From assembly GCA_949317995.1 (NCBI GenBank), contig OX439050.1, forward strand, positions 54,871,777 through 54,935,776: a stretch of DNA of 64,000 nt, written 5' to 3'. This DNA comes from Acholoe squamosa (lineage: Eukaryota > Annelida > Polychaeta > Phyllodocida > Polynoidae). The position numbers and the translations under genes are program-made. The notes beneath the pieces were generated by a model. That model was given only the letters and a program-made list of their open reading frames with translations, did not search any database and was not told where the DNA came from. Positions within the stretch are counted from its first letter, which is position 1; every line of letters starts with the position of its first letter. Below, piece after piece: positions 1-64,000 of this stretch.

Positions 1-684
1 GTGTGATGTGTGGGCAGTGGTAGTGTGGCTTTTGTTAGACTAAAATCTTTGTTTGTACGAAGGTTTACATGAAGGAGCAGATCCATAAACACTAAAATAG
101 ATACACCTCCAGGGTGTCACTCTGTGAATATATCTTGAGTACAGGTCTCAGAAAGTCATCACTATTTAACTGTTACCGTGAATGAAATATTAAGCACAAT
201 TTATACAGTACTGTTATACATATATGGTGATACATTGTATATGATAATGATTATGATGGATATTAATTACATGCCCTAATGATGCTAATGAATATTATAT
301 ACCCCAGTCAATATACTGTGTATCAAATGTATTGCAATCAGTATTCAACTCATAGTGTCAGTAATGAATATGTAGTAGTTCATATATACACAAACACACA
401 CATATAGTGCTTAGATTTTGGCTTTAGGTTTGGCATGGACAAGTGGTCCTTAAAGTCCTTGGACTGCTCTCTAACACACTGTAGCTTTCATATTGAGGAA
501 AGTGTGGAGGATCACCACAGGCACAAACTATTAGTAGATTGTGCCCAGCAATAGGATTACCGGCAGTATAGCATGGGATCTCCATGCAGTAACTTCTCAA
601 ACTGGGATTATAAAACAAGTGTTAAATCTGAGATCAAAGTGATTGACTTCAGGGAGTTCTACACATAATAATCTCTTGTTCCAG
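1..684. other. Non-coding, probably intron of the coiled-coil gene
   Basis: AT-rich sequence with no supported exon. It ends in the acceptor before the exon at 685, so it is probably intron of the plus-strand gene whose 5' part lies outside the window. No repeat with recognisable ends was seen. Confidence 0.5.
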
Positions 685-993
685 ATGAGGTGGATATCCA
701 GGATGTCCAAGAGTTCAGAGAGGAGGTCAGTATTCATTTTATCATACGGTCAAATTGGTCAGAAAAACTTAAAATCTGGAGGTTATTTCGCAGCAAACTA
801 TGACGGAAGCTTTAGTTAAGGCAGTTTTCTATTGACACATTTTGACTGATTGACTGACTGCCATCCATCCAATGCCCATATATCTGTACATTTTGTATGT
901 ATTTAAAGAAACTTCTTATTTTCAAGTACTATTTGTCATATGTTCTGTGCAATAATATACTCAGGGCCCTATCAAAAAGCACACAGTAATTTC

Positions 994-1047
<54 letters not shown>

Positions 1048-1204
1048 TTTACACCATTTCGACAGCTAAGGTCATATTTATGGCGAGAACCACATTACAC
1101 AATTTCAAAGAGGAATGTGTCAGTGCCCGCACATATGTGCACCACACACACTCAAGGGGATAGGAAAGAGGAGACATAGATCCTTTTAAGTGGACTAGGG
1201 AAGC

Positions 1205-1251
<47 letters not shown>

Positions 1252-3041
1252 TGTCAGGCAGAGAGAGAGAGAGAGATGAAGACACAGACAGAGGCACAGG
1301 TAAGCAGCAAAACTTTTCAAGTTAGAGTATAATGTTCATAACAATGTTACTTTGCAGATTGAACGGTTAAACTCACTGGTAGCTAAGGAATGTGAAGAGC
1401 GGCTTGATCTGACATTTGCCCTGGAAGAGTCAAAGGCTGAGCTTCTCCGGCTGAAGACACTACAGAGTAAGTACATTTTTCCAGATGCCAAACCATACTC
1501 ACTTACCATAGCCATGACTGACAATATATTTGGGCCTTATTTTGACTGATATAAAATAGGCGTTTCACTGAATCGGATGCAATGATTAGGATTGACCGTA
1601 GCCACCTGATTGATCACTCAATTGTAAGTAAATCCAATGAAATTTCAAGAACTCAATTTTGCCCCCCCCCCACCCAAATTGGATCTGGTACATGGTTATA
1701 AGCCCCAGATTCCTTTTTGGGGTAGTTTTTCTTTAAAAGCTCCTGATCATTAATGATAGTCCATAATGTGAAAATCAATATTGATCAGATCCAGTGAAAT
1801 AAAGGATTCCAGGGTGATTATTTAGAGTTAGACATTAAAACTATCATAATTTAACAGTCTGATATTGTATATTATGACAGATCATCACTATTCGAAGTGA
1901 TGATCTGTCCACATTCCATCAGTGGTGCGAGCTACAGGCATGTGATTGCTGTCAAGGGGGCTGAAACGAATTACATGTATTAAGGTGAGATGTCATCAAT
2001 AAAAAGTTAATCTTGCATACTTTCACTACAGATGGAGATCATGGAGGAGGGGTTCAGACTGCCAGGAATCTGACCTCAGATGTTACCAAGTCTATGGATT
2101 TCAGCAAGGAGGGATCATTTTACAAGTCTCGCTGGACATCGGAGCCATCGCTGCCGACCGCTAATCAAAAGCTAGAACCTCTTGAGAAGCAACCATCTAT
2201 TCTACAAAGGGAAAAAAAGGTTCTTCATACAAACTATGCACATGCGGTCTCAACTGAGGACATTTTCAATGAGACAGCGGAACGTGCCCCATTCCTTCCA
2301 CCCATCCCAAGAACACATAAGATCTCTGATAGCACCACAGCATTGAACTCTAAAAAGGAGGGAATTGCTGCCTTCCATCCAAACAAGGAGGGATTCCGGC
2401 TCCCGAAGCCACTGGATTACCTTAGGAGTCAACAGCAGCAGGAGTCAAAGCAGAAACAGCAGCAGCAAATGGTGAGCCGTATATTCAAACAGAATGCGAC
2501 AGCTGCTGCTGCCTCGGCTGCCGCTGCAGCAGCAATGGCAGCTTCCACTGCTACACACCAGAGGGGGACACTCATGCCACTTGTAGAAAGAGGTAACACA
2601 CATCTATTGCCTTCAGAATCTTATGAAAATTCCCCCTTGGCTGGCAGTATGGAGGCTCGGGGACGCATTACTGTACGCATACCCAACCCATACCTTAGCG
2701 AACCTGAGCAAACGATGGTCGAGTCACCATACCCACCAAATAACACCCCAGTGTCACAAGGCCCAAATGATTTACTGAAACCAGGAAATGTTGGCAATCT
2801 CTACTCCCATACACCTGACCCTGACCCTGGAGGTGGGGGCCAGCTGGGGCCAGCAGTTGACCCTTATAGAACAAAGCCCAGAAAGACTACCATGGATTAT
2901 GACTTCTCTGCGGCTAAAAGTACTGAGATGGTAAATGTGACTCGCGGCAGACCGGCTGACTCTGGTGAGGCCCGAAGAAGAGTGATGCAGCTGTTAAATC
3001 AGAAGGAGGACATTAAGCGCAAGAGCCCCTACTTACACTAG
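685..3041 (+). CDS. 3' part of a coiled-coil protein gene (three exons)
   Basis: Exons at 685-725, 1358-1466 and 2032-3041 (stop TAG at 3039-3041). Each boundary has AG/GT signals and the phases agree: exon 1 begins with two bases of a split codon and ends in phase 0, exon 2 is 109 nt and ends in phase 1, exon 3 opens with AT to complete Asn. The first two exons encode a charged amphipathic stretch (EFREE, then IERLNSLVAKECEERLDL and ALEESKAELLRLKTLQ) typical of a coiled coil. The last exon (about 336 residues) is low complexity: QQQQ and KQQQQQ runs, an A-rich block (TAAAASAAAAAAMAAS), a proline-rich middle and a basic C-terminus ending RKSPYLH. An ATG at 2013 lies upstream of the acceptor and is not the start. 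The low-complexity tail suggests a cytoskeletal or centrosomal protein, but I do not recognise the family. The 5' part lies outside the window. Confidence 0.75.
996..1276. repeat. Paired (GA)n microsatellites around a SINE-like insert
   Basis: GA dinucleotide runs at about 996-1044 and 1207-1276, the second interrupted by a GTGTGTCAGGC segment. They flank a minus-strand SINE-like copy, as if it had landed in a GA run and duplicated part of it. All of this is inside the intron between the first two supported exons of the coiled-coil gene. Confidence 0.85.
1045..1207 (-). mobile_element. SINE-like element, copy 1
   Basis: The reverse complement matches copies at 5970-6145 and 22062-22242 over almost its whole length. 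Shared landmarks are CTTCCCTAG at one end, a GTGGTGC...GCGCGGGCA core, CATTCCTCTGTRAAATTGT, and TTAAACATCTATTACTCA at the other end. Read in this orientation it begins near a TTTAACGCCATTTCGACAGC type core, which recalls the conserved central domain of some metazoan SINEs (from memory, not checked). No pol III promoter boxes were identified. Confidence 0.65.
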
Positions 3042-5957
3042 TCCAATCTTGGTAATAGATTTTTAGTGAGACCACAGAAATACATACAGTGCATTAATTC
3101 CTATGCAAGACATAGAGGAAGGTCATATCATTGCATGAACGTGAAGACTTTATGCAATCCTTAAGTCGGTTGCATTGTGTAGCAGGTTTGATTAACTGAC
3201 AGTGTAACCTTGCTTAATTTTACTACGTGCTCAAAAGGTAGAATCCCACATGGCGATTTAGGGCTCAAATATCTCTGCGATTTTGTCACTTGCACTCTTG
3301 GGGCCTTCCTGAGCCCCTATATCGCAAGGATAACTGCTTAATTGGTCTCAATTCACTGTTGGATTTGGTATAAGTTGAACAATCCTTGCGATCTAAGAGC
3401 CCAGGAAGACCCCAAAATCGAAAGGGACAAAATCGCAGAGATAGTTGAACCCTTAATCGCCATGTGGGATTCGACCTAAAGAAACACATACATGTACATG
3501 TAGCTTATCAAGGCCCCCACTTATGGTCAATGTTGACAGCTGCTCTCTAGAAACTAACCCTGTGCATTAAAACCAAAACTAGTACGGACGAAGAAAATCA
3601 ACTTTCATTCTGTACTTGTTGTTTTTGGACTTCCCTATGTTGTAGGTCTAGCGTCCTTTGTCAGGAATGAAAAAGAAAGAACATGGTGTATGTTGATATA
3701 TGAATAGGGTTTATTCTCGAAATAAGCAAGTATAAATTATTTACAGGACATTCCTTTACTGTTTCTAAAGAATGCATTGTTATATACAGTTAAGATCCTA
3801 TTAGAACAAAGCGACACGCCGACACGAGTATGAGTATAGTTTAGCAATCAAACTGATCTCTTTATATGAAAATAAACCTTTCTACACCAGGCCTTTATTG
3901 CACATTATTTGAACGACAGTTATTGATAATGCATTATTATCAGAGCCAGCTGACAACTGCAAGCGTGTACTATTCATATCATATTGCTACAATACTTGGA
4001 TGTATTTGTGTATACTGATGATCTAAAAGAAGTCAGTGCATGAATGCTGGGGGTTAACTTAAGCACATTTCTGAATGTAAATGCTTAGATAACTGTTTAA
4101 GCACATTCAAGTTATGTAAAATACATTAAGGCTTATAGGTGCTTAAATGTCTGGCATTTACTGCCCTTAATTGTGCTTAAATAGTGACTTTAACCTATTG
4201 ACAGTTTGCTTAAATCCACATTCTTGCAGTGAATGCATTCACTTCGTTTTCCTCGCTGGTTACTTTTGAATATTTACAAGTGAAGACCCATAGGTCCAAC
4301 CAATATCCCATTCTAATTACATGAGGAGGTTATTTCGGAGTATGTTCCTCAGCACCCACCTCACCACTCGGAACCACCACTCTGTCCGATATTCATTTCA
4401 CATTTATCTCTATTTCTTCAGGCAATTTGCATAATCATTGTGAGTATTAGCCAGTAAAGGGCCAAGAAATATCCAATGGTCACAAATAAACTAAGCACAA
4501 AATTCGAGACCCCATCTTAAGTTGTATAGAGTAGTGCATGAATCATGAAAGAAGAAAGGTCCCCTTCACACTAATGCTTCTTGGAGGACTCTTGAAACAT
4601 GGAATCACAGAATGTCATAGTAGTTGAGAAAAACACCAACAGAGCGGTCACGATAAGTGCCAATTATCTTACACAATGAGAACACATTTGCAATAGTTAT
4701 GTTACATCAGCATTGGGTTTAATTGGGCTTTTAACTATTGTCTTTAGGAGAAATGAAGTTGGCTATAAAAGAAGGCAAATGTCATTGGAAATATCAAGAA
4801 TGTTCCAAACCATGGTACCATTACGCTCAATAATCAATCTAAAATATGTCATTCCATTAGGTAAAAGACATTTAGATACTGGGGCTGAGAACTTACTATG
4901 GTAGCTAAATTCCTGGTGTCAATAAATGACAGATCTTTGGGCTTTTGAAACCTCTTCAGATAGTACGGTATTCTGGCTTTGATCTTGAGTAAGAGTGTAT
5001 GAGATGTTGTCAGCTATTGAACTTTCAGACAGCCCGTAGTTCCCAGAGTATTTAGTCATTCCTTATAATCCACAAAAGGGGAGACCCAAACCTTTCATCA
5101 CACACTATAGAAGTATAGGGGGTCTAGATACGCATGTAATTTTGGAAATACATTTAGTAGAACAAATGTTATTTAATTTGTTTTGAAATAAATCCACAAA
5201 TTCCAGGTGTATTTTATTATACCCATCACCTTATATGTCATGATACAGGGCTTTTCTGTGGGCTGGCTCCACTGCGTCGTTTGGGTCCATTTTATGGTAA
5301 TCGGACCAATTTGAATAGCAAATGTATGGGCAAAATATCAATTAGCAGAAGATGGACACGACTGACACAAAAGTACATCATCTCTGCAGTACCTCCCCAT
5401 GTCAAATTTCACTCATTTCGATGGTATACAATGGGACTGTTTGTTCATAACAATGAAATGATCTCCACCCACTGAGTGCTGTTGAAATTGATAAACACAG
5501 GCGGAGTACGAAGACTGGTGAAACCGGTTTAATCATTTTCAGGTCTGGCTTTAACCCAAGCAGGGGCTATTAGTCAATATCTCTTAGTTAGAATATTAAA
5601 TTTAACAGCGATGTGGTAATATGCTAAACTAGGATATACCTAGCCATGAAATAAACCCTTAAACTATATTATTGTCTCCTGGTTATTACATTATGCAGTG
5701 TTATATCCCATTCAAATATTAATGGTATTTTTCCTTTTCTTATTTTTTCATAAGTTATGTGAATTAGGACCATTATTGAAATGTCTATTAAACTCGTGCT
5801 AAAATTGATAACAATTATGTGTTAATGTGCTCAATAATGTCTGCCATCTACAACTTTACAAATGACAGTGAAACCCTGCAAATAAGTAACACACCCATAT
5901 AGTAGAATCCACACCCCACTTTGCGCCCAGGATATAGGTGCACCCATATGAACGGTT
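3042..5957. other. 3' flank of the coiled-coil gene
   Basis: Downstream of the stop codon. A candidate polyadenylation hexamer AATAAA lies near 3870. Apart from the hairpin MITE at 3236-3478 I see no gene. The open frames at 4713-4904 and 5281-5475 have no splice context and look like chance. Confidence 0.5.
3236..3478. mobile_element. Hairpin MITE with arms of about 90 bp
   Basis: The left arm beginning AGGTAGAATCCCACATGGCG is repeated in inverted orientation at the right end (CGCCATGTGGGATTCGACCT). The similarity continues through ATCTCTGCGATTTTGTC and GGGGCCTTCCTGAGC, giving arms of about 90 bp around a centre of about 50 bp. No coding capacity, so a non-autonomous DNA element. A weak match to its outer end occurs near 62470. 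Confidence 0.75.
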
Positions 5958-5969
5958 ACTAAGCGGTCC

Positions 5970-6145
5970 CTGGCTTCCCTAGCCCACTAAAAGGGTCTAT
6001 ATCTCCTCTTTCCTATACCCTCGGATGTATGTGGTGCACACATGCGCGGGCATCGATACATTCCTCTGTGAAATTGTCTTATGTAGTTCTCGCCATGAAT
6101 ATGACCTTAGCTGTCGAAATGGCGTTAAACATCTATTACTCACTC
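5970..6145 (+). mobile_element. SINE-like element, copy 2, with 12-bp target duplication
   Basis: The best-bounded copy of the family. The 12-bp word ACTAAGCGGTCC occurs on both sides (5958-5969 and 6146-6157). A direct repeat of this length is expected for LINE-mediated retroposition and not for a cut-and-paste MITE. The body is about 175 bp and shares all landmarks with copies 1 and 3. Confidence 0.75.
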
Positions 6146-6246
6146 ACTAAGCGGTCCTCAGCTGACGAGTACCGGATCCGGAAATTGCCATACTTCAGGA
6201 CCTAATGTCCCGCTGTATTCCTGGAACCCTGAGGTACAGTTTGTCT

Positions 6247-6413
6247 TTTACAGCTTGTGTTGTCAAACAGACCATTATTAAGGCTTTTACAGCTTGTGTT
6301 GTCAAACAGACCATTATTAAGGCTTTTACAGCTTGTGTTGTCAAACAGACCATTATTAAGGCTTTTACAGCTTGTGTTGTCAAACAGACCATTATTAAGG
6401 CTTTTACAGCCTA
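6247..6413. repeat. 39-bp tandem repeat, just over 4 units
   Basis: The unit begins CTTTTACAGCTTGTGTTGTC and runs 39 bp, repeated head to tail with almost no divergence. Because 39 is divisible by 3 and the unit has few stops, several frames on both strands are open. Those open frames are a by-product of the period, not genes. Confidence 0.9.
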
Positions 6414-6820
6414 AAGTAAAAGGCATTACTGCTTGTTAAGGTATAAAAAGTTCAATGATTGAAATGATAAGTTAATTCTTGTTTTCTTTCCTTAAAAAAG
6501 TAATATTGAGGTGTTCTGCCCTGCTAAACTCAATCCGTTTTTGTATAGAATGACTAAGGAAATAGGCTCCTATAAGTAAACTACAACAAACTGACACCAA
6601 CTCACTGCCTAATCACGGCCTGTGGGCTAACTCATGGATGGTGTAGGGGAAGTATATATTACTAGGCTTGATCTTTCTAGTTCTATTAGAGCTTGGAGTA
6701 TTTTATCTTTTTTTTCCAAATGTATAAAAACCCTATCATCACATCACAGACTGCTCTTGGAGAAAAAAGCCATACCTCATGCATGACTTCGTGACCTCAT
6801 TTGCCCATATATGGACATAA

Positions 6821-7130
6821 GGGAGTGATCATTTTTTATCAACGGGGCTAGTGGGTTTGCGTGTGGACCCGTGAAACAAATTTTGAACCCCCTCTCAAGG
6901 AAGGGGGGGGATTTTTTGACCCCCTCATGAGGGACGAAAACCGCACACAAAAGTGCCCTTTTAGCCCATAGTAACGGGCAGGGTTTTCTACTGGAAACAG
7001 GTGAAATTATTTTGGTCCCCCATTAGAGGGGTTGAAAAACTTCTGACCCTCCCGGTCAAGGGGTTGAAAAGATTCTGACCCCCCTCAACCCCACCAGCCC
7101 CCCCCCCCTGTGTTAAAAAATGATCACTTC
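6821..7130. mobile_element. PIF/Harbinger-like MITE, copy 1
   Basis: Inverted ends GGGAGTGATCATTTTTTATC and its complement, flanked on both sides by TAA (6818-6820 and 7131-7133). A 3-bp TWA duplication is the mark of PIF/Harbinger transposition. The interior consists of G-runs and C-runs around TTGAAAA and TTTTGAC words and codes for nothing. A second copy lies at 37082-37360. Confidence 0.7.
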
Positions 7131-7373
7131 CTAAGGTATAATCACGTGACCAGTCCGTTGGTGGTCAGCAGTTTCATACACTGAAGGGTTGTTCTCAGGG
7201 GTGAATAAGCCACACTCAGAACCACAGATATTACAATTTAGTTCAGCTCTAGAGTGCCAAAACCTTAGCCTAAAACACTGAGTTCAGGAAGGCTGTTAAA
7301 GCTGTATGATCTGGCACATTTATAATACAAAAATAACAAATTCTGTCTAGGCAGTTAAGGACCTTATGTGACA

Positions 7374-7462
7374 CTATTTGTTGATACAGTGGTAGCTGCC
7401 ATACGTGTTGATGCAGTCCTGGGTAGCCGTGCACGAGTTGTCCATATTACACTCATTTACGT
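7374..7462 (-). CDS. Terminal EGF-like exon, truncated module
   Basis: Phase-1 acceptor (TTTCAG), then [11 protein letters not shown]...[11 protein letters not shown] and stop three residues later. The start matches the calcium-binding EGF consensus (D-V-N-E-C, then C-I-N-T-Y-G-S-Y-x-C), but the protein ends before the last two cysteines of a normal module. Either the module is truncated or the transcript continues by a splice not seen here. Confidence 0.75.
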
Positions 7463-10400
7463 CTGAAATCAACAAAGCGTTTTTGAGATGATTTTTCAAT
7501 TCATGTAAAAAGGCATCTTCTGTGCCAATATGGCAAATCTCTGTACACATCAGGTGGCTTAGATTCTCCAGTAAGTGAGAATAGTCTAGCAAGTGTACTT
7601 TTCTAAGTGATTTCATAATGACAACAATTCCCATTAATCTTAAATGCTCTGATGGGGTGACTGATCAGATGAATACGTGGACTAAGCAGCGAAAATGTAC
7701 CTTGTCCTCCGCTGGCCAGAACCTCAGAAAATCAAAGTTGCTGGAGGGTGAAACATGCATCAACTTTTCATTTCGTCTTATATCTCAGCAGGTAGTGCCC
7801 CGATCAATGCAATTAAAACAGCTCTGAAACGCCCAGAAGTCCTACTCTCAATTCTTTTGGTGCCATTATGCAGAAAGCAGGACCTGGGACTGGTTTAATG
7901 GCTGAGCATTGGCTAACTTCCGAAGTGACTCCTCTCAAGAACTTCTATGTTCCAACTGACCCTGGTCCAGTCCGGTCTCATTGAAAGGAAGTAAAAACCA
8001 TTGTACGAGGGTCAGTGAGCAATCAGAGTGCATCAGTTGGCTATTTCCTAACGCACTACAACTGCACCCCTCCAAGTCGTATCAACTTTCCCATAGGCAT
8101 AACATTGAGATCTAAGATGTAGGGCTGTGTGTGATCGTAGTGCATTAAGAAATGACCTCCAGAGATGACTCTGATCCCCTATCTGGACCTAAGACTACCT
8201 CCTCTTTTCCTTCTATTCTCTCTGGAGGGCATTTCGAAGAGATGGCATATATACCATTTTGAAATGCCTTCCTGTACATATAATACACTTACCAGTACAT
8301 ATGCGTCCATTCAGTGCTAGATTGTAACCGTTGCCACACGTACAGTAATGTCCACCGACTGTATTGGCGCAAGTCTGAGCACATCCGCCATTGTTCTTTG
8401 CACACTCATCAGTGTCTGAAATATATACAGACATTTGGTATCATGAGGGTGTTTCACAGCCAGAACTGTATGGACCAGTCATCTTAAGTAACATAATTGT
8501 ATGAATGAAATATGAATTATAGATATGTATACATGTACTTCTCAAGATATACTCGTGTGACTAATTTTAAATTTCAGCTCCTCAACGCAAGTGTCAGAAG
8601 CACATATAAGAACGATTACACATGTTTGAGCAGAAGTTAAGATGAAACCATGACATTTTAGATAGCACCTTAAACCGCTTTCCAAGCAAAATGTGGAAAT
8701 GGATTTTAGAATGCAATAAAATACACAGGTGAGAGTTTATCCAAGCCTGACACGTTGTGCATACCTTTGCAGTTTGTACCATTGACCAGGGTGAAGGTGT
8801 AACGACAGTAACAGATGAACCCGTGAGCTGTGTCTCTGCAGTTTACTTCACCATAATCCACTGTAAGGGGAAATAAAAGACACATATGATATGCAGTGTT
8901 GTTGATGTAAAATATTCAGATGAATAAAGTATAATTTACTTTACGGAGCTTCTAGAACTAATGAAAGATATGTAAAGGCAAGTTGCTGTTATTTAGGAAT
9001 TTTCAGAACCCACCCACCCCCTTGTTACTGTTTTTGTATGGAACATATAGAAGAACCCAAAGACCCCCCATCACTATGCACTGACGTTATTGTTGAACGT
9101 TCCCTAATAATAAAATGTATAAATGTCATGGCACAATTTGCCTCTGCTATGTCATAAAGGGAAATGTCTAAAGGCTTTGTCTAACACCCCCACGTTCTAG
9201 GATTCACACAAACATGCATGCTATTGCAGATTAAAGAATTTGATTTGATTTCTCCCGGGGTAAAGATGATGGCTGGCACAGTTCTCATTTTATTTTACAT
9301 AAGGGGTTTTCTTATTATATTCGCCTTGCCATCTCCCCATTAACTTGCCGACAAACTGATTCCTTGTAGAAAGAACGTTATGGAGTAAATACTGTCCACC
9401 TTATAGAATAATGATTAGACTCCTGTTTAAAGGGGCTGGTTCATGGGATTTTCAAATGCGTTGTATTTTATTTTATGCTGCGGTAGTTGTATAAGGTATT
9501 TTGCATGATAGATTTTAAGAAAAAAGAATTGATACCAAAGTTATGTAAAGAAAATTAATTAAACTTGCTATTACATTTAACTCTCAGAAGACATAGAACC
9601 ATATTGGCAGAGGTTTATACTTTCAATTTGCGATTGCCATCTGCTGGGAATATCCAAGAAAGAAGTATTTAAAGAGACCACATTTAGATTTAGAAAGTAA
9701 ACTAGGGTCCATTAAGAGCACACTAGGGTCCATTCAGAGCACATAATGATATTGAATATGGGGACAGTGTTTGCACATTTTATTATAATATGGGTGTAAC
9801 CAGTTCAGTTAATGGTCCCTGGGCCTAAGTACCAAGATTACTCATACTATTCTGTGCCAGTTTTTCTTTATGAACACAATAGTTTTGCTCATTAGAGAAC
9901 TGGAGGGTCTTGCCAAAAGAGAAACGTGAACCAGAAAAGTAAAACGTGCACGTTTTCATACTGCTAAAAGTATACTCGTCAGTCCATGGGTTAAAACGTG
10001 TATGGATGGTTAAGACTGCATGCGGCTGGAGGTATCTAAATCACCTGTAATGACCATTAAGTTGAATTAACCTATATCATGAAGAATATGGCATGGGGTA
10101 GAAGTGTAATTTGTCCATTCTCTATTTTCTATGCACCCCATTACTGAGAAGTTATTTGGAAATACTGTGAAAACGATTTAGGCCATGCACGTTTCCATCA
10201 GTAATCTCTGAAAAAATTATTGAGGTTCTTCCTCGTTTACTTTTGGCAAGACCCTCCTGGTCACTTGTACTGGACCAAGATTGTAACAGTGAAAGGCCCA
10301 TGTAGGCAACTACCGTAAAACACCACCTATAAGCCGAATCTGACTTTGAGACAAAAAGAAATATAAAATAAATCGACCATGGTTTAAAATGTAGAATATG

Positions 10401-11665
10401 TCCACTTGGCAAAAATATATTTGTTACCAGAGGCAGATAAGTAAATATTGACAAAAGACCTACGTTGAGGACATCTGAAGTTAGGTACGTTGTTGTAGAG
10501 TGTGTATCCGTCCCTACAGGTACAGTAGTAATGGTCGTACGTGTCAACGCATACCTGTTGACAACCGCCATTATTATCCACACACTCGTCTGTCGCTGTA
10601 CACAAATACAGAAACCACAGGTTAATACTTAAATCAATTAAATGACACAAAGGGCGCAGTATGTGAATAGTGCCGTCCTTGGGAAGTAACTACTGGGGGC
10701 CATTTCTTAATGCGCTACGATCGCGCACAGCATTACAACTGCAAAATCTCAATGCTACTCCTATAGGAAATTTGGTACGACTGGGAGGAAGCAGCCGTAG
10801 CCTGTTTAGAAATTGCCTGCAGGCCAGAGCTGCATTGTAAGCATCACGCTAACCCTGTAGGAGTAGATACGCTCTAAAAGGACTGGCATGATGCCTCCAT
10901 GTCGTGCTGGTGAACGGAGTCACTGGCACTAAATCTATTTGCCATGATAGCCGAGTAACACAGACTTGGACGCATCACCAAATTAGCTTATTCAAATGTA
11001 GAATGAAAAAGGAAATACAGTGCCAACAAGTAAACTGATGATTCTAAATGCATGCACCCTACAACGCCCAGAGCTATCATCAAGCCGGTAGGGATAGAAT
11101 GGTGTGCACTTAATATTTAGTGCACCATTCAGATATGTACACGGTTACACACAAAGCACTCAATGTACTCAATTCTTTTTTTTTACTGAAGTAGAATGTC
11201 CTGATATAAAGGGACCTTAAAAATCACTGACAACATATTATAATCTATTTTAGAACCAATTATAAGTCAATTTTTAAATGAGCTCAAATCTTATTACGTC
11301 AAGATTCTCATCATCATGAGTCCTTCCTCATCCTAATACAGTAATAAAGAGTGTATGTGTGCAAGAAACTAATAAAAAAACTTTGTATAATCAGTTCATA
11401 TAAGCTCTCAAATGTCTATTACTGGTGATATTGGTATAGTTTGTTCTGTTACGGTCAAATAATCTATTTTTGTCCAAAAAACAGTAACGTTGGAACATAG
11501 GTAGGATATAACATAGGAGTCAATATTCCTCCCTTCTTGAAAAAAAAAAAAGAGAGAAAAAGTTCTGTAACACAGGTTTTAGTACTGGTTTTTAGTCATG
11601 AAAAGGTAAGTCATGACATGAATATTTCTATATGCTTATAAGCTAGTATTTGGCTCTAAAACCTC

Positions 11666-11703
<38 letters not shown>

Positions 11704-14700
11704 TACCACACATATGTGACTTAGGGGATCAGTGGATTAGGGGCTTAGTTCCTTAGGGGCTTATTGAAAATTAAGGTGTTAGGGGCTTAGTACAAGTATT
11801 GCCACCTGGGGGTGCATGACCAAACTATAAGTCTGTGACTTAGGGGGTAATAAAATGTTTGTGACTTAGGGGCTTAAAGTAGGACAAGATATCTGTGACT
11901 TAGGGGTTTATTGTAAAATCTCTGTGACAGAAGGTATAAAGGTATGATGTTTGTAACTTAGGGGCTTAGGGTAGGAAAAAATGTCTGTGACTTAGGGGCT
12001 CATGTTAAAATGACTGATGTACATGTAATAGGCATAAGGATAAATTAGGATGAAAGGTAAATAACTTAGATGCTGACGATAAAATGTTTGATACTTGTGG
12101 ACCAAAGTGGTTGTGACTTAGTACCTTAGGTTTCAAGAAAACATAGCGATAAATTGTTATGGTTTAAGTGATTAGGTTAGATAGTATGTTACTTAGAAGC
12201 TTGAATTTAGACTTTTGGGGGTTAGAGCAAATTGCTTGAATGGGCTTTGAATGAATCTTTGTAGGGTTTATGTTAAAATTCTAGCAGCTTGTTTGTGGTA
12301 AACTGATGGTATTTTAGAGGTATAGTACTGATGATTATTATTAGGACTGTTTACACTTTGTGGCTTAGGGGCTTATCTGAAAAAAATATTACACATTAGA
12401 GATTTAGAGTAACCCATGTTTGATTCAAAGGGGTGACCAGGATTTTTCAAGTGTTACTAAGCTCCTAAGTCACAGATTGACTTACGGGCTTAGCATGAAA
12501 TGTTTGTGACTTAGGGAATTAGTTAAACTGCTTGTACTTTAGAGGCATAGTCTAAAATGTCAGGGGATTAGTGAAACTGTTTGTACTTTAGGGGCTTAGC
12601 ATAAAATGTTTGTGGCTGAGTGAAACTGTAACTTAGGGGCTTAGCATTAAATGTCAAGTATCAAACACACACCACATGCACAGTGAAGGCGGAAGGTAAA
12701 GGTACCGAAATGGGATCACCTGACAAGAACAACTGTTCCAAGTTTCCAGGAACACTGAGACACCAAGCCCAAATCATCAGACTGAGTCATGGTTTACATA
12801 AAAAAATAAATCCCCCCCAAGCAACTTCTAAATAAACATGTCTGAGACATGCTACCTGCCACCCCTCTAAATGGATAGGTCCATTTCCTGGCAGTGCCAA
12901 GAAGCCTAGAATCAGACTTACACAGGGTTCCCACGTGTCATGGAATGGCATGAAATAAAAAGTTGTCAGGGAAAGTCATGGAATGTCATGGAATTTCTGA
13001 AAAATGCCTTTTTGAGTCATGGAAAGTTATGGGAAAACAATATATTTATTGAAAATTCCATTAGACCCTTTTTTCCAACTCAATTGCAGGAATTCTGCTG
13101 AGAGGTTACTCTGATAATGTCTAAAATTACTTTAAAATGTCATGGAAATATAATTTGGATTTTGTGGGAACCCTGCTACATTAGGCAATCATAGGAAGAG
13201 GGCAAGAAGCAGTGCATGCAGGGAAAGTACCACAACCTTCTGTAATAAATAGAGGCCATTTTGGAGCTTACAAATTCTTGGAAACCTGGTACTGAGTTAC
13301 TACAGCTGTTTCATACTTTTGAAAAAAAAAAGAACCCTGCTTCTTTTACAATAGCAAGGACACATCTTACATAAATGATAATGTGACTTTCTTAATCTAC
13401 AGGTAAAAAAAGTCTGTACCTGAGATTTTCATGGAGGTATGAAGATTGTTTCTGTAGGAAATTAAGCCCTCAACATGGCTTGTAACTCAAATGTCATTCT
13501 CCCAGACACAATTTCGGCCAGACAATTTTGGTCATTTTGGGCACATTTTACCCCCCTGGAGCCCAAAATATGCATATGGGACCATCAAAACCCATATGTA
13601 ACATGAAGATCTCATCCAGCCTGACACTTTCAGCCAAGGAAATAGAGGGGGAAACTAAATTTCGAAGAGTAGGGGCTGAAATACCTCCAAATTCGTCATA
13701 TGCAAACCTTCTATGATTTTCGACCTAATATAGACAATCTATAGTTTAGGAAACTGCAAAGAAATAACAACTATTTAATGTTTTTTTCTTTTTAAAAGTA
13801 ACATTTTTATTCAGTTTAGTCAAAACAGTAGAGTAGAAATATGTCAATCTATAATTACAAATAGAATGTTTAAAATTTCATAAGCTTGGTATTGATAATG
13901 CCAGTCATTCTGTAAATGTTCCTATCAACTATCAAATCCAAGTTTCTCTATGTGCTAATCACATAAAGAAGTAACAAACTGTCAATTGTCATCAACATTT
14001 ATTTGTGTATCTGTAAATCAAAGTATTCTAATGGTCAAAGTCTGATATGCATAGCAAACTTGGAACATTAACCACATCCACACTCCTTGCCACCAATGTA
14101 ATTTTGAGTTGGCCATACAAATATACTAGAGAACTATCAATGGGCTTTACTTTTTTTTTCATTGTATCAATAACAATAACAATTATTAAGTCCTCTGGAC
14201 ACAGAATTACTAATTCTTAAGTAGCCAGTTTATCTTTTGTCCGTGTTACTAGAGGCCTATACCATGAGAGTATATCTTTGGGAACTAATGCTTAAGTAGC
14301 CAGTTTATCTTTGACTTTATCACCTGCCACCTTCTTCTCTGGAGAATCCCACCCTCCATCTTGGAGTAAGAAATGGCTGTCTCACACTCTTTTTGAGTCA
14401 CAGTTCTGCCCTCTTTTAGAGCAGTTGCACACAAATGGCGAAGCTCTGTGATCTCCTTTGGTGTCCATTTTACTCTAGCTGTTAAAAAAATGGATATTAG
14501 GTATTAAAATCATGACATCTTGTCTGACTATACTATTATCACTGCTAGTGTAATACCTCTGTGTTCTACTCACCTTTCATCGAAAGGTGCTTCCAGGCTA
14601 ACTTGTGAAGGAAGGTTTGTAGCAATGTTATTGAACCTCTTGATGATCATTACCCCGCTATGATTCATTTTTAATGGCCTTTTAATGTAAAATTGAGACA

Positions 14701-17700
14701 GTTGATTGTTTTTGATTTTTCAATCTAAAACAACTTTTTTAGCAGCTATGAAAAAAATGTTATTCTAAAACTTATCGTTTACTTAGTCAGAGGAAGTCTC
14801 AGAAGTCAATCTTTCAAACACAAAAGACAAGAGATAAAATATTTGCACCTACTACTGCAATCGCGCTTCTTTTTTTGCTTTGTTGTAACAACTGAAATGT
14901 ATTTAAAGGGTTGAAGTTAATGATGATGCTACTATGCCATTTAAATGCTATAAATGATGAATTAAATGGGTGTAGGAACCTTTTAATCGATCCATGATAA
15001 AGCGAGAACAAAATTTCACATATTCAATATTTAAATTGATCTACCCTTTAGGTGCATCTTCCAAGCACCATCATCTTTACTTTATAGCATGAGGCATAGG
15101 CAGCGGACCATGAGCATTTATGTCATAATTTTGCAGTGCCACCCTGTACTGGTGATAAATGACACAGGATGTGTGAGAACATGTTACCTAGCATCAAAAA
15201 CATTTACATCCATCAAAGGATACTAAATAGTACAATTGTTTCCACTGACCTGTTGGGGCATCATCTGGTTGGTAGGCTTTCATGGGGGCATCAGCTGGGT
15301 AGTAGGTGTTCGTGGGTGCATCAGCTGGTTGATTGACTTTTGCAGGTGCATCAGCTGGTTGGTAGGCATTCACTCTCTCTTCAACAAGTGACTCTACCAT
15401 AGTAAATAAGAGATTCATTCAGCACAATTTCTTGGACATGTAATGTCCTCAAATATTGAGGTCTATTCATTGTTTTTCAGTCTTACTCAAATTATGGATT
15501 TTGCACTCAATCTAGTCACACCTCACACAAAGAATAGGCATTTGCTTTGCCTAATAGAATCTACCTAAAGACAGTCTGAGACATAGAGCTGATGATATTG
15601 TACTATAGAACAGTATATGCCGAGAATTTACCTTTGCTCCCCAGTATAGTATGCAATAAATGGTTGAAAAACTGAGCTAATATTTAGTGACAACATATTA
15701 ATTCTTGACACTTAATTTATTGCTCATTTTCTCATGGAATAAAAAATAGAAACTTGCATCTGTGCAGTCGGCAAGGGAACACCTGACTTGGTTCAGGGTC
15801 CATGCCTAAGTGCATGAGGGGACAGGGGGGACATATCCCCCCAACTTTTGGCCAACTCCTCAAAAGGTCAAAACTAAAAGGTCAAGCAAAGGGGTCAAAA
15901 ATTGCAGAAAACCCCCCTGGTCCCACCCACTCTGAAACTGCTTCCCACACCCCTGAAGTGAGGTATTTCAATTCGGACCTGACCAGTCTTTTATCTCATG
16001 GTTAATATGTTGAGATACTGGAGTGCCATAAACATATCATGACATCAAAGATTCAAAATGCTGATTTAAACAAACCTTACACACATCTAGCGATGATGTA
16101 ATTATGTCCAGGTGATATAGTTTGATGATTTAACTATGAGATAAATGCAAATAAGCACCTGTAGGAGCATGTCTGACAGTTATCTCACTTACCGCATAGG
16201 TGCTGCATTGCATTCCAACCTATGGGCGTCATGCGATACAGTACCCGTATTGCACATGAGATAACAATTAGACAGACTACCACTAGTGAACCTTTGCCTA
16301 TATCATGACATTTTTTTCACTGTGCCTTATAGAATGTTAATGAAGTCAGCATATGCCTTGTATGTTGCTATCTAGTCACAAAGAATATGCAGACAACGAA
16401 GCATACTATAGAATGCAAATCTTTCCACTGACCTGTAGGCCTATCAGCTGGTTGGCAGGCATACACTTCAGCTTCATCAAAGATCTCTACAATAGTAATT
16501 AAGTTATGGAATTTAAAAAAATGGGGTTAACCATTTAAACCAAATAACTGAAATAATCAACATTAGATACTGCAAGACCTTTTACATTAAGTATGTATCT
16601 ATACACTTGACATATTTGCAAATTCAATTATGTGTTTCATTTATTTTTCATATCAATAGTCCACTAGGCCTTTTTATATAGGAAATGTATGGCTCAATCA
16701 AGCAACAGGGGCCAAGTGGACGATGGGTTTTAAATTACCATGATCTCAACACAGGTACCTTACTTTGGTAAAATTGGACAATTTGATATGCTATGAAAAT
16801 AAATACTTTCTTAATGAAAGTTGTGCATATATACTGAGTGGTGCTGTTGATACATGAAAGCAGGAATATGCGTCAGGGACAAATGTTACACAACTCCCCA
16901 AATCCTAGGTGACTTTACCAAAATATATAGAGTGTTTTGGGGCAGGTATTTACCTACAAATTAGATCTGAAATGAAATGTTTGAAGGAATTTTTTTAAGT
17001 TCCTCTGAGCCCCTAAGGCACATATTCTGAGTAGGCCCCTTAGTCACATACCTTTATCCAAAAAGGTCAAAGTCAATTCTATTCTGAGATGAAAATGTTT
17101 GAAGGATTTTTAAGTTCCTCTGAGCCCCTAAGTCACAAATTCTGAGTAAGCCCCTAAGTCACATACCTTTATCCAAAATGTCAAAGCCAATTCTATTCTA
17201 AAATGAAATGTTTGAAGGACTTTTAAGTTCCTCTGAACCCCTAGGGCACAAATTCTGAGTAAGCCCCTAAGTCACATACCTTTATCCAAAAGGTCAAAGT
17301 CAATTCTATTCTGAAATGAAAATGTTTGAAGAATTTTTAAGTTCCTCTGAGCCCCTAAGTCACAAATTCTGAGTAAGCCCCTAAGTCACATACCTTTATC
17401 CAAAAGGTCAAAGTCAATTCTATTCTGAAATGAAAATGTTTGAAGGATTTTTAAGTGTCCTCTGAGCCCCTAAGTCACAAATTCTGAGTAAGCCCCTAAG
17501 TCACATACCTTTATCCAAAATGTCAAAGTCAATTCTATTCTGAAATGAAAATGTTTGAAGGATTTTTAAGTTCCTCTGAGCCCCTAAGTGACAAATTCTG
17601 AGTAAGCCCCTAAGTCACATACCTTTATCCAAAATGTCAAAGTCAATTCTATTCTGAAATGAAAATGTTTGAAGGATTTTTAAGTTCCTCTGAGCCCCTA

Positions 17701-20182
17701 AGTCACAAATTCTGAGTAAGCCCCGAAGTCACATACCTTTATCCAAAATGTCAAAGCCAATTCTATTCTAAAATGAAAATGTTTGAAGGATTTTTAAGTT
17801 CCTCTGAGCCCCTAAGTCACAAATTCTGAGTAAGCCCCCAAGTCACATACCTTTATCCAAAATGTCAAAGCCAATTCTATTCTAAAATGAAAATGTTTGA
17901 AGGATTTTTTTTAAGTTCCTCTGAGCCCCTAAGGCACAAATTCTGAGTAAGCCCCTAAGTCACATACCTTTATCCAAAATGTAGAAGTCAATTCTTTTCT
18001 GAAATGAAATGTTTGAATGATTTTTAAAGTAGAACTAAGCCCCTAAGTCACAAACTCTGAATAAGCCCCTAAGTGATATACATTTATCCAAAATCTTGGA
18101 AATTGATTACACTATATATAAAAAGGCATTACTTTGTCGCTGGTCTATTTGCAGTCTAGGGGGTTTAAAAAAAGAGATGAAAACGGACAGGGGGGGGCTA
18201 TAATTTACAGCTCTGGGGTCAGAAAATGAGGGAAACGTAGGGGGTGGGCTAAAATTTGCAGTCTAGGGGATTTAAAAAGAGATGAAAACAGACAGGGGGT
18301 GGGCTAAAATTTAGAGTCTAGGGGGTTTAAAAAGAGATGAAAACGGACAGGGGGTGGGCTCTGGGGTCAGAAAATGAGGAAAACGTAGCAGGGGGCTAAA
18401 ACTTACAGCTCTGGGGTCTGAAAATGAGGAAAACGTAGGGGGGGCTAAAATTTGCAGTCTAGGGGGTTTAAAAAGAAATGAAAACGGACAGGGGGGCTAT
18501 AATTTACAGCTCTGGGGTCACAAAATGAGGAAAACATAGGAGGGGGCTAAAACTTACAGCTCTGTGGTCAGAAAATGAGGCAAACGGAGGGGGGGGGCTA
18601 AATTTTACAGCTCTGGGGTCAGAAAATGAGGAAAACGTAGGGGGGACTAAGATTTACAGCTCTGTGGTCAGAAAATGAGGAAAACGTAGGGGGGGGCTAA
18701 AACTTACAGGTCTGGGGTCAGAAAATGAGGAAAACGGAGGGGGGGGCTAAAATTTACAGCTCTGGGGTCAGAAAATGAGGCAAATGGAGGGGGGGGGCTA
18801 AAATTTACAGCTCTGGGGTCAGAAAATGAGGAAAACATAGGGGGGGGCTAAAACTTACAGCTCTGGGGTCAGAAAATGAGGCAAACAGAGGGGGGGGGCT
18901 AAAATTTACAGCTCTGGGGTCAGCTGAGAGCTTTTCCTCTTTGTTTTAGGCCAGGCCCACGTCACTGCTTGCCCCTCAACTTCGAGCTGACATTTTTTAT
19001 CAAATTATTACCATCTTTCCTGAAAACTTTTCTCAACGAATTCCCAGCTCTACATGATTAAAATAAAAAAGGCCAACATGGAGAAAGATTGAGGGTTGAA
19101 AGTAAGATAAAGTAATGGACACTTCTAGGAGCAAGTCAAGAGAGACTATAGAGCTAGGGCAAGGGAGACCTAAGGCTAAGGCTTAGCCTCAGTCTAGGCC
19201 TGGGCAAAGTCAAAGAGAAGTCTTGGTAGACTTATAACAATAGGCCTACTATTTGGGGCACTGTATGAAATAGAACAAAATGACCAGGGTCGATTTATGG
19301 ACTATTCACACATAACTACAGCTAGAAATAAAATTGTCTTACCTTTGAAATGAGTCACAATCTTCTCATTGAGGCTCCTCCTTGATTCACTTGTGTCCTT
19401 TCACAAAAAGTCCTCTGGGGCATATCCAAGGGCAAGTTTGTTCCTTAGGCCCTGGCCCTTAGGGGCTTACTGTTCCTCTGTGGCTTCCTGGTATTTAAAT
19501 TGTACTGACAAATCAGGGCAGAGGGCCCAGTGTTGGTTAGGTGAGTTTGTGCCTTGGGGGCTTACTGGTCCTCAGTGGCTTCCTGGCACTTGAATTGTAC
19601 TGACAAATCAGGGCACAGGGTCCAGTGTTGGTTAGGTGAGTTTGTGCCTTGGGGGCTTACTGGTCCTCAGTGGCTTCCTGGCACTTGAATTGTACTGACA
19701 AATCAGGGCACAGGGTCCAGTGTAGGTTAGACAAGTTTGTGCCTTAGGGGCTTAGTGGTCCTCTGTGGCTTCCTGGTACTTACTTTGTACTGGCAAACTA
19801 TGGCACAGAGACCAGGGTAGTGTCAAATGTTTGTGTCTTAGGGGCTTAATGACGTTACAATCTCCAAGCAGAGTATTTGAAATCCCAAAGTACTAGACAT
19901 TACAGATATCTGTTTGGAGAGCTATATAAAATTTGCTCAGTTTTGCCACCAGAGGCCAGCACCTTATGGTCTTCGTACATACACAGAGGGAACATACATT
20001 TTTAAGCAGAGTTTATGACTTAGGGGCTAAATTTGAAAGTGGGTCTCAGATGAAAGCTGAGCCCCTAAGGATCATCTGGACAAAGTTTGTAAGATTCTTA
20101 GGGGCTTAAGCCCTTAAGTCAAACTAAGCCCCTAAGGTGTCCTCAGACACACAGAATAGCCCCTAAGTCTCATTTATGTGGC

Positions 20183-20272
<90 letters not shown>

Positions 20273-21827
20273 CTGTCATAACGGTAAATTAATAAAGTAC
20301 TAGAATAATAATTCTGGGTCAATTTCATAAAAAGTGAAAAACGTTTTTCAGTATTTGTCTAAATCAATCACATAGGATCACCATAAAGCATGGATGCAGC
20401 AAAGGTATACATCAATGGAAGGTAAAATCAAGCATGTATTCACTTACCATCTCTCACAACTACATTACTGCCACTCGAGGCAGGAGCGCCTTGTGGACCG
20501 GGTGCACCAGGAGCTCCGGGTGCACCTGGGATCGATTTCCCTACAGGACCAGGAAACCCGGGTTGACCAGATGGACCAGGGCTTCCAGCTACACCATGTA
20601 AACCAGGAGGTCCTCGGGCACCAATCCCACCTGGGAATCCGGGCGCTCCTGGCAAACCTGTCGCTCCTGTTGGTCCAAATCCACCCCCTTGTGAACCTCC
20701 GCTGCTTGGTAATCCGGGGATACCAGGGTTACCTTGTAGCCCGGTAGCACCAGGTGCCCCAGGTGGTCCCTGTGGACCGGCTGGACCTGCAGGACCCGGG
20801 GGACCAATCGGCTGTGGGAGCGAGGGCTGATTTACCAGATGTTGTTGTCGTGGTGGTGCTGGCGGTGCAGGTGCTGATCGTATTGCAAAAAAGGGTTAAT
20901 CGATTTATACCTCACTAAAATATTCATAGACCTAAAACAGAATGGGTAAACAATTATGCTACCCTAGTTGTTGATACTTAAATGCCTTCTTGCTCAACTA
21001 CCGGGATTCTGTATTCATTGTTTTAGGACATCAATCACACTCTTATTTAATACATTTTATTTCATTGCACAACACCCTGCACTGATACCCATCAACTATA
21101 CACTAAGACTTGTCCTTTTAAATTGGTCAGTTAGCTCCTGAATATTTACCAATATTATCATGCTAACAATATTGTACACATTATGGGCCTCTTTTAAGGG
21201 GCTGAACTGGTAAGTTTAACTTACCCCTTGCCTGGAGGACAAACAGCACGATGATGGCTGCAGTCAGGATGGTACCCAGCACCAACATGAACCATCCCCA
21301 CGGTGTCGGTACCGGACATGATTTGAAAGAACTGCCAATCCTCGAGTACGCCTCATCATATACTACTCCATCACCTAAAAGTAAAACCATAATGACAAAT
21401 GGCTCCCCACAGAATAAGATCAGGGTATAGAGTTAGGGTCAGGGGAAGGGTTAGGGATAGTGTTAGGGATAGAGATAGGGTTAGGGATAAGCTTAGGGTT
21501 AGGATAGAGGATAATGTTAGGATCAGGGGTGGGGATAGGGATAGGGATAGACATAGGGTCAGGGTCAGGGATTGGGATAGGGATAGGGTTAGGGTAATTA
21601 AGGGATAGGTTAGGTAGGGTTCATTGTTTTAAGGGTAAGAATTCCTTTGGGGTGTGTTAGAATTCCAGGTGAGGGGGGTGCCTATGATCACACTCACCTT
21701 GTTTGTTGCCAGGTTGTTGAACCTCAGTGTGTCCATTCTGTACCGGGACTTCTTCATAATCCTTTTTGTCGTTCATGTAAGGGTCCTCTGGGGCGGGGTA
21801 ATTCTGGTATGCTGGATTGCTATACAT
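7374..21827 (-). CDS. Type II transmembrane collagen-EGF protein
   Basis: Coding exons in order: 21698-21827, 21225-21374, 20448-20873, 10464-10595, 8765-8860, 8293-8415, 7374-7462 (stop). Every internal exon is a multiple of 3 and bounded by phase-1 introns, and all have AG/GT signals. Exon 1 gives a 43-residue acidic cytoplasmic tail starting [10 protein letters not shown], with a possible NPxY sorting signal and no signal peptide. Exon 2 carries the membrane helix [20 protein letters not shown] (about residues 69-90). Exon 3 is an interrupted Gly-X-Y collagen domain of about 115 residues ([19 protein letters not shown]). Then come EGF-like modules: a six-Cys module ([14 protein letters not shown]), a four-Cys module, a six-Cys calcium-binding-type module ([16 protein letters not shown]), and a final DVNEC module that stops after four Cys. 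Probably a trimeric cell-surface or matrix protein with the C-terminus outside. Some exons may be missing between the collagen and EGF parts. The exons at 15250 and 16433 fit the phase too and could be alternative. Confidence 0.75.
8039..8158 (-). mobile_element. Small palindromic MITE (CTACGATCGC family), copy a
   Basis: About 120 bp with imperfect inverted ends (AAATGGCC... type: ATTTCTTAATGCACTACGATC on one side, GTAGTGCGTTAGGAAAT on the other). Homologous to 10697-10817 and to the split copy at 43806-43898/45069-45102. It lies in the intron between two EGF exons and is oriented opposite to copy b. Confidence 0.6.
8293..8415 (-). CDS. Calcium-binding-type EGF exon
   Basis: 123-nt phase-1 exon encoding [16 protein letters not shown]...[20 protein letters not shown]. 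Six cysteines at normal EGF spacing. The D-x-D-E-C start and aromatic H-Y-C-T-C segment fit the calcium-binding subclass. Confidence 0.85.
8765..8860 (-). CDS. Four-cysteine EGF-like exon
   Basis: 96-nt phase-1 exon encoding [20 protein letters not shown]...NGTNCK. It has only four cysteines, so it is a partial EGF-like module or the C-terminal half of a split one. It contains an N-glycosylation sequon, NGT. Confidence 0.7.
10464..10595 (-). CDS. First EGF exon
   Basis: 132-nt phase-1 exon encoding [20 protein letters not shown]...[20 protein letters not shown]: a complete six-Cys EGF module with the DNNGGC loop common in calcium-binding EGFs. The donor is GTAGGT and the acceptor GTGTACAG. 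Confidence 0.85.
10697..10817 (+). mobile_element. Small palindromic MITE (CTACGATCGC family), copy b
   Basis: An uninterrupted family member. It begins GGGGGCCATTTCTTAATGCG and ends in the inverted counterpart GCCGTAGCCTGTTTAGAAAT. It serves as the reference that shows where the LTR palindrome at 43.9 kb was inserted. Confidence 0.65.
11671..11701. repeat. (CA)n microsatellite
   Basis: About 15 CA units directly outside the left end of the 8.5-kb candidate element. A second CA run starts exactly at its right end. Confidence 0.95.
11720..12655 (+). repeat. Dispersed GTGACTTAGGGGCTTAG words
   Basis: At least a dozen copies of TGACTTAGGGGCTTAG and degenerate forms, spaced irregularly at about 30-100 bp, separated by unrelated AT-rich sequence. 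This is not a simple tandem array, since only the word is conserved. Confidence 0.85.
12923..13175. mobile_element. hAT-like MITE
   Basis: Perfect 12-bp inverted ends CAGGGTTCCCAC / GTGGGAACCCTG. The interior repeats the word GTCATGGAA several times and is non-coding. CAGGG-type termini are typical of hAT elements, but I could not establish a clean 8-bp duplication. It is nested inside the 8.5-kb candidate element. Confidence 0.65.
14285..14478 (-). CDS. Terminal exon, Myb/SANT-like domain
   Basis: Strong acceptor (T-run then AACAG), 64 codons including the stop. The pattern W-T-P-K-E-I-T-E-L ... K-E-C-E-T-A-I ... [10 protein letters not shown] fits a three-helix HTH layout. Domain identity rests on the pattern alone. 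Confidence 0.5.
14285..16486 (-). CDS. Nested exons with QPADAP repeats and a Myb/SANT-like tail
   Basis: Three exons joined in phase 1: 16433-16486 ([18 protein letters not shown]), 15250-15393 (starts [17 protein letters not shown], with about four degenerate copies of a 9-11 residue [YN]QPADAPxx repeat) and 14285-14478, which ends in TAG. The last exon reads [17 protein letters not shown]...[10 protein letters not shown]...[17 protein letters not shown]: tryptophans about 50 residues apart with helical basic segments, like Myb/SANT-like DNA-binding domains in repeat-associated proteins of marine animals and fish. The first two exons are clear paralogues of each other. The 5' end is unresolved: a donor at 19341-19342 closes a short phase-1 frame, and the collagen exon at 20448 would also splice in phase. 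A DNA-binding protein encoded by the surrounding element, or an alternative 3' end of the collagen gene, are both possible. Confidence 0.55.
15250..15393 (-). CDS. QPADAP-repeat exon
   Basis: 144-nt phase-1 exon. Repeat units [29 protein letters not shown] and YQPDDAPT stand in tandem after an acidic leader ESLVEERVN. The proline-rich periodicity suggests an extended linker. Confidence 0.65.
16433..16486 (-). CDS. Single-unit QPADRP exon
   Basis: 54-nt phase-1 exon whose product ([18 protein letters not shown]) aligns with the first unit of the 15250-15393 exon, including acidic leader and donor GTCAGTGG. The two probably arose by exon duplication. Confidence 0.6.
16975..18110 (-). repeat. 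Tandem array of about 112-bp units, about 10 copies
   Basis: Each unit contains GTTCCTCTGAGCCCCTAAGT, CTGAGTAAGCCCCTAAGTCA and TACCTTTATCCAAAATGTC, followed by an AT-rich half. Each unit carries two copies of the CTTAGGGGCTTA word in inverted orientation relative to the left array. Divergence is low in the middle and rises toward both edges, as expected for unequal crossing-over. Confidence 0.9.
18135..18925 (+). repeat. G-rich minisatellite of about 50-60-bp units
   Basis: Units of the form GGTCAGAAAATGAGGAAAAC + GTAGGGGGGG + CTAAAATTTACAGCTCTG, about 14 copies, with variants (first copies GGGTTTAAAAAGAGATGAAA). Runs of 5-9 G every unit make the plus strand prone to G-quadruplexes. Confidence 0.9.
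19425..19860 (+). repeat. About 110-bp tandem repeat, about 4 copies
   Basis: Units contain GGGGCTTACTGGTCCTCAGT, GGCTTCCTGGCACTTGAATT and CAAATCAGGGCACAGGGTCC. A CTTAGGGGCTTA-type word opens each unit. It shares only that word with the other arrays. Confidence 0.85.
20183..20268. repeat. (CA)n(TA)n microsatellite
   Basis: About 11 CA units followed by about 32 TA units, beginning at the right end of the 8.5-kb candidate element. Confidence 0.95.
20448..20873 (-). CDS. Collagen triple-helix exon
   Basis: 426-nt phase-1 exon. A proline-rich leader ([11 protein letters not shown]) precedes Gly-X-Y triplets interrupted at two or three places ([20 protein letters not shown]). It ends SGSNVVVRD. 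Single-exon coding of the helix differs from the 54-bp exon pattern of fibrillar collagens and fits transmembrane or minor collagens. Confidence 0.9.
21225..21374 (-). CDS. Transmembrane exon
   Basis: 150-nt phase-1 exon. [20 protein letters not shown] leads into a 22-residue hydrophobic helix ending VLQARG. It fixes the membrane topology of the collagen-EGF protein as type II. Confidence 0.85.
21417..21625 (+). repeat. Degenerate TTAGGG-like hexamer array
   Basis: Runs of TTAGGG, TAGGGA and TAGGGTCAGGG, about 30 hexamers with frequent variants, in the first intron of the collagen-EGF gene. It resembles interstitial telomeric sequence but is too degenerate to be a recent telomere fusion. Confidence 0.85.
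21698..21827 (-). CDS. First coding exon, cytoplasmic tail
   Basis: The ATG at 21827 is in the context CCAAGATGT, and its exon ends at the GTGAGTG donor. It encodes [20 protein letters not shown] followed by [12 protein letters not shown]. There are five Tyr in 43 residues, including YxNP- and NPxY-like sites that could be phosphorylated or bind adaptors (inference). Confidence 0.8.
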
Positions 21828-22061
21828 CTTGGTAGAGCTAGAATATAGGAATGTGATATTGGATATTATTGAACAGGGTAATACTATGGTGATAGATCAT
21901 TGGTTATTGAATATTTCAAATTGTTACATGGGTACCGATCTTTGGGAGGAATCTCTGCTGACAGCATGCTACTTCAGATAGTCAAACCGCCAGCTCGAAT
22001 ATGCCCTGTCCAGCTCACTCGTGCCTGATATAGGTACTACACCGGAAGGGTCACCATGGTA

Positions 22062-22242
22062 TACTGGCTTCCCTAGCCCATTTAAAAGGGTCCACATCTC
22101 TTCTTTCCTATTATCTCAGATGTGTGTGGTGCGCATATGCGCGGGCACCGACACATTCCTCTGTAAAATTGTGTAATGTAGTTTTCGCCATAAACATGAC
22201 CTTAGCTTTAGTAATGTTGTTAAACATCTATTACTCATCCAT
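22062..22242 (+). mobile_element. SINE-like element, copy 3
   Basis: About 180 bp. CATGGTA occurs on both sides (22055-22061 and 22243-22249). It lies just upstream of the collagen-EGF first exon, in the possible promoter region. Confidence 0.7.
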
Positions 22243-23459
22243 CATGGTACATAAGTGTAAAGAAATCTATAGAGAGTAGAGTTACCAAAGTTGTATTCTT
22301 GCATCATGATGACCAATTCTTATGATGAAGTGATGCAATAGCAGCCCTTTCTCAAGGGTTTAGAATCGAACTAATTTTAACATTTCTTACACTTTGGCGT
22401 AAGTAAGGAATTTCCAGATATTTTTTTTTGTTATTTTGTATATTGTAATGTATGGGCAGACACGTTCGATTCTATGATTTATCAGTAGAAATATGAAAAC
22501 ATAATAAATGTGAAGCACATGTAAAAAATATGAATGACTGTTATGAACACTTTACCAATAGATGAGGACCTTGATGAGCTTCACGAAAAATTGATGAGAA
22601 ATTATGAAAATTACAGGACAATGCCTAAAAATTCCCCAAAATAAAAAAGAAATTTCTGCAGAAGTAACTAGAAACAACCCTTTTTCTTTTAGGCCTAGGT
22701 ATGACATAGCCTGCTGCATCTGAGTGAAAGCAGTTAATGGGAATCCCCCTGCAGCTAGCTGCAAAAGAGATCACCGACACGTGAATGTGGCCATGGTAGG
22801 ATAAAAAAAGAATTACTGATAAAGAAATGGCAGGTGTCTGCCCATCGAATGACATCGCAGTTTCTCTCCCTTTTCTTTCTTTTGTTTTTTAGACCATGAA
22901 CATTGTACAACCAAAAGAAAATGCAGCCTGGCCAAAACTGCCCATAATACAAAAATAAAGAGACACAAATAAAAGTGCATTAACCTTGAGGAATGATTGT
23001 GCAATAGACCTATTGTGTCTACTACAAAATGCTGACATGGTTAATACACTTCATTGGGGCCAGCACGATGCAACAATGCAGTGCTGGTGTGCATTGGTGC
23101 ACCATGACGACCTATGAGCAGATAAGCACGTGATGCACCAAATTAATGCCCCTTTAAGGGTTAAATATCTCAGCCCTGTGTACTTCCTAGTTCACAGTGC
23201 AGACGGTACATGGGTAACTGGCAGTTACATGACGGATAGTAAACACGTGTGAACACTTTTCTTCATTCTATTCTGTTAATGCACTATTGTACTTCAGCTA
23301 GGGCATGGATACAGGTGGATCTTAGCATTACTCAAATCAGGAGAGATACTGTATAATCTCGCTTGTTAGTCCTCTATACTAAATGATTATAGGATCTGCC
23401 ATGTTGGCTGGGATAAGTCTTACCCTAGTACCTTCTGCACTGTGTAGTTTTGTGCAAAG

Positions 23460-23531
<72 letters not shown>
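23460..23531. repeat. (TA)n microsatellite
   Basis: About 35 perfect TA units. Confidence 0.97.
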
Positions 23532-23532
<1 letters not shown>

Positions 23533-25934
23533 AGTAAAGACCGGAAGTAAAGAAGTACCGTGTGGCTGAACACCTCATGTCACACCTTACTGGTACCTGC
23601 ACAGCTACGACTGGTCTTACAAACTTGTACCTTATAATGATTACACAGAGCCTTTTACGTAGCGCAATGCCCTAGGGTAAGCCATTATGAATTAGGGCAG
23701 TTCCTTTTGGTAATAGCAGAGACTGTAAATTTAGGATCTTGTGACGTCCTCTTGGTAACCAAAAAGCCTATAGCATGAAAACGTCTACCTTTAGCTGTCT
23801 GAAGAAAAGTCGATGCCTGGGGTACCTGCGGTCTTTGGACCAGTCCCAATACCTTCATTTATAAGATTGTCAGCAAATGGTGCAAAGCAGTGCCTAGCAA
23901 TCAGATGAGTCACATTAGGACATATAGCAGTACAGGCCCTATACAATATTTGGTCACTAGGTCTACCTACATTTAGATACATATTTAATAAGGTCACCTC
24001 TTTTCTCCTGTCACACTTAGAGCCTATACAAAGACTGAAACTACATGCCTTAAACCAAAACAAGATACTAATACAACACTAGTACCGACCTTACTGTGGT
24101 GGAGGCTGAGGGGGCAGGACCTGACCATAACCCAGTGGGCCTATTCTTGTTTTTTCTCCTGATGCACACCCCTGGCTGCTATCTCCTGGTATCAGCTATC
24201 CCTGTGTGTTATCCTAACTCATGGGGTACAACACAGATGTAATGTGTGTCTGGCATAGATGTGTGCATCGTGTGGCGTAGGACATGGTTCAAGGGGTATG
24301 TAGGTAACATCGTGATGTCTCCCTCTCGATGTCCCAAGTGTCTTGATGTATGTATACATGGTTACACATCACAGCACACATTTACATCTTTACATTACTG
24401 AATATATACTGGGTAATTCATATATAGTTTCACTCGCTGTGCATACCCTAATAAAAATGAGAGTGAATTGACAAACAAGGAGGGGGGGGGGTGGTATTAA
24501 TAAGTGCCTTCAACCATATTGCATGCATCTGTCACTTTATTTAGTCAATGGTATAGGTATGAATGTACAAAATTCATGAAATTTGTTAAAGAGGAATTCA
24601 TAAAGCATTTTTAGCTGTTGGCCATCATGAGAGACCGAAGATTTGCTTAGGTCACTGGCGACCTAATATTGATCATAATGACGTTGTGCCATCATGCATT
24701 TTTTTGGGTGTTAGCGGGAGTGGAGCTGGTTCTGGCGATATGAACTGATAAGCTGATAAACTGGGAACCAGCATGTCCCTGGAAGTAGATATTATCCAGG
24801 GACAAAGTACCCATCAAGATAATGTCTTATCAGTGTGTTTTGGCACCTTTGGTTGAAATTCAAAATGGTGGATCCACTGGATATGGTTCTAAGCTCCTGA
24901 TGAGCCATTGTCCTCGAGTGGTTGTTTGAAAGTTGCCAGGGCTGGTCTTTAGAAAAAGTGAAGAACACGTGAAAGGCTTGTCAAAATGACGACCCGTATA
25001 ATGGGTCGTCCAGTACATTCTCACAATACTGCCTTAGGTTTTTCAGTACCTACGGTTGTGGAATTCGGTATTTTCAATCTGAGGGCTTGCTAGATTTATC
25101 AGCGCAAGTGCTTAATAGTTCAGTGGTCTTTTGCACGGGCGGCGAGGTATCTTCACTAAAGATAGGCAGAAATGAAGATAACATAGAAAATATCTTCATG
25201 GATATCTTCAAGATTTCATTTCTATAGAAGCTGGCATAATTTGTCACACATTTGCAATAATATCCTTGAAAAGATAGGTTAGAGATAACAGTTCTCTTAA
25301 AGTTTTCAAAAATATCTTTAGTTTCCTTTGGAAATGAAATTGACTTATCTTTATCATCTGAAGTTATCTTCACTGTCCGTGCAGGCTGCAGAACACTAAT
25401 TATTTTTCCACTGTTGGCCTATATAGCTTTTGGGCGAAAATAAAATACTTGTGCAAGTATCTGGGCTTAGCCACTATTATTTTCTTGTAGATATACATTT
25501 TTCCCAATAATTTAGGGCCATGGCATGTGGTACAATGTGATTAACTTATTTGCTATAGGCCTTAGAGTGCGGACATACCCAGATTTGGGGGTTTTGCAGT
25601 GAATGATTTCAATACATTCTCTAATTAAATAGAGTGCACCCCCCTCAACTTACCATCAAATATCAGCCTAAATAACACTCAAATCTATTAATATACACCC
25701 TAAGGATTAATTTGATACCTGGTTTGCCTACCCACTGTCAGATTTTAGACCAATAATCATTGTACAACACCCTTCAGTGCGGAGCTACAAAGTGTCTCCT
25801 GCTGCCACCTCCCGTCAATTAGTGTACTGCAACCTGCAAAGGACCACAGACCTAGTACAGAGCCCAAACGCTAGAGGGCAGAACGTCGTTGCAGTTTCAA
25901 GTGTTATGGGATAGGTCGCTGGTGACATACTGAG

Positions 25935-26170
25935 TATGGAGGGTACTCACTGCCCGAAACTCGTCAGTGCAGAGGACTTTAAGTCCTCAGTTTGACAATA
26001 CCTAAATCTACAGCTTTAGATCGTCAAAATGGTGACTAAAGGTCGTCATCCTGACAAACTAAGTCGTCAGTATGACTACTTTGTATTGTCAGTATGACGA
26101 GTTTAATTTGTCATTTGACATTGACTATTCTAAACTCATCTGTATTGACAAGTTTTAGGGGCGGCAGGTT
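25935..26170. repeat. Cluster of GTCGTCA / TGACGA words
   Basis: Within 240 bp the words CGTCAGT, GTCGTCA, GTCAGTATGAC and TTGTCAGTATGACGA recur about 12 times in both orientations. No element ends were found. Confidence 0.6.
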
Positions 26171-27153
26171 TTCAGTGTGTAACCCAGGTGATTTCAGATA
26201 AATCATATTGCTAGATGGAGTCAGGGAATAAGGCATTTGACGGTTTAATAACAATAAAGACAGAGGATTTCATTTGCAGCCAAATCTGGTACATGATGTT
26301 TTAATTGTTCCACTTTAGTCACCTCTTCGCTCTGTATGTTTTGAAATCGACCTCAGCTTATTCTCTTGGAATCTCGTAGATATATTGGCTATAAAACAAA
26401 TGTTAATTTCTCCACACTTCCTGTTCCATTGTCTATTGGGAATCCTTTTTGAGATGACTCGGGCACTGAAGGTGTATCTCACCAAAATTATGCCACATGT
26501 TTATACATGGTAGCTTTCTGTAAACGTGATTCATATTTATAAATTTTGTATATACTTTTCTCTGGCTTGCTTTCGGCTCACTATGAAAGAAATTGGAGTG
26601 TTACACATATGACGATAATGCTCCCGGTAGTTGAAAGCATTTTCAAATAAAGGAAACTGAGCTTTTCATGGATACAGAAATAGCTTCCTTGTCAAACTAT
26701 ATTTCTAATAACAGCAGCAGGTGATCCTTTTAGGCTACTACCCTTTCACATTTAACATGCTGCAAAGGCAATCAAACGTACCCAGGCACTAGAGCTGATG
26801 CATGTGTGCGGGTGTCATGAAGACACATAGAATATTCATCAAATGATAATTTAAATCCCCCACTCCCCAAAATGAAGCAAACTATAAGGCAACAGACCAC
26901 CAACAATACACAGATTCAGATCGAAAATGCTCTTGCTATTGAACTATAGTGTTCTATAGTGAAATCTTTATCAACATTTATTACACGACTTCTGTGATTT
27001 TGGGTGCTTTTTTTTCTGGATATCCCGTGCTGTTATTCCTGCATAATTTGCACTGTAATGTGAACATATGGATATCAGCACAGTTTGGGGTGGATATCAG
27101 CACGGTTTAATGTCTAATTTTGCATTTAAAACCATGCTTCCCTACGAGAATTT

Positions 27154-27230
27154 CATTGCCAGGGTAGGGGTCAAACCTGCAGTCTCCTGATCCCAAATTC
27201 AACTCCCTATGCATTGCGCCACAGGGACTG
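27154..27230 (-). mobile_element. tRNA-like SINE head, minus strand
   Basis: Reverse strand reads GTCCCTGTGGCGCAATGC ... GCAGGTTTGACCCCTACC over 77 nt. The box A-like and box B-like words are at tRNA spacing, but the acceptor stem does not pair, so this is a tRNA-derived SINE head and not a functional tRNA gene. Confidence 0.6.
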
Positions 27231-27393
27231 ACAAGAGAAGCTTGGTTAGAACCAGGTCTGTATAAGTCATTGATATGGCTGTGTCCCCCCACAACAACTC
27301 TCACATGCGCATTTTTAGAATAGCATTATAATTATAGATGACTGGTGGACGTGTTCAAACCAAGCCAAGCCGGGCACCGAGGTGTGAGACCCA

Positions 27394-27500
27394 ATGGTCT
27401 GGTGGTTAGCGCATTGCGCTCAGCTTCTACAGGTAGGTGGGACGAGTCCCGGTCTGGGTGTGTACACACACTATGGCAGGCTTCGAGTCCCGGGGAAGGA
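27394..27500 (+). mobile_element. tRNA-derived SINE, plus strand
   Basis: GGTCTGGTGGTTAGCGCATT matches a tRNA D-arm/box A. GGGACGAGTCCCGG (about 27438-27452) and CTTCGAGTCCCGG (27481-27493) resemble box B. A T-rich stretch follows. Opposite in orientation to the SINE head about 160 bp away. Confidence 0.65.
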
Positions 27501-27669
27501 TTTTTGTTTTCAACTTGTTTTTTTTTTTGATATTCTATTGATCATTTATTGATTTTTTATTGATTAATCATGTAATAAACTAAGTAAGGTATGAGCTAAC
27601 AGGCACCGAATTACTTGTATCGTAGGATATCGTAACCAGAATCTGGTATTCATTTCTTCAGTTTTATTT

Positions 27670-28012
27670 CAACACAGCAGAATATAAATAACAATACAGC
27701 AGTTACACAGATCGCAGGGTCTTGTACTGTAAAAATCAAACCTGTCTGATATTGAGCTGCATAGAGTCATCAGTGTTAAAGTCTGCAATATTTACATTAG
27801 GTCAGCTTGATTTGGTAAACAAAAACATCTTTTTGACAACACAAGCATGCCTGAAATTGCACACAATGACATCTCAACATAAACAAATGGCTCCTTTAAC
27901 ATACAATGTCTACCTTGCAATGATAACAAATGCCACTTTGAGTCTTTGTTTGAGTCTCATTTTGTGAGAATAGCTCCGATTCTCTGCAAAAATCGCGTAT
28001 TGGAGCCTCACG
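27670..28012 (-). mobile_element. Copy of the GAGGCTCCA inverted-repeat element
   Basis: The reverse complement matches the left 320 bp of 35839-36399: GTGAGGCTCCA at the end, GCAGAGAATCGGAGCTATT, CTTGTGTTGTCAAAAAGATG, ATATCAGACAGGTTTGATTT. The open frame 27722-27967 is inside it and is not a gene. Confidence 0.7.
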
Positions 28013-28269
28013 TTAAGTTTATGCCAGACTTATAAGATTATTTTTGTAGTCACATTCCTTGCATTTTAGTACTGTTCTTATATATAAACCCTCGCCCATA
28101 TGACGCACCCTGACAGATTCTATAAGGAACAGCAGTGGCTTATCCTTGTACAAAGGCAATGACTAATAAAAGGCACATTCAGTACTTATTTAATATATGA
28201 AGCTTATCTGACCTTTCTATCCCCAAATCCCTTCTGCAATAGAAATATTCTTCATGCATTTGATATTAC

Positions 28270-30246
28270 CCCAGCAAATTGGTGTCATTCTGAGTCACTG
28301 TGTGTGAGTACTCACACTGGTGCTGTATAGAAAAAAGATGTGCCACCAGGTGTGACTGATGACCCATACTGACGCATGCTGACACATGTGTCATGGCACA
28401 TGCAAACCCATACTGACACCTGGGCTATAACACATACTGACTCAGGCCTGACACATGCATCATGGCAAATCAACACTCATACTAACACCTGGGCATTAAC
28501 ACATACTGACTCATCCTGACACATGCGTCAGGTTTTTTCCCCTGGGATGAGCTGCATATCTATGTTCATGGAAGGGTTTCCTGTAGATTTCTTTGTTCAC
28601 TTTTTCCATTCCTCAAAATGCCTTCTTTGTGCCTGTCAAATAAAAATTAAACATTTAAGTCCAATAATGCATTACACAAATACCTTTCATATAATCAGCA
28701 CAAGGTTTTTTACCCTCCTCACCTCCCTCCAAAATATGTCGTGAGATATTTTCATTTTGGAGGGGGGGGGGCTAGAATTTCCCCCTGAGCCAAGTACATA
28801 CCCTCTCCCTGAATGAGTTGACCTTTAATGGGGGCAGGGGAAGATAAAATTATTTGGAGACAAAATCACCCCCCCAGATACAAAAATAATATTCTTGCCC
28901 CACAAACTGACCACAACCTAGTTCACCACTCTCCCAGGCCCCCAAACCTGCAAGTTACTGACATATATGCTATATCAACTGTATCAATACTGACTGTAAG
29001 AGACCCTAAAGATTAAGGTGGGCACAAAAGAAGATACCATGATATATTACTGTAGGTTACTTTGAGTTCTGTAGGACTGTAGGATTACCCACCTTGTCTT
29101 CTCTCCTTGCTGTTCTGTGTCTGTGTGTCGTGAAATACTGAGAACAAAGAAACCAAGAAAAGAGCGGGAACTTTGAAATGGACCAATGAGGGACCAGAAG
29201 TTTGAAATCAACCAATCAGACACAATACTGATGAAGTACTGACGCATGGTCACTCATGTGTCAGGTACTTCCTGGAGAGAAAATTTCAGGATGGGTCACT
29301 GTGAGTCAAGGTGTGTGAATATGTGTGAGTATTGACACAAAGTGACGCATACTGACGCATGTGTCAGAACCTGTTGTGTTTGTTGAAGTGAGGCACTTTG
29401 CTCCTATTATCACCCAAAACAACATTATAATTCACCTCATATTATGAATTCTTACCTGTTTCCCATGGTAATATGGCATCACCTTGGGCAGCATGCACCA
29501 TACTTTCAAGGAATTACTACACCAAGACTAATCTAAGCCTGAATACCACATAGGAGGTTGATAATTGAAACTCAGTGTTATCTCCCATAGACAAAGAAAA
29601 ATTTTTCAGTCACCATTATATTCCCTCTATACATATTGATAGATATCATCTATAAACACTTTGATTTATAAGGCAGCATCAATAGAAACAGCAATTCCCT
29701 AATTTGGCCCAAACCCAAAGTGCAAGTATATAGTGGAACTATACAATTTCCCCAGTCTCTTTTTACTGACACTGATGCCATTTTGAGTCACTGCGGGTGA
29801 GTACTGACACATAGTGACCCATGTTCACTCAAGCGGCAACACCTATCTTTTGAGAGATGAGTCACTATGGGTCAGTCCGTGTTACTACTCACACAGACTG
29901 GCTCATGCTCACTCAGTGTCACCTCATGCAAATAAAGAAATGAGTCACTATGCATCACTCCCTGTGACTACTCACCCTTACTGGCACATACTGACACAAT
30001 GTTAGCTCAAATGGGTTAGGAAATGACTCACTATGTGTCACACTGTGTGATTACTGACACAGACTGACGCATGCTCACACTTGTGCCATATTATGTCTTG
30101 TTGAGATGAGTCACTAAGTGTCATAATGAGTCAAACAGTGTGAGTATTGACACCTTGTGACATGTGCTGATGCACTGGTGTTATAACTCAAAAGGTGCTC
30201 ACACATAGTGGCTCATTATGACTCACACTGACTCTAATTTGCTGGG
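28270..30246. mobile_element. 2-kb inverted-repeat element full of TGACTCA/TGACACA words
   Basis: Ends CCCAGCAAATTGGTGTCA and TGACTCTAATTTGCTGGG are inverted copies. Three blocks (28.30-28.54, 29.22-29.37, 29.76-30.23 kb) are made of the words GAGTCACTATGTGTCA, CATACTGACACATG and relatives. The terminal word GTGTCATTCTGAGTCACTG belongs to the same set. No coding capacity was found. Confidence 0.6.
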
Positions 30247-30869
30247 ACATATGGAATTACATACTCGGTGTCACTACATTAATGTAGGCGGATCAGGTAG
30301 AAACTGTTCATTCAGCCACACCCTAATTAAAACCAGCATTAAAATTACCTTCATCAAAATGACGGTTAGTAATTAATTTTCTGTTAGGTCATGTACAATG
30401 AACTAAGGTTGGGCCAGGAGATGGCCATCAAAGTCTACCTTAATTGGGGAAATTACAATTAATTGGCATTGTGGTTATTCTAAGTCTTTGATAGTTCAAG
30501 GGGCTTTCATTCTCCAAATATGCTCTATAGAAAACCTGGACTTTTGGCCCCTGGATCAGGTGGAGACTATGAATATTACTATACCTTCACTCAACTACAA
30601 ATGCATACACTACGAACTACTGTGGATAATTCCCCACATTAGATAAAGATTTGTTTTTTTCTAGGAACAGTTGCAAATTTGGCTTGATTCATTTCGTCAG
30701 TTTTATTTCAATCGACATAATTAGGTTTTCAAGCATCAAACTCCATTTTCTTTTTCAACTGAATTTTGAAAAAAGGTCTTATTGAATATAAGGCTGTCCT
30801 TTAGCACACAGAATACATGAGGAAACAAGTAGATTTGGGTTAAATACGCCATTGATTTTCCACCTTGAC

Positions 30870-31338
30870 TTGCCTGTATGTTGGCCACACTTGGCTGTTG
30901 ACGTGCCTGCATGTATATTGGGGACACTTGCCTTATGATGTGTCTGTAATTGGGGACACTTAGCTGGTGACATGCCTGTATGTTTGGGACACCTGGTTGG
31001 TGACATGCCTGTATGTTGGGGACACCTGGCTGGTGACATGCCTGTAGGTTGGGGACACCTGGCTGGTGACATGCCTGTAGGTTGGGGACACCTGGCTGGT
31101 GACATGCCTGTAGGTTGGGGACACTTGGCTGTTGACGTGCCTGCATGTATATTGGGGACACTTGCCTTATGATGTGTCTGTAATTGGGGACACTTGGCTG
31201 GTGACATGCCTGTATGTTGGTGACACTTGGCTGGTGACGTGCCTGTATGTTGGTGACACTTGCCTTGTGACATGCATGTATGTTGGGGACACTTGCCTTG
31301 TGACATGCCTGTACACTTGGCTCGTGACGTGCCTGTCA
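30870..31338. repeat. 33-bp minisatellite, about 14 units
   Basis: Unit GGGGACACCTGGCTGGTGAC + ATGCCTGTAGGTT, with a block duplication of units 1-3 (the CCTTATGATGTGTCTGTAAT variant occurs twice). Since 33 is a multiple of 3, frames of 141 and 260 codons stay open on the minus strand. Confidence 0.9.
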
Positions 31339-31339
31339 T

Positions 31340-32465
31340 TTGTAAGGATAACATTAAAAGTCTACCTCTCCCACTATGCAGATGTTTGCTACACAAACTG
31401 TAATTGGATATTAAAAACCCCCATCTAGTGGAGTTCATATGAACTAGTAACCAGAATCTGGTATGTAAGGTCATCAGACTGAATCTGTTGGTAAATGCCC
31501 TCAATTTAATTTGGATTTGGTCTAGTGTAACCCGGTCGTCAGATAAGATCGGATGGAACACCTACTGTACTATAATATTTGCAATAGTTCTATTGTCAGG
31601 TACCAGTCTTCTTTATTAGCCAATTTGTATTGATTTGCTACATTCAAAAATGATTAGCCAAAAATTTCTTCTTCATCTAAAACCAATGAAGTTTTAGAGT
31701 AGAAAATATAGATAAAGCATCCTTCTTCCATTTTCAATGCCCTCAGAAGTTGAGAAGGATGACATTCATTTCTAAGTTTACTCTGCATTTAAAGTTTCAG
31801 GGGCTGGGGTGTCTTTTCCAAAGAAAAATCTTCGGATCAATTTTATAGCCATAGTTAGGGAGGGGTAGATTCTTCAAGGTTGCTTACCAAAGAAAACTAA
31901 AAAAAACAATTATTGTATTTTTCTATTCCGGTTTATAGAACTTTCAGTATGTTATCTTGCTCCCGCCTCTTTCACCATATGTTCATGATGGTCAATGGCA
32001 GTTGCATCGCACGGTAACCTTATTTGCCCATATGGGCAGAAGTGTGATTATCGTTGAGCAGCCTAGTCACTAACCCAGTAACCCAGGTTTCACCGATCCA
32101 CTAGCCTACTAATTGTCATCCTGTAGCTGGTAGTCAGAAACTGTACAACTGACGACAGTAAGTACACTGTCAGCTGCATCAGATATTATCTTGCAGTTTC
32201 AAATGGAAGTGTCTATCTAATAAGCATACAGGATAAAAGGCAGTGGCCCTAGTATGGAGCCCTGTGGAACAACATAGTGAACCGGATTCCTTGACATTTT
32301 GTAGTTTTCACAAGGGTACTCTGTTGTCTATTGCCCGAATACCTTGGTAACCAGAGCAGTACCCGCCCACTCATAACTAGGCAACGAGGCTAGCTGTTTT
32401 AGAAGAATAGGCTGTGACTAATGAAACCAAATGCATTGTTGGAGTCCACAGAACATAGCCACAGG
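31340..32465. other. No feature recognised
   Basis: AT-rich non-repetitive sequence. I see no exon, element end or RNA gene. Confidence 0.4.
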
Positions 32466-33218
32466 CCAGGAGCTTAATTCAAAAGATCCTGGGATCCCAA
32501 CCCCAGCGATCTTAGTGTAGGCACATATCATAAGACCTGGCTGGTCTACCCTATGTAATGCAGTGGTTGCAGGCCTGTCCAGAATAGCTAGTCCTGGAAT
32601 CACTTCACTATTCCATTTCCACCACTAAGATCACTGCGATCTTAGTGAAAGAAATGCATAGTGGTTTCACCAGGGTACAAGAGCACTTACAGGGAACACT
32701 CCTGATTGAAAGAGTGAATAGCCTGCTGCATACATGAAGAGGGGAGGGAGGACATTTGCTGAGTGCCCTTGAGGGCTCTTAGGGCTACTCATGCGTTAAG
32801 TGCACTGTAAGGTAATTCTTCCCTTCTTTCTCTTTGTCCTGGGGGGAGGGCACAATGCTTCTAATAGGCAAGCATAAATCATACATTCATGGGAACAACT
32901 CTTGAATACTGTACGGGGGTCAACTGCACCCTGTGCTCTTTTGTTAGCCCATATGGGGACGGGGAACGATGGTATAAGCACTCTTGTGAAGAAGAGTGAC
33001 TCCACAGCTATTCCTTTATTTTGGGACTCTTACCCCTGTGCCTAGTCAGTACTTCTTGGAATAGTGTAGGAGGGCTGAGGCTAAGATCGATGCGATCTTA
33101 GTGCTGGCTAGGATATGTGGACCCAGTCAACTCTTAAGATCGCTTAATAGGATAAGGCTAATTCATTCCTAAGATCGCTGGGGTCGTGATCCCAGGATCT
33201 TTTGAATTAAGCTCCTGG
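32466..33218. mobile_element. 750-bp inverted-repeat element
   Basis: Ends CCAGGAGCTTAATTCAAAAG and its complement, extending about 46 bp through ATCCTGGGATC and CCAGCGATCTTAG. Internal words GATCTTAGTG / TAAGATCG recur at 32630 and 33085. Non-coding. Confidence 0.75.
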
Positions 33219-33563
33219 TCTACTGATGGCACAACCAGACAACCATTGAAACCAATTGTTCTACAGCAGGGGGTATGTAAGAAGATATAGCATGAGAATA
33301 TGCTCTGAGACTTTCCTTATGAACCAGAGTTTTCAAAGGCTATAACGTGAAGTGCAATGTGCCATGGGTCACCAGGTCTCAAATTACGCTGAATCAATAG
33401 GGAATAACCAATGTTCATATGCAGCCAGTTTCCAATACGTTTGTGAGACCTATTGCAGACAGCCTCACGATGGCGTGGGCACAAGATTAAATCTAGTTTT
33501 ACCTTCTATATTCAGGTGAACAATCTGCATGTGCAGTAATGATCAATACCCAATTTATATCCA

Positions 33564-33793
33564 CACTGCAAAAAAAACTGTTGAATCTACCAGAGATTCT
33601 TGTAAAACTGAATAGTAAACTACAGTAATTATATAGCAGGAGGTCAGTGTAGTTTTTACAAGAAGCCCCAGGTGGCAGCATAGGGGAAAAGGAATCTCTC
33701 TGAAAATGATGACAACTCTGAAAATAATGATGGATCGTTGGTAATTTTGGGACGGGAATTCCAATGTTAGTTAGATGACGGTTTTTTACAGTG
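33564..33793. mobile_element. CACTG-ended MITE
   Basis: 230 bp with ends CACTGCAAAAAAAACTG and CGGTTTTTTACAGTG. CACTG termini recall Chapaev-type CACTA-like elements. A second copy at 41.56-43.59 kb is split by a foldback insertion. Confidence 0.65.
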
Positions 33794-34210
33794 CATTGGG
33801 GCACTGGGTATTATATTTCACTTAGGATGACCATTGAGATGATTTGTCCAGTCCCAATTGCCTGTTATTAATTTGGCCTCTACAGCCACACAGAGAGGAG
33901 GACCAGTGCAGTCAACATTTTGCTTGTACCAAGACCAAACCTAAAATGTGTATCTCTGATTGCATGGTCTAAATAGGGATAGATAAAAAAGATTTTACAT
34001 TCTTTTATATCCTCATCGGACCTAACAAATAGCTCACCAGAAATAGATATGGAAAGAGAAGTTTTGATTATCAATTCCTGCCAATGGTGAACACATTAAT
34101 TGAAGTTCATCCTGACTGGCTTTTGACCAACTGACTAAATTTACGCTATTTCACTCAAAAACTGCTTATCTCCACCTGTTTTGGTACTTTGGGTCGGCTA
34201 ACAAGGAACA

Positions 34211-34290
34211 CAGAATCTATTGGGTCTTTTACCCCATCATAGAACGTTTATATACGTTCTATGATGGGGTAAAAGACCCAATAGATTCTG
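34211..34290. repeat. Perfect 37-bp hairpin
   Basis: CAGAATCTATTGGGTCTTTT... (34211-34247) and its exact complement (34254-34290) around the 6-nt loop TTATAT. All 37 positions pair. It cannot be assigned to any repeat family seen here. Confidence 0.9.
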
Positions 34291-34389
34291 AAGGCTTGCC
34301 TTTGAAAAAAAGGTAAAAGCTGTCCTCAATATATCTGACTAAATGCAAATTCGATAGTCTTGACAGCAAATTTAGTTTGGATAGTGAAC

Positions 34390-34648
34390 CTATGATTGGA
34401 TATTCCCTGACCCCCAATTTATGTGACAGATACCTGGGCTGCGATATGCAATGATTCCCTGTTTGTCTGCCCACCTGCATGTCCATGTACCTGGCAGTAG
34501 CCGCAGCTCCAATATAGCTGGCACTAGCAGCTGCAAAACGCCGGATTCTTTTAAATCCTTCAGTCTGTGTTTTTTTTGCAGATATTCTGCTCTGAGGAGA
34601 CCAGCCATCCATTGCAATATTCAATGCCAACAAAAACAAACGGAACAA
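34390..34648 (-). other. Ambiguous exon-like segment
   Basis: A candidate exon (acceptor GGTCTCCTCAG, donor CTGCCAG/GTACATGG) has two open frames, one giving AEYLQKKHRLKDLKESGV, the other SRISAKKTQTEGFKR. No neighbouring exon with matching phase was found, so it may be chance or a decayed element. Confidence 0.2.
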
Positions 34649-35701
34649 AGGCTTTGAGAGAACCTTTTAAGAATGCGGGTGTCGCCTAGTGGAGCTCTGG
34701 CTTATGATTCCTACATCTAGAGAAAGTATCTCTCTGCCTATCATGTCAGCCTACATGAAGTCCTTCTGCCTTCCTGCCTGTCTACCTACCTACATATCTA
34801 CCTACTTCCATATCTTCCCCACTCATGACATTGTCATTTGAATTCAGGCATTTTTCATACTTCATACAGGCACCTTGTATTTCTGGGTGATCGATGATAT
34901 ATCCTTGCAACTCAATACTTGCAAAGATTGGTGAAGAAGTTTTGTTTGAACAAAATGAAAATCATGTGAATTCAGCAACTAAATTGTTCACTAGAGCTCA
35001 TTCCTCCTATTGCGATATTGGGATGATAATATTTGGTTTGTTGGCACTTTTTGCACTGGTAACATTGGTGAGTAGTGGACCTTATTTTATGAGACGCCTT
35101 AAGAAAGTGCTGTGATTTTAACCGCCATAGGCATCAAATTGGTCCTATTACATTTGATAACATATGTAAGAAGCCGTGACAGGCTCTTAAAGGGTGCATT
35201 GGAATTTCTTGAAATCAAGCCAATGGTGACTTTGAGATTTTTTTCTAAATTTACATGGGGAAGGAACACAGCTAGATTTCGACAGGTGGCATGGGGTCCC
35301 TCCCAAATCTAGGGTCTATAGCATATATATGTTAATAATCATTTAAATCAATTGAAAACACCCTTACTTTCTACTTGTTGTAGACTGTGGTGAACAAGTG
35401 CTAGACACGTCTCGTTAAACCATTAGTTTATGTCATATTAAGTAAAGTGCATTAATTTCGCATTTTGCCACTTTAGGGAGGTTTACCTCAGTAACTTCCA
35501 TAGCAATTAATATTTCAGAAACGTTAAACATTTCACCAGATGCACATTAATGCCTTATGCTTATAAATGACTACCACCTATCAATATGCATTTGATGATA
35601 TTAGTGAGTGGGGATCATGTAGGAACGGAGGACAGGGGATTCTGAAGGACATGATTTATTCTGTTGCAGTTTGACTGTCCTGAAAGCTGATAGTTATTAG
35701 T

Positions 35702-35838
35702 CTTAAGCAGGTATTCCACCGCTGGTGGTCGGCCGTATTTTTACTAATCCAACCGATTTTTTCTATACTTTTGTATAATCAAAAATGATTGGATTAGCAA
35801 AATCTCGGCCGACCGACGGCAATGGAATACCCGCTTAA
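35702..35838. mobile_element. Palindromic MITE, 136 bp
   Basis: Ends CTTAAGCAGGTATTCCACCG and CGGCAATGGAATACCCGCTTAA fold back over about 60 bp, including GTCGGCCG and ACTAATCCAACCGATTTT. It abuts the next element with no spacer. Confidence 0.8.
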
Positions 35839-36399
35839 AGGTGAGGCTCCACTATGCGACTTTTTGCAGAGAATCAGAGCTATTGCAAAATGGGACACAA
35901 ACACAGACTAAAGAATGGTTTTTATTATCATTGCCAGGTAGAAATTGTGTGTTGGGGAGGCTATTTGTTTATGTGGGAATGTGAATGTGTGCATTCTCAG
36001 GCATACTTGTGTTGTCAAAAAGATGTTTTGATTTCTAAATCAAGCTGATGATATCTAAATATTGGGGAGTCTCCACAATTTGATATCAGACAGGTTTGAT
36101 TTTTACAGAACTAGCTGTTGTTGGACTGTTGCATTGTTATTTATTATGGTACAGTGTTATTGTTTATACAGCAGAAGGGCACCTAGCCCTACCTGATCAG
36201 TGTGACATCTCAGTCACAGGTTCTCAGTAAATATTAACAGACCTATAGGTACACACTCCCTGTGATTACAAGTGACCCCTCAAATCTCATATTTACAACT
36301 TTAGATCTCATGTTTACAGTTTAGAACTGTCAACAGCTTATACCTTAGACACTGACACATGAGAATGTTCCAAATAATTGCGTAGTGGAGCCTCCACCT
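35839..36399. mobile_element. 560-bp inverted-repeat element (GAGGCTCCA family)
   Basis: Ends AGGTGAGGCTCCACTATGCG and CGTAGTGGAGCCTCCACCT. It shares its left 320 bp with 27670-28012. Non-coding: the frame 35854-36048 starts at the terminal repeat and has no splice context. Confidence 0.75.
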
Positions 36400-36884
36400 A
36401 AGGAATTCACATTAGGGGATATGACTGCATTACAAGGCTTTCTCTGACACAATCTATGTTACAAAAGGAAGTCTTTCTCTGACCTGACATGTCCATGGAA
36501 ACCTGAAAACAGGCCCGGGTTCTGCAAGTAAACCGCTTGTCTCAGCAGAATGAGGATCCCATGTTTTTTATAATATTGTACTCATCTGTTCTTATCAATT
36601 GACATCTGTATTAATATCTGAAATAAATCTACTTTTCCCACCATGAATAAATGACCTTTATTGTTGAAAGGTTGTTAAGCAACCATTGTTCACCAACCTC
36701 TACGCAAACAGTACATCCAAATGTATGCAAATATAATAGCATTTTATCATCAAAGTGATCACGTTTTTGGCTACATTGATCTGAATTTCTCCACAGCAAT
36801 ATATGAGAGCTCATAACGCGAATGGTGTTGGTTTGGATAATTGAATCTGGGAACTATTTTGACCCTTTCGACCTGATTTGACCA

Positions 36885-37037
36885 ATTTGCCCAGACACCA
36901 GCAGCTACTGGCTGTGGGAACCAGAACCAGCAGTAACCAACATACAGTGTGTAAGGGAACCAGCAGTGACTGCTTGAGGGAACCAGCAGCTATTAATGGG
37001 GAAAATCGCAGTTATCTAGTGGAACCAGCGGTTACTG
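36885..37037 (+). repeat. GGAACCAGCAGTTACTG minisatellite, left part
   Basis: Degenerate units of about 30 bp around the word GGAACCAGCAG[CT][TA]AC. The same words resume at 40510-40590 after the insertion of 37038-40474. Confidence 0.65.
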
Positions 37038-37081
37038 CACTGATAAAAATAGAGTCTAATATCTTAGTCAGTAGTGACTAA

Positions 37082-37360
37082 GGGAGTGGTCATTATTAAT
37101 CAACAGGGGGGGTGGTGGGTTTTCGCACGGACGCACGAAAATTTTTTACGCCGCTCCCTCGACGGCAGTCAAAATTTTTTGCGCCCCCCGTGCCGGAGGT
37201 GCGGAGAGTTTTCGCGCCCCTCTTTGATCTATTGTAGCGCGCTGGCTTTTTTTGCTAAAAAGAGGCTGAATTTTTTTAGCCCCCCCTCAAGAGGGGTATG
37301 AAAATTTTACGCCCCCCTCAAACCCATCACCCCCCCTGTTGATAAATAATGACCACTCCC
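37082..37360. mobile_element. PIF/Harbinger-like MITE, copy 2
   Basis: Ends GGGAGTGGTCATTATTAATC and its complement, flanked by TAA on both sides (37079-37081, 37361-37363). Homologous ends to 6821-7130. The interior has G- and C-runs around AAAATTTT words and is non-coding. Confidence 0.75.
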
Positions 37361-37509
37361 TAACTTAAGATAGTCAAATGATAGTGTGAGTTTTGGCTAT
37401 CCCTCTATAGTAACCTGTGACTAACTTAAGTTAGTCATATAGTCAACAGATAGTCATGCCTTAAATCTATTGAAATAGTCCTTAGTCAGATGACTATCAT
37501 TTTGTTGCT

Positions 37510-40010
37510 GAAATTGAAATTGAAATCTTTTATTTATCCTGCATGAAACAACGGATCTCTCCTATCTTAGGTTACATACAGCTGGTAAGATGGCGAAGTA
37601 TATATTTTTTTAACACATGTAGCACAGGATGAATGATAATGAAGGATGAGAAAAACTTACCACTAACTACTTAGTTGTTGACTTACATTTAAAGAATATT
37701 TTGAAGTGCTGAGCTATAATTGTCCAAGCTCCTAATATCTGTGTGAAGCCCATTCCAAGCTGTGGGTCCTCTATATAAAAAGGTTCTTTGTGTTGTTTCT
37801 AGTTTCTAGTTTGGTACCTTAAGCCTAGGACCCTGATGTGATCTTGTTTGCAGGTTCCTCTCATCAAGGTATTTATCAACTTTAGACCTCTTAAACATAA
37901 GTTTTTGTATATAATTATTTCTCCTATCTTCTAAGTTATTTATTTTTGCTCGTTTGTTAACTTGGTTAGTATGTGTAAAGTGGGAAAGACCTAGTATTTT
38001 TTTAGTACATAGTTTTGAAGAGTCTGGAGTTGCTTTAGCCTTTCTTTAGAAGCAGAAGCATACGAGACATTTCCATACTCCATGGCAGGTAATATTTTTG
38101 TTCTATACACTTGGATGGAGGTTTCAGTGTCCATATGTCGTCGAACTTTATTCAACAATCGTATTTTGTATTTAGCACATTTATCCAATTTGTCAATGTG
38201 TTGGGCAAAAGTTAACTTTTCATCCAGAGTAACTTATAGGTATTAACTTGATCTAGGGCTTTGTCATTCATTTTTATTTTACAGTTACCAATCCGCTTGA
38301 GTTGATGTGTAGTCCCAATGGACACTATTTTAGTCTTGTCTATATTCATGGCCATTTTATTTTCTTTGCACCATTGGTTTAGTGTTTTTAAGTCTTGCTT
38401 CAAGTCATTGACCATTTGGGTTTTATTCCTATTAGAGGTATAGAGGATGGAGTCATCAGCATATAACAGGACTTCGGTCTTTTGCATACAGTTGGGAATG
38501 TCATTTACAAAAATGGAGAATAACATAGGGCCTAGGATACTCCCTTGGGGGACACCTTGTTTAATTGGTTGGGAGGTGGATAGGCTATTATTTACTCTGA
38601 CTTTTTAACTTCTATTGTCTAAATAGCTTGCTAACCAGGAAGTAGTTTTGCCTGGAATCCAATTTTTTGTAGCTTTTTTATCAGTATTGAGTGATTTATA
38701 CAATCAAATGCTTTTGAGAAATCGACATATGTAATTAAGGTGGTTTGCTTGTTTTCCATGTTAGTATGAATATCATCTAGTAGTTTTGATACTGTTATTA
38801 TAGTAGAAGCTCCTTTTTTGAATCCATTTTGGGCATCTGTAGCTATACCATTATTTTCAATGTATTTAGTACATTGTTCATGTATCATAATTTCATAAAG
38901 CTTTCCTGTAAGAGGTGTGAGTGATATAGGTCTGAGTTGGGCAGGTTGGTTAGCATTTGGCACCTTTTTTAATGGTGTAACAACAGATTCCTTCCATTTT
39001 ACAGGGAACCCACCAGTTTCTATTCCTGTATTATAAATGTGTAGGATTTTTTCTGGTAATTCAGTGCAAATGTCTGCAATGACTTTGGCGGAAATATTTT
39101 CCATTGCTGATGATTTATTAATATTGATTCTCTTGAGGCCTGTCAACAATTGATCTTTAGTAATTAGCTCCAATTCAAAGGTAGTATCAATAGGCCGGCC
39201 TCGATAAACCCATGGAATGTTGGCATTTGTTTGAATATTGCCAACATTGGCAAAGAAGGAGTTTATACAATCAGGAACTTGATCTTCAGGGATGGGAGTG
39301 TTTGTAGTTTTATCAAACAGGTTAATTTTTTGATTCATGCTTTTTTCATCAGTAGTAATGTTTTTTATTATTTGCCAAAATTTTCTAGGATTTGACTTGT
39401 TTTCTTTGAGCTGCCTTTTAATAAAAAATGTTTTTGCATCTCTGCAGGCCCTTTTTGCTAGGTTTTTGGCAGTGCGCACCTTGGCCCCATCTTCAGCAGT
39501 GTTGCCTCCACATGCTATCTTATAGAGTATTGTCTTATGTCTGACTTTATCCAGAACATCATGTGTCATCCATTTATGGCCCCGGTCCGTCCTGGTTCTA
39601 CTTTTTATAGGGCAGCTTCTGTCTAATGACTTGTGTATTGCCTTTTCCAAAATGGCCCATTGTACGTCTACATCTTGAGAATTATTAAATTCATCCCAAT
39701 TTTCCGCTTTTAGATCATTTATAAACTGCTCAGTGCTGTATTTTCTGTAGCTTCTGCCTGTGAAATCAGAGCTAGTCTTTTTTAAAAACCCCTATCTTTT
39801 TGGCAACATAGACGTGGTCACTAATAGCAATAACCTCAGTGCCAGCTGCCTTAATGTGGACCGAGTTTGTAAATATAAGGTCGAGGGATGTACTGCTTGT
39901 AGGAGTTACTCTAGCAGGACCTTTTATGAACTGTTCTAGTCCAAGACCTGTCATTTGGGTTAGTAGGAATTGAGCTTGGGTGTTTTTCTTGTCCATTATT
40001 TAGCATCATT
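37510..40010 (-). pseudogene. 5'-truncated CR1/Jockey-type LINE, inactivated
   Basis: The minus strand encodes the end of an APE-type endonuclease (GLEQFIKGPARVTPTS, SLDLIF, ISDH, 39996-39772) and a reverse transcriptase: LRPISLTPLTGKLYE, YVDFSKAFDCINHS, GVPQGSILGP, and the catalytic YADD at about 38450-38461. It is broken by a frameshift near 38635, an in-frame TAA near 38609 and another frameshift near 38225. The 3' end finishes in a short (TTTCAA)n tail at 37510-37527, in the manner of CR1-like elements. There is no 5' UTR or first ORF, as is usual for incomplete reverse transcription. Confidence 0.85.
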
Positions 40011-40589
40011 TAGTTAGTAAATATGACTAATATGTACAGTCAGTACTGACTATACCTGCAAGCAGACATTCATCCAATCAAAGATGACTGCCATATGCCT
40101 TCCTATTGATGAACAGTTTGAACTCAAAATAACTATTGTTTTACTGCAATGGCCACAAATATCACAACAAATAGAATACTTACCTATCCATTGATGGCCG
40201 GACATATTGAGTTTCCATGGATGGACAGGTTAAGATGATGATTTGGCCTGATTATAATTGTCTCCTCTTAGGCCAGGCAACCATACAGATGTGCTCTTTC
40301 TGGATGACGTTTTTTGTGCACAGAAACCTGTGACATCATCAATCTGTGAGCTCTACATATAGTCAGAATGACTATCTTTCTGACTTATATGTGACTAAGG
40401 TATATAGTCATCTGACTATGGGGCTCAGAATACGTGGGTATAGTCACTACTGACTATAGGTTTTATTATCAGTGTGGGTGTGTGGACGAGCAGATACTTG
40501 GTATAGGATGCAGCAGCTAATTGTTGTGGAACCACCAGTTACAGTGAGTGGGAACTGCCAGTTACAGTGAGTGGGAACCAGTGCAAATT

Positions 40590-41630
40590 ATGGCATTGCT
40601 CATAGAACAAGACATATATAGTGCACCATGCAATACTAAAAGATACCCGTCACAAGTTGGTTTGCCTAGGTCAGCAGCAATGAGATGAAATTGACTTCGA
40701 ACATTGCATTTTGGCTTTTTCTTTTTTTCCAGTAAACTCTTTGTTAAAACTGCATCCTGACCCACTAAACATATGGCGCCACACAAACTGTGCGAAGGAC
40801 AAGGTGTACTTGAAACTTGCCGATCACAGTACCTGGGAAATGCTTGCTAATCGTCATTAATTATAACCTACCAGCATAGACCTCCTTTCATACTCTTAAT
40901 CTGTGTACCATTATAGGAATCCTAGTATGGAACTATCATGAATTACCTTTGTGTTCGATTACAACATGGAATCCTAGTCTGGAACTATCATGAATTACCT
41001 TTGTGTTTGATTAAAACATGGAATCCTAGTCTGGGACTATCATGAATAACCTTTGTGTTTGATTACAACATTGATTGATGTCTATGAAGTTATACAAGAA
41101 AAGTATATTCATAGAATTACAAGTAATGATGATAGACAATAAGGAGACTTTGTGCTGTAACCAACTTAATGTAGTCTACCCCTCCCACTTTACATAAAGG
41201 TAAATCCCAATGACCATGCCCTGAAATGTATTGATGAATTTTGATTGTCCTCCTACCTACATGACTGTGACACATAATGCTAAATGAGCTGTTACTCAAT
41301 CATGTCTACATGGAAAGTTGCATTGTGAGGATTTGTGAGTTGAAACAAGGTTCAACCATGTTCAGCTGCATGGTTTATACATTTATGTAATTCTTCTTAT
41401 CTTTAATCATGAACCTTAGTATTTTCTGCAAAAGATTTTATATGAGGCGCACAAAACATTTGTGATTTTGTACTTTGATAAATCCCCACACCACAGCATA
41501 TGCACAGGTGGATCAATACGGTGTCTCAGTGCAACAAGGTTGTATCTGCATTTTTGCAGGATAGGCATTATATATAGGGATTATACAGCAGTGGCCAGTG
41601 TAGTTTTTACAAGAAGCCCAAAGTGGCAGC
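40590..41630. other. Non-coding with a short tandem repeat
   Basis: The words GGAATCCTAGTCTGGAACTA and CATGAATTACCTTTGTGTTT occur three times in tandem at 40915-41065 (unit about 54 bp). No gene seen. Confidence 0.6.
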
Positions 41631-43592
41631 ACGCTGGCAAGGATGGTACAGTATAGGATAGGTTACTCCATACAGTCCTATAGTGAAGGCCAACCCCATC
41701 TACCCCCCCCCCCCCATGAAACTAGGCTACTTTATGTCTTAACTATTGGGCCCTATGTAGGATAAGGGGGTTTATGGAGCTATCATGTATCTTTATGGAA
41801 GGGATATCAAATGAAGCGTAGGGACCACCTAATCCAAAAGATCCTGCTAAATCCAAAAATGATAGTCTTTATTCTCAGACTTTGACTAAAAGTACCTAAA
41901 ATTGAGGTTTGATGGGGGAAATATTTTAGAAATGTACTAAAGTGATATTGAAAAAAATTGGAAATCTTTAGAGATACATCTCAATCAATGTTAGTACCTC
42001 AACCCACATACACAAATGATGCCCATCTCTCAATCTGACAAATACTGTGTCTGTGCATTGCTCTGCCTATCCCACATACACCATATCAATTAGTGTACCT
42101 ATCACTCATCCTGCCTATCTCTTCAATCTAAAACATCAAGAGTTAAATCTAATTATCTCTTAAAATGCTTGGATTCTCATGCTTACCTCTAGCCTTACCT
42201 TAGCTTATCTATTACTTCTTACCATTAGTCTACCTATCCTCAATCTGCCTATCATTCATTTTACCTATCCCTCATGGTGACTATCCCTCAGACCCTATGT
42301 TAAAAATGCATTGTTCATCTAAGCCTCAATGGTTAACAGTACATTGCTTATAATGTCTACCATTTTGATCTTACCTATCCTTCATAATTCCTATCATAAA
42401 ATCTACCTATCCCTCATTGAGCCTATCCCCTAACTGTGCACATCCCTCATATTTGACTTGCATATTGGTCCATAGCACCATGCTTTCTTTCTTTTATGTT
42501 TGTTCATTTTACAAGGTACTGTCTGTGCCTATCCCTCAAACTGCTTATTGCACATACTACATATCCCCCTTGCCACCCATCCTTTTGAATACCTATCCCT
42601 CATGTTCTCTATATAGCTGTCATACATCTACCTATCATTCATGCTGCATATCATAAATTGGGGGATAGGCTCAATGAGGGATAGGTAGACTTTATAATAG
42701 GAATTATGAAGGATAGGTAAGATCTAAATAGTAGACATTAAAACAATGTACTGTTAACCATTGAGGCTTAAGTCGACAGATGAACAATGCAGTTTAAACA
42801 TGAGGGTCTGAGGGTTAGTCACAATGAGGGATAGGTAAAATGAATGATAGGCAGATTGAGGATAGGTACACTATGGGAAAGTGATTACAGAGGAGAATAG
42901 GTAAGGTAAGGAGTAAGCTTTAGTATTTAGGCCTTTTGGGAGATTCTTACATTGCTCAGGATGCTTTGGATTTAAGAGATAGGTAGTATGAGTGATAGGT
43001 AGACTAAGGGATAGGCAGTATGTGGGATAGGCAGAGCAATGCACAGTTAGAGTATTTGTCAGATTGGGAGATAGGTAGACATTTGGACATGTACACCGAG
43101 GTGCAAACTCTGGATTATATTTATCTATCTAAAAAGACTTCTAATCATTTCAATATTACTTTTGTGCATTTTGAAATATTTTCATCATCAAACTTCATTT
43201 TTAGGTACTTTTGGTCAATTTCTAAGAATCATGATCATGCATTCTGGATTCAACAGGATTTTTTGGTCTGGGTAGTTCCTTCTCCCCCTTTGGTATCACC
43301 CTGATAAAGGAATACCACAGCTCCATAAAGCACCAAATCCTCTATAGAAATATACACTGAAGCCACAAGGTAGCTTAGTTTCAAGGGGCGGGGTAGAGGG
43401 GGGTGGCCTGTCACAGTCTACCCATAGACTATACTCTCAGTGATCCCTCCTACTGTGTCTAAGCTCCTTGACGCTGGTACAAAGGAAGCTCTGTGAGAAT
43501 AACGACATCTATGTGAAAATAAAGACCGATCTCTGACAACTTTCGGATGAGGAATCCATCGGTATTTCAACGTCTTTTTTTTTTTACAGTGT
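41560..43592 (+). mobile_element. CACTG-ended MITE copy split by a foldback insertion
   Basis: 41568-41630 (ATTATACAGCAG...GTGTAGTTTTTACAAGAAGCC...GTGGCAGC) matches the middle of 33564-33793. 43471-43592 (GAAAATAAAGACCGATCTCTG...TTTTTTACAGTG) matches its right half. The sequence between them is the 1.83-kb foldback. Confidence 0.6.
41638..43470. mobile_element. 1.8-kb foldback element with CCTATCCCTCAT words
   Basis: Two arms of about 800-900 bp in inverted orientation meet near 42660. Matching pairs include CTGACAAATACT...GTGCATTGCTCTGCCTATCC, AAAAGTACCTAAAATTGAGG, TTTATGGAGCT and CATGAAACTAGGCTAC. Both arms carry many TACCTATCCCTCAT words. The direct repeat ACGCTGG[CT]A flanks it (41631-41639, 43471-43479), which fits a 7-9-bp target duplication. 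No gene inside. Confidence 0.7.
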
Positions 43593-43805
43593 AGCATTGT
43601 CTGATGTATGTGGTAGCCAATACATATCAACATCCTAAGTGAATTATAGATGTGGCAGGAAGGATTTATCATTCATTAGGTCACATTATTTTGTTTGCAT
43701 GTGAAAACTCAGGCCGGCTTCTTAAAGTATTTATTTATTAAGATGGTCAGTAATACATCAAGGCAGTGGCTCCAATGACCGGCATGATGCACAGACAGAG
43801 TGCTG

Positions 43806-45102
43806 GAGGCCATTTCTCAAATCACTACGATCGCTTACAGCAATACGACTGCAAAATGTCAATGCTATTCCTATGGGAATGCTGGTATGACTAGGCGGTG
43901 TTAGACTATAGATTACACTAAATTAATAACCAATTATTAATCACCTATTTAAAACCTACACTCACCATAAGAGTGTACTCTACATTATGGTACCCTAAAT
44001 AATAGGATACTCTCCCCATTATAAGGAGCCCTCTAGCCTGTTATCCTAAAGGATCGGATAGTGATATGAAACAGAAACCTAGGGAATATCCGTTCACCGG
44101 ATAAGAGTAATATAAACAATGAGCACAGGGCCCCAGTGTCAGAGAGTGTGCAGGGCTAGAGTAGGAGGTACAGTTAGTTAGCTTGGAGCCAGTCTACACA
44201 CGACCATCCCATGTAGAACTGAGTGAGCAGCTCATTGGACACTCATGATGGATTCTGTATATCTTGAGAGGTAAGGCCAATATGGAACTCAGTGTATCAA
44301 GCTTGTCAATTGTCATTTAACCTTTAGACCAACATGAACTATCAATATGTATTGTAAAACGATACATCTTTCTATGTCAGTGATGGAGAGTTATCATCTG
44401 CTTAATAATAAAGATATTGTAATTCTACTGGCGAGTTGCTAGTTTATTTTATTGAATTCATCGCTTGACATTTGGTTACCCGGGTTCTCCACCAAATGTC
44501 AAGCGATGAATTCAATAAAATAAACTAGCAACTCGCCAGTAGAATTACAATATCTTTATTATTAAGCAGATGATAACTCTCCATCACTGACATAGAAAGA
44601 TGTATCGTTTTACAATACATATTGATAGTTCATGTTGGTCTAAAGGTTAAATGACAATTGACAAGCTTGATACACTGAGTTCCATATTGGCCTTACCTCT
44701 CAAGATATACAGAATCCATCATGAGTGTCCAATGAGCTGCTCACTCAGTTCTACATGGGATGGTCGTGTGTAGACTGGCTCCAAGCTAACTAACTGTACC
44801 TCCTACTCTAGCCCTGCACACTCTCTGACACTGGGGCCCTGTGCTCATTGTTTATATTACTCTTATCCGGTGAACGGATATTCCCTAGGTTTCTGTTTCA
44901 TATCACTATCCGATCCTTTAGGATAACAGGCTAGAGGGCTCGTTATAATGGGGAGAGTATCCTATTATTTAGGGTACCATAATGTAGAGTACACTCTTAT
45001 GGTGAGTGTAGGTTTTAAATAGGTGATTAATAATTGGTTATTAATTTAGTGTAATCTATAGTCTAACAGCGGGTGCAGTCGTAGCCTGTTGAGAAATAGC
45101 AT
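43806..45102 (+). mobile_element. CTACGATCGC-family MITE, copy c, split by an insertion
   Basis: 43806-43898 equals the left part of copy b (GGCCATTTCTCAAATCACTA...GGTATGACTAG). 45069-45102 equals its right end (GTGCAGTCGTAGCCTGTTGA). The palindrome lies between them. Confidence 0.7.
43899..45068. mobile_element. Head-to-head pair of 572-bp LTRs (palindromic)
   Basis: 43899-44470 and 44497-45068 are inverted copies of equal length (572 bp); I noticed a single mismatch. Each starts TGTTAGACTATAG and ends CTTGACA, that is TG...CA termini, and holds an AATAAAG signal about 70 bp from its inner end. The 26-bp centre, TTTGGTTACCCGGGTTCTCC + ACCAAA, begins like a retroviral primer-binding site (TGG..., complementary to a tRNA 3' CCA end). 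GCGG flanks both sides. Unlike a solo LTR, the second LTR is inverted. No gag or pol sequence is present. Confidence 0.7.
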
Positions 45103-45470
45103 CCAGGTTAGTCTGCTTGGTAGGACTTCATTGGTTCACCAGACTGTGCCTCCATGCTGTGTCACCATATTTATATGGACATCCGTATAAAATTTGCAAT
45201 CTCAGACGACCATATTTCTACTTAATGTCCTTATTTGAACACCACGTGGCCTGTACCTCCTCTGTAGTCAAACTCCCGACCCTAAAACTTGAATATGGAC
45301 ATCCGTATTTGCAACTACCGATTTCCTTGTTGCAAATCTGGATATCTGTTTTTGTTGAATTTATGTCAAGGTGAATATCGATGCTCCATTGACAATGCAC
45401 TAAATCCCTGTAATGCACCCCTGCGTTAAATAACCAGTGCCATATCCGCACGATGATGTCATAGGTCCAT

Positions 45471-45516
45471 TGCGCATGCGCAGCCATTTTGAAACGTAAA
45501 CATCCAAGATGGCGGC
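45471..45516 (+). promoter_or_regulatory. TATA-less promoter with NRF1 and YY1 sites
   Basis: A perfect NRF1-type palindrome TGCGCATGCGC (45471-45481) is followed 23 bp later by CCAAGATGGCGGC (45504-45516), the YY1 site often found at start sites of housekeeping genes. A CRE-like TGATGTCA lies just upstream (about 45455). Confidence 0.65.
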
Positions 45517-46768
45517 GGTCAGCATTTCGCGATGACGATGGGTAAATCAGAGTTAATTATGGTTTATTTTGATGAAATATCGATTAATTATCCACCCAAA
45601 CACCTTGACATAAATGTAAAGATGAACTCTGATCAGTTTGAGCTTCCTGTTTCTTCACTCGCGTGTCCTGCCCGCTCCGCACTTGGCCTACCGGCCTCAT
45701 GCAGAATGGGCAGGACACGCTCGTGAAGAAACGGTCAGCTCAAACTGGTCATCGTTCACCTTTACCATTATATGCATTAAGACAGCCTCCAGGAGTGTAA
45801 GAACCCTGTAAGGTTGGCATGATACATGAATGTAGCCATGGCTAGTACACTCACCAAGTTTACAACTAAACTATGTTGCAATGTTTGCTACCATGGTTAC
45901 ACCATGTAGAATACACTTGTACCTAGCGCCATATGACGGTACTAGAAAAATAAAACATGTGCTTGAAGAGTGAGTAGTATTTCCGGTTCCTGCATACTAA
46001 GGAGTGGGTTAGAGTGGAAGTTAAATATAGATATCTCCCACTACCCTTTGCTGCTTCCTGTATATATACGGTGGTGCCCTGAGGGTTTATACCTCAGAGC
46101 ACCAGGGTATATGTAGAGTTGCTATGTCGCACTATGGTACCACTTTCTGTAGACCACTCCCTGTCTAGTTTTTGACTTGCTTCATGACCCAACTTGATAA
46201 ATTGTCTTGTCAATCTTCTTGGATGAGGTGTGGACTGGTTTGGTGAGCAAGTGTGTCATATATGTCCCAACGCCCATCCAACTAGTATATTTTATCATGT
46301 CCAGAAATATAGGCATCCCTCCAATATATCTTGGCTGTTTTGGATCAATTGTGAATTGGGGGACATTGATTATACTGCAAATTGCAAGAGCTCTAGGCTG
46401 AATCCCATTAGGCATTCTAGGCCCACGTAATTTCTGCCACGCCTAGGCCTATCGAATACAGTGACTACCGCAATGTCGCCTTCAACCCGCAGACATCCTA
46501 AATAACGGAAGTGAGCTAATTTTAAATCACTATGGAATCTGATATTGCAATCACAACTCAATCTGGCCAAGACAGTGCAGAATTGGACTAAGATTGAACA
46601 ATGTGCATATTAAAAAAGTGATTTTCGGCATATATACAGTTTTAGCCTGTAGAGTGAAGCGTGGTTGTGTATTGAAAGTAAAACGTATCTCCAAGCTACT
46701 ACCTAATTCCATTTAAATTTACAGGAGAATGTTCCAAGAGGCAGACACTTTCACTTGAGGAAATGCAG
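45509..46768 (+). CDS. 5' exons of a plus-strand gene (rest not found)
   Basis: Candidate exon 1 ends at 45541 (ATGG/GTAAAT). Exon 2 is 46725-46768 (TTTACAG acceptor, CAG/GTATCT donor). With ATG at 45532 the product starts MTMGECSKRQTLSLEEMQ and the phases agree. An upstream ATG at 45509 (inside the YY1 site) gives only MAAVSISR before a stop that overlaps the second ATG, so it would act as a short upstream ORF. KRQTLSLEEM is reminiscent of pogo/CENP-B type N-termini, which is weak evidence. Exon 3 would lie beyond the foldback at 46.8 kb. Confidence 0.4.
45606..45770. mobile_element. Palindromic MITE of about 165 bp
   Basis: GATCAGTTTGAGC...GTTTCTTCACTCGCGTGTCC on the left pairs with GGACACGCTCGTGAAGAAAC...GCTCAAACTGGTC on the right. 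The arms are about 65 bp with an asymmetric loop. It lies in the proposed first intron, about 70 bp after the donor. Confidence 0.7.
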
Positions 46769-46825
46769 GTATCTAACAACTAAGATCCTAATTAATCTTT
46801 TATTCTAAAACAGTGTCCTCGTAAG

Positions 46826-47779
46826 TATGGAGCCCCTAATAGGACATACCAAAAATAATTTTTTCACCAGAAAAAATATTCTTGCGGGTACAGAAACAAT
46901 TCTTGCGGGTACTGAACAATTTCTGCAGGTACAGAAACAATTCTTGCGGTTACTGAACAATTCCTGCGGGTACAGAAATAATTCTTGCGGGTACAGAACA
47001 ATTCTTGCGGGTACAGAAATAATTCTTGCGAGTACTGAAGAATTCTTGCGGGTACAGAAACAATTTTTGCGGGTACTGAAGAATTCTTGCGGGTACTGAA
47101 GAATTCTTGCGGATACTGAACAATACCAAAAAGATTTTTTTCATGAAAAAAATATTCCTGCAGGTACTGGAAGATTTCTACGGATACTGGAAGATTCCTG
47201 CAGGTACTGGAAGATTCCTGCAGGTACAGGAACATTTTTGCAGGTACACAAAGAATTCTTGTGGGTGCACAAAGAATTCTTGTAGGTGCTAGAATTATCC
47301 TTGTGGGTGCTAGAATTATGCATTCACCTACGAAAAAGTCTTTTTTTCCTCCAATAAAATCTTTCTTGTGCCAGCCAGAATTGTTCTAGTAGCCGCAAGA
47401 ATTGTTCAGTACCTGTAAGAATTGTTTCTGTACCCGCAAGAATTGTTCAGTACCTGCAAGAATTGTTCCTGTTTCTGCAAGAATGTTCCTGTTTCTGCAG
47501 GAATGTTCCTGTACCCACAGGAATATATTTTGCATGAAAAAAAATCTTTTTATTATGTTCCTGTTTCCTCAGGAATGTTCCTGTTTCCGCAAGAATGTTC
47601 CTGTACCTGCAGGAATATATTTTGCATGGAAAAAATCTTTTTATTATGTTCCTGTTTCCGCAGGAATGTTCCTGTTTCCGCAAGAATGTCCCTGTTTCCG
47701 CAGGAATGTTCCTGTACCCGCAGGAATATATTTTGCATGAAAATAAATCTTTTTAGTATGTCCTATTTGGGGCTCCGTA
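46826..47779. mobile_element. Foldback element built of 24-bp repeats
   Basis: Ends TATGGAGCCCCTAATAGGAC and the complement of TACGGAGCCCCAAATAGGAC, flanked by CGTAAG on both sides (46820-46825, 47780-47785). Each arm is an array of about 12-15 units of TTCTTGCGGGTACAGAAACA or the reverse complement. The architecture is like Drosophila FB elements (inverted arrays of short direct repeats). Open frames of 78-123 codons on both strands reflect the 24-bp period. Confidence 0.8.
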
Positions 47780-47789
47780 CGTAAGTGTA

Positions 47790-49960
47790 CCTCCTTTTTG
47801 TAGCAGCTTTAATTCCTGCAATATTCATGTGGGATACCAAATTGCAAATGTCAAAAACTCTACTGTAAAAATCATCTCACGGCCTTCAGCCTTTTGTGAA
47901 TTTGAATAGGGATTCTCACACATTGTATACAGGAAAAAATGTTTAAATTTCAGTCTGATTCTCAACTAGTACTATCGGGGCGGATTCATGAAACTATTAT
48001 GTTTGGCCCTATTTTAGGCCTTTACTTTATTTTAACGACGTACAGCTCGAGGACACCATTCTTCCTTATTCCAATCACATTTGACAAAAACACACGGGGC
48101 TTAAAACATTGGCAAATATGTGTATGTCAGCCACGTACTTATGATGAAATTGATGTTACAAGCTATTGTTAAAAATTGTCAAAAAAGAATTTCAACTCCA
48201 GAGGTGTATAATATATTATGTGACTCGTCCTTATCAGTTGTCATAAGCGTGAATCACAAACACTGATTGATTAAGTAGAATTCATAAATCATCTTGTATG
48301 GTGCTCAACCGATTTGTATTGCCTAGTATAGGCATGTTTGGTCATGAAAAAAACAACAAACGAGTAATGCCTTTAGGTAAGGGCTGGCCTGCAAGGCGTC
48401 TGAAATTTATCTTAAAAACTCAAAATTGTCTTCAGTGAGGGTCTTACTGAGTTTCTCAAGAAACCTATAAGTGGCAAAGGGTAGTTATTTTTGTATGATT
48501 GCATGGGTAACACACTGTAGGGAAAGTAGACTGATTTTTAAGAATGTATGATGGACTTTCAGTGACTTTGTGTAAACTTAGGATTGTGAGTCAACTTCCA
48601 TAAACTTTGTACCTTCCATGCCACATAATGGAAGGCACACAGTTTCGAAAGTTTTTGATTTGGTGCACTTAAAATGACATGTTGTGATACTTTTGGACCA
48701 ACATTAGCTGCTATCTGAGCATTCTGTGTGTGGCCTATTTGTCATTTTGTGACTCATGATGAGTGTTGAAGGTTTTACGGCATAGCCTATAAAAACTGAC
48801 CCGTTTAGAGCTGGTGACTTGAATCTACTTTTCTAAATTACAAAGATACGGGCCTATCAATGAATAAAGGGGTTATTAGGTAATACTGAGTCTATTTTTT
48901 TCTTCCCTTCTCTAGCCAGAAAAGCACAACTAATTAAATCAGCCCATCAAATGACATTATAGACCAGCTATGAGATTTTTGTAAAGGCAGTCTTTTATCA
49001 GCCTAACTTCTGACCAACGGAATGGGGCTTTATTGACTATATTTCATATTAGTACAAATCAAAAAGCAGATTTAGGGTAGAATCTGGTACTATTTGGATA
49101 ACACAAGAGGTCTACAAATTAATCTTTATTCATGATTCTCGATGATGTGTTATGATAAATGATAAAGAGAGGACACGTGCTGGTTTGAATGCTAGAACAG
49201 TTAATGGCATCAGCTTGAAGACATATCATACTTGGGTTTTATTCAGCTCTGGTCAGGGTGTGAAAGCTTTGATCATGTACCCACCTAACTATATGACAAA
49301 CGCCTCTCAGTAGGCTCTCCTCATTGAAATCGTCTATATATACCCTATTCAGATTGGCATACATTAAATACATATATAGATCTAGCAAAGGGTCGTTTCT
49401 TCTTCTGTATCATTTTCTTCTTCTTCAATATCATATCATATGTTCCTAAGTTACTATCTACTATTGTTCCTCTCATCCATGGTGTATATACTTGTATTCA
49501 AGTCAATGTATATTCAGGCTCTTATCAATTGAAAGAACCAAACTTGATTATATAACTTTGTACCACAGTGGCAGCTGCGCTACTGTACCAATCCACGCTG
49601 TTTTTAGTTTGTATTGCCATTATCAGTACATCAACATATTGTTCTCTAATACATCATTTAAAATTAAATAGAATTAGCACCTAGTGGTGGTTAGTCTTAT
49701 AAGTGTTATAAAAGTCAGTGAACGAGCAATCCTCTCAAAGTTTGTAACTCAGGGGGAGGTATGTAGAGATGTCAATACTTGAACTATCCTTTTCTTACAC
49801 AGAAGAGAGGTATGTAGAGGTATTTGCAATAACCTTGGTTTAGAAGGAGTTGATGGTGCAGGCGTGCAGTGTTGTTTGGTGTGCCTTTTGTTCATATTGA
49901 ACTTGACCATCTGTAAACAATACCCTCGTGCATCATCTCGCCTTGGCTCACATTCAGTTG
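47790..49960. other. No feature recognised
   Basis: Unique-looking AT-rich sequence. No exon with consistent phase follows from the 46768 donor and no terminal repeats were seen. Confidence 0.4.
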
Positions 49961-51328
49961 TAGTGGAGACCGGGGCACATTGGGACACTTTTGGTCAGTT
50001 TTTGCACTCCTGTGAAGATTCTTTTAAAAGAGAAACAAACAACTAATGCTCTCAAAAAATACCCTTGAATATTGGCTACAATTATAGAATAGTAATGAAC
50101 ATCTAAGGAATATGGATTTTATGGAATTGAATTTTTATTGAAAATAATAATATGTCCCATTGTTCCCTGGCACCGGGGCACAGTGGGACACTCCATGGGG
50201 CACAGTGGGACATTACCTTCCTAATTGCCATAATCCCTCCAATCAATTTAATGTTATTTTTCTCAACATCATTAAACTAATCTATGCCATTATCATCATT
50301 TCACAACTGTGCAAATTACTGTAAGTTGAAGTTTTCGTCCCCAAACTGATATTATATTCACTTCCCAGCAAATGAACTGCTTTGAAGATTAGAAATGTAC
50401 AGCTGTTCTTGCAAGCCTCCAATTGACATTATTGTGAGGTATCTGGCTATAATACTGCCCAAATCCACCTTACTCGCTATGCTATAAGCTTTATATCTTT
50501 CAAATATCTACACCACTCTGAGAACCCCACCCCTCTTCTGCAAAGGAAAGATAAAAAGGAGAGGGTCTGACAGTGCTGGATCAAGGAGATGAACGCATGT
50601 TCATTTTACATCAAATTTTCTTTTTCCAAGCACCCAAAATGCATATCTATAAAGATATGAATTATTTTCCAGGGAGGTATTCTCTGTATTGATAACTTTA
50701 TCTAACCTGCTTACTGACAACTAGTTAATGAATATCCATATTTGCAGAGAACACTGGGGGCACCATGGTACACTCCCTTGTGATTTAATCAAAACAGGAA
50801 ATATGTTTAACTCTCTATATAAATTGATCAGAATCTCTATAAATCTTATATTTTGAGCTTAATTCAAAAGAACAAGATTGTTTAGCCACACTATGCCAAC
50901 CAGGACACAATATAATGTGTCCCACTTTGCCCTGAAAACGACTGTCCCACTGTGCCTCAGGCATATTTTCCTTAAGATTTAAGGGTGTAGCTTGTGACAC
51001 ATATAATTTGGTTCTGCAAAACTGCTGCCAAAAATGACATTTTTAGTGGATATTACATAAATAAAAGAATGAACTCCATATCTCTAAGAGTTTAGAGAAG
51101 AGGACGCTGATAGATCATTGATAGAATCTCTCTTTGACCCCCCAAAAGTGACAAAATAGCCAGTCAGGTAAAGTGAACCAGAGTGTAAACAAGAGTCTAG
51201 TATAGAAAGAAGGGAGCCTCCCTGTGACTCTCTTTGATGAGGAGACTTAATGATTTCCTCTCTATTCCTAGAGACAGGATCCGCTGTCCCACTGTGCCCC
51301 ATGTCCCACTGTGGCCCGGTCTCCCCTA
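49961..51328. mobile_element. 1.37-kb inverted-repeat element, GGGGCACAGTGGGACA family
   Basis: Ends TAGTGGAGACCGGGGCACAT and the complement TAGGGGAGACCGGGCCACAG. Internal copies of CACCGGGGCACAGTGGGACA and TGTCCCACTGTGCC occur near both ends. The interior is non-coding. Confidence 0.7.
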
Positions 51329-51572
51329 CTGCATTCTCAATGCACTCGATTCAAAAATCAATTGAGATGCCTTGAGACTTGAGTATCGACGAAGTGGATT
51401 TGTGTGGGTGGTTCCGGAAATGAAATGTTCTCTAGTTGAGGTTTTTTTTTATTTGGCTGTTGGGGGCGCCCCAACAAATTGCTGCTGATCCTGTAACTGC
51501 AACTCAGGCTGTAGGGGGATTCCCACTTGTAAAGGGATTCCCCATGGTGACGTCATTAGGTAATGGTTATCC

Positions 51573-51705
51573 TCAAGCTGGACTTGAGTTCGGTGAGCTT
51601 TGGAGGGGAGGACGGTGGCAGGGGATGAGGATCAGCCGATATGGGGGCGTCCGTTTCTCCTCCACGGGCTCGGTGGGCACACCTTCCATATACAGATCTG
51701 GGCTC
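51573..51705 (-). CDS. Possible terminal exon downstream of 52421
   Basis: Acceptor GTTGTGTTTACAG, then two plausible open frames: SPDLYMEGVPTEPVEEKRTP (stop TGA at 51573) and one reading DAPISADPHPLPPSSPPKL with a stop near 51555. Neither frame joins the 52421 donor in phase, so an exon may be missing between them or this is not an exon. Confidence 0.35.
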
Positions 51706-52420
51706 CTGTAAACACAACAACATGTGATGTCAAAGCGAGGTTATACGAGATTCCACGAGACACCATCTAGTGATATGAGGGTATTGTAAATAGAACTCAT
51801 ATCTCTGTCAATAAATGTCACAGTACACACCTATAGACACGTCAAGGTATTGGCAATATGTGTGGGAAAGGTTAAATAGTTTCCTCCATAACGACCCATG
51901 ATTTATTTCATGTTTAGAATGAGACTTCTAATAGTAAATCATATTGGAGGTCAACCTCAACAGGGCCGTGAAGAGACTAAATCTCATTCTCCACGGCCGC
52001 GTTCTCAACTCTGTTGTCACCAAAATAGCATCAAAGCTCTCATCAAAAAGTGATTATTGATGTATTCCTATTATCAATAAATGAAGTGAATACAAGCATC
52101 CACTTTGTAGGATTGCTCCAAATTGTATTTCCTCACTTTCCAGCCTCGAGGCAGAGCAAAGTGAAATTTTCTGCTTCGAGGTTAACTCATGAATAAACAC
52201 TGCAATTCTCGTGAATCCCTGTCTATCTACTTATATTCTGATACGTTCCCTTTTCACTATTTTCCCAATATAGTTGACAAAATCTGGAAGTAACCTCTCT
52301 CTGAGTATATCTAAAGGTAGAGCACCATGTTTTGTATACTGTCATTGTCCATAAAATATCAAAGTTATATGAACTGTACGGAATTATTTCTCCAAACCAT
52401 ACCAAAATAATTGTTCTCAC

Positions 52421-52682
52421 CTGAACTGGATTGTCTTTTAATAGTTGGCAGGATATCGCTGAATTCAGATGGTACTTCCGGTAGACGTCCTAGTTGGGAG
52501 TTGTGTACAGTGGCAGATGGCCACAGAGTCTGAATCCTCTGACCTTGACGTAAGTCCTCCCGTGACGTTTCTTGACGTGCATCTATGTCAGAGGCTGACT
52601 TTTGGTGAAGAACTTGGTTGACGTAGGCGTCTATTTGAGGATCTAGGCGCTGTAACTTTTTCAGAAGTCGTTTCGCCTCTGC
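52421..52682 (-). CDS. Internal coding exon, unknown protein
   Basis: Acceptor TTCTCTTCACAG, donor CAG/GTGAGAA, 262 nt, phase 0 to phase 1, no stop and no ATG. The product starts AEAKRLLKKLQRLDPQIDAY (helical, basic) and continues QVLHQKSASDIDARQETSRE, then LPEVPSEFSDILPTIKRQSS. Base composition (about 50% GC) is higher than in the surroundings, as in coding sequence. I do not recognise the family. It could be a scaffold or cytoskeletal protein with a helical head and disordered tail. Upstream exons were not found with confidence. Confidence 0.65.
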
Positions 52683-52941
52683 CTGTGAAGAGAAAGGGAG
52701 AAAGGAGAACTGTTTAGTTAATCAATGAATAGAAAATCAGTGAATTCAATTATGGTTTATAACACAAGGAAAAGTAGTACTAGAATTATGTTTATAACAT
52801 CAAATAGATCCCACTATCCCCAGATGTTGTAGAGGGTAGAAACAGATCAGAATCTGAGTTGGTATGCCAAAATACACACGTTTTTCAAACATCAGAATCC
52901 AAAACCGTATACCATCTATGAAATCTTTGCATAAGAGTCCA

Positions 52942-53794
52942 CACAAAAAAAAAGTACCTACAAAAACTTAGACAAAGTGACTTATTATTCTTATTGAGTA
53001 CTTATGACTAATAAATGACCAAGGAGGTCTAAGTTCTCTTAGACACATTGACTACCCAAATATGTTTCACTCTCTGAGCACTGTCTTGAACAGTGTATCT
53101 GCTGGGAGTTTTAGGCAAGCTAACATATCTTAGTCACTTTTACTAAGAAATCTTAGTTTTATTTTACCAAGATCCATTGGTAAATTTGACTAAGGGATAG
53201 ACACATAGTGTTATCTTTACACACCAGGTGGCAGCATGGTTTGAAACAGGATTTTTTCTGGTGGGTGTGTACAATAGATATTTACATGGATGGCAAAAAT
53301 TATGATGATTTTTCAGGAAAGACATGTATTTTAGGCTTTCAAAATTCAATCTTACATTACACTTGGCAAAATATTCCAAATAGTTTGATGCCTTGTCAAA
53401 TGAAATAGATAGTCAGAGAGGAACACCTATTCTAGGGTAATCTAGATAAATAAAATATCCACATTTGAATTTGCTTCTTTGTGGAAACCCAGCATAACTT
53501 GGTTTAGAGATTCTAAATGAATACGATGTTAGGCATTTCAAATGCTTCCTAAATGAGCAGACTCTGGTTTCACCAGTTGAATTGAAATAAAAATATCAGG
53601 TAGCGTACTCAGTCAAAACAACCAAGGAATCCTAGTCCAAATCTGCAGGCTGAGGCAAGTTGGCCACCTTATCTAATGGTAATATTTGACTAAGAAAAAG
53701 AGGGATGTCTAGAGACGGTATTTTGACTAAACATTGCTAGAAAGTTAGATAGTTCGACTGGTATTTGACTAACATTTGGAACTTTTTTTTTGTG
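52942..53794. mobile_element. 850-bp inverted-repeat element (CACAAAAAAAAAGT ends)
   Basis: Left CACAAAAAAAAAGTACCTAC and right AACTTTTTTTTTGTG form the termini. TTTGACTAA/TTAGTCA words recur inside, including near the right end. Non-coding. Confidence 0.55.
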
Positions 53795-55620
53795 TTGTAG
53801 CGAAATGGGTGATTTTGGGAGATAATTTTTTTTTTTTTTCAAAATCTTTTATTTATACTAGTTGACACAAGGTGGGTCCTGTGGTCCCCTATTCACTTGG
53901 CACCAGTGGGCATTTGGTTTGTGGTATATATTCATATCGTAACGCAATGGCGGCACTTTATTTTACAATAGAACAAATTTTAGTCAAATTTAAATCGTAC
54001 ATGAAAAGAGAATAGCTAGACAATCAATATCTGAAAGTGATTTTGGGAATTCTTGGATTTACAAAATACATAATCAATAGATACAAAGTAGTGTACAGTA
54101 TGTTCCTATGAGTTTATGCAATAGGGTCATTCATATTTCAACCTTTTACTGCAACCTACACTCCACAAAAAAAAACAAAAAAAACTCAGGGTGCGGTTTT
54201 ACTCATATATCATATAGTATGGAATGGCAACATGTTGGGGTCCATAGCGTAGTGTAGCTCATAATAAACCCAGTAACTCAGGATGTGTGGGTGTGGCTTA
54301 TCTGCTGGCTTTTAAGCATATTGTAACCGGATATGACACGAAAGTAATACAAAGTGATTAACATGGGGCCTAAATTTATAAGGGTGGAAAAAGAAAATTG
54401 GGCCCTTTCTCTCGAAAAGACAAGTCTGTCCTGCTGAGCATTTCTGTTCAGTAGACAGCTTCCTTTTGTTCTTATCTATGCAAGTCGAATATAAAGTCAT
54501 TGTGGATTCAGCAAGTTTGAACACAAATGGCACCATCCAAATAAAAACACCATACTGAATGTACCGGCAGCAAAGAGATATGGATGGTATTTATAGTCCC
54601 TCCTTCTTAGGGAGTGTTGGGTCATTTTAACGTACCTGCACTGATATATTTTAGCCTCTGATACACCCTGGATTCATATAAGACCTGTGATTATTTGAAG
54701 TATAAAAATGGGTGAATTTTTAGAGGTTTGAAATACCCTTCTACCCTGCGCTAAGATGAAACCTGTGCTAATTTGCAGACCTTTCTAATAAAATGAGCCA
54801 CTATGCTAGATACTTTTGAGTTGACTCAACAGAGCAGTAATTGTCCACCAGTCATACCTCTTTTTTTATTTGACTAGATATATCTCAATATTCTCATGTT
54901 ACATACGGCACTTAAGAGGAAAATTGCTGAGACTGCAAAACACGTAAGAGGTGATGCCTCCTCAGTCGCACTGGCTACCTGTTGTTGAAACATTTTAAGA
55001 AATGGCTTCCTGATAGCTTTCACTTATTTTGTGTACATTGAACTGCAACCATAATAAAACCAGGGAAGTCTTTGTCACTTCAAAGTCTCTTCATGTGTAT
55101 GAAATGATCTCTGAAACCACTCATAAACTGCTAAAATTGCTTACATATGCCACAATTATTTTGGACAAATAATTATATATTACCCAAAATAATGCTGACA
55201 TTTTAATTAGTGTTTCACTCAGAATTTAATCGATTTTCTGCATTATAAACATGCCGCCTACGGTAGAATGACATCATGGAGAGACGCTGAATGGTTAATT
55301 AATAATCATTGAAATAGGAAAGAACGGCATGAGTAATTATTGACAAGTTTGGGTGGTTAGGTAGACGGGGTCTGTCCACCTTAAAATGTAATTAAATTTT
55401 ATCTTGTATGTGGACAAGTGGAACATCTGAGGCTGGGGCATACACCTGAATCTATTCCTGCTGTTTAGATCCCCATACTTAGGAGACATTTATGTCTACT
55501 GCAGAGGTCCCACCTGCTCTCACAAAGACAGGGAGGGGAAATAGATGAGGCAGAAAAGTTGTACGTGGCAGGAAATAAAGATGTGTTAATAATTCAAAGT
55601 GTTGTACCAAGAAAACACAC
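53795..55620. other. No gene recognised
   Basis: AT-rich sequence with poly-T and poly-A runs (53825-53840, 54165-54186) and no clear element ends or exons. Confidence 0.4.
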
Positions 55621-55633
55621 CTCTCTGGGCGTT

Positions 55634-56208
55634 CTATAAACCACAAGTCTCACAGTGTGAAAGACTTGAGGAGTAGAGATCCGTATCTAAAAGCTCCTCG
55701 TATTGTGCACATTTACGTTCACCCTTTACGTAAAGCATACTGACACAAGCAGTTGAGACGATTCGTTCATTTTCATAAGTGAACCATTTGCCCTGAATTG
55801 GGGCACCATGCTGATCCCCTTTTGGCATTGTAACAATAGTGCAGTATTGGCATAGTGTTTGGAGACAGCTTGAACAACTGACTCTATACTGCTGTCTTCG
55901 TGTATTGCCACTACAAATAACAAAGTGTATTTCAAAATTATGCTCCTTGGAAAGGATTAAATGTCAAAGACGTTAGTAGTATGTCTATGTGGATATTTCA
56001 TTAGGGATGGTCAATTTCTATCAAAGGTCACAAGCGTTATTCCATAGGCAAAATGAAAACTGAGCGAGGATGGCAAAACGATTTCATCAAGTCCTCTTAC
56101 TAAGTGGATCTGAACTAACAATACAGAGTTCATCTCATTCTGATTAACCTTTCCATATGGATAACATAACTGGGGTACATCACATATATTGAACTCCCAT
56201 TGCATCTG
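55634..56208 (-). other. Ambiguous exon-like segments
   Basis: A segment from acceptor TTATTTGTAG (55913) is open in two frames (IHEDSSIESVVQAVSKHYAN to a stop near 55726; CSSCLQTLCQYCTIVTMPKG to a stop at 55634). A second, from acceptor TGCCTTAACAG (56208), reads MQWEFNICDVPQLCYPYGKV and stops at 56011. The segments do not join in phase in any way I could find. They may be remnants of a gene or a transposon. Confidence 0.3.
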
Positions 56209-57207
56209 TTAAGGCAACAATTGATAGTGCTTCTTGTACGTGTACATGTATGTAATATCCATAATGCTAAGCCTGTATGGCTGATACACTGTTGAGGGAT
56301 CAGCTGCTGCAGGATCAACATGATGCAGAAATGAAGTGAGTGCATCATGCTGACTGAGGAAAAATGGAAATATCAATATTTTATCAGTGGCCGATTTAGA
56401 CGGGAGTGTGTGGGCGCGGCCCCCTTCCTTCATGTCAGAGGTTAAGACTTTAATTTCCTCTTTCAACCCAAAAAATAAGCCAATGAGGGTGTTTAAGAAG
56501 GAGCACGCCCCCTCCTTTTCAGAATCTTGGATCTGCCACTATGAATGATTTTCATGCATCATATGTCCCTCTCATTAAAATCTTCCTGAAGTGGTATTAA
56601 TGGTCCTGTCACATATTTACAGAAAACAGATACTATTTTTGTCGTTATACCAGTGCCGGCATAGAGGTCATCTTCAATATCCTAACAATTGAAATATGGG
56701 CAAGAAATTGATGTCCTTGATTTTGAGTACCCACTATAGGCGTTTCGACCTAGAACAAATCTCTACACTTTGGTTTGTTCAGTTCTGAGGGCCCTACTGA
56801 ACCACAATAAGCCCTTCAGGGGCATGATTCTTAAAAAATTCACGCAATAGAATTTCAATTTTCGTCAGGACACAAAGGTCATCAAATCAAGGCCTAATCA
56901 AGCTTATAACTGACATTTCTTCATACCTGCATAAGATAGGCATATGTTACACTAGAAAAGTATTATTATTTCAAAATTTCAAAAAATCTTCTGTTTCTAA
57001 AATGATTGTTGCTAAATTCATGACATGACCACAAAAGGATAGTCAGTTTTTTTAGAATAGCCTTCCTGAGCCCCAAGAACTCCAAGAGGTTTTTAGGTCA
57101 ATGCTGAGTGTTCTATGTGTTCAAGGTCGGCACTTTTGGATTTCACGATATGAACGATATATCTTATACCTTATCCTTTCTGCTTTTTTTTCTGTATGAC
57201 TATATTA

Positions 57208-57615
57208 GGGCCAAAGCCCATTACCCGATTTTACAATAATCGGTACCATTATCGGCCAAATATTGTGCAATACACGTCAACATTGGTCAGTTTGAGCTGA
57301 TAGGGTGGTACAATCTAGGAATTATCTGTGGCCGATTATGCAACACACTGCCAATTCTTATTTTCTTTCCCGATTTTAACATATCAAACATGTTAGAAAA
57401 TCCTTGTAGGCAATGTATTGGATTATTCCAATATCTTTAAGGTTGTACCATTTCTTTTGTGGAATTATCTTGTAGTAGCATTGATTTCCACCCGATTTGT
57501 ACCATCTGGCACAATGGTTCTCCTTCTCAAACCTTAAATCACCGATTCTGCAACCGATTTTGATGTGTATCCTTAAAATCGGCCAGTTTTACAATCGTGT
57601 AATGGGTTTAGGCCC
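57208..57615. mobile_element. 400-bp MITE (GGGCCTAAACCCATTA ends), copy A
   Basis: Ends GGGCCAAAGCCCATTACCCG and the complement of GGGCCTAAACCCATTACACG. Flanks are TTA and TAA, close to the 3-bp TWA duplication of PIF/Harbinger. Inverted relative to copy B. Confidence 0.7.
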
Positions 57616-57853
57616 TAACCTGGCTTTTTGAAGTCCTTATCCTCTATCTCTTGGCAATTGACAAAGGTACAGGGACAACAAGGTTAGTGAAGGTATAGGC
57701 CTAGATGTAAGACCTACAGCTGGACATTTCCCTTCCAGTATCATTGATATTAGCTTTACTTGATGTACGGTATCATTGCGTTTTAGTGCCTGGCTTCAAA
57801 TAAGCTCCTGTATCAGTGATAGGGGGATAAGATGGGTCATGAAATATACATAA

Positions 57854-58272
57854 GGGCCTAAACCCATTAGACGACTGTAAAACTGGCCGATCATTAAGTT
57901 AAACATCAAAATCAGTTGCAAAATCGGGCATTGTAGGGGTGTAGAAGGACAATCAATGTGTCAGATGATACAAATCAGGTGGTGATCAATGACAGTACAG
58001 AATAATTTCTCAAAAGAAAATGGTACAAGCTTGAAGATAATGGCACAGTTCAGTACATTACCTACCAGGATTTTCTAACATGTTTCATATGTCAAAATCG
58101 GGAATGAAAAAAGGAATTTACAGTATGGTGCCAAATCGGCCACAGAATCGGGGACTTATTGTTAGATTTCAACACCCTATCATCTCAAACTGGGCAATAT
58201 CTATGAGTATTATGCAATATTTAGCCGATAAAGGTACCGATTATTGCAAAATTGGGTACTGGGTTTTGGGCC
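57854..58272. mobile_element. 400-bp MITE (GGGCCTAAACCCATTA ends), copy B
   Basis: Ends GGGCCTAAACCCATTAGACG and TACTGGGTTTTGGGCC, flanked by TAA on both sides (57851-57853, 58273-58275). It is a diverged reverse copy of 57208-57615. The open frame 58080-58283 is inside it. Confidence 0.75.
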
Positions 58273-58499
58273 TAAAGGACTAAAATGTACACCTTATATG
58301 AGCGTCTGATTTGTACAATGGCTGGGGTTAATGGCCCTTCAAAATCTTTAAGCAGTTGCTGGTTATGACGTAGCGGTCTTTCATAGCAATTTGATGCCTG
58401 AAGAGTCAAGACTGAATCCCACTTTACTTTAGGGTTAGTTATCTCAGAAATATCTCACAAGTCTTACAAAAAAATATCAATGATTATTATAGTCACATG

Positions 58500-59510
58500 T
58501 TTGAGTACCACTGAGTACACTGAGAAAATTCTTCCTGACAAAGTGACATGTATACCCATGTCAACTTGATTTGACACAGAGAGCACAGGTCATTGGGACA
58601 TGTGCACATATGTCACCATGACAACTGTAGCACACAGTAATCCTCATATGATTTGACATGCCTTAAAATGCCATGTCATCTGTGAGTTGACCAGGGTCAC
58701 GGCCATGTCGAAGGCACTTGACATGTGATGGTTTGACATACATAATTGTTCTAGGATATTCCACTAGATGGAGCAAACAACCATTTTGGTACCAGGACTA
58801 ATCACTACCAAGAAGTACTACCAACACTTGAGACATTTGATGTATCTGTGTCATTTTGTTTTCATGAAGAATAGATCACTAAGGTCTGTAAATACTATCA
58901 ATAAATGGTAGTGAATTCTATTTCGTTGTTAAATCTGCATTTGTTATTGAATATCAAAATAGACACCCACCATCCTGAATACTCCAACTGGAGTGGTTAG
59001 ACACCTTATGTGTGGGTCAGTGAAAATACCAAAGGACTGTATTCTAACCCACAATCTATAATCTCAGTATCTACAGTACAGGGAGACATATGGCATTGCC
59101 ATGCACCTCCATGCCCTTGTCTTATGGACTGCATAGAGGTCCTCAGTCAAGTAGGAGTTCTGTAGATAGGAAAAAGTGCCTTAGTGTTGCAGGCCTGTGG
59201 GACTATGATATCCCCTGCCTTCTATTATAGGCCTCCCTTGATTGAACCATTGGTACATAGTTATTGACTGCTCTTGACCCTTACATAATTGTCTCACAGT
59301 ATTACCTAGCACTCAGGTGAATGGATCAGAAATATGTGACGTGTCTTTATTACGCATGTCAAATGGAGTTGACAAACCAAATATGAGAGGGTCAACCTCA
59401 TTTGACATGCCTTCATACATGTCATCTGGGAGACAAATTGTGACCTGTGCAGTATGTGTCAAAGCGATCAGTGTTCTTTCCTCTGTGTACCTCATGTGTT
59501 TCTCCCCTTG
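58500..59510. repeat. Cluster of TGACATG words
   Basis: GACATGTGCA, TTTGACATGCC, CATGTCA and ACTTGACATGTGATG recur at 58540-58740 and 59315-59465 with plain sequence between. It resembles the word-filled inverted elements nearby, but I could not find ends. Confidence 0.5.
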
Positions 59511-60109
59511 CTGAGCCTCTAGAACATAAGTGTTGTTGACTAAATGCTGAATGCCTATTATGCAGATTCTGTCAACACAAAGAGATTTCAGGGAAACAAA
59601 AACCCATAGTGGTATCTGACACCAACATAACGCTCCCTCTCTGGTAGTAAGTGTTGTAGCCTCAAGTTAAGCAGATTGACGATACACTAATGTTTTTTGT
59701 TTAATTGCACGAGACATGGACGTAGCACCAAGGAGAAAAGCAGTTGTAGAAATAGCAAAGTGTGGTTGATGCATACATTCTAATGTCTACTCTTAACTCA
59801 TGATATGATGCCTAAATGTCTGGCTTCACTTCATCAAATCACGTCCATTTACTGCTAATCAAACCGATGTTTATTCAACAAATCTTGGATAAAAATCGAC
59901 GGATTGGCAGAACATTGAACCGAATCAGTGGAATCAGCCCTTAACGATCATACATGTATAGATCTACCATACATCTCCAGGACATTGACCGTCAGGGAAC
60001 ATTGCTGACAGATTAATCGCTTAACAGAGAAGATCTGCTTCAGCAGCTGTGGAATTTGGGTTATAAAACTAGTTATCAAAGCGCAGCAATCGCCCAACCC
60101 ACTCATTTA

Positions 60110-60745
60110 CAGGTTCCAGTCATTTGGCCCCTCTTCCCTTAAGCCCCCTGTCATTTGGCCCCCATTCATTTGGCCCCTATGTCAACTGGCCCCTATGTCA
60201 TTAGGCCCCCTGTCACCAGGCCGCAACTTACCCCTATTCAAACTCTTATCATCTTCCCTCATTGAAGGTACATCACCATATATCATTAGTACGTCATCAG
60301 TGCCCCCAGTATGTCATCAGTGCCCCCAGTATGTCATCAGTGCCCCCAGTATGACATCATACGTCACCATACATCATTAGTACGTCATCAGTGACTCCAG
60401 TACATTATCAATGGCCCCAGTACGTCACCAGTGCCTCCAGTACGTCATCGAGTATCCAGTACGTCATCAGTGCCTCCAGTCAACATCGTAGGTCATCGTA
60501 TATCATCATACGTCATCGATGATGTAAGATAACGTACAATGATGTACAATAACGTATGATGACATACGATGACGTACGATAATGTACGATGATGTACGAT
60601 GACGTACAATAACGTACGATGAGAAGAGGCTAAATTTATGCCAAAAGACATAGGGGCCACATAATTTTGCAGCTAGTTTGTTTGCGGCCATATGACTGGG
60701 GGCCAGATAACATGTAGCTAATTGACTGTGGGGCCAGAAGACAGT
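60110..60745. mobile_element. Foldback element with TTTGGCCCC and ACGTCATCAGT arrays
   Basis: Outer arms: CATTTGGCCCC words at 60120-60225 against GGGGCCA words at 60648-60735 (inverted). Inner arms: TACGTCATCAGTGCCCCCAG repeats at 60285-60475 against ATGATGTACGATGACGTACG at 60500-60620. This gives a nested inverted architecture. Exact ends are uncertain. Confidence 0.6.
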
Positions 60746-60749
60746 AATT

Positions 60750-61469
60750 CCTCATTTACGCAGACCCGCCACCTAGACATAACTCAGTCTTCCTCCCACT
60801 CGCACACATCAGGCAATGGGTGGAGTAGGGAATATGATGCCATAATAATGGCCCCTTTTTACACCAAGGCAATTACTACTAATCATTGTAATTGCTAACA
60901 CCTTAAATGGTATTTCTTATGAACTTGCTTATATCATATAACACTATGTTTAATAGGCCGTAACAGCTGTATTCAGATTGTCGGCAAATGAACCAACAAA
61001 AATCGGTTAGAATCTGCTCCGAAATTCATATTTCTCTCTTTCAATACCATTTAGGCAAGAGGAGGGCCACATACAAGGGATAAAAGATGACCCAAGCAGA
61101 ACTCACCAAAATAACAATAGCTGACCTGCCAATAAAGTGAGATTTGACTAAATTCTCAGTAATAGCATTTGAAAATTTAAACATGAAGTTTGAACAGCAT
61201 AGCCTTTGTTTTAGAGCCCTCGACCCCTCATATTACAACCCCCCTGCCCATGGCAGTCAGGTAAATGTGTATCTTGACCAGAGAGAAGATTAGCTCAGGT
61301 CGGACCTCCTAAGGAGCTGGTTAGAGGCTTGGCCACAGACTTGATTGCTCCCCTTGGAGATTTTGGCGCATTATATGAGACAAATTAAGTCCCAAGAGAC
61401 TCGGATTAAGCCTATTTTCTTACCGTAGCTGTTTGCGGCGTTTTGGATAAAAGCCTTCAATGTCTTTCA
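60750..61469. other. No feature recognised
   Basis: Unique-looking sequence with no supported exon. It follows the stop of the 61470-61885 minus-strand exon and could be its 3' UTR. Confidence 0.35.
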
Positions 61470-61885
61470 TCAGAATTCTATACATTTGTACTGTGTAAGA
61501 ACTATTGTTTTAGTCTTTTCATTTCCTAATATTAACGTATTGTTGTATTTTAATCGCTTGTTTGAAATCCACGGTCTCAGATAAAAGAAGTAGGATCCCT
61601 TTGACACCTCAAATTCCTCTTTAACATGTTTTAAGGACAGGAGTGCATTTCTCAAGATGGAACAACTAGACACAGACCAGTACGACTTGAAAGCCTCAAT
61701 GTCAGAGTGGGTGATCTTATGTAACACACTACGACTTCTCTGTACGATTAGCACAGGGTCTGGTAGGGCAGTCGTACCAGTGCAATTATTAGTGACCACT
61801 AGATGCAGGGTTGTAATTGCATTTAACTGAGGGATCTCACTTTGACTTGAAGGGGGTCTAGTCATACCATCTTGAGGAATGCCTT
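61470..61885 (-). CDS. Long terminal exon, unrecognised protein
   Basis: Acceptor TTTTTACATGTCCTCTAG in phase 1, then about 138 codons to a stop. The product contains VVTNNCTGTT (N-glycosylation sequons NNC/NCT), ITHSDIEAFKSYWSVSSCSI, LLSLKHVKEEFEVSKGSYFF and LRPWISNKRLKYNNTLILG. Alternating hydrophobic and polar residues suggest a beta-rich fold. A netrin-like C-terminal module crossed my mind, but cysteine spacing does not prove it. The ATG-containing extension upstream of the acceptor is probably intron. No upstream exon found. Confidence 0.45.
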
Positions 61886-61889
61886 CTAG

Positions 61890-64000
61890 AGGACATGTAA
61901 AAATTGTATGAGTGCAAGACCAAACAGATGGTGGGACTACATAAGTGAAATAGGATTTGAACACTGTAAATGATAATTCAATCTAAACATATTCAGGGTG
62001 TTCAATGTTCAACAACCTTAGCTATGGACCCTCGTGCATTAACTCATAAAAGCCCACTCGCGAAAAACATACTAATGCTGTGCTATATCAACTCTTATCT
62101 AAACTAGGTGTGCCTGCTCGGTAATAGAAACCATTCTCAACAGTAATTCTGGACAATGGGGAACTCTCTTTTGCCATACACCTCTACCATCATGTACCTT
62201 ATAGAAATTATGAAATATATTAAATCATCTAACCTCCTTTTGATTTGACACACCTCACGACTGGGTGGCATAAGTCCACACATGATGTCATAGTTCATGC
62301 ATGGACACATGACACTGTCAGTGAAGAACAATCAAGAGTCTCGTATAACGGACTTCTAATTGATGTTATCTGTAATAATCCTCAGGAAATGATGAGTATC
62401 CACCTGAAATTGCAAGTGTGGGAGTAGCTTGCTCAAAGTCAGTTATGACACAAAGACTCCCTATAAGTTGAATCCCACGTGGCCTTCAGGGCTCCAAGAT
62501 TTCTGCCCTTTGGTCTGCTGCGCTCTTAGTTCCTTACCAATCACTCAGAACGCTAAGTCTATCACACAGTGGGCCTAAACGTACAGCAAGAATCAGTATC
62601 AGTTGAAAAACCCTCGTGATCACATAGCTCTGTAAGACCAAATTGCAGAGATCCTGGAGCACTAGACTATGTACAGTATGCAACCTGACCAAGTTCCCCT
62701 CTGTAAAGATAATTATGTAGGAATAGAATGTGTGACTTGGATATTCCTATAAGGTCGAACCTCATTAGGGTTTGTAGGTTTAAAAAAGATCTCAGTACTT
62801 AATTAACTTGGGTTCTAGGACCCTTGCCGACTGCCGGAATGCAAAGCTTGTCAAACATACTCCCTATTCACTCTTAGTCTCAATCTGATTGCTGATAACC
62901 GTTTATTACATTTTGCTCAACAAGATATAAAATGGACTAAAACTAGGAAATGGTGAAGCCTTATAAAAAATAGGAACTTATTGACGGATGTTATTGCTGA
63001 GAGTTGGTTCAAACTAAATGTTTATTTAAGAGTTAGCCTGGGTGCAGTGTACCAAGAGGCATGGTACAATATTAATGCATGAGAAAACCCTTAGACACAC
63101 CCACAATTGTAAACCTATATGTCTCTCATGTATTTGATATGATGCATAAATGCATAGATTCATGCATCATGTCAACCCTTTTGTGTTGATATACAGACTC
63201 CCAAAGTCTTGATTTGATGCATGGGTGCAGTTCTGATGAAAAAAACATTCATGCAAAGGTGCATTAGCAATATTTTCAAGGTCAGACCACAAGGCCTATA
63301 ATCAGACCCTAAGGGAGAATATTCTAGATTTAAATCAGGCAGTTTTCTTCATACATGGCACAAGTGGAAATAATGAAAGTCCAACTTGAAACCCTCAGGG
63401 TACATTAAAGGGCAAGTTGCTTTCATCTCCAGCTGTCAATAGGGGGAGCTGCATATAGCCTCAGTCAGTCATATAATACTCCTTAGGGACTTTTGACTAG
63501 TAGATTTGTGGGTCCTTGTATATTTCCATAAAAGGTGACTGCATCTATTAAGGTGGTAATATATACAACACAATGGCTTGAGGAGATGGGGCAAAACAAT
63601 TTTCTATTTTCATAATAATGAAATCATTCTTTGGTTACAAAGCACCATATTTTCCTATTTGAAAATAGACACGAGTTTTAAAACACTGTCTCAGAAAACT
63701 TTACATTGAATGAACTAAATTAGGCATCAGAATAATATCGACAATACAATACTGGCTCAATGATTGAATTCTTAAATCGATTCATGGCAATGTTTTTTTT
63801 ATTTCTTCATATCCAAGGTACTATCCCTATTACTCTACAAAAGGAAAAATAGATATTCATCCCTTGTATGTCATGATCTAGAAAACCTTAAAGTGACATA
63901 GTCCGATTTTTTTCATTTTTCAAATGCTGTTCAAATGTGTTCCACATACTGTAATAACACCATATTTAGGTGTTTGTGGACCATTTACAGTTATCTTTAT
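61890..64000. other. No gene recognised
   Basis: AT-rich intronic or intergenic sequence. A fragment near 62470 (GAATCCCACGTGGCC...GGGCTC) weakly resembles the outer end of the hairpin MITE at 3236. Confidence 0.4.

Follow-up and report, generated by a model that had tools for sequence, protein, structure and literature searches.

The segment at positions 11,700 to 20,183 of the window (the whole stretch of Acholoe squamosa DNA that was analysed, 64,000 nucleotides of contig OX439050.1) is a genuine mobile DNA element that has moved recently, and near-identical copies occur in other parts of the genome. It is non-autonomous and most likely belongs to a tyrosine-recombinase (YR) type of DNA transposon that targets microsatellites. 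Its movement probably resembles that of a circle integrating into CA-rich microsatellites, which would be unusual for an animal transposon. Little is known about the ends and targets of YR-type DNA transposons in animals; in this case one young family lets the ends, spacer, target and gene order be read together; circle formation, spacer exchange and microsatellite targeting are therefore directly testable.

A first-pass annotation had proposed a transposon at 11706..20181, delimited by inverted ends that touch CA microsatellites. The inverted ends are real, matching at 19 of 22 positions (a score reached by 0 of 200,000 random window pairs, pairs touching the segment being skipped), and both adjoin CA runs, but the constant sequence also takes in ACGATA, the 6 bp before the left end, and CC, the 2 bp after the right end, giving 11700-20183 as the true borders. 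The following features were identified at the ends:

11700..20183, no strand assigned: entire element as found in the window, a deletion derivative of type Ia, with the same ends in other copies
11670..11699, plus strand: left (CA)n target run, which adjoins the element and resumes on the right at 20184
11700..11705, plus strand: left part of the spacer, ACGATA in the window copy and ATGATA in 12 of the 14 left ends listed
11706..11727, plus strand: left inverted end CCACACATATGTGACTTAGGGG, a 22-mer with 13 exact matches genome-wide
20160..20181, minus strand: right inverted end, like the left end at 19 of 22 positions
20182..20183, plus strand: right part of the spacer, CC, with GGCC in 13 of 13 right ends (at most 3 mismatches)

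The left ends that deviate from ATGATA are those of the window copy and of a C9 copy (ATAAAA).

The annotation had named a genome search for copies with the same ends as a test of its transposon, and other copies with exactly these ends do exist. A search of the element's own 1.48-Gb genome with the segment returned 93 matching pieces; since scoring is confined to the best candidates, such counts are lower bounds. Identity is 97-99% in many of the pieces, and several stop exactly at the first or last base of the annotated segment. Twelve copies on eight contigs have both ends, confirming a mobile element. The last exon of the element (e3, described below) is present in 11 of these 12, indicating that the exons belong to the element as had been supposed; they are the window copy and those on C18, C17, C2, C9:78.2M, C4 (two copies), C10:47.1M, C10:57.7M (inner), C11 and C16:29.6M, and their divergence from the window copy is 0.6-2.0% in the left 5 kb compared. 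The twelfth, the outer copy at C10:57.7M, is another deletion type. The outer C10:57.7M and the C10:28.4M copies have the left end in common with the family and a different interior, while the C9:78.96M and C6 copies have only the right end in common within the fetched DNA. A nested LTR element lies inside the C11 copy, and the C18 and C17 copies each carry one insert of about 600 bp, differing between the two and absent from the window copy.

With up to 3 mismatches, the left pattern gave 30 matches against 9 in the reversed control, consisting of the 13 exact occurrences, one old relative (73.6% identity over 300 bp), seven right ends of the same copies and nine others, three of which were fetched and had no similarity at E 1e-6. 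The 24-mer of the right end, including the extra CC, was found in 13 places at up to 3 mismatches (seven exact, five with one mismatch and one with two), and no match was found genome-wide at this threshold in the reversed control. In the window, the element is flanked by minus-strand frames that are collagen-like (20443-20895) and EGF-like (10471-10584 and 8297-8404), which, judged from these frames only, likely places it in an intron of a collagen/EGF-like gene.

The base before the spacer was C in 14 of 14 left-flank rows, and the base after CC was A in 13 of 14 right-flank rows and T in C18, these rows taking in both elements of the tandem pair at C10:57.7M and the old relative. By a strict rule, 11 of the 14 left flanks and 9 of the 14 right flanks lie in CA/CATA runs, and 0 of 55,200 bases in the rest of the window, a small background, lie in a CA/CATA run of at least 14 bp. 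The insertion point is CA, mostly within (CA)n/(CATA)n runs, and to judge from the flanks the microsatellite at the repeat sites is unbroken once the element is removed. Insertions in simple repeats are uninformative on target duplication; the C17 and C18 insertions, outside simple repeats, are the two sites that can tell, and both rule out target duplications of at least 3 bp, in keeping with a YR element, which makes no staggered-cut duplication beyond a short common core. It is quite improbable that the YR-like gene described below is merely carried along by a TIR element that a DDE transposase of unknown type mobilises, duplicating 2 bp (CA) of the target. If the final C of GGCC were counted as target, 13 of the 14 right flanks could show such a CA duplication, but the right side in C18 reads C|T, the termini are asymmetric, extending 6 bp beyond the arm on the left and 2 bp on the right, and no DDE gene was noticed among the open frames of the copies read.

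When the termini are joined end to end, two arms inverted at 12 of 15 positions (counted by hand) are formed around the 8-bp sequence CC-ATGATA, from which we infer a closed-circle form. Inverted arms around a spacer of 6-8 bp characterise YR sites, the usual site being described in PMC3212892 as arms of 11-13 bp with spacers of 6-8 bp.

One short word had been reported as repeated throughout the segment, and the counts bear this out, with CTTAGGGG/CCCCTAAG occurring 33 times inside the element and nowhere in the 55.5 kb of the window outside it. The internal repeats are as follows:

11720..12639, plus strand: nine CTTAGGGG words in the left subterminal region
16966..18094, no strand assigned: array of 114-bp units with CCCCTAAG words
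18147..18923, no strand assigned: array of G-rich units of about 50 bp
19457..19848, no strand assigned: array of units of about 95 bp with CTTAGGGG-like words

Three deletion types were compared, and each has one of its breakpoints at or in the 114-bp array. Junction Ia, that of the window copy, is common to seven copies, junction Ib, which is also without e1, is common to three, and C10:28.4M has a third junction type; the inner C10:57.7M copy retains about 1.9 kb extra before its array, 276 bp of which, reaching the array, are 96% identical in the C9:78.96M copy. Because of the gene order, the extra C10:57.7M block appears to be original and not inserted. This pattern of deletion types points to a single larger element whose derivatives have undergone internal deletion. 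At C10:57.7M, the two outermost ends, left and right, are flanked by a seamless CATG/CACG run, and the two elements between them are separated by a (CATA)n run; most simply, these neighbours would have moved together as a 17.7-kb unit.

DINE-1/Helentrons as portrayed in PMC4067079 are similar in having tandem arrays at the centre, inverted repeats near the ends and contact with microsatellites, and the element shows no clear duplication, as for a rolling-circle element (a Helitron/Helentron relative) that had captured YR gene pieces. Such an origin appears improbable, however, with insertion at C|A and not at A|T or T|T, termini ATGATACC and GGCC that differ from a 5' TC and a 3' CTRR, arms lying 6 and 2 bp inside the ends, no Rep/helicase noticed among the open frames of the copies read, and a YR piece (X, below) without a close parent elsewhere in the genome.

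The phase-consistent minus-strand exons proposed in the first-pass annotation were also recovered:

16433..16486, minus strand: exon e1 (linker), AG/GT borders
15250..15393, minus strand: exon e2 (linker with YQPADAP-like repeats), AG/GT borders
14285..14478, minus strand: exon e3, the last, with the three-helix C-terminal domain and the stop codon; AG acceptor, stop in place of the GT donor

These exons are separated by phase-1 introns and form a single open frame to the stop. The model of e3 consists of three helices (pLDDT 83.6), and e3 had no match in Pfam or among PDB sequences; the Myb/SANT identity suggested for this predicted fold is unproven. Across 11 copies, 18 nonsynonymous and 2 synonymous changes were found in e1-e3, indicating no purifying selection on these exons. 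The window copy is without a transposase and is a deletion derivative, consistent with the non-autonomous element that had been expected.

Animal YR-like proteins with an e3-like domain in the tail are known, and a link with them was suspected. A hand-written probe for such proteins matched 42 genomic places, and one of these matches, a weak one (E 0.087), lies inside the inner C10:57.7M copy, upstream of e1-e3 and on the same strand, with the following features:

C10:57700585-57712610: longer C10 copy, carrying X2 and X3 upstream of e1-e3 on the same strand
C10:57706244-57706365, strand of e1-e3: exon X2, acceptor CTAG, donor CAG|GTAAGA
C10:57706701 to about 57706886, strand of e1-e3: exon X3, with an in-frame stop near its end

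Sequence comparison suggests that X2 and X3 (together X) are the catalytic end of a YR-like protein. X shares 23-25% identity with three YR-like loci of this genome (L036, L037 and L038), and the residues L, R, A-T, Q, G-H, Y-R and L are invariant among the four. Comparison of spliced X with the three proteins by hhalign gave Prob 93.6 and E 2e-7, and in the shuffle control the value against the family was 2.6e-7 for X and 0.077 for the best of 20 shuffles. The Arg-His-Tyr spacing (R+26 H+9 Y) is equal in X and L036; in the fetched bacterial and phage YRs, GH+9 Y was observed in five of five, and R to H spans 23 residues in four. The intron between X2 and X3, after AT..Q and in phase 0, has the same place and phase as in L038.

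The C9:78.96M copy is heavily cut by LINE pieces, and neither a left end nor X2/X3 was found within the fetched DNA. Three fragments on its minus strand, which occupy more than one frame, are collinear with the YR-like N-terminal half (profile columns 282-345, 386-431 and 430-501, X being at 636-726), with P values of 0.0039, 0.0045 and 4.5e-5, against 0.057, 0.079 and 0.12 for the best of 20 shuffles of each, and an NKRRAG box was seen by eye at the position of NRKRSGE in L036.

Searches of Pfam, NCBIfam and PDB sequences failed to recognise the family as YR and returned sub-threshold, unrelated families only. The profile matches to five known YRs were weak, with P 0.0015 (Prob 17) for the family with X included, 0.0056 (Prob 6.6) with X excluded, 0.05 (Prob 1.1) for L036 and L037 alone and 0.023 for X alone, and those to XerC/XerD only were likewise weak (0.013, 0.041, 0.24 and 0.42, the last being X alone in the wrong register); the corresponding values for six single-sequence controls lay at 0.32-0.9 with the family and at 0.18-0.62 with X. 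In the one known-YR profile alignment printed, the Arg box and GH are in register and the Tyr is out of register, which reduces confidence in a YR mechanism. The second-box His is replaced, the stretch expected to hold the beta-turn Lys was not found in the element, no intact YR gene was seen between the element's ends among the copies, and X has no second close copy in the assembly (next best match 30%). Taken on sequence comparison, the protein family of X and the C9 fragments is likely, though not proven, to be YR. The family is easily missed, with recombinase exons absent from most copies, an enzyme to which Pfam is blind and sites hidden in simple repeats.

Because YR-like pieces are present in the longer C10 and C9 copies, e1-e3 are probably the 3' end of a YR gene and not a Harbinger-type accessory gene. 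The annotation had compared the element with PIF/Harbinger, and a non-autonomous PIF/Harbinger-like (PHIS) element, with the SANT-like exons as the remnant of its DNA-binding ORF, would fit the three-helix model of e3, a Myb/SANT protein being coded by most groups and Spy elements making no duplication in the account of PMC4482050. This comparison did not hold, and we regard such an origin as very unlikely: the C17 and C18 insertions are incompatible with a target duplication of at least 3 bp, the target is CA and not TWA, AT, ANT, CWG, TNA or AAATTT, the exons upstream of e1-e3 are tyrosine-recombinase-like and not the Myb/SANT partner of a DDE transposase, and no long frame was found among the open frames of the window, C18, C9, C4:73.4M and C10:28.4M copies.

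We consider it rather probable that this non-autonomous element arose by deletion from a DNA transposon with a gene for a YR-like protein ending in a three-helix domain, and that it integrates as a circle driven by a helper. A helper YR supplied in trans would join both element ends into a circle, the junction of which would be a recombination site made of arm GTCTCATTTATGTGG, spacer CC-ATGATA and arm CCACACATATGTGAC, with GTGG-CCATGATA-CCAC as the expected joint. The circle would integrate by strand exchange at a target CA, mostly in (CA)n or (CATA)n, and the exchange seems to be confined to the CC-A part of the spacer. Lambda integrase binds its own arm sites, and by analogy, as a weaker suggestion, the C-terminal domain might bind the 33 CTTAGGGG words as arm-type sites. 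Since copies moved recently and there is neither an intact X nor purifying selection, the helper would be gone, absent from this haplotype or too diverged. More tentatively, and with some doubt on our part, the family may be a new animal YR-transposon superfamily with a full site-specific recombination system, comprising paired core arms and an 8-bp spacer, a recombinase whose C-terminal DNA-binding domain recognises dozens of arm-type words inside the element, a CA crossover making microsatellites a safe harbour, Ac/Ds-like deletion derivatives, and composite units moving as one.

FRT/loxP and lambda att sites consist of inverted arms around an asymmetric spacer, and lambda has separate arm-type sites besides the core. 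The element resembles them in sequence layout, with its arms around an asymmetric spacer. With Helentron/DINE-1 elements, as described in PMC4067079, it shares sub-terminal inverted repeats, central tandem repeats and no clear duplication, whereas the TT target, 3' palindrome and Rep/helicase given there are unlike the element. Inverted ends are common to PIF/Harbinger and other PHIS elements in the description of PMC4482050, the Myb/SANT-like domain being only putative here, but the DDE transposase and the TWA/AT/ANT/CWG/TNA duplications or AAATTT target of those elements differ, and no 3-bp TWA (or ANT, CWG, TNA) duplication was found. Endogenous nimaviruses, likened here by their description in PMC10871703, tie a YR to integration in simple repeats, as is proposed for the element; they are large and virus-derived with (TAACC)n or 28S rDNA targets, unlike the element, and the (AT)n nimaviruses with inverted repeats have a Ginger2-like DDE enzyme according to the same source. 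For animal Cryptons, neither terminal repeats nor a C-terminal domain are described in PMC3212892, whereas the element has inverted ends (19 of 22), introns, large arrays in its interior and, in the longer C10 copy, exons e1-e3 downstream of the YR box. Cryptons are nevertheless presented there as YR DNA transposons that are thought to move by a circle, have non-autonomous derivatives and occur in animals, a mollusc included, and the element would be like them in its YR enzyme, its circle movement and its non-autonomous derivatives.

Altered spacer letters outside the left inverted arm were found in only two copies of the element, the window copy (ACGATA at 11700-11705) and the C9 copy L012 (ATAAAA), and the arms were unchanged at both of these left ends. 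The altered letters could be target letters retained after strand exchange, or they could have arisen by chance. At C10:57700585-57718306, two elements lie in tandem with (CATA)n between them, and this pair appears to have been inserted as a single composite unit. Another C10 copy (L021, C10:28386900-28393300) ends within the ~50-bp array and runs directly into (CATA)n, and the usual right end is absent.

Insertions nested in element copies were also observed. Between element positions 3102 and 3098, the C11 copy (L016-L018) contains an LTR retroelement of ~17 kb in which gag-pol-like and envelope-like frames are present. At a TTAA site in the C18 copy (L009), a nested repeat of ~600 bp is present whose inverted ends read AACCCAGATAGCCCT; the ~600-bp insert that the C17 copy has nearby is unrelated to it.

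Among the copies having the minus-strand exon e1, loss of the e1 acceptor was observed only in the C16:29.6M copy, where AA is present instead of AG. Last exons resembling e3, the final exon of the element, were found at L033 on C7 and L035 on C18 (30-31%), in both cases within a 365-bp segment that adjoins (TA)n runs and is 96% identical between the two chromosomes.

Two further features lie beside the element in the window:
21184-21432, minus strand: frame that lies on the upstream side of the collagen frame and includes a transmembrane-like stretch
21422-21595: degenerate AGGGTT/AGGGAT array of telomere-like units, chromosome-internal
The first of these raises the possibility that the host gene encodes a membrane collagen carrying EGF repeats.

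Matches across the genome revealed YR-like (tyrosine-recombinase-like) open frames of 665-785 aa at nine loci, L037 and eight more:
C16:41703494-41705758: L037, YR-like open frame
C2, C3, C4, C6 (two loci), C14, C15, C16 and C17: contigs carrying the nine loci, one of which has a stop
At L037, the YR frame is followed by acidic linker-like frames. The nine loci possibly represent another, more intact YR family.
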